Shown in pieces: positions 1-41,212 of a DNA stretch of 41,212 nt (the stretch's first letter is position 1; the number at the start of each line of letters is the position of its first letter). A program made the translations under genes and the position numbers. Source of the DNA: a virus; IMG/VR virus record IMGVR_UViG_3300012984_000013, positions 77,581-118,792 of that record, one strand, 5' to 3'. The notes under the pieces are model-generated. The model was given only the letters and a program-made list of their open reading frames with translations, was not told the DNA's origin and searched no databases.

Positions 1-501
1 AGTAAATCTAATAAATTCGATGATTTAGGATTCCTGGCTTGGATAGACGAAAATAACCAAGAACAGTTACTTTATTATTGGGTAACTACAGATCCAGGAA
101 AGTCCTATTTATTAGCTCCAATGAAGAGAGATGGGTGTATCATTACTGTTCCAGGTCAATATTTAGAAGTATTTGCTATAGGATTACATAATGGTAAATA
201 TCAATGTTTCAAACAAGTTGGTAAAATGGCCTATGTAAGAGATAATAATAAAGATGAAATTCTTGATTTTTCCCTGTACAAGGACCCTGAAAAGGCTAAA
301 ACTAATATATTTTGGGATATTTGTAATACGAATTATCATAGAGCACATGAATTCAAAATAGTAGAGTACGTTTTTAATTATAGCGCGGGATGTACTGTTG
401 TAAAAAATCCAGAAACTTACAAAAAACTTATTGAATTACAGAATAAAAGCAGTAAATTTGGATTTCAAAGATTTGATTACACTTTATTTGAAGAACAATG
501 A
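1..501 (+). CDS. Peptidoglycan-active enzyme-like protein, 5' end outside window
   Basis: The frame is open from the first base to the TGA at 499-501, so this is the C-terminal 166 residues of a longer protein; the ATG at 121 is internal. The visible part has the pattern H-R-A-H followed about 15 residues later by S-A-G-C (His at codon 113, Cys at codon 131 from the edge). This resembles the H...S-x-G-C active site of YkuD-type L,D-transpeptidases. Similar sequences, with a T-T-D-P-G segment and P-G-Q-Y, recur in Bacteroidota phages and are often suspected lysis or cell-wall enzymes. The fold assignment is inference from the motif only. The stop overlaps the next start as ATGA. It could be an endolysin or a virion-associated cell-wall enzyme; no signal peptide can be judged because the N-terminus is missing. 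Confidence 0.75.
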   Translation, partial: SKSNKFDDLGFLAWIDENNQEQLLYYWVTTDPGKSYLLAPMKRDGCIITVPGQYLEVFAIGLHNGKYQCFKQVGKMAYVRDNNKDEILDFSLYKDPEKAKTNIFWDICNTNYHRAHEFKIVEYVFNYSAGCTVVKNPETYKKLIELQNKSSKFGFQRFDYTLFEEQ

Positions 502-632
502 AAATATATAAAGAATTCTATTTTGGTATAGGATTAGGATATACACAAGTGTACTTCCAACACCTTATTATACTACCTTTTATCGTAATACTAATTGATC
601 TTGAAAATGACGAAGTTTTGGGGAATAAGTGA
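498..632 (+). CDS. Small membrane protein, 44 aa
   Basis: A 44-residue frame starts at an ATGA junction with the preceding gene and ends 26 bases inside the phosphoesterase gene. Residues about 10-34 are hydrophobic (F-G-I-G-L-G-Y near the start, then L-I-I-L-P-F-I-V-I-L), followed by an acidic tail, which fits one transmembrane or re-entrant segment. No family is recognised with certainty. Its position directly after a possible cell-wall enzyme makes a lysis accessory role conceivable, but nothing in the sequence proves it. The coupled start and the hydrophobic block support a real gene. Confidence 0.55.
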   Translation: MKIYKEFYFGIGLGYTQVYFQHLIILPFIVILIDLENDEVLGNK

Positions 633-1281
633 TACACATGGAATGCATAGACAAGCTATAATTCCTGATAATGTAGATTGTATCTTATATGGTGGAGATA
701 GCACTAATTCTATGAATTTAAACCAGAATCTTATAGAATTTGAAGATTTCTTTAATTGGTTCTCCGAACTAAGTATTCCTAACAAAGTCCTCATAGCTGG
801 TAATCATGATATACATTTAACTAAACAGTATATTAAAGATAAGGTTAAAGAAGCTGGGATTATTTATCTTGAGGACGATTATTTTACTTTAAATAGTATT
901 AAAATCTTTGGTTCTCCTTGGACTCCCAGATATGGAGATTGGAGCTTTATGAAAGATAGATCTAAAATGGACCCTATTTGGAGACATGTAGAGCCAGATA
1001 CAGATATATGGTTAATACATGGTCCTCCAGAAGGAATACTAGATCTAACTGAGGACAGAGAGTATAGATTAGTACAAGCAGGGGACATTTCTCTATATAA
1101 GAGAGTTATGGAAAAAAGACCAAAGTATGTAGTATATGGTCATATTCATGATTTTAAGACTTGTAAGAATTTTGGTACTTTAAAAAGAGACTTCGGAACT
1201 ACTTTTATGAATGTTAGTAGTGTTGAAGATGGAAGATTTGATAAAGGTCTTATCCATAATGGAATAACATTCGAACTATAA
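607..1281 (+). CDS. Calcineurin-like metallophosphoesterase
   Basis: The protein of 225 aa carries all blocks of the calcineurin-like phosphoesterase fold in order: G-I-S-D-T-H-G (DxH) at the N-terminus, G-G-D-S, A-G-N-H-D-I-H, I-H-G-P-P near residue 140, and Y-G-H-I-H toward the C-terminus. These residues bind the two metal ions, so catalysis on a phosphodiester or phosphomonoester is likely. The substrate (nucleic acid end, cyclic nucleotide or protein) cannot be read from sequence. The ATG at 607 is preferred over an in-frame TTG at 595 because the conserved first strand begins right after it. No signal peptide is seen, so it should be cytoplasmic. It precedes two small genes and the helicase in the same direction. 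Confidence 0.9.
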   Translation: MTKFWGISDTHGMHRQAIIPDNVDCILYGGDSTNSMNLNQNLIEFEDFFNWFSELSIPNKVLIAGNHDIHLTKQYIKDKVKEAGIIYLEDDYFTLNSIKIFGSPWTPRYGDWSFMKDRSKMDPIWRHVEPDTDIWLIHGPPEGILDLTEDREYRLVQAGDISLYKRVMEKRPKYVVYGHIHDFKTCKNFGTLKRDFGTTFMNVSSVEDGRFDKGLIHNGITFEL

Positions 1282-1292
1282 CAACTACTACT

Positions 1293-1529
1293 ATGAAAAG
1301 CACAGAAGAAAGAACACAACTGATTAATCAATTATCAGAGTCAATTTATCATTGGAAACATGCAGATCCTTTAAATATGCTGTTTTTTAACGAATTTATA
1401 GCAGAAGAAGTATCTCAAATGGATATAGACCATGATGATAAATTAGTGGTAACAGAAGCTTTAGAGAAGATATTTAACATAGTACTGAAATATGAACAGA
1501 GAAACATACTTGCTGATGAGAAACAATAA
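1293..1529 (+). CDS. Hypothetical protein, 78 aa
   Basis: A small acidic, mostly helical protein without Cys, membrane segment or recognised domain. It starts 12 bases after the phosphoesterase stop and overlaps the next gene. Two predicted helices flank a D-I-D-H-D-D segment near the middle. No function can be assigned. Confidence 0.7.
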   Translation: MKSTEERTQLINQLSESIYHWKHADPLNMLFFNEFIAEEVSQMDIDHDDKLVVTEALEKIFNIVLKYEQRNILADEKQ

Positions 1530-1737
1530 TTCTCTTGACTATGTATTTGATTACTATGTAAATAGTGATGTACATAAGGATAAAGAGAAGTTGAGTTATG
1601 AGCAATTTTGGTTTGCTTTCAGTAAATGGCCATTTGCTCAGATTACAGCAGATATTCTGACTCAATATTATGATCATCTCTATACTATTGTTAAAGTAGA
1701 AGATCTCAAAAAAGGCATAATTTTAAAGTATATATGA
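1516..1737 (+). CDS. Hypothetical protein, 73 aa
   Basis: A small protein rich in aromatic residues (Y-D-Y-Y, F-W-F-A-F-S-K-W-P-F) with no recognised domain. Two in-frame ATGs exist; 1516 is preferred over 1492 because it shortens the overlap with the preceding gene from 38 to 14 bases. The stop overlaps the helicase start as ATGA, which suggests translational coupling. It ends in L-K-Y-I, resembling the K-I-K-Y-I end of the helicase, but that is probably an effect of AT-rich ATGA junctions. Confidence 0.65.
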   Translation: MRNNNSLDYVFDYYVNSDVHKDKEKLSYEQFWFAFSKWPFAQITADILTQYYDHLYTIVKVEDLKKGIILKYI

Positions 1738-2813
1738 GTAAGCAAACCGAATTACAAGACCAATTTGCCAAAAAAACAATAGATTTCTTTAAATCTAATA
1801 AGCATGGCTTCGCAAATTTAAGTATTCGATTTGGTAAAACCAGATATGCTATAGAAGTACTAAAAGCTCAGTTTAGTAATTGTACAGTATTACTCTGTTA
1901 TCCAGATAATCTATTAAAGGATAGCTGGATAGCAGAGTTCTCAAAATGGGAATATAGTAATCCTAACGTAGTATTTGTTAACTTCTCTTCTTTACATAAA
2001 TATAAAGATAAGGCTTTTGATTTTATAATATGTGACGAATTTCATAGTTGTTCAGACTTGGAGAGAGACTACTGTCACCAGATAATGACCAATCATAAGG
2101 ATACCAAATTCTTAGGGTTATCAGGAACTGTAAGTAGTGAAACTAAAGGAGAATGGGGACTTAAGGAGATAGTTAAGTATACTACTGATGAAGCTATTAG
2201 AGATGGAGTAGTTGCTAATTATCAGGTTACTGTCCATTTAGTAAGTCTTGACAACAAAATCAAGACTCCTAATAGTAAGGGTAAAATGTTGACTGAAAAA
2301 CAAAGGTATGACAACTATTCTTATGTTATAGATAAGATGATAAAGGATGGTAGGAATTCTATGCACTTAGCTCTTACCAGGAATAGACTATCATTATCTT
2401 CTATTGGAAAGATAGAGTATACTAAAAAGCTACTTAAATCTCTATCTGATAAAAGAGTTATAGTATTTACAGGGTTAAATAAAGTAAGTGATTCTTTAGG
2501 TATATGTTCATATCATTCAGAATCTGCTGAAAATAGTACTTTTATGAACTTCATAGAAGGTAGAATAAACCAATTAGCTTTATCTGCTATGGGAAAAACT
2601 GGTATAACATATCCCTTGCTTGATAGTGTAATTTTACTTAACTTTACATATAATAAAGAGGAAAGTAGTCAAATTCTAAACAGAGCTATAAAACTAGACT
2701 ATAACGGTAAAATAGCTGATCTTCATGTAATTTGCCTCCAGGAAAAGGCGGAGCTTAAAAAAGTTAAAGAATCTCTTAGTATGTTAGATCCTTCCAAGAT
2801 AAAATATATTTGA
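1734..2813 (+). CDS. Superfamily 2 helicase (DEAD/DEAH-like ATPase)
   Basis: A compact 359-aa superfamily 2 ATPase. Motif I is a variant Walker A (S-I-R-F-G-K-T-R at residues about 30-37), motif II is D-E-F-H at 101-104, motif III is S-G-T at 130-132, and the C-terminal RecA lobe holds Q-I-L-N-R-A, in the place of motif VI. This supports ATP-dependent unwinding or translocation on nucleic acid, probably in replication or recombination; it is short for the class and has no accessory domains. The start is an ATGA overlap with the preceding gene. The last 15 residues (K-E-S-L-S-M-L-D to K-I-K-Y-I) recur at the end of the following endonuclease gene. The helicase does not couple by ATGA to its neighbour, as most genes here do; that junction now belongs to the endonuclease. 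I infer that the current 3' end was supplied by the inserted element. Confidence 0.88.
   Translation: MSKQTELQDQFAKKTIDFFKSNKHGFANLSIRFGKTRYAIEVLKAQFSNCTVLLCYPDNLLKDSWIAEFSKWEYSNPNVVFVNFSSLHKYKDKAFDFIICDEFHSCSDLERDYCHQIMTNHKDTKFLGLSGTVSSETKGEWGLKEIVKYTTDEAIRDGVVANYQVTVHLVSLDNKIKTPNSKGKMLTEKQRYDNYSYVIDKMIKDGRNSMHLALTRNRLSLSSIGKIEYTKKLLKSLSDKRVIVFTGLNKVSDSLGICSYHSESAENSTFMNFIEGRINQLALSAMGKTGITYPLLDSVILLNFTYNKEESSQILNRAIKLDYNGKIADLHVICLQEKAELKKVKESLSMLDPSKIKYI
2766..2813 (+). repeat. Helicase 3'-end tail, copy 1 (recoded)
   Basis: The last 15 codons and the stop of the helicase. Copy 2 is at 3911-3958. The two 48-base copies encode the same 15 residues except P-S versus Q-T (13 of 15 identical). 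Only 31 of 48 bases match, and both Ser codons that are conserved switch between the TCN and AGY families. Confidence 0.85.
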
Positions 2814-2818
2814 TTTTA

Positions 2819-2850
2819 TTTGTTTATTAATATAAATTAGCATATATTTG
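2819..2850 (+). promoter_or_regulatory. Bacteroidota-type promoter for the LAGLIDADG gene
   Basis: TTTG at 2819-2822, then exactly 20 bases, then TATATTTG at 2843-2850. This fits the Bacteroidota consensus TTTG (-33) and TAnnTTTG (-7). It lies in the 59-base gap between helicase and endonuclease, 22 bases before the endonuclease ATG, so the element probably carries its own promoter. Confidence 0.7.
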
Positions 2851-2872
2851 CAAGTATATGTTAAAATAAGCT

Positions 2873-3958
2873 ATGAAAAGATCAGAAATAAAAGAAGATG
2901 ACTTGGTAAGTGACTACTTGAAAGGACTACCTTTCTATAAATGCTGTATTAAGTATAAAACTTCAGAGAAAAGGATACGAGAAATATTATTAAGAAATAA
3001 TATTACAATTAGAAATAAATCAGAATCTTTTGGAATAACAAAAGAAGTAGAAAGTAGTATTGTAAATTCATATACAAACCTTAGAAAAAGTCAATATTTA
3101 ATAAGTAAAGAATTAAATATACCACATGAGACTATTTCTAATATATTAAAAAGAAATAATATCAAGATAGAAAAATGGCAATATAATGTAAATCATAATT
3201 TTTTCCAAGATATAAACACTCCTGAAAAAGCATACTTCTTAGGTTGGATGATAAGCGATGGTTGTAATAAAAGTAAGGGTATCCATATAAATTTGCAGAA
3301 AAAAGATGAGTTCATTTTAGAGATTTTTAAAAAAATAATAGAGTATGAAGGACCTCTATATTATCAGAAAGGAAGATGTCTAAATTGTGATGATCTAGTA
3401 TCATTGGTCATATATTCTACTAAATTATCCGAAGATCTATCTAAATTAGGTATAGTACCAAACAAGTCTCATTATACATATTTCCCTGATATCCCTGAAG
3501 AATTATATCCTTATTTTATAAGAGGAGTATTTGAGGGAGATGGTACAATTTCCCAAATTGGGAATGGTGTTTATAGAGTAGGATTTTCAGGTACTTTTAA
3601 ATTAATGAGTGATATTCTACAAGTATTAATAAAAAAATGTGATATAAATAGCCTAAAAGTCTCCAGAGTAGGAAAACAGACTACTCACACCTTAATTATT
3701 TCAGGGTCTTATCAAGCACTAAGAGTAATGAATTACTTATATAAGGATAGATTAGATTTAGTCTTAAAAAGGAAATATGAAAAGATATTTAGTATAAATC
3801 CTGGGTTAAAAAGTATATTTTACAATAATATGATTTACTCTATAAATGAAGTAGCTAGTAAATTATCAAAAAATAAAAACGACAGACTGAAAATTTTAAG
3901 AAAATTAAGGAAAGAGAGCTTATCTATGCTCGATCAAACTAAAATTAAATATATATGA
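2873..3958 (+). CDS. LAGLIDADG homing endonuclease with helix-turn-helix N-terminus
   Basis: A 361-aa protein. Residues about 1-105 contain two helix-turn-helix-like units (S-E-K-R-I-R-E-I-L-L and P-H-E-T-I-S-N-I-L-K) that would bind DNA. Two LAGLIDADG helices follow, Y-F-L-G-W-M-I-S-D-G near 120 and Y-F-I-R-G-V-F-E-G-D-G near 218, each ending in the acidic metal-binding residue, so it is a single-chain two-motif enzyme cutting double-stranded DNA at a long site. Residues about 310-345 look like a further small DNA-binding unit. The last 15 residues repeat the helicase C-terminus and end in an ATGA overlap with the next gene, so the original helicase tail appears fused in frame to the endonuclease. 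It has its own promoter. A simple group I intron is unlikely because the upstream helicase is complete without splicing. Confidence 0.88.
   Translation: MKRSEIKEDDLVSDYLKGLPFYKCCIKYKTSEKRIREILLRNNITIRNKSESFGITKEVESSIVNSYTNLRKSQYLISKELNIPHETISNILKRNNIKIEKWQYNVNHNFFQDINTPEKAYFLGWMISDGCNKSKGIHINLQKKDEFILEIFKKIIEYEGPLYYQKGRCLNCDDLVSLVIYSTKLSEDLSKLGIVPNKSHYTYFPDIPEELYPYFIRGVFEGDGTISQIGNGVYRVGFSGTFKLMSDILQVLIKKCDINSLKVSRVGKQTTHTLIISGSYQALRVMNYLYKDRLDLVLKRKYEKIFSINPGLKSIFYNNMIYSINEVASKLSKNKNDRLKILRKLRKESLSMLDQTKIKYI
3911..3958 (+). repeat. Helicase 3'-end tail, copy 2 (probable original)
   Basis: The last 15 codons and stop of the endonuclease frame, encoding the same peptide as 2766-2813 apart from Q-T for P-S. 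The stop forms ATGA with the gene at 3955, the junction type most common in this operon. I infer that this is the remnant of the original helicase 3' end. Confidence 0.8.
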
Positions 3959-4167
3959 CAAGTAGAGATTTTTGTTATTGGATGCAAGGATTTTTTGAGA
4001 TTCAAAACCCTGAAAGTATAGAAAAAGATAAAGTAGAAATGATTAAGAAACACTTAAATCTAGTATTCAAGCATGAAATAGATCCTTCTATGGGAGATGA
4101 AGAACATCAAAAAGCTTTGAATAAGTTTCATTCTACAGGTAAATCAGATGTAGTAATAAGATGTTAA
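3955..4167 (+). CDS. Conserved phage protein of unknown function, 70 aa
   Basis: The start is an ATGA overlap with the preceding frame. The N-terminus M-T-S-R-D-F-C-Y-W-M-Q-G-F-F-E and the segment L-N-L-V-F-K-H-E-I-D-P are typical of a small protein family that I recognise from many Bacteroidota phages, where it has no assigned function. The fold is probably all-helical, and no membrane segment is present. The family usually appears near replication genes. Before the insertion it would have been translated directly after the helicase, which suggests a functional link. Confidence 0.8.
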   Translation: MTSRDFCYWMQGFFEIQNPESIEKDKVEMIKKHLNLVFKHEIDPSMGDEEHQKALNKFHSTGKSDVVIRC

Positions 4168-4181
4168 AAAATTAAATATTT

Positions 4182-4253
4182 ATGAATTATCTATTATTAT
4201 TCTTGGTTACTATTCTACAAAATGGTAGCTTTACACTAAAATTAAACCAATAA
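4182..4253 (+). CDS. Possible 23-aa hydrophobic peptide
   Basis: A short frame beginning M-N-Y-L-L-L-F-L-V-T-I-L fills most of the 89-base gap before the Sak4-like gene. The hydrophobic start could be a membrane peptide, but the length gives almost no statistical support, and the same bases hold a near-consensus promoter. Confidence 0.2.
   Translation: MNYLLLFLVTILQNGSFTLKLNQ
4202..4233 (+). promoter_or_regulatory. Near-consensus promoter upstream of the Sak4-like gene
   Basis: CTTG at 4202-4205, 20 bases, then TAGCTTTA at 4226-4233: one mismatch in each box of TTTG / TAnnTTTG. The following bases, CACT then AAAATTAAACCAA, match the leader after the better promoter at 29024 (TATC then AAATTAAACCAA), which raises confidence. 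Confidence 0.4.
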
Positions 4254-4256
4254 AGA

Positions 4257-5105
4257 ATGAGTAAAGAAACATTAGAAGTAAAAAAGAAAGAAGAAATAGT
4301 ATTACCAGATGAAGTATCACCAGTTGGTGAGAACTTACCACCCAAAGACTTTATTGTACTCAGTATTCCCAAGATGGGAAAGGGTTCTATTTTTGGAGAT
4401 TTTACTACAAAATATAATGCTCTTGTATTTGGTCTTGAAAAAGGAGGTTATGAATATATTCCAGCTAGAAAGATAGAAATTCACTCTTCTGATGAAACTA
4501 CTCAATGGGAAGCATTTCAGAACTATATTAAGTATAGAAAAGCTCTTCTTGAACAAAAAGGTAAGTATGATTACCTTATTATTGATGGTTTAGCTGATTT
4601 AGATGAACTGTCAGTTATTGGAGGCACCCTAGCTTATATGGATACTGTTATAGGTAAGAGTTTTAATAGGTCTAAAGATGGTCAGAAGATTCCATATGGA
4701 GAACCTGATTGGAAGCCTGTAACTAGCTTACCTGATGGTAATGGATATCAACATACTAGGAAATGGTTCCTTGAGCAAATCGATATCTTTAAGCAAATTG
4801 CTCCATATAGACTATATGCTGCTCACGTAGCTGATAAGACTATTAAAGATAATGGTAAGGAAGAAATTACTACTGGAGAAATAGCACTTACTGGTCAATT
4901 AAAACGTATATTTGCATCAAAAGTAACAGCTTTGGCTAAATTAATAGCTGATGGAGATGACAGATACCTTAATTTTGAAGTAGCTAATGAGAGTATTATT
5001 GCTGGTTCTAGAGCACCTCAATTAGAGGGTAAAATCCTTATCTCTAAGAAATTAAAAGATGGTAAGATAGAAACATATTGGGATAGTATTTATAAAACTA
5101 AATAA
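4257..5105 (+). CDS. Sak4-like RecA-fold NTPase (AAA_24 type)
   Basis: A 282-aa P-loop NTPase of the kind found in phage recombination modules. The nucleotide-binding loop lies at residues about 36-44 (S-I-P-K-M-G-K-G-S); the usual Ser/Thr after Gly-Lys is displaced by one Gly, an unusual form. Walker B is Y-D-Y-L-I-I-D-G at about 104-111. The rest, including H-V-A-D-K-T and a T-G-E-I-A-L-T-G-Q segment, fits Sak4/AAA_24 proteins, which assist single-strand annealing together with an SSB. An SSB-like gene follows three genes later, and RecA and a RecE-type exonuclease are encoded further right, which supports a recombination role. A near-consensus promoter precedes it. Confidence 0.75.
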   Translation: MSKETLEVKKKEEIVLPDEVSPVGENLPPKDFIVLSIPKMGKGSIFGDFTTKYNALVFGLEKGGYEYIPARKIEIHSSDETTQWEAFQNYIKYRKALLEQKGKYDYLIIDGLADLDELSVIGGTLAYMDTVIGKSFNRSKDGQKIPYGEPDWKPVTSLPDGNGYQHTRKWFLEQIDIFKQIAPYRLYAAHVADKTIKDNGKEEITTGEIALTGQLKRIFASKVTALAKLIADGDDRYLNFEVANESIIAGSRAPQLEGKILISKKLKDGKIETYWDSIYKTK

Positions 5106-5107
5106 AA

Positions 5108-5986
5108 ATGGAAAAAACGAGAGAACAACTGATTAAAGATTACAAAAAAGCTAATCAAGGTAGGAAAGTACAACTTGCTAGGAAAGCAGGATTTAATAGT
5201 GCTAGTGACTATCTTAAATATTTACAAAGTGCGAGTCCTGCTAAAAAGACTAAAATTAAGGTAAAAGAAACTCCTAAGAAGGAAATGTTGGATTATGTAG
5301 TAGCTTTTGATACTACTGGTAGTATGGCATCTTATCTTGCAGATGTTAAAAAACATGTAGAAAACCTTATTCCAGAGATGTTTTCACAAGATATCGATCT
5401 TAAAATGAAAATTATTGCTTTTGGAGACTATTGTGATATGACTTCAGATAAAATCTTTGGTAAAGCTTACCAAGAATCTAAATTTACTGATAATAAGGCT
5501 GAATTGATGAATTTTGTTAATTATGCACAAAGTACATCAGGTGGAGATTCTCCAGAGTTCTATGAACTTGTAATTAAGAAAATTACAGAAGAAACCCCTT
5601 GGAGAGATGGTGCTAAGAAAGCTGTACTATTTATTGCTGACTATGATCCGCACCCTGTAGGATATTCATATGGTAGTAAAGTAGAGAACAATCAAATTGA
5701 TTGGAGAAAAGAAGCTAAAAAAGCAGCAAATAAGGGTATTTCATTCGATACCCTTGCTATCCTTGGAGATAAATTTCCCTGGTATAAAGAATTGTCTCAA
5801 ATTACAGCAGGTGTATGGATGCCATTCCAATCATCTAATAAGATGAATGAAGTATTCAAAGCTTCTGCTTATGCTAGAGGATCAAGTAAGTCTAAAATGT
5901 CATTTGCTACAGCTTATACTGCTGCTGTAGATTCAGGAGATTCAGAATTAATTGGAACATATAAATCACTTTCAACACTTTTATAA
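5108..5986 (+). CDS. von Willebrand factor type A domain protein
   Basis: A 292-aa protein. Residues about 1-58 are a Lys-rich helical segment. From about 61 a vWA domain begins with D-Y-V-V-A-F-D-T-T-G-S-M, giving the metal-ion-dependent adhesion site D-x-T-x-S (68, 70, 72), followed by the later S-G-G-D-S-P-E-F loop typical of the fold. It probably binds a protein partner through a divalent cation. No signal peptide is seen, so it should act in the cytoplasm. It lies two bases after the Sak4-like NTPase gene. vWA proteins often work with AAA-type ATPases, and such ATPases are encoded here and at 15745, but a complex is only inference. Confidence 0.85.
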   Translation: MEKTREQLIKDYKKANQGRKVQLARKAGFNSASDYLKYLQSASPAKKTKIKVKETPKKEMLDYVVAFDTTGSMASYLADVKKHVENLIPEMFSQDIDLKMKIIAFGDYCDMTSDKIFGKAYQESKFTDNKAELMNFVNYAQSTSGGDSPEFYELVIKKITEETPWRDGAKKAVLFIADYDPHPVGYSYGSKVENNQIDWRKEAKKAANKGISFDTLAILGDKFPWYKELSQITAGVWMPFQSSNKMNEVFKASAYARGSSKSKMSFATAYTAAVDSGDSELIGTYKSLSTLL

Positions 5987-5993
5987 CTAAAAC

Positions 5994-6542
5994 ATGAAAA
6001 CTAACTTTAAAACACTTAAAACCGGAGAAGCTCTTTCAGAAGTACAATACTACAAGGTAGTAAAGATTGCTGGAGATAAAGTACAACTAAAAAATGGTCT
6101 AGATCAAGATATTGTAGTAGATAAAGCATATGTAGAAGATTGTCTTACCAGTGGTGAGCAGTTTACTAAGGAAGAAAAGATGAATAAGACTGATTTAGCA
6201 GCTTTATTCCTTAAAAGTACTAATACTGCCCTTACTGTAAGCTTTAATAAGCAAGTAAAAGAAGCTGATGTAGTAAAGGAGATTATGGATGCTTATACAG
6301 GTTCTACACCTAAATCTATTGAACTAGCCATTAAAAAAGCAGTTAAAAAAGGTCTAAATGGTGAAGAACGTATCCTTACAGGGTATCACTATGGTATTGT
6401 AGATGACTTTGGTCGTGTAAGTGCTACAGATATGAATATCCCTAAAGATCCAAGTGCATCCTATAATACTTCCCTTAGACTTGTAGATCCAAGAGAAATC
6501 AACTGGTTGATCCTTAAAGGAGTAAAATACGTAGTAAAGTAA
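5994..6542 (+). CDS. Hypothetical protein, 182 aa
   Basis: Unrecognised. The N-terminal 45 residues look like a small beta domain (Y-Y-K-V-V-K-I-A-G-D-K-V-Q-L). The middle is helical and basic, and the C-terminal part contains G-Y-H-Y-G-I-V-D-D-F-G-R-V and a closing L-R-L-V-D-P-R-E-I-N-W-L-I segment. There are no membrane segments. It follows the vWA gene by seven bases and overlaps the next gene by one base (TAATG), so it belongs to the Sak4-vWA operon. Confidence 0.75.
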   Translation: MKTNFKTLKTGEALSEVQYYKVVKIAGDKVQLKNGLDQDIVVDKAYVEDCLTSGEQFTKEEKMNKTDLAALFLKSTNTALTVSFNKQVKEADVVKEIMDAYTGSTPKSIELAIKKAVKKGLNGEERILTGYHYGIVDDFGRVSATDMNIPKDPSASYNTSLRLVDPREINWLILKGVKYVVK

Positions 6543-6790
6543 TGACAGATTTAGAGAAATATGAAGCTGTAAATAAATGTGAAACTATAGAAGAATTTGA
6601 AAAAGTTCTTCTTAGTTTTGCTGATGAAAGCGGTAGAATACAAGGTAGAACTAGAACATTTGATGCTAATAAAATGGCAGAAAATGCTAGAATCTATTAT
6701 AATGATGATATGGATGAACTCTCTCCTAATATAGTAACGAGAGAGTTTGGTCTTAGACAACAATTAATGTACATTAAATATTATAAATAA
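6542..6790 (+). CDS. Hypothetical protein, 82 aa
   Basis: A small acidic helical protein with no recognised motif. It starts at a TAATG junction with the preceding gene and ends two bases before the next start. It contains R-T-R-T-F-D-A-N-K-M-A-E-N-A-R-I, which may be a surface helix. Its context is the recombination operon. Confidence 0.7.
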   Translation: MTDLEKYEAVNKCETIEEFEKVLLSFADESGRIQGRTRTFDANKMAENARIYYNDDMDELSPNIVTREFGLRQQLMYIKYYK

Positions 6791-6792
6791 CT

Positions 6793-7650
6793 ATGGGAAT
6801 TAGTGGAAAATTAAGAGAAAACAATTTTGACAGCTTAGAAGTAGGACTTTTTTTAGCTGATGTAGTAGCAGTAAATCCAAGTATTGAAGAATTTAAGGAA
6901 ATTTTAGGTAGAGAACTAGATGCAGATAGTAAAGCTGCTGACTATCTAGGTGACAGTAAGGAAGGAAACATGACTGCTAGAATTGATTTTTGGTTGAAAG
7001 ATAAGCGAGAAAAGTTCAAAAAAGTGAGCTTTTTCTTGGAAAATAAGCTCAAAACTAATAAAGATAACACTAAAAACCAGTATATTAATACTGTAGGTAG
7101 CTGTTCTTGGGCTAGTGATGAGAGTCTTCTTCCAGATTGGTTTAAAAAACGAGAATACCGTCAAGCTTATGTAGGAGAAGAGGATTTATATCGATTTATG
7201 AGTACTTGGTTAGGTAAATTGGATTTTAAAGATGCTGATACTACTCTTAGTCTTGATTTTAAGAAGCTTATTAAAGGTAATGTTAAGGAAATCAAAGAAC
7301 AAATTGGTTCAGAATTAAGCAGTCCTGTAGTAGCTCTAGCTACTGTTAAAACAGTAGAAAAGGAAGATGGGGATAAATCCTATCAATCTGTCTATAATAG
7401 GGGATTTCTACCTGAATATAGCCTAAAACAGTTCAGATTAGTAGATTATACAAATGATGAAGTTATTGAGAATCTTAAACGTAAAGATCCTAAGAAGCTT
7501 ATGACACATGAGCGATTTGTGCTTCAGGTAACTAATTCAGAGCATGGGGTTAAAGAAAGCTACATACTTAAAGATATCAAGGAATATAATCCTTCTGACT
7601 TCCTAGTAGGAACAGATAAGGTTATTTCTGACGATGATCCAGGATATTAA
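6793..7650 (+). CDS. Possible single-stranded DNA-binding protein, 285 aa
   Basis: An acidic protein with a mixed alpha/beta pattern and a strongly acidic end (S-D-D-D-P-G-Y), like the acidic tips through which SSB-type proteins recruit partners. It is the last gene before a strong terminator and sits in the same operon as the Sak4-like NTPase, a family known to act with an SSB. No OB-fold motif can be proven by eye, so the role is inference from tail and context. Alternatives are a structural or inhibitor protein of unknown class. The many scattered Trp, Phe and Tyr residues would suit base stacking. Confidence 0.72.
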   Translation: MGISGKLRENNFDSLEVGLFLADVVAVNPSIEEFKEILGRELDADSKAADYLGDSKEGNMTARIDFWLKDKREKFKKVSFFLENKLKTNKDNTKNQYINTVGSCSWASDESLLPDWFKKREYRQAYVGEEDLYRFMSTWLGKLDFKDADTTLSLDFKKLIKGNVKEIKEQIGSELSSPVVALATVKTVEKEDGDKSYQSVYNRGFLPEYSLKQFRLVDYTNDEVIENLKRKDPKKLMTHERFVLQVTNSEHGVKESYILKDIKEYNPSDFLVGTDKVISDDDPGY

Positions 7651-7672
7651 TTAATTTGTTTTCGTTTTGTTC

Positions 7673-7703
7673 AAGGTGAGGTAGTAATATCTCACCTTTT
7701 TTA
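7673..7703 (+). terminator. Rho-independent terminator after the Sak4-vWA operon
   Basis: Perfect 8-base stem AAGGTGAG (7673-7680) / CTCACCTT (7691-7698) with a 10-base loop and a run of six T at 7697-7702. It ends the transcript 22 bases after the stop of the possible SSB gene. Confidence 0.85.
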
Positions 7704-7717
7704 TTTAAATTGCATAT

Positions 7718-8092
7718 ATGATAACAGAAAATAATAAGATTAAATTTAGGGCATTAAATCCTTTTACAAATACTATAATTGAAGACGTATCAGATTTAAC
7801 AGTAGATCAGTTATTAACATCTGAACTAGTTCCGTTAAGATATTCTGGAATTAAAGATGATAATGGAGAGGAAATATATGAACATGATATAGTAAGAGGT
7901 ATAGGATTTGACCAAAATGAATATTTCATTGCGAAAATAGAATTTAAATCAGGAGCTTTTGTTACATTAGTTAATGGGTGGGCTACTTCTTCAGATTTAG
8001 GTGGATGGGCTATAGAAATTATAAGAATAGGTAGCATTTATGAAAAAGAAAACAAGGAATTATATGAAAGATATGTTTGGAAAAGAGTTTGA
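7718..8092 (+). CDS. YopX-family protein
   Basis: A 124-aa protein with the YopX pattern: I-K-F-R-A near the start, Y-S-G-I-K-D-D-N-G-E-E-I-Y-E-H-D-I-V in the middle (family form: tGLkDknGkeIYEGDIV) and I-G-S-I-Y-E-K near the end. YopX proteins are small beta-rich phage proteins of unknown molecular role. It starts 15 bases after the terminator, with no clear consensus promoter in the gap, so it may rely on readthrough or on a promoter I cannot recognise. Confidence 0.85.
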   Translation: MITENNKIKFRALNPFTNTIIEDVSDLTVDQLLTSELVPLRYSGIKDDNGEEIYEHDIVRGIGFDQNEYFIAKIEFKSGAFVTLVNGWATSSDLGGWAIEIIRIGSIYEKENKELYERYVWKRV

Positions 8093-8381
8093 AAATGGCC
8101 ATATTGCTGCTGTAAGATACGTTTGGAATTCTTATGTAGGGGTAATTCGTCCATTTAGAGGTTTTACCTCTGAAGGTGCTCGTAGATTTGCGTTTTTTAG
8201 CCCTCACCCTATAGAACAGAATAAAACATATCAAATATTAGGACATGTTAGTAAAGACCATAAAGATTTTAATGAGGAAGTGTTTAATTGGTATCATAAT
8301 GAAGAAGGAGAATGTCCTGTTAAGATAGAAGTGTATAGAGATTTTGCAAAGGAAACGGAAGAATTTTTGAAAAAGAAATAA
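8040..8381 (+). CDS. Hypothetical protein, 113 aa
   Basis: No domain is recognised. The first ATG gives a 53-base overlap with the YopX gene; an in-frame ATG at 8064 would reduce this to 29 bases, so the start is uncertain. The protein is basic at both ends and has an aromatic centre (V-R-Y-V-W-N-S-Y-V-G-V-I-R-P-F). It lies two bases before the primase-like gene. Confidence 0.68.
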   Translation: MKKKTRNYMKDMFGKEFENGHIAAVRYVWNSYVGVIRPFRGFTSEGARRFAFFSPHPIEQNKTYQILGHVSKDHKDFNEEVFNWYHNEEGECPVKIEVYRDFAKETEEFLKKK

Positions 8382-8383
8382 TT

Positions 8384-9388
8384 ATGCCTATACAAGGTAA
8401 ACTAAAGCAAGATTTAACAATGGATAGTATCCTTTCGAAAGTATCAGAATTTGATATTTTTAAAGCCTATTATCCTGGTAATTTCGAATTAAACCAAGTC
8501 TGTATATCACCATTTCCAAGAAGTAAAGGTATAGAAACTCATCCCTCCTTTGTAATAGGAAATAAGTACGGACATTTATCATTTATTGATTATGGAGACT
8601 CAGAAAAAAGAGGCGATTGTTTTAATTTTGTAAGACTTATTACTCATTCTAGCACTTTAAATGAGACATTAGAACATATAGATAGTAAATTTGGCTTAGG
8701 TTTTAGAGGTGTTCAGAGAGACTATAAAAAAGCTATTTCTGAATATAAACAACCAGAGGTTACTAAAAGAAACACAGTAATACAAGTTGTTACTAGGAAA
8801 TTTACTTTAGAAGAGTTAAAATATTGGTCAGAGTATCATGTTGATTTACAGGATCTTAGAAAAAATGATGTTTATTCTATAAAAACTATGTATTTCAATA
8901 AAACTAAATTTCCACTAAAAGATACAGAGTTAAGATTTGGTTATTTGTTTGGAAACACTTGGAAGATATATCGTCCTTTTAGTGATAAAAAGAATAAATG
9001 GCTATCTAATGTACCACTACAAACTTCTTGGGGAACAGAGAATCTTAAAAAAGGTAAAAATAGCCTAATTTGCAAAGCAAAGAAGGATTTTATGGTATGC
9101 AAAAAGATATTAGATGAAGTGGTAGGTATTCAAAATGAAAGTCTAGCAGCCTTTTCAGAAAAATTTGTAAATGAAGTAACAAATAATTCAGAAGAAGTAT
9201 TTTATGGAGGAGATTCAGATGCACCAGGAAAACAAGCGAGTTATAATATAACTGGAGCATTTGGATATAAACATATAAATGCACCAGATAGACTACTTCC
9301 AGCAACAAAAGATCTAGCTGATTGGGCTAAATTAGAAGGATTGGATGCCTTAGAGAGACATTTTAAAAACAAAAAATTAATAATATGA
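8384..9388 (+). CDS. DNA primase-like protein (degenerate CHC2 plus Toprim)
   Basis: A 334-aa protein. Residues about 40-90 match the DnaG-type N-terminal region (C-I-S-P-F-P-R, T-H-P-S-F-V-I, H-L-S-F-I-D-Y-G, R-G-D-C-F-N-F), but the full set of zinc Cys/His ligands is absent. The C-terminal part resembles a Toprim domain: K-A-K-K-D-F-M-V near 227, then F-Y-G-G-D-S-D-A-P-G-K-Q (acidic D-x-D) and K-D-L-A-D-W. The likely role is synthesis of RNA primers for replication, acting with the phage helicase. It overlaps the next gene by four bases (ATGA). A Toprim nuclease is an alternative, but the combination of blocks favours primase. Confidence 0.75.
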   Translation: MPIQGKLKQDLTMDSILSKVSEFDIFKAYYPGNFELNQVCISPFPRSKGIETHPSFVIGNKYGHLSFIDYGDSEKRGDCFNFVRLITHSSTLNETLEHIDSKFGLGFRGVQRDYKKAISEYKQPEVTKRNTVIQVVTRKFTLEELKYWSEYHVDLQDLRKNDVYSIKTMYFNKTKFPLKDTELRFGYLFGNTWKIYRPFSDKKNKWLSNVPLQTSWGTENLKKGKNSLICKAKKDFMVCKKILDEVVGIQNESLAAFSEKFVNEVTNNSEEVFYGGDSDAPGKQASYNITGAFGYKHINAPDRLLPATKDLADWAKLEGLDALERHFKNKKLII

Positions 9389-9795
9389 AGATTTTTCTAG
9401 ATGATATAAGAGAACCTTCTGAATGTGCTAAATATATGCATAATAGGATAGGAAAAGATAATCTTACCTATTTAGAAGGAGAATGGTATATAGTAAGAAA
9501 TTACGATCAATTTTGTAGAGCTTTAGTAAAATACGAGCAGGATATTACACATATATCATTTGATCATGATTTAGCAGATGAACATTATACTCCAGAAGAA
9601 TTTTGGGAAACTAAAGAAAAGGCTGAAGAATGGGCTTCTAAACAAGAATATAAGGAGAAAACTGGGTATGATTGTGCAGTATTTTTTAATGAAAGGTTTA
9701 AAAATAAGCAAGTATGGCCTACCTTATATGTTCATTCTATGAATCCTGTAGGTACAGAAAGAATTATAAATTTATTTAAAATGAAAATAATATGA
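9385..9795 (+). CDS. Cyclic-phosphate processing receiver (cREC) domain protein
   Basis: A 136-aa protein with the cREC pattern: K-I-F-L-D-D-I-R-E-P at the start, I-S-F-D-H-D-L-A-D-E in the second third, and a late basic-aromatic segment before the C-terminus (V-H-S-M-N-P). The paired acidic residues and D-H-D motif are proposed to form a metal-dependent site acting on cyclic phosphates, for example at RNA ends or in signalling nucleotides. Phage copies are common but biochemically little known. It is linked by ATGA junctions to the primase-like gene before and the DUF932-like gene after. Confidence 0.82.
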   Translation: MKIFLDDIREPSECAKYMHNRIGKDNLTYLEGEWYIVRNYDQFCRALVKYEQDITHISFDHDLADEHYTPEEFWETKEKAEEWASKQEYKEKTGYDCAVFFNERFKNKQVWPTLYVHSMNPVGTERIINLFKMKII

Positions 9796-10598
9796 CAAAG
9801 GAAAAACCAACTTATGAAATTAGTAGAGGACTGTTAGTAGCTGCTCCAGTACCTCCAGATACAAGAACTTACAAAGCATTTGCACACGAAAAGGTTATTG
9901 ATTTAACTCTAAATGCACTAAATGATGCAGGTTTTGTGCTAGATAGTGAAAGTTATAAAGCAACTTCAGATCAACAGATTGCTATCGGTAAATATACCAT
10001 TAAAAGTGTAGCAGATAGTGAAATGCAACTCCAGATTGCATGGTTAAACTCATATAATAAGGCTAAAAGGCTTACTTGGGGTATTGGTGGACAAGTATTT
10101 ATTTGTGGAAATGGTATGATTTCTGCTGATTTAGGAGCTTTTAAGAAGAAACATCAAGGTGAAATTCAGGATTATTCACCTAAAGCCATTACAGAGTACG
10201 TTAAAAAGGCTGCTGATGTATTTAGAGAAATGCAAAGAGAAAGGGAAGAAATGAAAAAAGTAGAGGTCGATAAAACCATTACTGCTCATATACTAGGAGA
10301 AATGTTCCTAAATGAGGATTTCATTACTACTACTCAATTAAATATCATTAAAAGAGAGATTGAGCACCCTACATATAACTATAATGCTCCAGATAACAGC
10401 TTATGGTCACTATATAACCATACCACATTGGCTATGAAAGATTTACATCCTGCTCTATATATGAACAACCATATGGCAGCACATAAGTTCTTTGTATCCC
10501 GTTCTGGTATACTTATCCCTAATTCTGAGGTTATTATACCAGAAACGGGTAGTCATCCACAAGCTGAGTTATTTGACACTAATTTAACAGCAGTATAA
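9792..10598 (+). CDS. DUF932-like phage protein
   Basis: A 268-aa protein whose central segment (I-A-W-L-N-S-Y-N-K-A, then G-G-Q-V-F-I-C-G-N-G-M-I) resembles the core of DUF932 phage and plasmid proteins, whose function is not established. A later helical stretch has alternating Glu and Arg/Lys (M-Q-R-E-R-E-E-M-K-K). It overlaps both neighbours, by ATGA and by one base (TAATG). It is probably cytoplasmic. Confidence 0.72.
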   Translation: MTKEKPTYEISRGLLVAAPVPPDTRTYKAFAHEKVIDLTLNALNDAGFVLDSESYKATSDQQIAIGKYTIKSVADSEMQLQIAWLNSYNKAKRLTWGIGGQVFICGNGMISADLGAFKKKHQGEIQDYSPKAITEYVKKAADVFREMQREREEMKKVEVDKTITAHILGEMFLNEDFITTTQLNIIKREIEHPTYNYNAPDNSLWSLYNHTTLAMKDLHPALYMNNHMAAHKFFVSRSGILIPNSEVIIPETGSHPQAELFDTNLTAV

Positions 10599-11329
10599 TG
10601 CAGTGGGATAAATTTGCACCATTTTTCCATGAAAGCTGGCACTCTAAGATTAAGAAATGGGTAGAAAGTGAGGATTGTGATAAATTGTATACTTTTTTAA
10701 AGTCAGAGTCAAAAAGAGGGGTTCAAATAGCCCCTCTTTCTAATTTGACCTATAGAGCCTTTTTAGAAACACCTTTAAATGAGGTTAAAGTAGTACTTTT
10801 ATCCTGGTGTCCATATCATTCCTTTTATAATGGAGTAGCTGCTGCTGATGGTTTAGCTTTTAGTTGTTCTGTAACTGGGAAATTACAACCTAGTCTTATA
10901 ACCTTTTATGAAGGTATAGAAAATGATATATCTAATGGATTGAACCTAGAGTATGTAAAATACCCAGATTTAAGCTATTTAGCTCATCAAGGAGTGTTAT
11001 TGATGAATTGCTCTTTAACTGTAGCTAAAGGTAAAGCTGGTAGCCATGATGAAATATGGCATGGATTTACTAAGTTTATTCTAGAAGAATGTCTAGCGTA
11101 TACAGGGATACCTATAGTCTTTATAGGCAAAGATGCTCAAAAGTTTGAAAGATACGTATCTCCTTTGACACACGGTTACATATTTAGTATAGAGCATCCT
11201 TCATTTGCTGCAAGAAATAATCAACTTTGGAACACTAAAGGTGTTTTCACTAAGATTAATAGGATTATTAGAGAAGCTAATGGTCCGGAGTTTGAGATAG
11301 ATTGGTTAAATACTAAACCTCCTTTTTGA
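10598..11329 (+). CDS. Family 1 uracil-DNA glycosylase homologue with altered catalytic motif
   Basis: A 243-aa protein that matches family 1 UDG along its length: P-L-N-E-V-K-V-V-L-L before motif A, G-L-A-F-S (uracil-stacking Phe88), Q-G-V-L-L-M-N-C-S-L-T-V (Asn137), S-H-D-E-I-W-H-G-F-T, and H-P-S-F (His200). Motif A, normally G-Q-D-P-Y-H, reads S-W-C-P-Y-H at 69-74, so the water-activating Asp is Cys71. Uracil recognition should be possible, but base excision may be weak or lost. It may protect phage DNA, bind uracil-DNA, or serve as a replication factor. The gene contains a strong internal hairpin, and its stop overlaps the HNH gene start (TGATG). Confidence 0.85.
   Translation: MQWDKFAPFFHESWHSKIKKWVESEDCDKLYTFLKSESKRGVQIAPLSNLTYRAFLETPLNEVKVVLLSWCPYHSFYNGVAAADGLAFSCSVTGKLQPSLITFYEGIENDISNGLNLEYVKYPDLSYLAHQGVLLMNCSLTVAKGKAGSHDEIWHGFTKFILEECLAYTGIPIVFIGKDAQKFERYVSPLTHGYIFSIEHPSFAARNNQLWNTKGVFTKINRIIREANGPEFEIDWLNTKPPF
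10713..10739 (+). other. Strong hairpin inside the UDG-like gene
   Basis: Perfect 9-base stem AAAGAGGGG / CCCCTCTTT with a 9-base loop, inside codons 39-47. It resembles a terminator stem but lacks a long U tract. Confidence 0.5.
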
Positions 11330-11664
11330 TGATTACTGAATGGAGATTTAGAATACTTGATAAGTATCCTAATAGGATTATATGTGATGATAGTTCCATA
11401 TACAACTCAAAGGGTAAGAAAATGGCTCCAAAGCCTGGAAAAGGTAGATATCTTAGAAATAGGGTATATAGGGATGGTAAAGAGTTGTATTGTTGGATTC
11501 ATAGAATGGTGGCATATGCTTTTCTAGGTGATTGTACAAGGTTAGAAGTACACCATAAGGATAGAAATAGGCAGAACAACTATCATACAAACCTTGAGAT
11601 TATGACTAAAAAGCAGAATTTAGATTTAAGAGTATACACTAAACCGGACGATTGTCCTTTCTGA
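11329..11664 (+). CDS. HNH endonuclease
   Basis: A 111-aa protein with the HNH core E-V-H-H-K-D-R-N-R-Q-N-N followed by N-L-E-I-M, the standard metal-binding and catalytic hairpin, preceded by W-I-H-R-M-V-A-Y-A-F as in NUMOD4/HNH phage homing enzymes. The ATG at 11329 overlaps the UDG-like stop (TGATG); an in-frame TTG three bases earlier is unlikely. Its end, T-K-P-D-D-C-P-F, resembles the UDG end T-K-P-P-F, which may be a trace of insertion at that gene's 3' end. It probably cuts or nicks double-stranded DNA as a free-standing homing endonuclease. Confidence 0.85.
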   Translation: MITEWRFRILDKYPNRIICDDSSIYNSKGKKMAPKPGKGRYLRNRVYRDGKELYCWIHRMVAYAFLGDCTRLEVHHKDRNRQNNYHTNLEIMTKKQNLDLRVYTKPDDCPF

Positions 11665-11665
11665 T

Positions 11666-11899
11666 ATGGAAATAGAAGAAATATTTAACGCTACATGGAA
11701 AGGTTTTTTAAATTTTAACGAATACTCTCCAAAAGAAAAAGAAGTTTATAAAAAAGAGTATTCACCTAATGAAATAATGAATATTATTAAATTTGCATAT
11801 AATCAAGCTATAGATGATGCTATTAAAAATACTAATTTTATATATGGAATAGCGTGGGAAACAATAGATAAAGAAGGACTCCTGAAACTCAAGAAATAA
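11666..11899 (+). CDS. Hypothetical protein, 77 aa
   Basis: A small protein rich in Glu, Lys, Asn and Tyr (K-E-K-E-V-Y-K-K-E-Y) with no recognised motif. It begins one base after the HNH stop and its last base is the first base of the next start codon (TAATG). Probably all helical. Confidence 0.6.
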   Translation: MEIEEIFNATWKGFLNFNEYSPKEKEVYKKEYSPNEIMNIIKFAYNQAIDDAIKNTNFIYGIAWETIDKEGLLKLKK

Positions 11900-12078
11900 T
11901 GCAAGAAATAAACGAACTAATACGAAAAACAATAAATACATATCCAGAACTGGAATATGATTTAGAAGCCATAAAATTATCATTTATGGAGGAGTTAGAA
12001 TGGGGTGCTGACGAAGAATATGTGATAAATCATATTAAAATTGCAATAGCTGAACTAATCAAAAATCAGACAGTATGA
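11899..12078 (+). CDS. Hypothetical protein, 59 aa
   Basis: A continuous frame fills the gap between its neighbours, starting at TAATG and ending at ATGA with the rIIA-like gene. It encodes a predicted two-helix protein with the acidic centre E-E-L-E-W-G-A-D-E-E and the helix I-K-I-A-I-A-E-L-I. The junctions on both sides support it. Function unknown. Confidence 0.65.
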   Translation: MQEINELIRKTINTYPELEYDLEAIKLSFMEELEWGADEEYVINHIKIAIAELIKNQTV

Positions 12079-14339
12079 TACTGGAAAAACAAACAGAAAA
12101 CTTAGTACTATCAGAAGGTACATCAGGAGATGTTATAAAGTCAAAATTGGACATAGAAAGTGCAGATTTTCTAATGAGAATGATGACTAAAGGCTTCTAT
12201 TCAGATGCTATAGGTTCTACAGTACGAGAAACTGCATCAAATGGTGTAGATAGCCATAGAAAGGCTGGAATTGATGATCCTATAGTAGTTACTTTGAGTT
12301 CAAATATACAAGGTAACTGGGAATATTCAGTTGAGGATGTAGGAGTAGGTTTAGATCATCAAACTGTGATAGATGTTATTTCCATGTACGGAAAATCTAC
12401 CAAAAGAGATGATGCTAATGCGATCGGTTGCATGGGTCTTGGCTGGAAGTCACCTCTTAGTTATACTCCTTCATTCTACTTTATAGCTAGGAAAGATGGT
12501 ATAGAAAGGAAATATATCCAATCCGAAGATGAAGAAGGAGGAAGTAGCATTGAATTATTATATGAACAAGAAACTATTGAAAGAAATGGAGTAAAGGTTA
12601 TTGTTCCTGTTAAATATAGTGATAGGTATGACTTTGTTAATTCTATTAAGGAGCAACTAGCTTATTTTCAGGGTGTTTATTTTAATGTAGATGGAGTTCC
12701 AAAAGACTTTAAAATACATAGAAGTGAACACTTTCAATGGTCAGAACTATGTGAAGATAAGGATCTTCATATATGTCTGGATGATGTATATTACCCTATT
12801 GACTTCAATAAACTAGGTATAGGTAGAATTCATATTCCCGTAGGATTAAGATTTAGCCTTTCAGATGGTATATACCCTCTTCCTAATAGGGAAAGTATCA
12901 GATATACTACAGAATCCAAAACTGTTATTTTTAATAAAATTAAGCAGGTTGCTGATTATTTTGTAAATTTCTATAATGAATCTGTTACTGAAACTGAGGA
13001 TATTGAGAAAATCTTTGATTTCTTTAGATATTCAGACAGGAAGGTAAAGGGATTTAGAGAAAATAGTACTATATCAATTGGTGATTTAACTATATATAGT
13101 TCTATTAAACCTATAACTCCTACTTTAAAAGGAATAAAGAAAACAGACCTACAAAGAGTGTTCCATATGAAGGATAGTCTATTTAAAGAATATACTATAA
13201 AGTATAAATATTCTTATGGTAGATTTACAGGAACTGGTAATAGTAGCTATGATAGGGAGTTTAATCATCAAAAAGCTACAAGAAACGATAAAATATACAT
13301 CTTTTCAGGAGAACTTTCTAATAAGATGAAAAACTACCTCAGAGATGATATATTAACTAGAGGTTTAGATACTCTATTTATTCAAAAAGAAAGAGTTACT
13401 AGATTAGGCAAGATAGGACCAACTCTTTGGGGAGTTAATGCTAATACTTATATAGATATCCTTAATCTTAATAAATACCCTAAAAGTGATTGGAGGGATA
13501 TGATTAAGGAATATCAGTATATTAAGTCCTTATATGAGGCTAAGTTCCTAAAAGCTGATGGTATTATCATTCCACAAGAATATATTAACAGGAAAAAGTT
13601 AGAAAGACAGGATTTATTGGTAAAAAAGGATAGGAGACTAAAGCTAACTGGTGAAATTAATGTAAAGGTAGCCTCTAATTTGGAAAGGTATGTTTCTGAT
13701 AAAAACTGTAAGTTCGAATCTGTAATATTTAATCTAAAAGAGATACATAAGGATAAGAAAGTTACAGTTTATTGTGAAAATACTCCTGAGAATGCTCAAT
13801 TGATTCAAAAATGGTTTACTATAATTAATAGGGGTAAAACTAGGTTTGCTATGCTCTCTACCAGGGAAATGAAGAATATTAAGGGTTTAAATGTACATAA
13901 TTGGGTTAAAATGGAAGATTTCTTAAAAGGTAAACATATACAGTTCAGAAGAATAGTAACTGCATATTTAATAAATAACTTGATAGTTGATCATTATTCT
14001 TCTTTTGCTAAGAAAGATAAATATATTAGTAGGATTTCTACACATTTGTATGATAATTTAACTATATTAGAAAATTATAAGAGAGACAACTTTCACAGTG
14101 GAAATGAGGAATTATATAAAGAATGTGTAAAATTGGCAGAATCTGAAAAATTATTTGATTATTCTGTGTATTATATCTATAAAGAAGTTAAATTTACACT
14201 TGAAAAACTTAAATTCTTAGAGCCTGTTTTAGCTCATGTTCCTTATGAAGATAAAGGTGTAATAGATGCTTTAAAGGATCTATTTAAGTATTATAAACAA
14301 AAAATTGATTGGAAACATTATAAACTACCAATTAATTAG
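12075..14339 (+). CDS. rIIA-like GHKL ATPase
   Basis: A 754-aa protein with the GHKL ATP-binding blocks: the N box R-E-T-A-S-N-G-V-D-S at residues 51-60, G1 box V-E-D-V-G-V-G-L-D at about 86-94, and G2 box G-C-M-G-L-G-W-K-S at 118-126. Length, architecture and the rIIB-like gene that follows fit the T4 rIIA family, membrane-associated proteins linked to lysis timing and to overcoming exclusion by prophage defences. The C-terminal 600 residues carry no further recognised domain. The gene ends in TAG at 14337-14339, yet the frame stays open for 20 more codons to a TGA that overlaps the next ATG. That suggests either readthrough or a recent nonsense mutation. Confidence 0.85.
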   Translation: MILEKQTENLVLSEGTSGDVIKSKLDIESADFLMRMMTKGFYSDAIGSTVRETASNGVDSHRKAGIDDPIVVTLSSNIQGNWEYSVEDVGVGLDHQTVIDVISMYGKSTKRDDANAIGCMGLGWKSPLSYTPSFYFIARKDGIERKYIQSEDEEGGSSIELLYEQETIERNGVKVIVPVKYSDRYDFVNSIKEQLAYFQGVYFNVDGVPKDFKIHRSEHFQWSELCEDKDLHICLDDVYYPIDFNKLGIGRIHIPVGLRFSLSDGIYPLPNRESIRYTTESKTVIFNKIKQVADYFVNFYNESVTETEDIEKIFDFFRYSDRKVKGFRENSTISIGDLTIYSSIKPITPTLKGIKKTDLQRVFHMKDSLFKEYTIKYKYSYGRFTGTGNSSYDREFNHQKATRNDKIYIFSGELSNKMKNYLRDDILTRGLDTLFIQKERVTRLGKIGPTLWGVNANTYIDILNLNKYPKSDWRDMIKEYQYIKSLYEAKFLKADGIIIPQEYINRKKLERQDLLVKKDRRLKLTGEINVKVASNLERYVSDKNCKFESVIFNLKEIHKDKKVTVYCENTPENAQLIQKWFTIINRGKTRFAMLSTREMKNIKGLNVHNWVKMEDFLKGKHIQFRRIVTAYLINNLIVDHYSSFAKKDKYISRISTHLYDNLTILENYKRDNFHSGNEELYKECVKLAESEKLFDYSVYYIYKEVKFTLEKLKFLEPVLAHVPYEDKGVIDALKDLFKYYKQKIDWKHYKLPIN

Positions 14340-14402
14340 GAAGTAATAGAGGATTTAGTAGAAGAAAATATCGAAGAATTAATAGAAAACGAAACAATAT
14401 GA
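14340..14402 (+). other. In-frame open extension after the rIIA-like TAG stop
   Basis: Twenty sense codons follow the TAG in the same frame, encoding an acidic helical peptide (E-V-I-E-D-L-V-E-E-N and so on), and end in TGA at 14400-14402 that forms ATGA with the next start. No start codon exists inside, so it can only be translated by reading through the amber codon. Confidence 0.55.
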
Positions 14403-15748
14403 AATTATTTTCAATGGATTGGTTTCTCACAGAGAAACAAAAAGAGCTTCAATCTTTAAAAGTTGAAGAACAAAAGATTAAGAATGAGCTTTTAGAGAAG
14501 CAATTACATAAGGAAGAAGATCCTATTCATTCTGTTAAGCCTTATAGGAGAATAATTCTTACAAATGAGGTTTTAACTATTGTTCTTACAGATGGTAGTA
14601 TTATAACTAAATCTAATGCTACAAAGGATGATTATGATAAGGCTACAAATGCAAAGTTTGAAGCAGATTTATTTACTATTTGTTCAGTTCCTCAAGCTGT
14701 CGAAAAAGGATCTGATATTAAGGTAGAAATAGAACAAAAGGCTGCTAGGAACATAGATTTACTTATAGGTCATGAGGATTTTGAAGTAACTGAAAATTCT
14801 GTATATGTGTATGGTGAAGACAGACAATTAATTAAGAGGTCAGTTCCTGCAATACTTGTTAACAGATTTGTAGAGGTTTTGAACAAACCTGATGAATATC
14901 AATCAGTTAGAAAATTTTGGTTAAAGTGTTGCTTAAATCCTAATGCTCAAAGTGCTGAAGATTTATATCAATTTCTAACTTACCACCATTTCAAGATTGA
15001 TAGACATGGTAACTTCTATGCTTATCGTAGAGTTGTAAGTAGATCAGGCGATAATAAAGACCTTATTGAGTTTATTAGCAATACTTATACTAAAGTAAAA
15101 GCCGTATGGAAGAAGAAACCTAGTGATTATCTTATTTGGAAAGATGAAAAAGAAGATAATTTTATACTTTCACCACATGGTACAGGAAATCCGTTATATA
15201 CATTTATAGGTAATTTACAAAGTCTATATCTGGATCTTCCTAATATACAAAAGAAAAATTATACTTCTGCGCATACTGGAGAAGAGGATTATAAAGTAGG
15301 TGAGGTTATTTCTATGCCTAGGAATGATGGAGATGATAATAACAGTATAAGCTGTTCTAAAGGTTATCATGCAGCCAGTAAGAAATATGATTACAGTAGT
15401 TTTGGAGATACTCCAATTCTTGTAATTATTAATCCTATGGATGTACTTGCTGTTCCAAGAGGAGAAGATGGTAAACTTAGGACTTGTAGATGGTTCTTTG
15501 CTTCAGTTTTAACTAATGAAGAACAACACATTCTGGATAACGAGGAGTTTGATGTTACAGATTTAGGTGATGTATTTGAAGAAAAATGCTTGGAAAATAT
15601 GTCAGAATATGTGAAAAATAGCTTTTCTGAAGAGGTAAAAAGACATACTTTTACTCTATCAGGAATAACATCTAAAGAAGTAAGCTCTATTATTACATCA
15701 TTAGAAGAAATGAAGGAAGTATTAAATAAACGAGTAGTAAACGTATGA
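14399..15748 (+). CDS. rIIB-like protein
   Basis: A 449-aa protein. The central block F-W-L-K-C-C-L-N-P-N-A-Q-S-A-E-D-L-Y-Q-F-L, followed by F-K-I-D-R-H-G-N-F-Y-A-Y-R-R-V, corresponds to the conserved core of T4 rIIB-type proteins (family form: a.dLy.FLe....pit.dG.FlAYk.V). The N-terminal 35 residues are a Lys/Glu coiled coil, and the C-terminal part holds S-K-G-Y-H-A-A-S and V-I-I-N-P-M-D-V-L-A-V-P, also usual in the family. It probably acts with the rIIA-like protein. The start is at an ATGA junction with the rIIA extension, and the stop is ATGA with the AAA ATPase. Confidence 0.82.
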   Translation: MKLFSMDWFLTEKQKELQSLKVEEQKIKNELLEKQLHKEEDPIHSVKPYRRIILTNEVLTIVLTDGSIITKSNATKDDYDKATNAKFEADLFTICSVPQAVEKGSDIKVEIEQKAARNIDLLIGHEDFEVTENSVYVYGEDRQLIKRSVPAILVNRFVEVLNKPDEYQSVRKFWLKCCLNPNAQSAEDLYQFLTYHHFKIDRHGNFYAYRRVVSRSGDNKDLIEFISNTYTKVKAVWKKKPSDYLIWKDEKEDNFILSPHGTGNPLYTFIGNLQSLYLDLPNIQKKNYTSAHTGEEDYKVGEVISMPRNDGDDNNSISCSKGYHAASKKYDYSSFGDTPILVIINPMDVLAVPRGEDGKLRTCRWFFASVLTNEEQHILDNEEFDVTDLGDVFEEKCLENMSEYVKNSFSEEVKRHTFTLSGITSKEVSSIITSLEEMKEVLNKRVVNV

Positions 15749-16677
15749 TAAGTGCAGTAATCGAATATCAGGATAAAACAGTATCTATATACTCATCTCC
15801 ATCTGTATATACAGGTGAAAAGTTCCTAAAAGGATTCTATGAATGTTATAAACATGACAGGGGCATTGATATAACTAGGAAAGAAGTACTAGAAAATCAT
15901 AATCCTTACTATCAGGAGAATACAGAAACTGTTCTAAGAACAGTTAAGTCATTTTTTGAGTCTGGTATAGAAGATAAGGTAAATGAACTAGGTTTTACAC
16001 ATAAATTAGGTATCCTTCTACATGGTAGACAGGGTACTGGTAAAACTTCTTTAATGAACTTTATTGCTAATCGCCTAGTAGATGAGAAGGATGCTATAGT
16101 TTTCTTCTGTAATAGTAGTAATACATTGGATGCTGCTGTAAATGTAGCTCAATCTATTAGGGAAATACAGAAAGATCCTATTATTTTTATAGCTGATGAA
16201 TTTGAAAGGTTTGCTAGGGATAACGAATCTGAGATTAAAAACTTACTTGATGGTAAGGATAGTGTTTCTAATAGTCTATTTTTAGCTTCTACTAACTATA
16301 TTGATAAAGTTCCTGATACACTTAAAGATAGACCTAGCCGGTTTAAAGTTGTTAAAGAAATCAAAGGATTTACTGATAGGAAGACCATATTCACTATTGT
16401 TAAAGAAGTATCTGATCGATTAAATCCTGGTCTATTTAAGGATGAAGAAATAGAAATTATTGTTAAAGAATCTAAAGATGTTACAATTGATGAAATTAAA
16501 CATTTTTGTTTAGATAAATTAACTGATAATTTTGTAGAGAAAGAAGAACGTAAACCAATTGGATTTAATATACCTAAGATGGAAGATGATGATGAGGATA
16601 AATCTATGGGTTTAAATTGGGTTACTCTTAGCAACAGTAAACGTTTATACATAGGAGGAGGTTCTGGTGGAAAATAA
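15745..16677 (+). CDS. AAA+ ATPase
   Basis: A 310-aa AAA+ protein: Walker A H-G-R-Q-G-T-G-K-T at about 93-101, Walker B I-F-I-A-D-E-F-E near 147-154, a sensor-1-like A-S-T-N-Y near 184, and D-R-P-S-R-F, which holds the Arg finger position. After the lid comes an acidic stretch (M-E-D-D-D-E-D-K) and a Gly-rich end. The closest general type is an AAA remodelling ATPase rather than a clamp loader or helicase. It is coupled to rIIB by ATGA, so rIIA, rIIB and this ATPase probably form one functional unit. The last 11 bases overlap the next gene. Confidence 0.85.
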   Translation: MISAVIEYQDKTVSIYSSPSVYTGEKFLKGFYECYKHDRGIDITRKEVLENHNPYYQENTETVLRTVKSFFESGIEDKVNELGFTHKLGILLHGRQGTGKTSLMNFIANRLVDEKDAIVFFCNSSNTLDAAVNVAQSIREIQKDPIIFIADEFERFARDNESEIKNLLDGKDSVSNSLFLASTNYIDKVPDTLKDRPSRFKVVKEIKGFTDRKTIFTIVKEVSDRLNPGLFKDEEIEIIVKESKDVTIDEIKHFCLDKLTDNFVEKEERKPIGFNIPKMEDDDEDKSMGLNWVTLSNSKRLYIGGGSGGK

Positions 16678-17119
16678 TTGTTGGATTTACCAGGGGGAGT
16701 GCTTGTATGAGCCTCCTTCTGGTTATTATGGTTTTATTTATAGAATAACACTATCTGATGGTACTTTCTATATAGGTAAAAAAGCTTTTGAGCATAATCA
16801 AAAGAAGGTTCTTTCTAAGAAAGCTAGAGCATTATCTGGCACCAGAAAGAGAATAGAAAGGGTTAAAAAAGACTCTGGATGGCTTGAGTACTGGGGGAGT
16901 TCAAAGGCTTTTATAGAACATATCGATTCTAAAGATAAAGAATGGGATGGAGGATGTAGAAAAAACGCTACTAGAAAGATTGTTAAACTTTGTAAAGATA
17001 AAGCTTCTCTTTCTTATTGGGAAATGGTAACTTTAGTGCAAAATGATATTCTTTTTAGAACAGATTGTTGGAATGGTAATATAAGTGGTAAATATTTTAA
17101 AGGAAAAATACATGAATAA
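16667..17119 (+). CDS. GIY-YIG-type (Seg-like) endonuclease
   Basis: A 150-aa protein starting with a variant GIY-YIG block, Y-G-F-I-Y-R-I-T-L then T-F-Y-I-G-K-K, and a following W-L-E-Y-W-G-S-S segment as in T4 Seg-type endonucleases. A conserved Glu (S-Y-W-E-M-V) near 124 may complete the site. It would nick or cut DNA as a free-standing homing or repair nuclease. The start is GTG, inside the end of the AAA ATPase gene; the purine-rich run just upstream encodes the Gly-rich ATPase end and need not be a ribosome site. The C-terminus overlaps the next gene by eight bases. Confidence 0.72.
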   Translation: MENNCWIYQGECLYEPPSGYYGFIYRITLSDGTFYIGKKAFEHNQKKVLSKKARALSGTRKRIERVKKDSGWLEYWGSSKAFIEHIDSKDKEWDGGCRKNATRKIVKLCKDKASLSYWEMVTLVQNDILFRTDCWNGNISGKYFKGKIHE

Positions 17120-17354
17120 ACCAAAGATTTTAATTACAATGGAAGGTGGAATGATCCAAAGCATAGGTGCTAATATGGATATGGATATAGTTATTAATGA
17201 CTATGATAATCCTGAAGAGGATCAAATAAGGTTAGAATCTCCGGATGAGATTTTTAAGGATGGAGAAGCTTATAAGCTAATCACAGAGGATAAGTTTCCT
17301 CTATCTATGGCAGAACAGTTAATTAAGGAGTATTTAAAGGACGAAAAATTCTAA
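17112..17354 (+). CDS. Hypothetical protein, 80 aa
   Basis: The ATG at 17112 is preferred over an upstream GTG at 17085. The protein begins M-N-K-P-K-I-L-I-T-M-E-G-G-M-I-Q-S-I-G-A-N, a pattern seen in small phage proteins with a beta-strand start, and is acidic overall. A helical end follows (M-A-E-Q-L-I-K-E-Y-L). No function is assigned. Confidence 0.7.
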   Translation: MNKPKILITMEGGMIQSIGANMDMDIVINDYDNPEEDQIRLESPDEIFKDGEAYKLITEDKFPLSMAEQLIKEYLKDEKF

Positions 17355-17358
17355 GATT

Positions 17359-17544
17359 ATGAACATTATTATTGAAAGAACAGATAATCCTAAAAAGGAT
17401 TGTAAAGATGCTAATGTACTATTACAGGAATGTTTATATCTGTTAAACAAGGTTCCTAACAGGAAATATAGACCTAAGTCTTTTAAGGAGTCCTATGATC
17501 TATGTTCAGCAATAGAAAAACATCTAAAAACACAAGAATTATGA
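17359..17544 (+). CDS. Hypothetical protein, 61 aa
   Basis: A small basic protein with three Cys residues spread through the chain and no recognised motif. The stop is ATGA with the next gene at 17541. It was probably kept for a phage-specific interaction; nothing more can be said from sequence. Confidence 0.62.
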   Translation: MNIIIERTDNPKKDCKDANVLLQECLYLLNKVPNRKYRPKSFKESYDLCSAIEKHLKTQEL

Positions 17545-17834
17545 TTCATTCTGTAATTTTAAACATGGATGAATATAATGATCTTATGGAAAAAGCTAAA
17601 CAAAGAACTGTTATAATTTCCATCAAGGGATTAGAGAGAAACTGGGAATATCTTTCATATTTTGAATCATCTAAATATGCAATAGATATATTAAAATTTG
17701 ATGATCAAATTTTACCTGTAATAGACGGACTTAAAGAAATTCTAAAAAGTGAATTAGATGAATTAAATTCTAAAATTAAAGAATATACTAATCTTAAGGG
17801 TGAAATAGAAATATTAAAGAAAGAAATGAAATGA
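17541..17834 (+). CDS. Hypothetical coiled-coil protein, 97 aa
   Basis: The ATG at 17541 forms ATGA with the preceding stop and is preferred over an in-frame ATG at 17502, which would overlap the preceding gene by 43 bases. The first 35 residues may form a small beta unit (V-I-L-N-M-D-E-Y). The last 40 residues are a clear heptad coiled coil rich in Leu, Glu and Lys. Function unknown. Linked by ATGA to the nuclease gene. Confidence 0.68.
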   Translation: MIHSVILNMDEYNDLMEKAKQRTVIISIKGLERNWEYLSYFESSKYAIDILKFDDQILPVIDGLKEILKSELDELNSKIKEYTNLKGEIEILKKEMK

Positions 17835-18865
17835 TACAAGGAACAGTAAGAACAGAAAAGGAGTATAGACAGCTAGATAAAGATTCATCATCCAGTCTTA
17901 AGTTATTCTCTCAGGATAAACGTAAGTACTATAAGGTTTATATAGAGGGTAAAAAAGAACCTGAAGAAGATGAATCTAAAGCTAGTGTGGTAGGAAGGGT
18001 GGTAGATACCCTACTATTGGAGAAAGAGGAATTCGATAATAGGTTCCTAATGAGTTCTTTAGCTAAAGCTCCTACTGGGAATATGGAAAAGTTTGTAGAA
18101 GCTTTGTATAGATATACAAGAGATGCTAAAGAAGATACTCCATTTGAAGAAATAGCCAGATCAGCTTATAAAGAAAGTGGATTTAAGTGGGCTTTTGACA
18201 CAGTTTTGGCTAAATTTGTAGGATCAGATGCTGAAATCTACTACAAGGAACTTATAGATGTTAGAGAAAAAGGTCTTACTATAGTCACTATAGATGACGT
18301 AACTAACGCTGAAAGGATTGTAGAAGAGCTTAAAACCAATGAGTTTACTGCTGATATTATCAATAAGAAGTCTGATCATAGATTTGAGGTTTATGCTCAA
18401 TTACAGGTAGATGGATATAGTATTGATGGATTGGAACTTAAATCCATGATGGATAAGTGTATAGTAGATCATGAAAAGAAAACCATCCAAGTAGGTGATC
18501 TTAAATGTAGCTGGTCTGTAGAAGGATTTTATGAAGAATATTACCTTTACCGCAGAGCATACATACAATGCTATCTCTATAAGGAAGCAGCTAAATCCTT
18601 CTTTAAAGATCTAGTGGATAGAGAGTACAAGGTACTAAATCCTAAATTTATAGTCTGTGATAGTATTAACTATTATAATCCTCTTATATATGCTTCAACA
18701 GATGAAGATTTGAAAGAAGCTTATGAAGGATTTGAGTATAAAGGTAGAACTTATCCTGGTGTAAAGGAAATTATTGAAGAATTGAAGTGGGCTAAAGAGA
18801 ATAATAAATGGAATATTAGTAAAAAGAACTATATCAATAGGGGTATAGTAAGCCTTAAACCTTAG
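17831..18865 (+). CDS. PD-(D/E)XK exonuclease, RecE/exonuclease VIII-like
   Basis: A 344-aa protein. S-S-S-L-K-L-F near residue 20 and V-V-G-R-V-V-D-T-L-L-L near 53-63 are the N-terminal landmarks of RecE-type and Cas4-type nucleases. The catalytic core reads L-K-S-M-M-D (Asp208) followed by V-G-D-L-K-C-S (Asp223, Lys225), the D...DxK arrangement. It likely degrades double-stranded DNA ends 5' to 3' to give single strands for the Sak4-like protein, the SSB-like protein and RecA encoded in this window. The TAG stop is followed one base later by the next ATG. Confidence 0.82.
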   Translation: MIQGTVRTEKEYRQLDKDSSSSLKLFSQDKRKYYKVYIEGKKEPEEDESKASVVGRVVDTLLLEKEEFDNRFLMSSLAKAPTGNMEKFVEALYRYTRDAKEDTPFEEIARSAYKESGFKWAFDTVLAKFVGSDAEIYYKELIDVREKGLTIVTIDDVTNAERIVEELKTNEFTADIINKKSDHRFEVYAQLQVDGYSIDGLELKSMMDKCIVDHEKKTIQVGDLKCSWSVEGFYEEYYLYRRAYIQCYLYKEAAKSFFKDLVDREYKVLNPKFIVCDSINYYNPLIYASTDEDLKEAYEGFEYKGRTYPGVKEIIEELKWAKENNKWNISKKNYINRGIVSLKP

Positions 18866-18866
18866 T

Positions 18867-19409
18867 ATGAAGTTAAAAAGAACTATAAGTACAATTTTTA
18901 TGCTTCCAACTTTAAAAATTAATGGAAGTAAGTTGGAGGAAAATGGCTTTATAAATGCCTATATAAAAGATGTGGATTGTCAAGTAGAGTATGAAAATTG
19001 TGTATATTTACTGTTCAAACCTCCTCAAATGGACATTTTTAACCATTTTATAGAGGATGAATATATAAGAACTAAAGCTCTTCTTCATGATTATGATTAT
19101 GAAGATGGATATGTAGTTCTTGTATATCAATTGGATAGTAAGTTTGACGAAGATTTTAAGTTAATTAGAAAAGGTCTATACTCCAAGACCTCAGAAAGTT
19201 TCCAGAAACAATTTAAAGCAGTTAAAAAAGTGGTAAAAGAAGGGCTTCATAAGGATGAAATAACCCTACAACATCTTATATTTAAAAAGGCTGATAATCT
19301 TAGGGATTACTGGGAATCTAAAATAGGAGTTAGTATTAAAGAAGAAATGGAAGTTTGGGAAGGGTGGTCAGATGAGAAAGAAACATTAGATTTAAACAAA
19401 ATAAAATGA
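18867..19409 (+). CDS. Conserved phage hypothetical protein, 180 aa
   Basis: Unrecognised by domain, although the general form (K-I-N-G-S-K-L near the start, V-Y-L-L-F-K-P-P in the first third, K-T-S-E-S-F-Q-K-Q-F in the centre) resembles proteins I associate with Bacteroidota phages near replication genes. Mixed alpha/beta, without membrane segments. It starts one base after the nuclease stop and joins the MazG-like gene by ATGA. A nuclease accessory role is only a contextual guess. Confidence 0.75.
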   Translation: MKLKRTISTIFMLPTLKINGSKLEENGFINAYIKDVDCQVEYENCVYLLFKPPQMDIFNHFIEDEYIRTKALLHDYDYEDGYVVLVYQLDSKFDEDFKLIRKGLYSKTSESFQKQFKAVKKVVKEGLHKDEITLQHLIFKKADNLRDYWESKIGVSIKEEMEVWEGWSDEKETLDLNKIK

Positions 19410-19693
19410 ACAGAGTAGAATATCTATTTACAGTGCTCTCAGAAGAGTGTGCAGAAGTAACACAGGCATCATCTAAAATCCTACGATTTGGATTAGCTAA
19501 TCATCATAGAGGAAATGATAGTAGTAATGATAATCGATTAGTAGAAGAATTCTATGATATTATGGCTGTATTTGAAATGCTACAAGCAGATGGAATTCTA
19601 CCAGTCTGGGATAAATTAGACGTAGACCTTCAAAAGAAGCACAAGAAGGACAAAGTAGAGAAATACATGAAACAATATAGTAATGATTTATGA
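19406..19693 (+). CDS. MazG-like nucleotide pyrophosphohydrolase
   Basis: A 95-aa all-alpha protein with the metal-binding pattern of the MazG/HisE fold: S-E-E-C-A-E-V in the first helix and E-F-Y-D-I-M-A-V in the third (E-E-x-x-E ... E-x-x-D). It likely hydrolyses a noncanonical or surplus nucleoside triphosphate to monophosphate and pyrophosphate. ATGA junctions link it to its neighbours, including thyX, which fits a nucleotide-pool role. Confidence 0.78.
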   Translation: MNRVEYLFTVLSEECAEVTQASSKILRFGLANHHRGNDSSNDNRLVEEFYDIMAVFEMLQADGILPVWDKLDVDLQKKHKKDKVEKYMKQYSNDL

Positions 19694-20748
19694 TAAGTGT
19701 AAAAGTAATAGCAGATAGTAAAAACCAATTCGGAAATAGAATAACTACAATGATAGTTACTATGCCACGTATTATATTAGCTGAATTTAATACACATAGA
19801 ATGTTTAGTAGAAATTCAGCCTCCAGCAGGGCCATACCATTCGAAAAAATGGTCAAATCAGTTAAAGAGAATCCTTTTATTCCTATTGCATGGCAGGCTG
19901 ATCATAAAGGAATGCAAGGTACTGAGTATATTCATAATGATACAGGAAGAGGTGGAGATGAATCTAGAATTCAGGTAGGATGGCAAAATGCAATAGACAA
20001 CGCTATCAGGGAAGCCGAATGGATGAATATGTATGGACTTACAAAACAAATTTGTAATCGTATTTTAGAACCATTTATGTGGCATACAGTTATTTTAACT
20101 GCTACAGAATGGGAGAATTTCTTTGCTCTAAGATGTCCACAATATGTTTTAATTGAAGAAGAGGGTAAACTTGCTAGACCAGAATTAACTAAAACAACAG
20201 AAAAAATATTTAGAAGTAGAAAAGATTACCTCAAATATAAAGAAGATTTGCAATTTGATAGTAATATTTCTAATGAAATTCAATGGTTACAACTTAATAA
20301 AGGTCAAGCTGAGATTCATATGATGGCTTTAGCAGAAGCTATGTGGGATGCTTACAATGAGTCTATTCCTAAAGAATTGAAAGCTGGTGAATGGCATATT
20401 CCTTTTGGTGATAATATACAATCAGTTTCAGAATCAGTTTGGGAATTATGTGGTTATAAAGAATCTGATCCAATCTTCGCAGACTATACTAGCCTACAAT
20501 TAGCGAGAACATTTACAGAAATAAAGATAAAAATAGCTACAGCTAGATGTGCAAGAGTATCTTATACTGTGGTTGGTGAGGAAGGTAAGCCTGATAATTA
20601 CGAAAATGATATTAAGCTGCATAATAGACTTATTGAAAGTAAACATGCTTCACCTTTTGAACATATTGCTCAATCTTCAGATAATATGGATAGAAGTAGG
20701 AATTTTACAGGAGGCTGGAAACAATATAGAGAAATAATAAATTTATGA
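19690..20748 (+). CDS. thyX: Flavin-dependent thymidylate synthase (ThyX)
   Basis: A 352-aa protein. The ThyX signature appears as T-H-R-M-F-S-R-N-S-A-S-S-R (family form: R-H-R-x7-S), with Thr in place of the first Arg, a variant I recognise in phage homologues. C-terminal landmarks are A-R-C-A-R-V-S-Y and A-S-P-F-E-H. It makes dTMP from dUMP using methylenetetrahydrofolate, FAD and NADPH. It is longer than typical ThyX (about 220-250 aa), with a central insertion rich in Trp and Glu. It lies in the dNTP cluster with MazG-like genes and RNR. Confidence 0.85.
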   Translation: MISVKVIADSKNQFGNRITTMIVTMPRIILAEFNTHRMFSRNSASSRAIPFEKMVKSVKENPFIPIAWQADHKGMQGTEYIHNDTGRGGDESRIQVGWQNAIDNAIREAEWMNMYGLTKQICNRILEPFMWHTVILTATEWENFFALRCPQYVLIEEEGKLARPELTKTTEKIFRSRKDYLKYKEDLQFDSNISNEIQWLQLNKGQAEIHMMALAEAMWDAYNESIPKELKAGEWHIPFGDNIQSVSESVWELCGYKESDPIFADYTSLQLARTFTEIKIKIATARCARVSYTVVGEEGKPDNYENDIKLHNRLIESKHASPFEHIAQSSDNMDRSRNFTGGWKQYREIINL

Positions 20749-20981
20749 ATAGAAATGCAATAAGGCTTTTAAATAAAGCTAATAAGACAATGAAAATATT
20801 GTCAAAACGTTATAAGTTTGTGAATATTGCCATTAATTATTCTAGTATAGATCTTCTATTACCTGGGACTAATAAAATAGATGCACTATGGGAAGAAGTA
20901 ATTTCTAATTTTATAAAAGATAAGATCAATTGGAACTTGAGATTTGAAACTGGTAATCTAATATTAAATATTTATTTATGA
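20745..20981 (+). CDS. Hypothetical protein, 78 aa
   Basis: A small basic protein linked to both neighbours by ATGA overlaps. The N-terminal half is a Lys-rich helix and the C-terminal half alternates as beta strands (L-R-F-E-T-G-N-L-I-L-N-I-Y-L). No recognised domain. Confidence 0.65.
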   Translation: MNRNAIRLLNKANKTMKILSKRYKFVNIAINYSSIDLLLPGTNKIDALWEEVISNFIKDKINWNLRFETGNLILNIYL

Positions 20982-21376
20982 ACTGGGAAGTAACATACAC
21001 AGATGGAAATCCTCTGATTATTAATCAAGTAGAGGAAAAGGAAGATAAACCTAAAGAAGAAGTAGCTATGAGATTTAATAATGGTAAACCTCAATGGGGA
21101 CTTGTTCATTATAAATCATTAGAACCTATGATTAGGGTACTAGAGTTCGGTAGTAAGAAGTATAGCCCTAATAACTGGATGAAGAAGATGGATAGAACTA
21201 AAATTCTAGAGTCTGCCCAGAGACATCTAGCTGCTTTAATGGATGGTGAGGAAATTGACCCAGAAACAGGAGAATCCCATATTGGGAATCTAATGTGTAA
21301 TGGTATGTTCTATAGCTATCATTTTGTAATAAACAAAAAAGAAGATGAATCAGACAAAAATAGAATCCCTAATTGA
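20978..21376 (+). CDS. dATP/dGTP diphosphohydrolase-domain protein (MazZ-like)
   Basis: A 132-aa protein. After a short variable start it has M-R-F-N-N-G-K-P-Q-W-G-L-V, L-E-P-M-I-R-V-L-E-F-G-S-K-K-Y and N-N-W-M, then Q-R-H-L-A-A-L-M-D-G-E-E-I-D-P-E-T-G and H-I-G-N-L. This is the pattern of the phage dATP/dGTP diphosphohydrolase N-terminal family that includes MazZ. It probably removes specific purine dNTPs. No PurZ homologue is present in the window, so 2-aminoadenine DNA cannot be claimed. It overlaps the membrane protein gene by 32 bases. Confidence 0.82.
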   Translation: MNWEVTYTDGNPLIINQVEEKEDKPKEEVAMRFNNGKPQWGLVHYKSLEPMIRVLEFGSKKYSPNNWMKKMDRTKILESAQRHLAALMDGEEIDPETGESHIGNLMCNGMFYSYHFVINKKEDESDKNRIPN

Positions 21377-21590
21377 GGCTATAGTTAACACATTTGTAGG
21401 CTTTCTTATTACTATATCTTTCCTACCTATTGTAAATAAGATTTGTCATATAGAAATGACTAACAGCCAGATGGGTTTATCTACTTTTCTTTTTACTATT
21501 ATATCAGTAATAAGAGGATTTGTAATAAGGAGGTTCTTTAATAATTTATATTGGTTGAAAAACAAACTTAAAAGATTGTTTATACATTAA
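21345..21590 (+). CDS. DUF7220-like two-helix membrane protein
   Basis: An 81-aa protein starting N-Q-T-K-I-E-S-L-I-E-A-I-V-N-T-F-V-G-F, with two hydrophobic helices (about 14-32 and 42-60) and the closing block V-I-R-G-F-V-I-R-R-F-F-N. This is the pattern of a small phage membrane protein family (DUF7220) found across phages with unknown role. Both termini are polar and basic, which suggests a cytoplasmic location. It is the last gene before a terminator. Confidence 0.82.
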   Translation: MNQTKIESLIEAIVNTFVGFLITISFLPIVNKICHIEMTNSQMGLSTFLFTIISVIRGFVIRRFFNNLYWLKNKLKRLFIH

Positions 21591-21625
21591 AAGAATTATT
21601 ATAACTATTAATATTATCACGAAAA

Positions 21626-21680
21626 GGTTGGTAAAGTGAAATAAAAAGGGTAATTTCAAACCCTTTTTTCATTTCCAACC
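21626..21680 (+). terminator. Terminator between the membrane protein gene and RNR
   Basis: Inner stem AAAAAGGGT / ACCCTTTTT around an 8-base loop, with an outer stem GGTTGG / CCAACC and partly paired AT bases between them. The T run favours rightward termination. No consensus promoter is visible in the short leader before RNR. Confidence 0.8.
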
Positions 21681-21695
21681 ATTAAACAATTAAAT

Positions 21696-23609
21696 ATGCA
21701 AGATTTAGGATTAGACGCATTATCAAAATTAACAACATTCAGTAAATACGCTAAGTATATACCAGATAAGAAACGAAGAGAAACATGGGATGAAATAATT
21801 GATAGGTATGAATTGATGATGTCAAATAAATATCCTCAACTAAAGGAACAAATTAAAGAAAATATTAAATTTATAAGAGAAAAGAAGGTACTTCCAAGTA
21901 TGAGGGCTTTGCAGTTTGCAGGTCCTGCTATGGAAGTAAACAATACAAGAGGTTATAACTGTTGTTATCTACCTATAGAGAGTATTCATAGCTTTTCAGA
22001 ATCGATGTTCTTGCTATTAGGTGGAACAGGTGTAGGATATAGTGTACAGAAACATCATGTAGCTCAATTAGCTCCTGTTAGGAAGCCTATTAAGACCAGA
22101 CATTATCTTATTGAGGATAGTATTATGGGATGGGCAGATGCTGTTAAAGTATTAATGAAAGCTTATATAGGTGGTGGATTTATGCCTAATTTTGACTTTA
22201 GGGCTATTCGTCATAAAGGTGCAAGATTAGTAACAGCAGGAGGTAAAGCACCTGGACCTGAACCATTAAAAATCTGTTTAGTTCATATTCAGGCTATTCT
22301 GGATAGAAAACAAGATGGGGAACAATTAACCCCATTAGAGTGTCACGATATTCTATGTCATATAGCTAATTCTGTACTATCTGGAGGTATTCGTAGAGCA
22401 GCTATGATTGCTTTATTCTCATTAGATGATGAGGAAATGGTTACTTGTAAATATGGTAACTGGTGGGAATTGAATGAACAAAGAGGTAGAGCCAATAATT
22501 CAGCAGTTCTTGAAAGAGATAATGTAACTGAAGAGGAGTTTTTCTCTCTGTGGAATAGAATTCAAGCTTCTGGATCAGGTGAACCTGGAATTTATTGGAC
22601 TAATAATAAAGATTGGGGAACTAATCCTTGTTGTGAAATTGGTCTAAAACCATTTCAATTCTGTAACCTGTGTGAAGTCAATGTTAGTGATGTAACTGGA
22701 CAAGCAGATTTAAATAATAGAGTAGCTATAGCTGCATTCTTTGGTACTTTACAAGCTGGATTTACAGATTTTCATTATTTACGTAACAGATGGAAGCTTA
22801 CAACTAAAGCAGATGCTCTATTAGGTATTGGAATGACAGGTATTGCTAGTGGTGAAATTCTTAAATATGACCTGAAAGAAGCTGCTGATATAGCTAAAAT
22901 GACTAATATTAGATATGCTGAAAAGATAGGAAGTAATCCAGCAGCTAGAGTTACTTGTGTTAAACCATCAGGTACAACATCTCTTATATTAGGTACTTCA
23001 AGTGGTATCCATGCTTGGCACAGTAAATATTACCTCAGAACCATGAGATTTAACAAAAATGAGGATATTGCTAAGTATATGATGATTAACCATGAAGAGC
23101 TATGTGAAGATGATATTCTTAGACCTCAAGATACTGTATGTATTAGAATCCCAGTAAAAGCACCAGATGGATCTATCTTTAGGACAGAAACTGCTATTGA
23201 TATACTTGAAAGGGTTAAGAAGTTCTCTAAAGAATGGATACAACCTGGACACGTAGATGGAGATAATACCCATAATGTATCAGCTACTATTTCTATTGAT
23301 AAAGATAGGAAATATAGTTTTGAAGAAAAAGGATATATGTTCTCTTTTGTAGAGAATATTATAGATGAGTGGCAAATGGTAGGATCATGGATGTGGGAAA
23401 ATAGAGATGTATATAATGGTTTATCAGTATTACCCTTCTCAGGAGGATCTTATGTACAAGCACCTTTTGAAGATATCACTAAAGAGGAGTACGAAGAACG
23501 TATTTCTCATGTTAAATCTATTGATCTTACTAATGTAATAGAAATGGATGATAGTATAGACTTCTCTAGTATTGCTGCTTGTTCGGGAGGAGCATGCGAA
23601 TTAGTATAG
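21696..23609 (+). CDS. nrdJ: Class II (adenosylcobalamin-dependent) ribonucleotide reductase
   Basis: A 637-aa monomeric class II reductase related to ribonucleoside-triphosphate reductase. It shows N-N-T-R-G-Y-N-C-C-Y-L-P near residue 90 (substrate-reducing Cys), G-G-T-G-V-G-Y-S near 110, N-P-C-C-E-I-G-L and C-N-L-C-E-V-N around 308-325 (radical Cys and Glu), and the C-terminal redox pair C-S-G-G-A-C-E. No intein or ATP cone is seen. It makes dNTPs and needs host-derived B12. It is flanked by terminators on both sides, so it is a single-gene transcription unit, although its promoter is not recognisable. The TAG stop followed by a terminator shows that TAG acts as stop in this phage. Confidence 0.92.
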   Translation: MQDLGLDALSKLTTFSKYAKYIPDKKRRETWDEIIDRYELMMSNKYPQLKEQIKENIKFIREKKVLPSMRALQFAGPAMEVNNTRGYNCCYLPIESIHSFSESMFLLLGGTGVGYSVQKHHVAQLAPVRKPIKTRHYLIEDSIMGWADAVKVLMKAYIGGGFMPNFDFRAIRHKGARLVTAGGKAPGPEPLKICLVHIQAILDRKQDGEQLTPLECHDILCHIANSVLSGGIRRAAMIALFSLDDEEMVTCKYGNWWELNEQRGRANNSAVLERDNVTEEEFFSLWNRIQASGSGEPGIYWTNNKDWGTNPCCEIGLKPFQFCNLCEVNVSDVTGQADLNNRVAIAAFFGTLQAGFTDFHYLRNRWKLTTKADALLGIGMTGIASGEILKYDLKEAADIAKMTNIRYAEKIGSNPAARVTCVKPSGTTSLILGTSSGIHAWHSKYYLRTMRFNKNEDIAKYMMINHEELCEDDILRPQDTVCIRIPVKAPDGSIFRTETAIDILERVKKFSKEWIQPGHVDGDNTHNVSATISIDKDRKYSFEEKGYMFSFVENIIDEWQMVGSWMWENRDVYNGLSVLPFSGGSYVQAPFEDITKEEYEERISHVKSIDLTNVIEMDDSIDFSSIAACSGGACELV

Positions 23610-23624
23610 TTTGTTTATTTTTTA

Positions 23625-23656
23625 ACCTAGGGAGTTTGTACTCTCTAGGTTTTTTT
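23625..23656 (+). terminator. Terminator after RNR
   Basis: Stem ACCTAGGGAG (23625-23634) / CTCTCTAGGT (23641-23650) with one G-T pair, a 6-base loop TTTGTA and seven T at 23650-23656. The loop holds the -33 box of the next promoter. Confidence 0.88.
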
Positions 23657-23666
23657 ATTATCTTTG
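23635..23666 (+). promoter_or_regulatory. Bacteroidota-type promoter for recA operon
   Basis: TTTG at 23635-23638, exactly 20 bases, TATCTTTG at 23659-23666. The start codon follows 16 bases later after an A-rich leader (AAAATTAAA). It overlaps the RNR terminator. Confidence 0.72.
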
Positions 23667-23682
23667 AAACAAAATTAAATAT

Positions 23683-24648
23683 ATGGCTAAAAAAGCGGAG
23701 AAAAGTAGTTTAGAAACATTATTGGAAGGCTTAGAAAAGAAGTACGGTGTAAGTAGGTCAGATTTAGAAGAAGTACAGGTAGTTTCTACAGGTAGTATTC
23801 AACTAAATAAGGCTCTGGGTATCAATGGTATACCTGTAGGTAAGATTATTGAGCTGTTTGGAGCAGAATCATCAGGTAAGAGTACTATTACTCTTCATTT
23901 AATCAGTGAATTCCAAAAAGCTTTTTCTGATAAGAAAGTAGCACTATTTGACTATGAACATAGCTTTGATAGAAAGTACGCCACTAATTTAGGTGTAGAT
24001 GTAGATAATCTATTAATCTATCAACCTGATAATATGGAATCAGGGTATGACCTTATATTAGGACTAATTGAAAATGATATTGTATCTCTGGTAGTCCTTG
24101 ATAGCCAAACGGCAGCAATGCCAAAAGCTATAATTGATGGAGATATGGGGGATGCTACTATTGGTTTACAAGCTAGAATAAACAGTAAATTCTGTGGTAA
24201 AATCAAAGGTTTATTGTCCACTCATAATACTACTTTAGTAAGCATCTCACAGACAAGGGCTAACATAGGAGGAATGACCCCTGGAGATGTGTCTACTGGT
24301 GGAAATGCTTGGAAATTCTATGCTGATATGCGTTGGAAAGTGTGGAAAATGAATGATAAAATCAATGAAGCTAATAAGACAACTATTGACATTATTAAGA
24401 ACAAATTAGCTAATCCTTTTGGGCAAGCTAAATTATCCATTCTATGGGGTATGGGCTTTGACAAAGTAGGTGAGATTATTGATTATGCTTGTGAATTTGA
24501 TATTATTAAAAAAGGAGGTGCTTGGTTTACTTTCAGGGAAGAAAAGTTCCAGGGAGAAGAAAAAGTAAAGGTGTTTCTGGAAGAAAATCCAGAAGTCTTA
24601 GAGTATATTAAAGAAGAAGTACTTAAAAAGTTAAATAATGAAGGATGA
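23683..24648 (+). CDS. recA: RecA/UvsX-type recombinase
   Basis: A 321-aa RecA-fold protein: S-T-G-S-I-Q-L-N-K-A-L-G, Walker A G-A-E-S-S-G-K-S-T at 60-68, the F-D-Y-E-H-S-F-D block (RecA form: DAEHALD), Walker B V-V-L-D-S, and the DNA-binding loop region before T-G-G-N-A-W-K-F-Y-A. It lacks the usual RecA C-terminal domain length. It catalyses strand exchange in phage recombination-dependent replication and repair, with the exonuclease and possible SSB encoded earlier. It is transcribed from its own promoter, and the gene's last 11 bases overlap the next start. Confidence 0.9.
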   Translation: MAKKAEKSSLETLLEGLEKKYGVSRSDLEEVQVVSTGSIQLNKALGINGIPVGKIIELFGAESSGKSTITLHLISEFQKAFSDKKVALFDYEHSFDRKYATNLGVDVDNLLIYQPDNMESGYDLILGLIENDIVSLVVLDSQTAAMPKAIIDGDMGDATIGLQARINSKFCGKIKGLLSTHNTTLVSISQTRANIGGMTPGDVSTGGNAWKFYADMRWKVWKMNDKINEANKTTIDIIKNKLANPFGQAKLSILWGMGFDKVGEIIDYACEFDIIKKGGAWFTFREEKFQGEEKVKVFLEENPEVLEYIKEEVLKKLNNEG

Positions 24649-24796
24649 ATTTGAATATCTTAAAAATACAAAGAAAATAGCAGAGATTCTGGATGAAGTT
24701 TATAAGGTCAGATTAATATCTGGAGATGAAATTGCAGATAAATTAGCAGATGAATTATTTAATAAACTAAAAAATGAAGAAAAAACCAATGACTAA
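24638..24796 (+). CDS. Hypothetical protein, 52 aa
   Basis: A short open frame fills the gap after recA, overlapping its end by 11 bases and the following gene by 23 bases. It encodes a very acidic amphipathic helical protein (M-K-D-E-F-E-Y-L-K-N, then A-D-K-L-A-D-E-L-F). The coding-like composition and the otherwise empty gap support it. Function unknown. Confidence 0.6.
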   Translation: MKDEFEYLKNTKKIAEILDEVYKVRLISGDEIADKLADELFNKLKNEEKTND

Positions 24797-25019
24797 AAAG
24801 GAGGTTGAAGCTATTCAACCTGAACCTTTTAAACCAAAAATGAGTTATACCAGATTTAAAAATGGTCTACCTATTCCAGAAGAACATCCTTTTTATACAC
24901 CACCTAGGGAACAGAAGGAATGGTCACCACAAGGTACACATGACTTTAAGCTACCAGATGGTACAGTTGAACAAAGACCTGGAAGATATGTAACTAAAAT
25001 GACAAGAGGAGGAAAATAA
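24774..25019 (+). CDS. Hypothetical protein, 81 aa
   Basis: A Pro- and Lys-rich protein (P-F-K-P-K-M, P-I-P-E-E-H-P-F-Y-T-P-P) that is probably largely extended or disordered, ending in a basic segment. No domain is recognised. Its TAA is followed directly by the next ATG. Confidence 0.65.
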   Translation: MKKKPMTKKEVEAIQPEPFKPKMSYTRFKNGLPIPEEHPFYTPPREQKEWSPQGTHDFKLPDGTVEQRPGRYVTKMTRGGK

Positions 25020-25409
25020 ATGCAACAGACAATAATAATAGATAATACGGCTGAAAGTTTAAACCAATTAATAAAGCGTTGTTATAAAGCCAGTTTTGAT
25101 GCTGGTTGGCATACTGATATTAATACAGGAGAACTTAAAGAAAGAAATAGAGCAGAAATGCTTATGCTTATTGTATCTGAAATAGCTGAAGCTATGGAAG
25201 GTGAACGTAAGGGATTAATGGATGATAAGCTGCCACATAGACCAATGGCTGAAGTAGAAATGGCTGATGCTGTTATCAGGATTGCTGATTATTGTGGTAG
25301 ATGGGGATATGATCTAGGAGGTGCTGTTGTTGAAAAAATGGCATATAATGCCCAGAGAGCAGATCATAAAATTGAAAACAGACTAAAAGATGGCGGAAAA
25401 AAGTTCTAA
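25020..25409 (+). CDS. MazG-like nucleotide pyrophosphohydrolase (second copy)
   Basis: A 129-aa protein with the MazG pattern L-I-V-S-E-I-A-E-A-M-E-G-E-R-K-G and, after a Pro-rich turn, M-A-E-V-E-M-A-D-A-V-I-R-I-A-D-Y, giving E-x-x-E and E-x-x-D metal ligands. It differs from the smaller copy at 19406 in length and loop. It likely cleaves (d)NTPs, either to clear damaged nucleotides or to lower alarmone-type nucleotides. It overlaps the next small gene by 20 bases. Confidence 0.82.
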   Translation: MQQTIIIDNTAESLNQLIKRCYKASFDAGWHTDINTGELKERNRAEMLMLIVSEIAEAMEGERKGLMDDKLPHRPMAEVEMADAVIRIADYCGRWGYDLGGAVVEKMAYNAQRADHKIENRLKDGGKKF

Positions 25410-25593
25410 TAATATTTATAGTAGACTTTCAGTAGATAACATGGATCAAATGTTAGCTCCATACTTGCGAATTTTTAAACATAGAGGTTATATTGAAAGT
25501 AGTCAAGTTCCAAGATTTCTAAGATTACTTGATGAAAAATTAAATAAAAATGAGATATACGAAGATAATCAGCTTAAATTAGACCTTGTGTGA
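25390..25593 (+). CDS. Hypothetical protein, 67 aa
   Basis: A small helical protein with the central basic-aromatic segment Y-L-R-I-F-K-H-R-G-Y and a following R-F-L-R-L-L-D-E-K. It starts inside the MazG-like gene and ends at a GTGA junction. No function is recognised. Confidence 0.62.
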   Translation: MAEKSSNNIYSRLSVDNMDQMLAPYLRIFKHRGYIESSQVPRFLRLLDEKLNKNEIYEDNQLKLDLV

Positions 25594-25913
25594 TTAGGAG
25601 GAAGAAGAAACCACAAGAACAAATAGATCAAGAAAAGGAAGAAAGTCAAAAAATGAAAGACTTCTTCCTTTCCATATGGTTTAAAAAACCACATAATTCA
25701 GAGCTATCAGGAGCTTGGTTAGGATATGAGTTTAAAACCATCTTTTTTCATCACATTTTAAAGTCAAGAAAATATTCTGAAGCTAAATATGATGAAGAGA
25801 ACATAATTCTACTTACCTTTGAGGAACATCAACAAGCTGAAATGAATGAAGATAGATATGAAGAAATCAACAAAAGGAGAGATAATTTAAAAGAAAAATA
25901 TGGAATCAAATAA
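25590..25913 (+). CDS. Possible HNH-like protein, 107 aa
   Basis: The start is a GTG in a GTGA overlap, equivalent to the ATGA junctions elsewhere; the next ATG is at 25650. After a charged N-terminus, the segment F-F-H-H-I-L-K-S-R-K-Y, N-I-I-L-L-T and F-E-E-H-Q-Q-A has the spacing His...Asn...His of a treble-clef HNH-type fold, without obvious Cys zinc ligands. This is a weak match; it could equally be an uncharacterised helical protein. Confidence 0.6.
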   Translation: MIRRKKKPQEQIDQEKEESQKMKDFFLSIWFKKPHNSELSGAWLGYEFKTIFFHHILKSRKYSEAKYDEENIILLTFEEHQQAEMNEDRYEEINKRRDNLKEKYGIK

Positions 25914-26079
25914 ATATCCTGGAACTGGTGGTACACCATTCAATTTATCATTGAATAGTAATGATTTTGCCACAGAAATGGAAAAACTTAGACAAGAAGA
26001 AGCAAATATGGCTAGAAAGCTATTAGACGAAGGTAAAATATCAATGGAAGAATATACACAAATTTTAAACCAATTATAA
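25900..26079 (+). CDS. Hypothetical protein, 59 aa
   Basis: A frame filling the gap between its neighbours, starting 14 bases before the upstream stop. The N-terminal 22 residues are polar and Gly/Asn-rich (P-G-T-G-G-T-P-F-N-L-S), and the rest is an amphipathic helix with L-L-D-E-G-K-I-S-M-E-E-Y, a linker-like pattern common in phage proteins. Function unknown. Confidence 0.6.
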   Translation: MESNKYPGTGGTPFNLSLNSNDFATEMEKLRQEEANMARKLLDEGKISMEEYTQILNQL

Positions 26080-26084
26080 TTACA

Positions 26085-26408
26085 ATGAAAAACCAATTTT
26101 TCTACACACGTGTAGAGTTAACCGCAAGTCCAATTACAGTAGAAGGGCAACCTCCTGAAACCATTAGAACTGAATTTATTGATAGTTTTAATATTAATAA
26201 GGTTATTAGGTCTTATCAATTAGCAGAAGGTAAGCTATTTATTGCCTTGGATGACTTTCATCCTGAAAGGAGACAAGAGCCTATTTTGAACAAGAATAAT
26301 GTAATTACTGGCTACAAAAACGTTGAAAATACCTATCAGTCAGAGATTGTACTTACAGAAGCTGCTGATATTGCAAGATTTAAAAACATAACTGAATTTA
26401 CTGAATGA
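26085..26408 (+). CDS. Hypothetical protein, 107 aa
   Basis: A beta-rich protein (F-F-Y-T-R-V-E-L-T-A, later K-L-F-I-A-L-D-D-F and S-E-I-V-L-T) of unrecognised family. It begins five bases after the preceding stop and overlaps the next start by ATGA. Probably a small soluble phage protein. Confidence 0.68.
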   Translation: MKNQFFYTRVELTASPITVEGQPPETIRTEFIDSFNINKVIRSYQLAEGKLFIALDDFHPERRQEPILNKNNVITGYKNVENTYQSEIVLTEAADIARFKNITEFTE

Positions 26409-26659
26409 AGAAATTAATTGATCATCTAAAAAGGATAGCTAGAGAAAATGAAGATAACTTTGATTTTAATATAAAAATAGAAGTTTTCAGAAATGAAATA
26501 CGTTACCTTTTTGAGGCTGAAGAGACTTATGATAATCATAACTTTATAAGTATAGTATTTACAGAATTTGATAAATTTCTAGAATATATTGAAAGAGAAG
26601 AGTATTTAGGAATTCTGAAAAGAGCTTGTAAGGAATGGAATTATAAATATGTAGATTAA
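26405..26659 (+). CDS. Hypothetical protein, 84 aa
   Basis: An acidic mixed alpha/beta protein with no recognised motif, linked by ATGA to the gene before and by a one-base TAATG overlap to the glycosyltransferase after. The F-I-S-I-V-F-T-E-F-D-K-F-L-E-Y-I segment may form its core. Confidence 0.66.
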   Translation: MKKLIDHLKRIARENEDNFDFNIKIEVFRNEIRYLFEAEETYDNHNFISIVFTEFDKFLEYIEREEYLGILKRACKEWNYKYVD

Positions 26660-27408
26660 TGAAGATCAGTTGTAAAATGATAACCTGTGGAAGACCTCAC
26701 CTTTTGGTAGAGGCTCTCCACAGTTTTCTCCAACAGGATGATCTAGGAGATACTGAGCTTATTATTGTTAATGATTATAAGCATCAAAAGCTCATTTTTG
26801 ACCATCCAAATGTTAAAATCTGGAACTTTGATAAGTTATTTCCTAGTATAGGAGAAAAGGAGAACTTTGCATTAGAACAATGCTCTGGGGATATATTTGT
26901 AGTATGGGATGATGATGATATTGCTATGCCTTGGCACTTAAATAATATCAGAAAGTACTTTAAAGAAGATACTAACCTATTACATTGGGCAAATGGAGCC
27001 TTTTATAACACTCCAGATATTACAGGAATTACTTCTTTAGGTAACTCTGGTATTGTATACAGTAAAAAAGCATGGGAAGCTATAGGAAAAAGTCCAATGG
27101 AGAATGCTGGAGGGGATATGACTCTAACTGAGAGAATTAAGGCTTTAGATGAAAGTAAGGTAGTTTATGCTCATCCTCCTGATAATGAGGTAAGTTGGTT
27201 CTATAGATGGTCACTTCCACAGTGCTATCATCAATCAGGTATGGGAACTGATACTCCTGATAGAGTAAATGTGGTACAAAGAAATTACGATTATTTAGAG
27301 TCAGAAAGAGCACATTGGAGAATTCCAACTGGAGATGTTGTTCTACAACCTAAATGGCATCAAGATTATAAACAGTTATTATATGACTACACAAAACCCA
27401 AAAGTTGA
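26659..27408 (+). CDS. Family 2 glycosyltransferase
   Basis: A 249-aa GT-A fold protein: K-M-I-T-C-G-R-P at the start (nucleotide-binding strand), E-L-I-I-V-N-D-Y near 34-41, then F-V-V-W-D-D-D-D-I-A-M-P near residues 80-90, which supplies the D-x-D metal and nucleotide-sugar site. A-W-E-A-I-G and G-D-M-T-L-T-E-R fit the acceptor side. It should transfer a sugar from a nucleotide donor; the acceptor is unknown. Its end overlaps a second glycosyltransferase, and a methyltransferase follows, making a small glycan-modification cluster. No membrane segment is seen. Confidence 0.82.
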   Translation: MKISCKMITCGRPHLLVEALHSFLQQDDLGDTELIIVNDYKHQKLIFDHPNVKIWNFDKLFPSIGEKENFALEQCSGDIFVVWDDDDIAMPWHLNNIRKYFKEDTNLLHWANGAFYNTPDITGITSLGNSGIVYSKKAWEAIGKSPMENAGGDMTLTERIKALDESKVVYAHPPDNEVSWFYRWSLPQCYHQSGMGTDTPDRVNVVQRNYDYLESERAHWRIPTGDVVLQPKWHQDYKQLLYDYTKPKS

Positions 27409-27994
27409 ATTCATTATACCTACATATAATAGACCAGATCTACTAAGATGTATATTATCTTCTCTAATAGCTCAATCTGATCCAGATTGGAGTGCATCTG
27501 TTATGATAGATGATACATTTATATCTGGTCATTCTGTTATGCCTCCTAGTCAATTTGATACCATTAAAGTATTTAATGAACTTAGAGATTCAAGATTAAC
27601 TTATGGATTTACAGACGGACCTCATAAAGATTGGGGACATACACCAAGAGATCAAGGTAGAATGAAAGCTACTGCTGAATATACTATAATGACAGGTGAT
27701 GATAATTACTATGTGCCTACATTTGTAGCAGAATTAAAGAAAGTTTTAGGAGATAATCCAGGGTTTGTTTACTGGGATATGGTCCATTCTAGCTTTAATT
27801 ACCAGTATTTTAAATGCCATCCTTTTAATGGACAAATAGATATCGGTGCATTTGCTGTTAGAACAGATCTATGTAAACAGATTAAACTAGGTAGGGGATA
27901 TGCGGCAGATGGGGAATTTGTAGAGGATTATAAAAAAATGTTTCCTCATGAAAAAATGGTTAAAATAGACAAAATATTATATGTGCACAACTAA
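27383..27994 (+). CDS. Second GT2-like glycosyltransferase
   Basis: The ATG at 27383 is chosen over an earlier TTG at 27335 because the GT-A start (V-E-F-I-I-P-T-Y-N-R-P-D-L) follows at once; the overlap with the previous gene is 26 bases. The 203-aa protein has I-M-T-G-D-D-N-Y-Y as a D-D variant of the D-x-D site and I-G-A-F-A-V-R-T-D-L later, as in GT2 enzymes. It is shorter than usual and lacks C-terminal helices. The donor and acceptor are unknown. Confidence 0.78.
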   Translation: MTTQNPKVEFIIPTYNRPDLLRCILSSLIAQSDPDWSASVMIDDTFISGHSVMPPSQFDTIKVFNELRDSRLTYGFTDGPHKDWGHTPRDQGRMKATAEYTIMTGDDNYYVPTFVAELKKVLGDNPGFVYWDMVHSSFNYQYFKCHPFNGQIDIGAFAVRTDLCKQIKLGRGYAADGEFVEDYKKMFPHEKMVKIDKILYVHN

Positions 27995-28145
27995 ACTAAA
28001 AGATGATAAAGATATTGCTCCCTTTTTAAAAATTGCTGGAGTTTGTGCTTTGCAAATGAAAGATCCAAATATTACTAAAGAACAGTATAAGAATAGAAAG
28101 AAATTATTAAACTCTATCTATAAGGAATTAAATGAGCACAACTAA
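27981..28145 (+). CDS. Hypothetical protein, 54 aa
   Basis: A basic helical frame in the gap between the glycosyltransferase and the methyltransferase, overlapping both by 14 bases. It contains I-A-G-V-C-A-L-Q-M and a Lys/Asn-rich C-terminal helix. Gap-filling position and composition support it; function unknown. Confidence 0.58.
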   Translation: MCTTKLKDDKDIAPFLKIAGVCALQMKDPNITKEQYKNRKKLLNSIYKELNEHN

Positions 28146-28713
28146 TACATTAACAGATATAGCTAATAAGCTAGGAACAGATAAAGGTACTGAGCATTTT
28201 GAAGCTCATAGTTATACAGAGGTTTATGATTCTCTGTTTTATTTATGGAGAGAGAATAATATCAAAATGTTAGAGGTAGGTATATGGGACCCTAGATTCC
28301 CAGGTGCATCCGTAAGGATGTGGAAAGAGTACTTTCCTTATCTTAAGTTTGTAGGATTTGATATAAACCCTCAATCTAGAGTTTTGGAAAGTGCTGATAC
28401 ACACGTATTTATAGGAGATGCTTCAAAACCTGAAGATTTACTTTCCTGTGGTAATAGCTACTATGATAATTATGATATTATTATAGATGATGGTTCACAT
28501 AGATCTGAGCATATAATCAATGCTTTTCATATGTTATTTCCTTTCGTAAAACCAGGAGGATTCTATATTATAGAAGACTTACATTGTCAACAGGCTAAAG
28601 CTCAAGAAACTATAAGAGATTTATGTTTCATTATAGAATCTGAGAAGCATAAAGTACAAAGTAAGGTACTTGAAGCAGGTGGTAAAATGTTAGTAATAAA
28701 AAAAGGGGTTTAG
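28132..28713 (+). CDS. SAM-dependent methyltransferase (class I, sugar/antibiotic O-methyltransferase type)
   Basis: A 193-aa protein. T-D-K-G-T-E-H-F near the start, then M-L-E-V-G-I with S-V-R-M-W-K-E-Y-F-P, F-V-G-F-D-I-N-P (acidic loop for SAM ribose), I-I-I-D-D-G-S-H, and F-V-K-P-G-G-F-Y-I-I-E-D, a pattern shared with macrocin and rhamnosyl O-methyltransferases and CmcI-like proteins. The usual G-x-G-x-G is relaxed. It may methylate a sugar added by the neighbouring glycosyltransferases. Its TAG stop lies in the loop of a terminator shared with the convergent gene. Confidence 0.82.
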   Translation: MSTTNTLTDIANKLGTDKGTEHFEAHSYTEVYDSLFYLWRENNIKMLEVGIWDPRFPGASVRMWKEYFPYLKFVGFDINPQSRVLESADTHVFIGDASKPEDLLSCGNSYYDNYDIIIDDGSHRSEHIINAFHMLFPFVKPGGFYIIEDLHCQQAKAQETIRDLCFIIESEKHKVQSKVLEAGGKMLVIKKGV

Positions 28714-28721
28714 GCCCCTTT
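28702..28721. terminator. Bidirectional terminator between convergent blocks
   Basis: Perfect stem AAAGGGG (28702-28708) / CCCCTTT (28715-28721) with a 6-base loop. Leftward transcripts get an uninterrupted U tract; rightward ones get CTTTTCTTT. The TAG of the rightward gene (28711-28713) and the TAA of the leftward gene (28710-28712) both lie in the loop. Confidence 0.85.
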
Positions 28722-29000
28722 CTTTTCTTTAGCTACACCACTAGATACTGCTCTAGCAAGCATTTCCTCTAGGAGGACTGAGCTTCTAGCTGCTTTAAGA
28801 ATGCGTTCAGCTTCTGGAGTATTAAGAATTGACCTCATAGTATTCAATAATACACCAAATTCACCTCCTGAAAGTTCAAAAGTTGCATCTGGTGCCCATT
28901 CCCAATCCTTTTTAGGATCATAAACTACTGGTTCAGGTGCTTTTTTAACTACTTTAGGTGTTTCATCAACAATAGGTTGTTCTTCTTTTACTATTTCCAT
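28710..29000 (-). CDS. Conserved phage protein, 96 aa
   Basis: The N-terminal 35 residues are Pro/Lys/Glu-rich and probably disordered. Then comes W-A-P-D-A-T-F-E-L-S-G-G-E-F-G-V-L-L-N and a helical C-terminus (A-E-R-I-L-K-A-A-R-S). The W-x-P-x-A-x-F-x-L-x-G-x-E-F segment is familiar to me from Bacteroidota phages, in small proteins in the late region; their function is unknown. It has its own consensus promoter and a terminator at the end, so it can be expressed alone at high level. Confidence 0.78.
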   Translation of the reverse strand: MEIVKEEQPIVDETPKVVKKAPEPVVYDPKKDWEWAPDATFELSGGEFGVLLNTMRSILNTPEAERILKAARSSVLLEEMLARAVSSGVAKEKKGA

Positions 29001-29023
29001 ATTTAAATTGGTTTAATTTGATA

Positions 29024-29055
29024 CAAATATAAATGGAGTTTTTCAAATTTCCAAA
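29024..29055 (-). promoter_or_regulatory. Bacteroidota-type promoter for the 96-aa gene
   Basis: Read leftward: TTTG (complement of 29052-29055), exactly 20 bases, TATATTTG (complement of 29024-29031). The start codon lies 23 bases downstream, after the leader AAATTAAACCAA. The -33 box lies in the 3' end of the upstream gene. Confidence 0.72.
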
Positions 29056-29327
29056 TTTATTGAAAAATTTATAACTGAAAGTGTCTTAATAGACTTACTA
29101 AAGTCTAATTTTAACTCAAATAAGTTACTAAATTTAGTGATCTCCTGTATAAGAGGATCTATATACTTAGGGACTGATGGCGCTATTCTGAATCTATATG
29201 CTCCTTTTTCCTTTGAAATCTGAAGAGAACATAGTTCATCCGTAGATTCTATAATAGAAATCAAATGAGCGATAAAAATATCCTCATTATCAGGAATAAT
29301 ATCAATTCCCTTCTTTAATACCTCCAT
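29043..29327 (-). CDS. Hypothetical protein, 94 aa
   Basis: A small protein with an acidic N-terminal half (I-I-P-D-N-E-D-I-F-I-A-H-L-I) and a beta-rich C-terminal half (F-E-L-K-L-D-F, V-I-N-F-S-I-N-L-E-I). No domain is recognised. Located in the late block between small proteins; its last bases contain the -33 box of the next promoter. Confidence 0.68.
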   Translation of the reverse strand: MEVLKKGIDIIPDNEDIFIAHLISIIESTDELCSLQISKEKGAYRFRIAPSVPKYIDPLIQEITKFSNLFELKLDFSKSIKTLSVINFSINLEI

Positions 29328-29336
29328 AGAAGGGTA

Positions 29337-29504
29337 TTAGGTGGTAGTAGTAGTTGTGGTTGTATCACAGCACTCATATGTCTGAATTTCAATCCACTTA
29401 CCATTCTTAGGTTTGCTTTTTCTAAGCACAAGTGATCCTGCAATCACTCTCCCTTGTCCGTCCATACGAACATAGGCTCTAAGTTCTTTTTTATTGTATG
29501 CCAT
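29337..29504 (-). CDS. Small protein with polythreonine tail, 55 aa
   Basis: A frame too short to stand out, but bounded by small gaps to both neighbours. It begins M-A-Y-N-K-K-E-L-R-A-Y-V-R and has a beta-type centre (G-R-V-I-A-G-S-L-V-L-R). It ends C-C-D followed by eight Thr before TAA. The Cys pair could bind metal or form a disulphide. Thr runs also end the 41-aa protein at 31618. It is probably a small virion or accessory protein. Confidence 0.65.
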   Translation of the reverse strand: MAYNKKELRAYVRMDGQGRVIAGSLVLRKSKPKNGKWIEIQTYECCDTTTTTTTT

Positions 29505-29508
29505 ACTA

Positions 29509-30525
29509 TTAGGTTAATTGATGTTTTTTGTTTGTATTTAACATTTGTTTTATATATTCGTTATTACACAACGTTTTGTTTTTTTCATTATTTAGAAGGC
29601 CAAATAACTTGTTACCTTCAAAAGGATTAGTATTGTTATGATATAATCCCTTATAGAATACAGGGATATCTCCTTGATATTCTCCAGCTATACCTGCATT
29701 ATGGAGTATACTTACATTATCTAACTTTTCAATAGAATCACTACTCCAAGCAAATTTCATCTCTGGAACTATTTGAGTTTCTTGATTTCTACGCCATAAA
29801 CCCCATAAAACAGCCCACATATCTGAACACCAGGATTGAAATCCTTTATTTTCACTGCCAAAAAACTGTGTATTTATAGTCATTAAATATTGACGTATAA
29901 CTAAGCAGTCTTCAAAAACTTTATCCCAGAAAGCACCATCTATATTTTTAAGTAAATATTGTGCTCCACCTGAACTTTCCTCATTCTTTTCTGCTATCTC
30001 TCTGGAAATACCTGTCATCCAGGTAATTTCATTCAAAATGTCTCTTTTCTTATACTCCTCCAATCTTTCAGGAAGTACATCTTTGACTTTACTGTCAAAG
30101 TAAGAAGCTGATATATAACTCTTTGTATCAGACAAGTAGTTTATATCATCTTCTAGAAATTTATCTATATCTGGATATTTAGTAAATACTACATCAGCAT
30201 CACAATAGAAAATAGCCTTTTCTTTAAGTTCTGGATGTAAATGAAAGTATTTAGAGAGCACATAGGGTCTTAAAATAGGTATATATAGCCCTAAAAATCT
30301 ACTAATCCTATCTTCATCCCTTTGGAAAAAGAATTTAGATTCAGGATATAAATCTACTAATTGCTGCCACTGAGGATTAGGCTCTCTATCTGCTGGTGTA
30401 AATACTAAGGATATTGCTTTATCTGAACATCCTATCTGTTTTAAGCTTTCAAGCCATGTGTGTACTTGCCATAGATAGTAAAAATCGTCAGGTTGAGCAG
30501 AAATAAACAAAAGATCTCTCTTCAT
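29509..30525 (-). CDS. Putative glycosyltransferase (DxD type), 338 aa
   Basis: A 338-aa cytoplasmic protein. F-I-S-A-Q-P-D at the start, then F-F-F-Q-R-D-E and, near residues 105-115, F-Y-C-D-A-D-V-V-F, a strand ending in the D-x-D motif of GT-A glycosyltransferases, like the glycogenin/GT8-type arrangement. Later S-G-G-A-Q-Y-L-L and S-I-L-H-N-A-G (possible second metal His) fit the fold. It probably transfers sugars to a virion protein or to host glycan. It lies among tail genes, apart from the GT2 pair on the other strand. Confidence 0.78.
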   Translation of the reverse strand: MKRDLLFISAQPDDFYYLWQVHTWLESLKQIGCSDKAISLVFTPADREPNPQWQQLVDLYPESKFFFQRDEDRISRFLGLYIPILRPYVLSKYFHLHPELKEKAIFYCDADVVFTKYPDIDKFLEDDINYLSDTKSYISASYFDSKVKDVLPERLEEYKKRDILNEITWMTGISREIAEKNEESSGGAQYLLKNIDGAFWDKVFEDCLVIRQYLMTINTQFFGSENKGFQSWCSDMWAVLWGLWRRNQETQIVPEMKFAWSSDSIEKLDNVSILHNAGIAGEYQGDIPVFYKGLYHNNTNPFEGNKLFGLLNNEKNKTLCNNEYIKQMLNTNKKHQLT

Positions 30526-30543
30526 ATAAATTTGGTTTTATTG

Positions 30544-31107
30544 TTAATTTAAAATTCCTTCTATGTGTTTCCAGGTTTTACCAAAAATGACATTTCTTAT
30601 TGTTTGTCTACTTTCTGAAAACTTATCACAAATATCGTTAATTTCATGTCCAGATTTATATAAATCTCTTATTTCTACCACTAAAAGATTATTTAATTTA
30701 GCTCTAGAGTTATTTTCTCCAGATCTATCTTTTTGTAAACCATTATTGTAAGCATGTAATTGATTCTGAGAATTAGTGCACCATTCTAAATTTTCAGCTC
30801 TATTGTCAGTTTTGATACCATTTTTATGATTTACTTGTGGTAGATTTAGTGGATTTGGAATAAAAGCCAGAGCCACAAGCCTATGGACTCTGTATATATT
30901 ACCACCCTCTAACCGTACTTGATAATAACCCTTTGTATTTTTACCAGGATTTAGATATTTACCCTTTTTAAGATATTTTCTTCCATCTTTTCTTAATAGA
31001 TATCTATCTAAACTTCTAATATTTCCTAGATTACTTATCTCATAACTATTTTCATAATTTTGAATAGGTATCCAGTTTTCCTGAATAAATACTAATTCTT
31101 TTTTCAT
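30544..31107 (-). CDS. NUMOD4-HNH homing endonuclease
   Basis: A 187-aa protein. It starts with a NUMOD4-like segment (E-N-W-I-P-I-Q-N-Y-E-N-S-Y-E-I-S-N-L-G-N-I-R-S), then R-V-H-R-L-V-A-L-A-F-I-P-N-P, the HNH core V-N-H-K-N-G-I-K-T-D-N-R-A-E-N-L-E-W-C-T, and a C-terminal helix-turn-helix (I-C-D-K-F-S-E-S-R-Q-T-I-R-N-V). The architecture matches free-standing phage homing endonucleases such as the SPO1-type enzymes. It sits between a tail gene and a glycosyltransferase gene. No duplicated neighbour tail is seen here. Confidence 0.9.
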   Translation of the reverse strand: MKKELVFIQENWIPIQNYENSYEISNLGNIRSLDRYLLRKDGRKYLKKGKYLNPGKNTKGYYQVRLEGGNIYRVHRLVALAFIPNPLNLPQVNHKNGIKTDNRAENLEWCTNSQNQLHAYNNGLQKDRSGENNSRAKLNNLLVVEIRDLYKSGHEINDICDKFSESRQTIRNVIFGKTWKHIEGILN

Positions 31108-31124
31108 GTTGGTTTTATGTTATA

Positions 31125-31613
31125 TTATTGACCGAAATTCTTGGCCACAATATAGTAATTATTTCCTATTTTTTTTATTCCTATTATATATTTATCTCCT
31201 GATACACCAGATAATGTTAGTGTATTATCTCCAGAAGCCACTCCCTCACTTACGCAAAGTGAGGTTGCAGGAAATGTATATACAGCAGAAGCAGCACTTA
31301 AAGTTACTTCTAAAGTAATATCATCCCCTGTAAATGAGATTGTAAAAGTTCTTGTTGCAGAAGATGAACTTAACGTTTGCTTAGTAGCAGTTAAATCCAT
31401 AGTAGAAGCATCTACTAAAGCAACAGATGAGTTAACAGAGGGCTGTTTAGCATCTAAAGCTGATTGTAAATCAGTCTGATTGCTTAATGTGCCTGTAACT
31501 GTTCCCCACACAGCACTTGTTCCTATACTTGATATTAATCTTTCTAGATCTAACCATCCTTTAGATCCTTTAATTGATTTTTCCCAAAAACCTGTTTTTA
31601 TAAATACTGGCAT
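31125..31613 (-). CDS. Tail appendage protein, 162 aa
   Basis: The N-terminal 35 residues (F-I-K-T-G-F-W-E-K-S, then W-L-D-L-E-R-L-I) look like a short attachment segment. W-G-T-V-T-G-T-L-S-N-Q-T-D-L-Q-S-A-L-D-A-K-Q is a common linker in tail and head fibres. The remainder is Ser/Thr-rich beta sandwich. It is probably a fibre or cap protein of the virion. The gene order suggests cotranscription with the 41-aa protein and the esterase fibre. Confidence 0.78.
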   Translation of the reverse strand: MPVFIKTGFWEKSIKGSKGWLDLERLISSIGTSAVWGTVTGTLSNQTDLQSALDAKQPSVNSSVALVDASTMDLTATKQTLSSSSATRTFTISFTGDDITLEVTLSAASAVYTFPATSLCVSEGVASGDNTLTLSGVSGDKYIIGIKKIGNNYYIVAKNFGQ

Positions 31614-31617
31614 ATCT

Positions 31618-31743
31618 TTATGACGTTGTTGTTGTACTTGTAGTAGTAATTGAAGAACCCATTACTTGGGTCAATCTTCTTATTTTTTGTCTTATTTGAT
31701 ACAAAAGTTTAGCTTCTGTAGACCATCCTATTTCTTGTGGCAT
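31618..31743 (-). CDS. Small protein with fibre-type N-terminal motif and Thr/Ser tail, 41 aa
   Basis: A 41-residue frame between two tail genes. Its I-G-W-S-T-E-A-K-L-L-Y-Q-I segment matches the first residues of the 790-aa tail fibre (I-G-W-S-V-E-E-N-L-L-Y-D-I), followed in both by R-L. It then ends in Thr and Ser residues (T-T-T-S-T-T-T-T-S). It may be a stand-alone attachment module or the remnant of a longer fibre. Confidence 0.65.
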   Translation of the reverse strand: MPQEIGWSTEAKLLYQIRQKIRRLTQVMGSSITTTSTTTTS

Positions 31744-31744
31744 A

Positions 31745-33622
31745 TTACACTGGTGTAAAAGTTGTTACTGTTGATATTGTACCAGAAGCTGTTTTATTAT
31801 CTGAAGTTGTAATAGTTACAGTTTCATCAGTAGCTCCTGTTTTTAAATCTGGTGTAATTTGGTAACTATTAGCATCAACATCATATACTAAAGTAGCACT
31901 CCTAGTTTTTCCATTGTTGGCAGTTGTACCATTTCCAAGCATAACTGTAAATAGTCTTGTTTTAACCCATCCTCTTACAGTTAATGTACCTGATCTTGGT
32001 AATGAAGGTATATCTAAAGTTTTAGCGTATGGTAACCAGTATGGTTCTGCCTGAATTATGCCAGCAGATCCACTAGGATTATCATGTAACCATCTAGGTG
32101 AATCTCCTGTTGTAGTTACTGAATATAACAATTCAGTATTTGAAGCAGGACCGCCGTATTTACTAGAAGTTACAACTCTGGATAACCCATTATATTCATC
32201 TCTAACTCTACTAGATTGATCAATATCTACAGAAGTATCCTGATCATCATGGAATAAATGGAATCTACCTTTGAAATTTTTAGCGATAGCATCGACACTA
32301 TTTCTCATAAAATATTCATTTGTAAATGATGCTCTAGGACTACCTACATCAGTATCTAATTGTGTTCTTCTTGTAGGTTCTTCTGCATACCATGAGAAGG
32401 TATCATCATATCCATAATCTGACATACCAAAATGTGAACAAGCCACTGGGCATAAATCAGGAAATCTGGTAACAAATGACATAGTATTACCCCCTCCTCC
32501 TGAATATCCAGAAATAGCTACTCTATTGGTATCAATTATTCCCAATCCAGCGTATCTGGTTAAAAATCCTTGATATACATCATATATATCATATACTTCT
32601 TGTCCTCCAGAATCTCTGGTTCCTGCTGCAACCCTGCCTCTCATTGCTACACCTATTACAAAAAAACCTGCATTTGCAAATCTTGTATAAGCATCTGCAC
32701 CTAAAGCAGAGGGTAGATCACTGTATCCATGCATTATAATAAGTACAGGTAATGGAGTATTATAAGTATCCAAATAATTACCATATTCAAATATATCACC
32801 ATATAATGATGCTGTTCCTAGAGTAGCAGTTTTAGCATCTCCTGATTGTACAGTACCGGAGGTATATGTATATACTGGCATTGTTGTAGTTACACTTAAT
32901 CCCCATTTGCTATTAAGATAAGTATACATTTTCTTTTCTTCTAACTCAGTATGCCAATCTGAATATATAATAATAGATTTAATATAACCATCAAAACTAT
33001 TATTAGAACTATCGCTTCCTATATCAAATCCAGCGGAACAGCTTTGTAAAACTCTTGAATCACTATCTGCTAATTGTACAACATTATCAATCTTAAATAC
33101 ACATCTACTCATAAAACTAGTAGTAGCTGTACCTATAGATTGCCATTTAATCGTAAGAATATGATAATTAGAAGTATTTGTAAAAGCAAATGTCTTTTGA
33201 CCTGGACTTGTAGAATTTCTATTACTTACTTGAAATAAATTTGTACTAATGTTTACATCATATCCATTAGCAGTAGTAGCTACACCACCATTACCTATGA
33301 TCTTTTGAGTATTTGACGTTCCATTGGCTTTAAAAACAACATACATTGTATATGTCGTTATTCCTGTAACAGCAGGTGCTCTTAGTATCTCATTATTGGC
33401 TCTAGTAAATAAAATAGATTGACCACCCCCATCAGTTACCTGATTAGGAGTGTTTCTTGATGCTACTGTAGTTGCACCACTTCCTCCAAATTTATTAGTT
33501 AATCCTGTTACTTCTGTACCAGTACCCAAAGTTACATTATCAGCTTCAAACCAATAGACTTTATTATCCAATTGACTTGGAGAAAATACATTTGCACCAC
33601 TTAATAGTGTGAAAAAACTCAT
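31745..33622 (-). CDS. Tail protein with LamG-like lectin and alpha/beta-hydrolase (esterase) domains
   Basis: A 625-aa protein. Residues about 15-240 have the pattern of a concanavalin A/LamG-like jelly roll (Y-T-M-Y-V-V-F-K-A-N, H-I-L-T-I-K-W, K-S-I-I-I-Y). From about 290 an alpha/beta hydrolase begins with V-L-I-I-M-H-G-Y-S-D (oxyanion loop), then V-A-I-S-G-Y-S-G-G-G-G with nucleophile Ser374, an acidic cluster F-H-D-D-Q-D near 460, and possible catalytic His at 513 (W-L-H-D). The fold suits deacetylation of capsule or O-antigen sugars during adsorption. The C-terminal 80 residues are a beta domain. It overlaps the upstream gene by one base. Confidence 0.83.
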   Translation of the reverse strand: MSFFTLLSGANVFSPSQLDNKVYWFEADNVTLGTGTEVTGLTNKFGGSGATTVASRNTPNQVTDGGGQSILFTRANNEILRAPAVTGITTYTMYVVFKANGTSNTQKIIGNGGVATTANGYDVNISTNLFQVSNRNSTSPGQKTFAFTNTSNYHILTIKWQSIGTATTSFMSRCVFKIDNVVQLADSDSRVLQSCSAGFDIGSDSSNNSFDGYIKSIIIYSDWHTELEEKKMYTYLNSKWGLSVTTTMPVYTYTSGTVQSGDAKTATLGTASLYGDIFEYGNYLDTYNTPLPVLIIMHGYSDLPSALGADAYTRFANAGFFVIGVAMRGRVAAGTRDSGGQEVYDIYDVYQGFLTRYAGLGIIDTNRVAISGYSGGGGNTMSFVTRFPDLCPVACSHFGMSDYGYDDTFSWYAEEPTRRTQLDTDVGSPRASFTNEYFMRNSVDAIAKNFKGRFHLFHDDQDTSVDIDQSSRVRDEYNGLSRVVTSSKYGGPASNTELLYSVTTTGDSPRWLHDNPSGSAGIIQAEPYWLPYAKTLDIPSLPRSGTLTVRGWVKTRLFTVMLGNGTTANNGKTRSATLVYDVDANSYQITPDLKTGATDETVTITTSDNKTASGTISTVTTFTPV

Positions 33623-34200
33623 TATTTTTCTGTTATAAGTACATCAATTGAAGCTCCATTAACATTAACTGTAGTATTTTGAAGAATAACAATTCCTAAA
33701 AGAGTACTTGTTTGTCTTTCTACCACAGTAACTGTGAATCCAGTTGTAGATATTGAATTTATTATTATAACCTGATTACTATTTCCACCTACTACTCTAG
33801 CCTGTATATTTGGAGCAACTGAGTATGAAGTTCCAAAAGTCACAGTATATATCCCACTGCTATTAGTGGTTCCAGAATAAGTTTCCTGTCTCTTCATTGA
33901 AGGGATAGTCGGTTTATTGGATAAATCATTATAACTACCGCTAGTAGCCACAGTGGCTAATCCTGGATTAAATTCTTGTAAAGGAGCTTTTATAAACCTT
34001 CCCACTCCCATTCCTGTGGCTGCTAATACATTTTCACCATCAGCGGTAAGAGATGAAAAAGCATCATAATAGTATACTCTTACGGGAGTATCTTTTAATA
34101 CTGTCTCACCTAATAGAATATAAGCTTGACCATCCGTTGCTCCATTATAGTTAATTAGATCGCTCTTATATTGAGCATTTAAATCATTTTTAAGTGCCAT
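33622..34200 (-). CDS. Tail fibre/receptor-binding-like protein, 192 aa
   Basis: The N-terminal part is a short beta segment with A-L-K-N-D-L-N-A-Q-Y. G-S-Y-N-D-L-S-N-K-P-T-I-P near residues 88-100 is a frequent fibre linker. The C-terminal about 90 residues are a Thr/Val/Ile-rich beta sandwich as in phage fibre tips. It probably forms a trimeric or capping part of the tail fibre coded just upstream. No enzyme motif is seen. Confidence 0.78.
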   Translation of the reverse strand: MALKNDLNAQYKSDLINYNGATDGQAYILLGETVLKDTPVRVYYYDAFSSLTADGENVLAATGMGVGRFIKAPLQEFNPGLATVATSGSYNDLSNKPTIPSMKRQETYSGTTNSSGIYTVTFGTSYSVAPNIQARVVGGNSNQVIIINSISTTGFTVTVVERQTSTLLGIVILQNTTVNVNGASIDVLITEK

Positions 34201-34214
34201 TTTTTTATTTTTAA

Positions 34215-36587
34215 TTAATATTTAAATACAACTGCTCTAAAAGTACCAGAGGAAGGATCTCTACTCGTTACTAAATCAAGGTTACTAAATCTTACTGTCA
34301 CAGTATTAGCTGCACTAACCCATGCTGTATATATACTATTAGCGAAAGTAGAACCATTTGGAGGTGTTACAATAACACTATCTCCATCTGCTGCACCTGT
34401 AACAGTTATAGTTAAATCATTAGAACTACTTGCTCCCGTACTTGGGAAATCTAATGTAGCAGTAGCTGTTAAAGTTTTAGCTAGAGTATATCTAGTAGTA
34501 GACGATGTGACAAAGTAGTTAGTTCCATCGAATTCAACTGCACCAGCCTCTGGAGTTGTTAAGTTTGTACCAGAAGTTAATTTTAGAGGTGCTGTATTTG
34601 CAGTTGCTGTACCTGCTGCTATATGAATTTTAGCAGTAGGAGTACCTGTTCCGAATCCACTCATTGCTCCTGCTGGTCTAATTAGAAGACCATAGTGAGT
34701 TCCAGTAACACTGGTTACTGTAGGATTATAATCTATAGCAGTTAAGGTTCCTAATACAGATGTGTATGTTATATTTGTGAAATCTATAAGTTTTACTGCT
34801 CCAGATGAAGTTGATGTTTGGTTTAATGTCCATTTAAAATCCAACAACTCCATAGTTGCAGTACCTGATGTTGGTGCGAATGTATTACCCTCAAGGGCAA
34901 ATAGTTTTCTATCCCCAGAAGTTGAAGTTATAGAGGCATTATTTTTAATTCTCCATGCTGTACCACCACTATCTGGTGTTAAATTGTGCTGAAGTAAATA
35001 TTGGTTTGCTGTAGGTGAAGCTGTAGCATAAGTAGTATCATACTGTCCAAGAAACGCAGAAGAACCAAAAAACAAAGGTCCATCTGATCTAACTCTGAAA
35101 AGTAACGAGGTTCCACTATTCTCTAGATATATTGCGTTTGAGTTTGAATTTGTACTTCCTGATGTTAGATATAGAGCGTTCCCTGTTCCAGTTGATGGAC
35201 CTTCAATCCATAATGACATTGGACTAGTACCTGTAAATGCTCCTGGAGTTGCTGTCAATTTAACATGTCTACCAACTAATTTTTGGTTATTTCCACCAGC
35301 TACTACTGTAGGAGTTTCGTGTATAGCTACTGCATCATTTGTACCTGTAGAACTACCTGTTACACTATATGTGAATTTAGTAGCAGCATCTGATGATGCA
35401 GTAGATGTTGAACTACCTGTAAAAGTTAGACCATTTATAGTCGAACTTGTTATGGTTGATGCGGACACTAATGTGGTAGTGCCTGAAGTTAACCAAAAAG
35501 GAGCAGTTCCAGTAATTGCTGAACTAAAGTTAGTCCATGAAGGAGTTGCAAGCCAAGTAGCTACACCTGTACCTAATCCTGATAAATTGGTTGCAGAATA
35601 AGCACCCCAAGCAGGTGCTGCACCAGAGCCTGCTGATATTAAAGCATTTCCAGATGTACCTGCTCCTCCTGAAAAAGCAAATGCACCACCATCATTAATA
35701 GCAAATACATCTGTACCATTATCCTTAAATCTGACAATAGGGTCTGTTTGTGCACCGTTATCTGCTATCAAGGCTGCGGATTGTGTTGGGTTTGTTGTCC
35801 GGTTTAATGAGAACCAACCCCCTACATGAACGGGTGATGTGCCGGTATTTATTGCCGATCCAACTACCCCGATATTAGTTGCACTATTTTTTGGAAACTG
35901 TGCAATACCAACAAGTCCAGCAGACACATCACCGCCATTAGCAAATCCGAAAAAACCAGCATTTAAGCCAGCTACCGTTCCTGTAGAACCCGCATTAGCT
36001 CCAAAATTACCAACTGCCACATTAGATCCAGAAGCGGGAATTAAAGTATTCCCAGTTCCTAAAGCGAGATTATTAAAACCGCCAGCATATGTTGAGCTAG
36101 ACCCAGTATATCCTGCATTATATCTTGAATAAAACCCTATATTAGACTGAGAGGCAGATCCAGCAGATGTGACGTCTACCACCACTGCTATTTGAGAGCC
36201 TGTAGGTGAAGATGGTTGTGTTGCTGTAATATTTAAAGCTTGAGCTTGATCACCTAGAGTACCTCCTGTTATAACTTCCTTTCCTGCTAGAGTTAATGTA
36301 TTACTAGCAAATGTTAAATTTGCAGATCCACCAAAAGCCCCTGAGTTGTTGAATTGGACTTGAGTATTTGCACCTCCAGGAGTTCCACCTCCACCACTTG
36401 AATAAATAGGAATATTTAATACATTTCCTATTAATGTAGCAGCACCTGAAGTACCAGTTGTGGTTAATGATATAGAACCTCCACCACCTCCACCAGATAT
36501 AGAGGTTACTCCTATAAGTCTTTCTAAATCTTTTAAAATATCATAGAGAAGATTTTCCTCTACACTCCAGCCTATTTGTCTGTTCAT
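34215..36587 (-). CDS. Long tail fibre protein, 790 aa
   Basis: The N-terminus has the attachment-type segment I-G-W-S-V-E-E-N-L-L-Y, then poly-Gly linkers (G-G-G-G-G-G near residue 32). Long Ser/Thr/Gly/Ala repeats follow, including V-Q-F-N-N-S-G-A-F-G-G-S-A-N, typical of trimeric fibre shafts. Around residues 125-290 the sequence (N-L-A-L-G-T-G-N, V-A-V-G-N-F-G-A-N-A-G) resembles YadA-like head repeats and is visibly richer in G and C than its neighbours, a probable exchange patch. It has no peptidase-type chaperone motif that I can recognise. It likely binds the host surface. Confidence 0.85.
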   Translation of the reverse strand: MNRQIGWSVEENLLYDILKDLERLIGVTSISGGGGGGSISLTTTGTSGAATLIGNVLNIPIYSSGGGGTPGGANTQVQFNNSGAFGGSANLTFASNTLTLAGKEVITGGTLGDQAQALNITATQPSSPTGSQIAVVVDVTSAGSASQSNIGFYSRYNAGYTGSSSTYAGGFNNLALGTGNTLIPASGSNVAVGNFGANAGSTGTVAGLNAGFFGFANGGDVSAGLVGIAQFPKNSATNIGVVGSAINTGTSPVHVGGWFSLNRTTNPTQSAALIADNGAQTDPIVRFKDNGTDVFAINDGGAFAFSGGAGTSGNALISAGSGAAPAWGAYSATNLSGLGTGVATWLATPSWTNFSSAITGTAPFWLTSGTTTLVSASTITSSTINGLTFTGSSTSTASSDAATKFTYSVTGSSTGTNDAVAIHETPTVVAGGNNQKLVGRHVKLTATPGAFTGTSPMSLWIEGPSTGTGNALYLTSGSTNSNSNAIYLENSGTSLLFRVRSDGPLFFGSSAFLGQYDTTYATASPTANQYLLQHNLTPDSGGTAWRIKNNASITSTSGDRKLFALEGNTFAPTSGTATMELLDFKWTLNQTSTSSGAVKLIDFTNITYTSVLGTLTAIDYNPTVTSVTGTHYGLLIRPAGAMSGFGTGTPTAKIHIAAGTATANTAPLKLTSGTNLTTPEAGAVEFDGTNYFVTSSTTRYTLAKTLTATATLDFPSTGASSSNDLTITVTGAADGDSVIVTPPNGSTFANSIYTAWVSAANTVTVRFSNLDLVTSRDPSSGTFRAVVFKY

Positions 36588-36598
36588 ATTTTGTAATA

Positions 36599-37009
36599 TT
36601 AAAGAAGTAAAACAATAACTATACCTTCAACAGTACAGACTATAACTAATTTTACTATTTTCCTTCTATATTCTTTTTTAAGTTCTTTCTTTTCTTGTAA
36701 AAGTTCAGTGTTTCTATTAGAAACTAAGTCAATTTTTTCATTCTGTAATAGAATTACACCATCTTTAGCTTTAATTAAGGTATCTGCTGCTATTAATGCA
36801 GAGTCAGCCTTAACTGCCTTATTTTCAAGAGCTTTGATTACTTTTCGTGATTCATGAAGTTCTTTAATCTCATGAACCATTCTCCATAACCGCCATCTTT
36901 GTACTCCAACCTCCTTTGTACTATCTGGGATAATAGACTGTGAGAATGCTGTCCAACTCTGCATCAGTATAACGAACAGGAGGAGCACTTTTAATCTTTT
37001 TAAGTTCAT
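36599..37009 (-). CDS. Spanin-like membrane protein with signal peptide and C-terminal anchor
   Basis: A 136-aa protein. Residues 4-23 form a signal peptide (R-L-K-V-L-L-L-F-V-I-L, end A-F-S). The middle is a long Lys/Glu/Leu coiled coil and the last about 17 residues are hydrophobic (I-V-C-T-V-E-G-I-V-I-V-L-L-L). No lipobox Cys is seen. Its first 89 bases overlap the upstream i-spanin-like gene in another frame, as in Rz/Rz1 pairs. The topology, envelope-directed at one end and membrane-anchored at the other, suits disruption of the outer membrane at lysis, but a virion scaffold role remains possible. Confidence 0.72.
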   Translation of the reverse strand: MNLKRLKVLLLFVILMQSWTAFSQSIIPDSTKEVGVQRWRLWRMVHEIKELHESRKVIKALENKAVKADSALIAADTLIKAKDGVILLQNEKIDLVSNRNTELLQEKKELKKEYRRKIVKLVIVCTVEGIVIVLLL

Positions 37010-37259
37010 TTTTGGTTTTAATTACTTCTTCGTCAGCCTTTTTAAGAGCTTTTACTTTACTTTCATATTTCTTTGTCAATATTTCAATATTGATATTAAC
37101 ACTATCTAGTTTAAAATTTACTTTGTCCATTTCCTTTTTATACTCTATTGCTCTCTGTTTCTCATCATTTTTAGATGATTCAGATTTAATTAGTAGAATA
37201 CATAGTATAAAAACCACTAATGTTAGTAAAGTAGCTACTTTAGGAACTAAATTCTTCAT
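36921..37259 (-). CDS. Inner-membrane spanin-like (Rz-type) protein
   Basis: A 112-aa protein with one N-terminal transmembrane segment (residues about 5-24, T-L-L-T-L-V-V-F-I-L-C), a charged coiled coil of about 60 residues, and the end Y-T-D-A-E-L-D-S-I-L-T-V-Y-Y-P. This is the layout of i-spanins. The overlap with the next gene and the position after holin-like genes support a lysis role. No sequence motif is specific, so the call rests on topology and order. Confidence 0.74.
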   Translation of the reverse strand: MKNLVPKVATLLTLVVFILCILLIKSESSKNDEKQRAIEYKKEMDKVNFKLDSVNINIEILTKKYESKVKALKKADEEVIKTKNELKKIKSAPPVRYTDAELDSILTVYYPR

Positions 37260-37663
37260 AATTTAAGTAGTGTATCTGGTCCTAGAACTCCTTTAAGTAT
37301 TAAATATATAACAATTGCTTTTATAACCCATTTAAATGTGTCTTTAGCAGTCTCAATAGCTTCTGTTTTTAAGGATTTCTTAGTTTTTGATTCTATTTCC
37401 TTATCTTCATTTCTTCTATGAATCTCATGGATTTGTCGTTTAAGATCATCAATCTCATCTTCCAAATCGATTTGTTTATCAATAACTCCTTTGTGTTTGT
37501 TTTTAGAATCCCCATATAGACCAACATCCACTTTCTGGAGTAATTGAAGAATTGTATTAACGTTTTCTTTAATATCAGAAATTTCTCTTTCCACAAAAGT
37601 TATTTTTTGTTTTACTTCAGTAACATCCTTGTCCATCTTGATATATTGTTCTTCTGGGGTCAT
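37256..37663 (-). CDS. XhlA-like coiled-coil/transmembrane protein
   Basis: A 135-aa protein. The first 90 residues are heptad coiled coil (V-K-Q-K-I-T-F-V-E-R-E-I, D-E-I-D-D-L-K-R-Q-I). The C-terminus has one hydrophobic helix (W-V-I-K-A-I-V-I-Y-L-I-L-K-G-V-L-G). This cytoplasmic coil plus C-terminal anchor matches XhlA-type lysis proteins that act with a holin. It overlaps the i-spanin-like gene by four bases and follows a small membrane protein. Confidence 0.76.
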   Translation of the reverse strand: MTPEEQYIKMDKDVTEVKQKITFVEREISDIKENVNTILQLLQKVDVGLYGDSKNKHKGVIDKQIDLEDEIDDLKRQIHEIHRRNEDKEIESKTKKSLKTEAIETAKDTFKWVIKAIVIYLILKGVLGPDTLLKL

Positions 37664-37674
37664 TTTTCAAGAGT

Positions 37675-37857
37675 TTATTCATTAGGTTTATCCCAATCCT
37701 TAGCTAGGATTCCTATAAGTGTAACAACTACACCTAATCCTTCAGCCCATTCGGTAACAGTTATACTCTTTTTCCAAAGCATCAATGTTAGCATTCCTAT
37801 TACAAGGCCAGCCACTGAGGTTTTCCAATGAGTAATTATATTTTTAATAACTTTCAT
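37675..37857 (-). CDS. Small holin-like membrane protein, 60 aa
   Basis: Two hydrophobic segments (residues about 14-28, S-V-A-G-L-V-I-G-M-L-T-L-M, and 40-53, G-L-G-V-V-V-T-L-I-G-I-L-A-K-D) and a charged end D-W-D-K-P-N-E. The W-K-T-S-V-A-G-L and I-L-A-K-D pattern is frequent in small phage holins of Gram-negative hosts. Short length and its place at the head of the lysis set support a pore-forming role. Confidence in the exact class is moderate. Confidence 0.74.
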   Translation of the reverse strand: MKVIKNIITHWKTSVAGLVIGMLTLMLWKKSITVTEWAEGLGVVVTLIGILAKDWDKPNE

Positions 37858-37858
37858 A

Positions 37859-38290
37859 TTATGCCAAAGATATAGTTAAAATATTAGAACTAGGATATTC
37901 TAGCACAAAATTTTCATTTGTTCGCGATTGAGCACTACCTTTATCATCATACCCAAGAAGATAGGATGTGCTTGGAATACCAGAATCAACATAAAATACG
38001 AATATTTGAGCAGACATAGTGCCTGTTATAGTCCAAGAGGTATTGGCTCCTTGGAACTCAATTCTTAAACTGGCTGTATTTTTATTAATTGCTTTGGAAC
38101 CAATTGTAGCTCCTCCTGCTGTATATCCAGTTGCTGTAATTTGATTACTTGAAACATCCCCAATTACAGTTTGGGTGGTCTGATTAATGGTAAAAGCATT
38201 ACATGCCATTACTTTAATAGTAGCACTATTCCAGTTAATTTGCTGATTTTGGAGTCTATAAATTCCTTCTAAGTAAGGTGAAGCTGCCAT
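37859..38290 (-). CDS. Conserved virion protein, 143 aa
   Basis: A beta-rich protein with W-N-S-A-T-I-K-V-M-A-C-N, then I-G-D-V-S-S-N-Q-I-T-A-T-G-Y-T-A-G-G-A-T-I, a combination (D-V-S-x-N-x-I-x-x-x-G-Y-T-A-G-G) that I recognise from a widespread phage structural protein family near tail or head fibre genes. It probably decorates the virion. It has no signal peptide or membrane segment, and only one base separates it from the holin-like gene start. Confidence 0.82.
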   Translation of the reverse strand: MAASPYLEGIYRLQNQQINWNSATIKVMACNAFTINQTTQTVIGDVSSNQITATGYTAGGATIGSKAINKNTASLRIEFQGANTSWTITGTMSAQIFVFYVDSGIPSTSYLLGYDDKGSAQSRTNENFVLEYPSSNILTISLA

Positions 38291-38312
38291 ATTTTTATTC
38301 TAATTAAAATGA

Positions 38313-41212
38313 TTATAAATTTTCTATTAAAAGTATTCCAGATACACCAACATAAGTATTTGCGTTAGGTGATGATACATCAATGATGATTTCGCCAGAA
38401 GTAGGAGTTATTGAATTTATTTCAATCCTTTGAGTCGTATTAAACAGAATATACTGATTTACTACAGTTGCTCCAATTGTAATTCGTAATGAATAATTTT
38501 GGTTCATTGTATCACCAAGATCCTGACAACCATACACATACACAGAATATGTTCTGGAATTATTTAAACCTGTAAATTTGACCCTTCCGTTAGTTATAGT
38601 GGGTGATACATAGAAACAATCCTTACTAAAGGATTTAGGTAACCCTCTATACTCCCCCGTCATTCTGTCAGAGAATACTTTTTGAGGTGTAAAGGTAGAC
38701 AAAGTATTGACAACAACAAAATTATAAGAGGATAAATTACCTAAAATGTCTAACAGATTTGATGTTGTTGCTCCATTTGTGTTTGAGGTTGCGTTATTTA
38801 CAGGAGAAGGGGATGTATTCCCAGAATCCCCTAGGTCCAGTAGAAACATTCTCTTATTTAGGAGAATTATATCAAGGTTATCTGACAGTCTATCAAGTAA
38901 GTCATCTTGATCATCCCCTGGAGGTAATACATCTATAAGTCTTTTTGCTAACCAATAATCTTCAATATTTAATGTGTTTTCTGCCCATTCCATATGACCA
39001 TATGCTGTCTCTACGGTATCTTTTGAAAATTTCCAGAACCACTTATCATAATCGAATGAAGCTTTATTACCTGATAAAGTGGATGATTTGCGTCTAGCTA
39101 CCTTATCATTCCAAACACTGGATGAGTGTCCTAGGTTATAATAAATACTCATTAAAGGAGCATATCTAGGGTTTAAAGGATTCATATACTGCCCATATCT
39201 AGGGGTATTTTGAGATGCCTGAGTACCATCTGTAGATCCATGATGTGACCATACTGCTATATCTAGGATTCTACTATAATCCATTTGATTAGCTCCAGTT
39301 CCAGCATTTTCTTGAGATCCAGATGCTGGAATCATAGCTGCAACTAACTCAGGATAAGCATCTGCAAATAAAGAGCATCCTCTTCCTCCTAGGGATAGAC
39401 CTGTTATGTATACTCTATTGATATTAATTCTATAATTGGCTATCATATAATCATACGCCCATTTAGGATACATTTGGGTTTGTCCACCATAAGATACGGC
39501 ATTTCCCCAAGAGGCTATACCTGCTGCGTGTGGGGCACATATAATATACCTATTATCAGGTCTATCTCCAGCAGCTATCATTTGTGGAATATATGTATCA
39601 TCCACATTTGCTACTGTACTACCAGAACCAACTTGTCCAGATCCTGTAAGAGATATAATTAAAGCATAATCATCAGAATTATTTAAATATCCTTCTGGTT
39701 GGAATATCCACATTCTATGAGTAGTAGAAGCTGGATTAATATAGTTATGGTTAGTAGTAATTGTAGCAGGAGATAAATCCTGTTGTACTGTAATGATACT
39801 AGCCCTAGCTATAGAATTTAGCGGACCAATAACAAGGTTACCTGGAGCAGATGGAATATTTATTGTACTTACTCTAGCTATTGAATTAGAAGGAGATATA
39901 GTAATAGGACCAGCAGCAACTGGTTTAGCAGTAACTATCATAGCTCCTATATACTGATAAAATCCAGGACCTCCACTAATATAAGATAAATTTATAACAA
40001 TCTCACTGCTACCATTTGGTGAAATATCCGTAAATATAACAGGAGTTATATTATCTGATACGTTGACAGTTTGTAAATTACCATTGATTGTAAATCCTTG
40101 AACTGTTGAGTTAGTTTTTCTACTAGCAAGTAATTTAATATCATATAACTTATTGATATTTAGTCCACTAAGAGTAATTATCATATAAGGAGTACCTGAT
40201 TTTAATCTACTATATCTAACTACAGCAGCAGGGAAATCAGATGAACTAACATATCCAGACCCATTGTCATTAGTACTTGTTTCAACACTAGTTACTTTAA
40301 CACCAACTGAGGTTGTAAAACCTAAATCATCTTCTAAATTAGGATATAATGTATTACTAACAGGTACTATATCATTCCAATCAGGTAATCCAGATAGTAC
40401 ACTTCCTGTAAAATTAATTTTTATAGTTTGTTCAGAAGTATCTGAAGGGGTTATTATAATATTAGATACTTCAGCAACTGCATTTGGAGGGGTTAAAATA
40501 ACACTATTTATATTGTTATTTTTTTCAATAATCATTGCATTTAGATACCCAAAACCTGAGGAAGGTAGAGCTTTAAATAAGACTGTTAGTATTCCTCCAG
40601 AGGGCTTTAATGATAATATATCACATGTATTTGAGTTATTAGTAGGCGTAGCTATCCCACTTCTATGTGTATTATTAACCACTGCTCCTACATATCTATT
40701 TGGTGCCCCCCCTTGTCTTGAAAATAGAAATTTAAGGTTATATAAATATGAATCATCTAATCCAGATATTGATATTTTTGGTTTTTTAAATTCATCTGTG
40801 CTATTTGCCCCCCAAAACCAAAAACTTCTAATTACATCTAATGGAAATACTCCAGCAGAACCACCTGCATCATCTATATTTTGAAAAGAATTAATGATAG
40901 TAACATCAATAGGTGTAATAGTGCCTGTATTATCAACTAAGTTTTCCAAAACTTCTCCTACATTAGGTATATCCCCTGATGGTAGAAACTTATTCCATCC
41001 AGGAACATTATTTGCGTTTAAACTACTTGTAAAGTTGACATTTAATACTTGTGATATGCTACCAGAATAAATAGGTTGTTCAAATGATATAGGAATAGAA
41101 TACATTGTGTATGTACTATCTATTCTTAATCCTCTTATTCTATACCATATAGTTTGATTACCATTTCTATCTACCGTATATTCATTAAAATTTCCAGGAA
41201 TACTAATATTTA
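38313..41212 (-). CDS. Giant tail protein with repeated beta domains and esterase domain, N-terminus outside window
   Basis: The frame stays open through the right edge: the 35 codons upstream of the ATG at 41105 have no stop and read as protein (I-W-Y-R-I-R-G-L-R-I), so the gene is partial. From that ATG: two related beta domains (about 20-195 and 225-393; shared I-x-I-S-G-L and F-x-Y-x-G-A-M-I pieces), then short repeats P-x-N-S-I-A-R near 405 and 428, then an alpha/beta hydrolase (about 460-730) with Y-I-T-G-L-S-L-G-G (Ser571) and A-V-W-S-H-H-G (possible His), and a C-terminal beta domain like the first two. The hydrolase resembles PHB-depolymerase/LpqC-type esterases. It probably removes acyl groups from surface polysaccharide. 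Confidence 0.86.
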   Translation of the reverse strand, partial: NISIPGNFNEYTVDRNGNQTIWYRIRGLRIDSTYTMYSIPISFEQPIYSGSISQVLNVNFTSSLNANNVPGWNKFLPSGDIPNVGEVLENLVDNTGTITPIDVTIINSFQNIDDAGGSAGVFPLDVIRSFWFWGANSTDEFKKPKISISGLDDSYLYNLKFLFSRQGGAPNRYVGAVVNNTHRSGIATPTNNSNTCDILSLKPSGGILTVLFKALPSSGFGYLNAMIIEKNNNINSVILTPPNAVAEVSNIIITPSDTSEQTIKINFTGSVLSGLPDWNDIVPVSNTLYPNLEDDLGFTTSVGVKVTSVETSTNDNGSGYVSSSDFPAAVVRYSRLKSGTPYMIITLSGLNINKLYDIKLLASRKTNSTVQGFTINGNLQTVNVSDNITPVIFTDISPNGSSEIVINLSYISGGPGFYQYIGAMIVTAKPVAAGPITISPSNSIARVSTINIPSAPGNLVIGPLNSIARASIITVQQDLSPATITTNHNYINPASTTHRMWIFQPEGYLNNSDDYALIISLTGSGQVGSGSTVANVDDTYIPQMIAAGDRPDNRYIICAPHAAGIASWGNAVSYGGQTQMYPKWAYDYMIANYRININRVYITGLSLGGRGCSLFADAYPELVAAMIPASGSQENAGTGANQMDYSRILDIAVWSHHGSTDGTQASQNTPRYGQYMNPLNPRYAPLMSIYYNLGHSSSVWNDKVARRKSSTLSGNKASFDYDKWFWKFSKDTVETAYGHMEWAENTLNIEDYWLAKRLIDVLPPGDDQDDLLDRLSDNLDIILLNKRMFLLDLGDSGNTSPSPVNNATSNTNGATTSNLLDILGNLSSYNFVVVNTLSTFTPQKVFSDRMTGEYRGLPKSFSKDCFYVSPTITNGRVKFTGLNNSRTYSVYVYGCQDLGDTMNQNYSLRITIGATVVNQYILFNTTQRIEINSITPTSGEIIIDVSSPNANTYVGVSGILLIENL

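Follow-up and report, generated by a model that had tools for sequence, protein, structure and literature searches.

The window analysed here is a stretch of 41,212 bases that occupies positions 77581-118792 of a 118,792-base virus record. It contains a helicase gene followed by a LAGLIDADG endonuclease ORF and a short third gene (Table 1). Between the helicase stop (2813) and the start of the endonuclease ORF (2873) there are 59 bases, so the endonuclease lies outside the helicase frame and is not an intein. The endonuclease ORF has a helix-turn-helix-like N-terminal part, and the helicase tail is fused at its C-terminus. It was assigned to the LAGLIDADG_3 family with a score of 30.7 bits against a cut-off of 22.5, and its ISDG and FEGDG motifs, each with an acidic residue, were aligned with those of homologues. 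The promoter-like motif in the gap is present in 3 copies in the window compared with 0.98 expected. It is weak and not significant when taken alone. The identical motif with the same spacing occupies the corresponding place (7067-7098) in contig L022, which carries a second example of this arrangement.

Table 1. Features of the helicase-endonuclease locus, in window coordinates.
Feature	Position	Strand	Evidence or sequence
Helicase, SNF2/ResIII-type, 359 aa, presumed target gene	1734-2813	+	PHROG 16 DNA helicase, E=4e-18; Pfam ResIII, 1.9e-7
Tail copy at the helicase (last 15 codons and stop codon), presumably the replacement tail	2766-2813	+	KESLSMLDPSKIKYI, then stop
Promoter-like TTTG-N20-TATATTTG in the helicase-endonuclease gap	2819-2850	+	Exact match
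LAGLIDADG endonuclease ORF, 361 aa	2873-3958	+	Pfam LAGLIDADG_3 (PF14528), 3.9e-7; PHROG 4645 endonuclease, 4.5e-47
First LAGLIDADG-type motif AYFLGWMISDGC	3230-3265	+	Conserved with L005 and staphylococcal phage homologues; acidic residue kept
Second LAGLIDADG-type motif FIRGVFEGDGTI	3515-3550	+	Conserved with L005 and staphylococcal phage homologues; acidic residue kept
Tail copy at the end of the endonuclease ORF, presumably the native 3' end of the helicase gene after displacement	3911-3958	+	KESLSMLDQTKIKYI, then stop
Next gene, 70 aa, start overlaps the endonuclease ORF stop (ATGA)	3955-4167	+	PHROG 28500, 9.6e-9

The helicase ORF ends with KKVKESLSMLDPSKIKYI and the LAGLIDADG ORF with KLRKESLSMLDQTKIKYI, each followed by the stop codon. 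The first-pass annotation, made from the letters of the window, had drawn attention to this shared tail, and its counts were reproduced. The last residues agree at 13/15 positions and the DNA at 31/48 bases if the identical preceding Lys codon is counted; without it, starting at the Glu codon and including the stop, 28/45 bases agree. At each of the two shared Ser positions one copy has a TCN codon and the other an AGY codon (TCT/AGC and AGT/TCT). The likeness is not due to chance, because the anchored C-terminal score of 62 compares with 23 reached by random pairs of a homing endonuclease gene and an upstream gene at the 0.1% level. In the 11 codons for the same residue, 20/33 bases match, where 25.1 ± 2.3 are expected if synonymous codons are drawn from the window's own usage (P = 0.023); the recoding goes moderately beyond random codon choice. 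The endonuclease copy, with the end ATATATGA, keeps the ATGA coupling to the gene at 3955, again as first noticed. The helicase copy ends with ATATTTGA in the stop context ATTTGA, and the ATGA overlap typical of the relatives is lost.

The helicase tail in related phages

Direct protein searches of viral_contigs with the window helicase and endonuclease yielded no close relatives. A degenerate DNA pattern for ESLSMLDxxKIKYI-stop identified five IMG/VR contigs; a helicase is visible in L002-L005, and L006 spans only the helicase end. The alignment of the window helicase with those of L002-L005 was then used as the query for an IMG/VR search, which recovered 37 loci with helicases 54-64% identical. 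ESLSMLDxxKIKYx is the conserved helicase end in about 35 related phage contigs, the majority of which have no adjacent endonuclease. Nearly all of the relatives' helicases end in K.KESLSMLD..KIK/N-[YF], and in most of them ATGA is shared with the next gene.

Because the tail peptide is the conserved, ancestral helicase end in the relatives, the endonuclease ORF of the window holds a second helicase 3' end. The homologous LAGLIDADG protein of L005 ends well before the tail stretch, so the tail is foreign to this endonuclease family. The concern that the peptide might be a common unrelated motif was dispelled, since all 32 pattern matches in IMG/VR were on contigs from the helicase search, either at the helicase end or at an ORF of the L022 type. 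The single GTDB match (L066) was inside an ORF of another kind and was set aside as chance.

The tails were compared over a 33-base core. The two window copies agree at 17 bases, while pairs of different relatives agree at a mean of 23.9 ± 3.3 and only 1% of pairs at 17 or fewer. Mean agreement with the relatives' tails was 23.3 for the endonuclease copy of the window and 20.5 for the helicase copy. A helicase tree calculated with the tails left out contains a 21-member clade (support 99/90) that holds L022 and excludes the window.

The helicase locus is a hot spot for endonuclease genes. In L042 (4942-6030) a group I intron (Rfam RF00028, E=1.6e-6 and 0.001) splits the same helicase, and a GIY-YIG ORF lies in that intron at 5221-5946. 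LAGLIDADG genes are found upstream of the helicase in L005 (3328-4269, immediately adjacent) and L038 (1771-2625); the upstream gene of L005 has no shared tail.

GIY-YIG endonucleases that end like the gene before them

The first-pass annotation had suggested looking for other LAGLIDADG genes whose ends match the preceding gene. Endonuclease genes with such ends were found, with GIY-YIG enzymes, at the helicase of the L022 group and at a virion gene.

In L022 the helicase has an altered tail (end EGLSLLDSSKIIWQY; longer stretch KEGLSLLDSSKIIWQY). A 325-aa ORF with the N-terminal start YYLYRHIRLDKNEPFYIGIGTK begins 36 bases after it. Alignment with L004 and L067 placed this ORF in the GIY-YIG family, whose member in L004 has a match to the homing endonucleases of PHROG 314. 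The ORF ends with the normal helicase tail KKESLSMLDENKISYIFG. The endonuclease copy, GAAAGTCTTTCAATGTTGGATGAAAACAAAATA, resembles the relatives' tails (mean core agreement 24.2), whereas the helicase copy, GAAGGGCTTAGTTTATTAGACTCTTCAAAAATT, is unlike them (19.9). The two copies agree at 17/33 core bases, a 1% value among pairs of relatives. The arrangement recurs in five contigs (L022, L023, L025, L027 and L041). The window and L022 are independent events, because their nucleases belong to different families and their helicases to different parts of the tree.

A total of 153 endonuclease loci, fetched with both nuclease families, were screened for ends matching the upstream gene. In L161 a GIY-YIG ORF ending in AQISYK was found behind a gene, here called gene X, that encodes a 288-aa virion protein (PHROG 15100) ending in VAQISYK. 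The search for gene X gave 80 loci. Among 58 distinct endonuclease-free alleles, 39 end in PAQISYK and 12 in PSQISYK (51/58 P[AS]QISYK). This end was seen in 0/7 distinct carriers; with labels assigned at random, the probability of this outcome was estimated by hand at about 5 in a million. The carriers instead end in VAQISYK (L161/L283/L299, L276), VTQISYK (L253), PSMLSYK (L157/L269), SAMLSYK (L158, L240) or GAMISYK (L159).

The native end of gene X is at the endonuclease. The endonuclease ORFs end in WK-AQISYK or SQISYK, except in L276, where the end has decayed to KEKISYK (84% against native alleles), and in L240, where most of the ORF is deleted. Where measured, the last 21 bases of the ORF plus the next 24 are 93-98% identical to native alleles, and the native next gene is joined to the native tail at the end of the ORF. 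The DNA behind the endonuclease varies among carriers and follows the local native alleles.

Alignments of genes that are about 96% identical reveal an abrupt breakpoint in gene X. Between L240 and the empty L239, identity is 96.6% in the body, 96.5% just before the end and 60% in the last ten codons. The corresponding values are 96.2, 94.7 and 53% for L269 and L261, and 96.6, 94.7 and 63% for L158 and L298. The bodies of L158 and L240 are 71% identical, their 30-base replacement tails are the same and their endonuclease starts are 88% identical. L161, L253 and L276 have bodies 74-76% identical, tails 90-93% identical and endonucleases 96-97% identical. Endonuclease-free pairs with equally diverged bodies reach a tail identity of 90% in 10% of cases and of 100% in 0.3%. 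Thus the tail travels with the endonuclease, as bodies only 71-76% identical are joined to replacement tails 90-100% identical and to endonucleases 88-97% identical.

Some loci appear to record the loss of the insert. In L240 (3868-4020) the endonuclease is mostly deleted; what is left of it is codons 1-39, followed by part of the native tail, and the replacement tail is kept. In L254/L255 a carrier-type GVA precedes a native-type QISYK and the native downstream gene, and no endonuclease is present, which looks like the scar of element loss by recombination between the tails. The gene X end is variable between endonuclease-free pairs too (74% in the last ten codons, with bodies 92-99% alike), and past invasions or another process may account for this.

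Gene X is present in the records of the window, L022, L161, L018 and L007, at 50-100% identity to L161. The helicase and gene X cases therefore sit in one phage group, which is distantly related to the Flavobacterium psychrophilum phages FpV4/Fpv1. Gene X of the window itself is uninterrupted, with the end PAQLSYK. Directly behind gene X in L284 (3921-4445), L292, L308 and L309 there is a different nuclease-like ORF (KYYGGRGIKVCNRW...DRIDNDGNYEPDNCRW...NNRRNN). No fused native tail was seen in the L284 ORF, which is another type of insert at the gene X end.

Several candidates were screened out. In L162 (2-1803) a tail-fibre-like gene ends in EQIVATK and the neighbouring GIY-YIG ORF in KIVATK. 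The DNA of the shared end is identical, so L162 was not counted as a fourth case and is listed as a candidate only, possibly an undiverged example. The GIY-YIG gene of L004, the LAGLIDADG gene of L005, gp41 of crAss001 and Flavobacterium phage GIY-YIG genes end differently from the gene upstream of them. The mirror case, an endonuclease with a spare 5' end, was also sought in the 153 loci and nothing convincing was found.

A probable homing element with a replacement gene end

We consider it probable that positions 2766-3910 are an intronless homing element that carries its own replacement for the helicase 3' end. Its parts would be the replacement 3' end, a short promoter-bearing spacer and the LAGLIDADG endonuclease gene. 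In phages without the element, the encoded enzyme would cut the helicase gene at its 3' end, and repair of the break would copy in the replacement tail, the stop, the spacer and the endonuclease. The recipient's own tail would be pushed downstream, in frame, to form the final 15 codons of the endonuclease ORF, where it would still start the next gene at 3955. The helicase would then end in the carried tail, which spells nearly the same peptide in different codons, so that the gene would work and the site would be gone. The divergence would also reduce recombination between the tails, which would delete the element.

That an element brings the 3' end of its target, as the first-pass annotation proposed, is strongly supported by the L022 group and gene X; for the window the direction of replacement is likely rather than proven. 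The endonuclease copy had been taken as probably the original helicase end, and this is still the likelier polarity in our judgement, given the ATGA coupling, the promoter-like motif that follows the helicase copy here as in L022, and the resemblance to the 21-member clade. It was also expected that an uninterrupted locus would exist. Relatives were indeed found in which a helicase with the conserved tail runs straight into the next gene, but their codon signals conflict. Endonuclease-free relatives with a tail of the 2766-2813 type had been named as evidence to the contrary. Among the seven on the window's side of the tree, 6/7 have codons slightly nearer to that copy, at about 60% protein identity, where such counts are weak.

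These relatives give some footing to the opposite polarity, which we judge unlikely. Here the helicase end would be native, and the endonuclease would have come from another phage lineage with the helicase tail of that lineage fused to its 3' end, and would have inserted behind the helicase stop. On this reading too the insert would be a homing element that had captured a tail, but no repair of the helicase would have taken place. L018, which has most genes behind the insertion in common with the window, matches the helicase copy at 26 of 33 core bases and the endonuclease copy at 20; L011 matches them at 26 and 22, and the tails of L009, L030, L007 and L038 are also nearer to the helicase copy. 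Moreover, the clade that the endonuclease copy (DQTKI) resembles is one to which the window does not belong. Against this, the closest endonuclease-free relatives of the window have about 60% protein identity, a distance at which synonymous sites are saturated and codon counts are weak. L016 and L018, sister helicases (100/98), have tails in very different codons, so relatives' tail codons are weak evidence either way; the L018 end may itself be an old replacement scar. The ATGA coupling is kept by the endonuclease copy and not by the helicase copy, and gene X, for which close relatives are available, clearly has the polarity that we prefer for the window.

A plain local duplication that came to lie behind an endonuclease by chance, or a misassembly of two contigs, is very improbable. 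The layout of the window rests on one contig, and L162 demonstrates that a gene and a neighbouring GIY-YIG ORF can have a common IVATK end in identical DNA. A fresh duplication or misassembly predicts identical copies, however, and those of the window are 65% identical; the layout also recurs in the five L022-group contigs and in seven distinct gene X carriers, which come from different contigs. Still less credible, to the point of being negligible, is a group I intron whose spliced and unspliced helicase mRNAs would have the two tails as alternative ends. The helicase of L042 is interrupted by such an intron with a GIY-YIG gene. A covariance-model search with E up to 10 detected that intron as a positive control (1.6e-6) but gave no signal at the insertion of the window or of L022. 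With 0 bases between the endonuclease ORF and the second tail, there is no room for an intron core.

Taking the helicase and gene X cases together, we think it likely that intronless homing elements shipping recoded 3' ends are recurrent in Bacteroidota phages. They would have entered the helicase at least twice and a virion gene repeatedly, with unrelated LAGLIDADG and GIY-YIG enzymes converging on the same layout, and rounds of invasion and loss would leave permanently rewritten ends as scars. Homing endonuclease genes usually spare the host gene by means of introns, inteins or intergenic sites. A working spare gene end that is no longer cut or recombined away would be a third way for phage homing genes, and its occurrence three times within a single phage group, with nucleases of two families, suggests a general solution. 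It was previously known from a few fungal mitochondrial genes, and phages allow simple cleavage and co-infection assays. Such elements would account for the abrupt change in the last few codons of some phage genes, and would be a natural counterpart to the recoded rescue copy of engineered gene drives.

Comparison with known systems

No end-replacing homing element in phages surfaced in the literature searched, coverage of which was incomplete, and keyword searches of a T4 review and of a 2023 study of phage homing endonucleases gave no mention of tail-replacing elements. The present cases are likely to be the first described in phages. Like the free-standing homing endonucleases of T-even phages (Seg, Mob; PMC2988022), they are intronless genes between phage genes. 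Keyword searches of that review gave neither a replacement tail carried for the target nor a target tail fused to the enzyme. Phage group I introns with GIY-YIG or LAGLIDADG ORFs use the same nuclease families, as in the L042 helicase. They differ in that the present elements are without intron RNA, and a spare 3' end rather than splicing would preserve gene function.

The closest parallel is found in fungal mitochondria, where mobile endonuclease ORFs (mORFs) with a foreign C-terminus were described in atp6 of Allomyces macrogynus (PMC3630166). In Glomus sp. the targets of mORFs are atp6, atp9, cox2 and nad3, and the ORFs are of the LAGLIDADG or GIY-YIG type (PMC3630166). As in the fungi, the window, L022 and gene X have a diverged, mostly synonymous target tail, then the endonuclease gene and a second tail behind it, and enzymes of both families are involved. 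For gene X in sibling phages it is the downstream tail, rather than that of the gene itself, that matches close empty relatives, as would be expected of the Allomyces/Glomus type. The phage cases differ from fungal mORFs in that they lie in phage DNA and the displaced tail, as the in-frame end of the endonuclease ORF, still starts the next gene, whereas the fungal tails are longer and some displaced ones are untranscribed (PMC3630166). The degree of divergence is similar: native and inserted tails of Glomus atp6 are 63.5% identical in nucleotides and 91% in amino acids (PMC3630166), compared with 65% and 87% for the two tails of the window.
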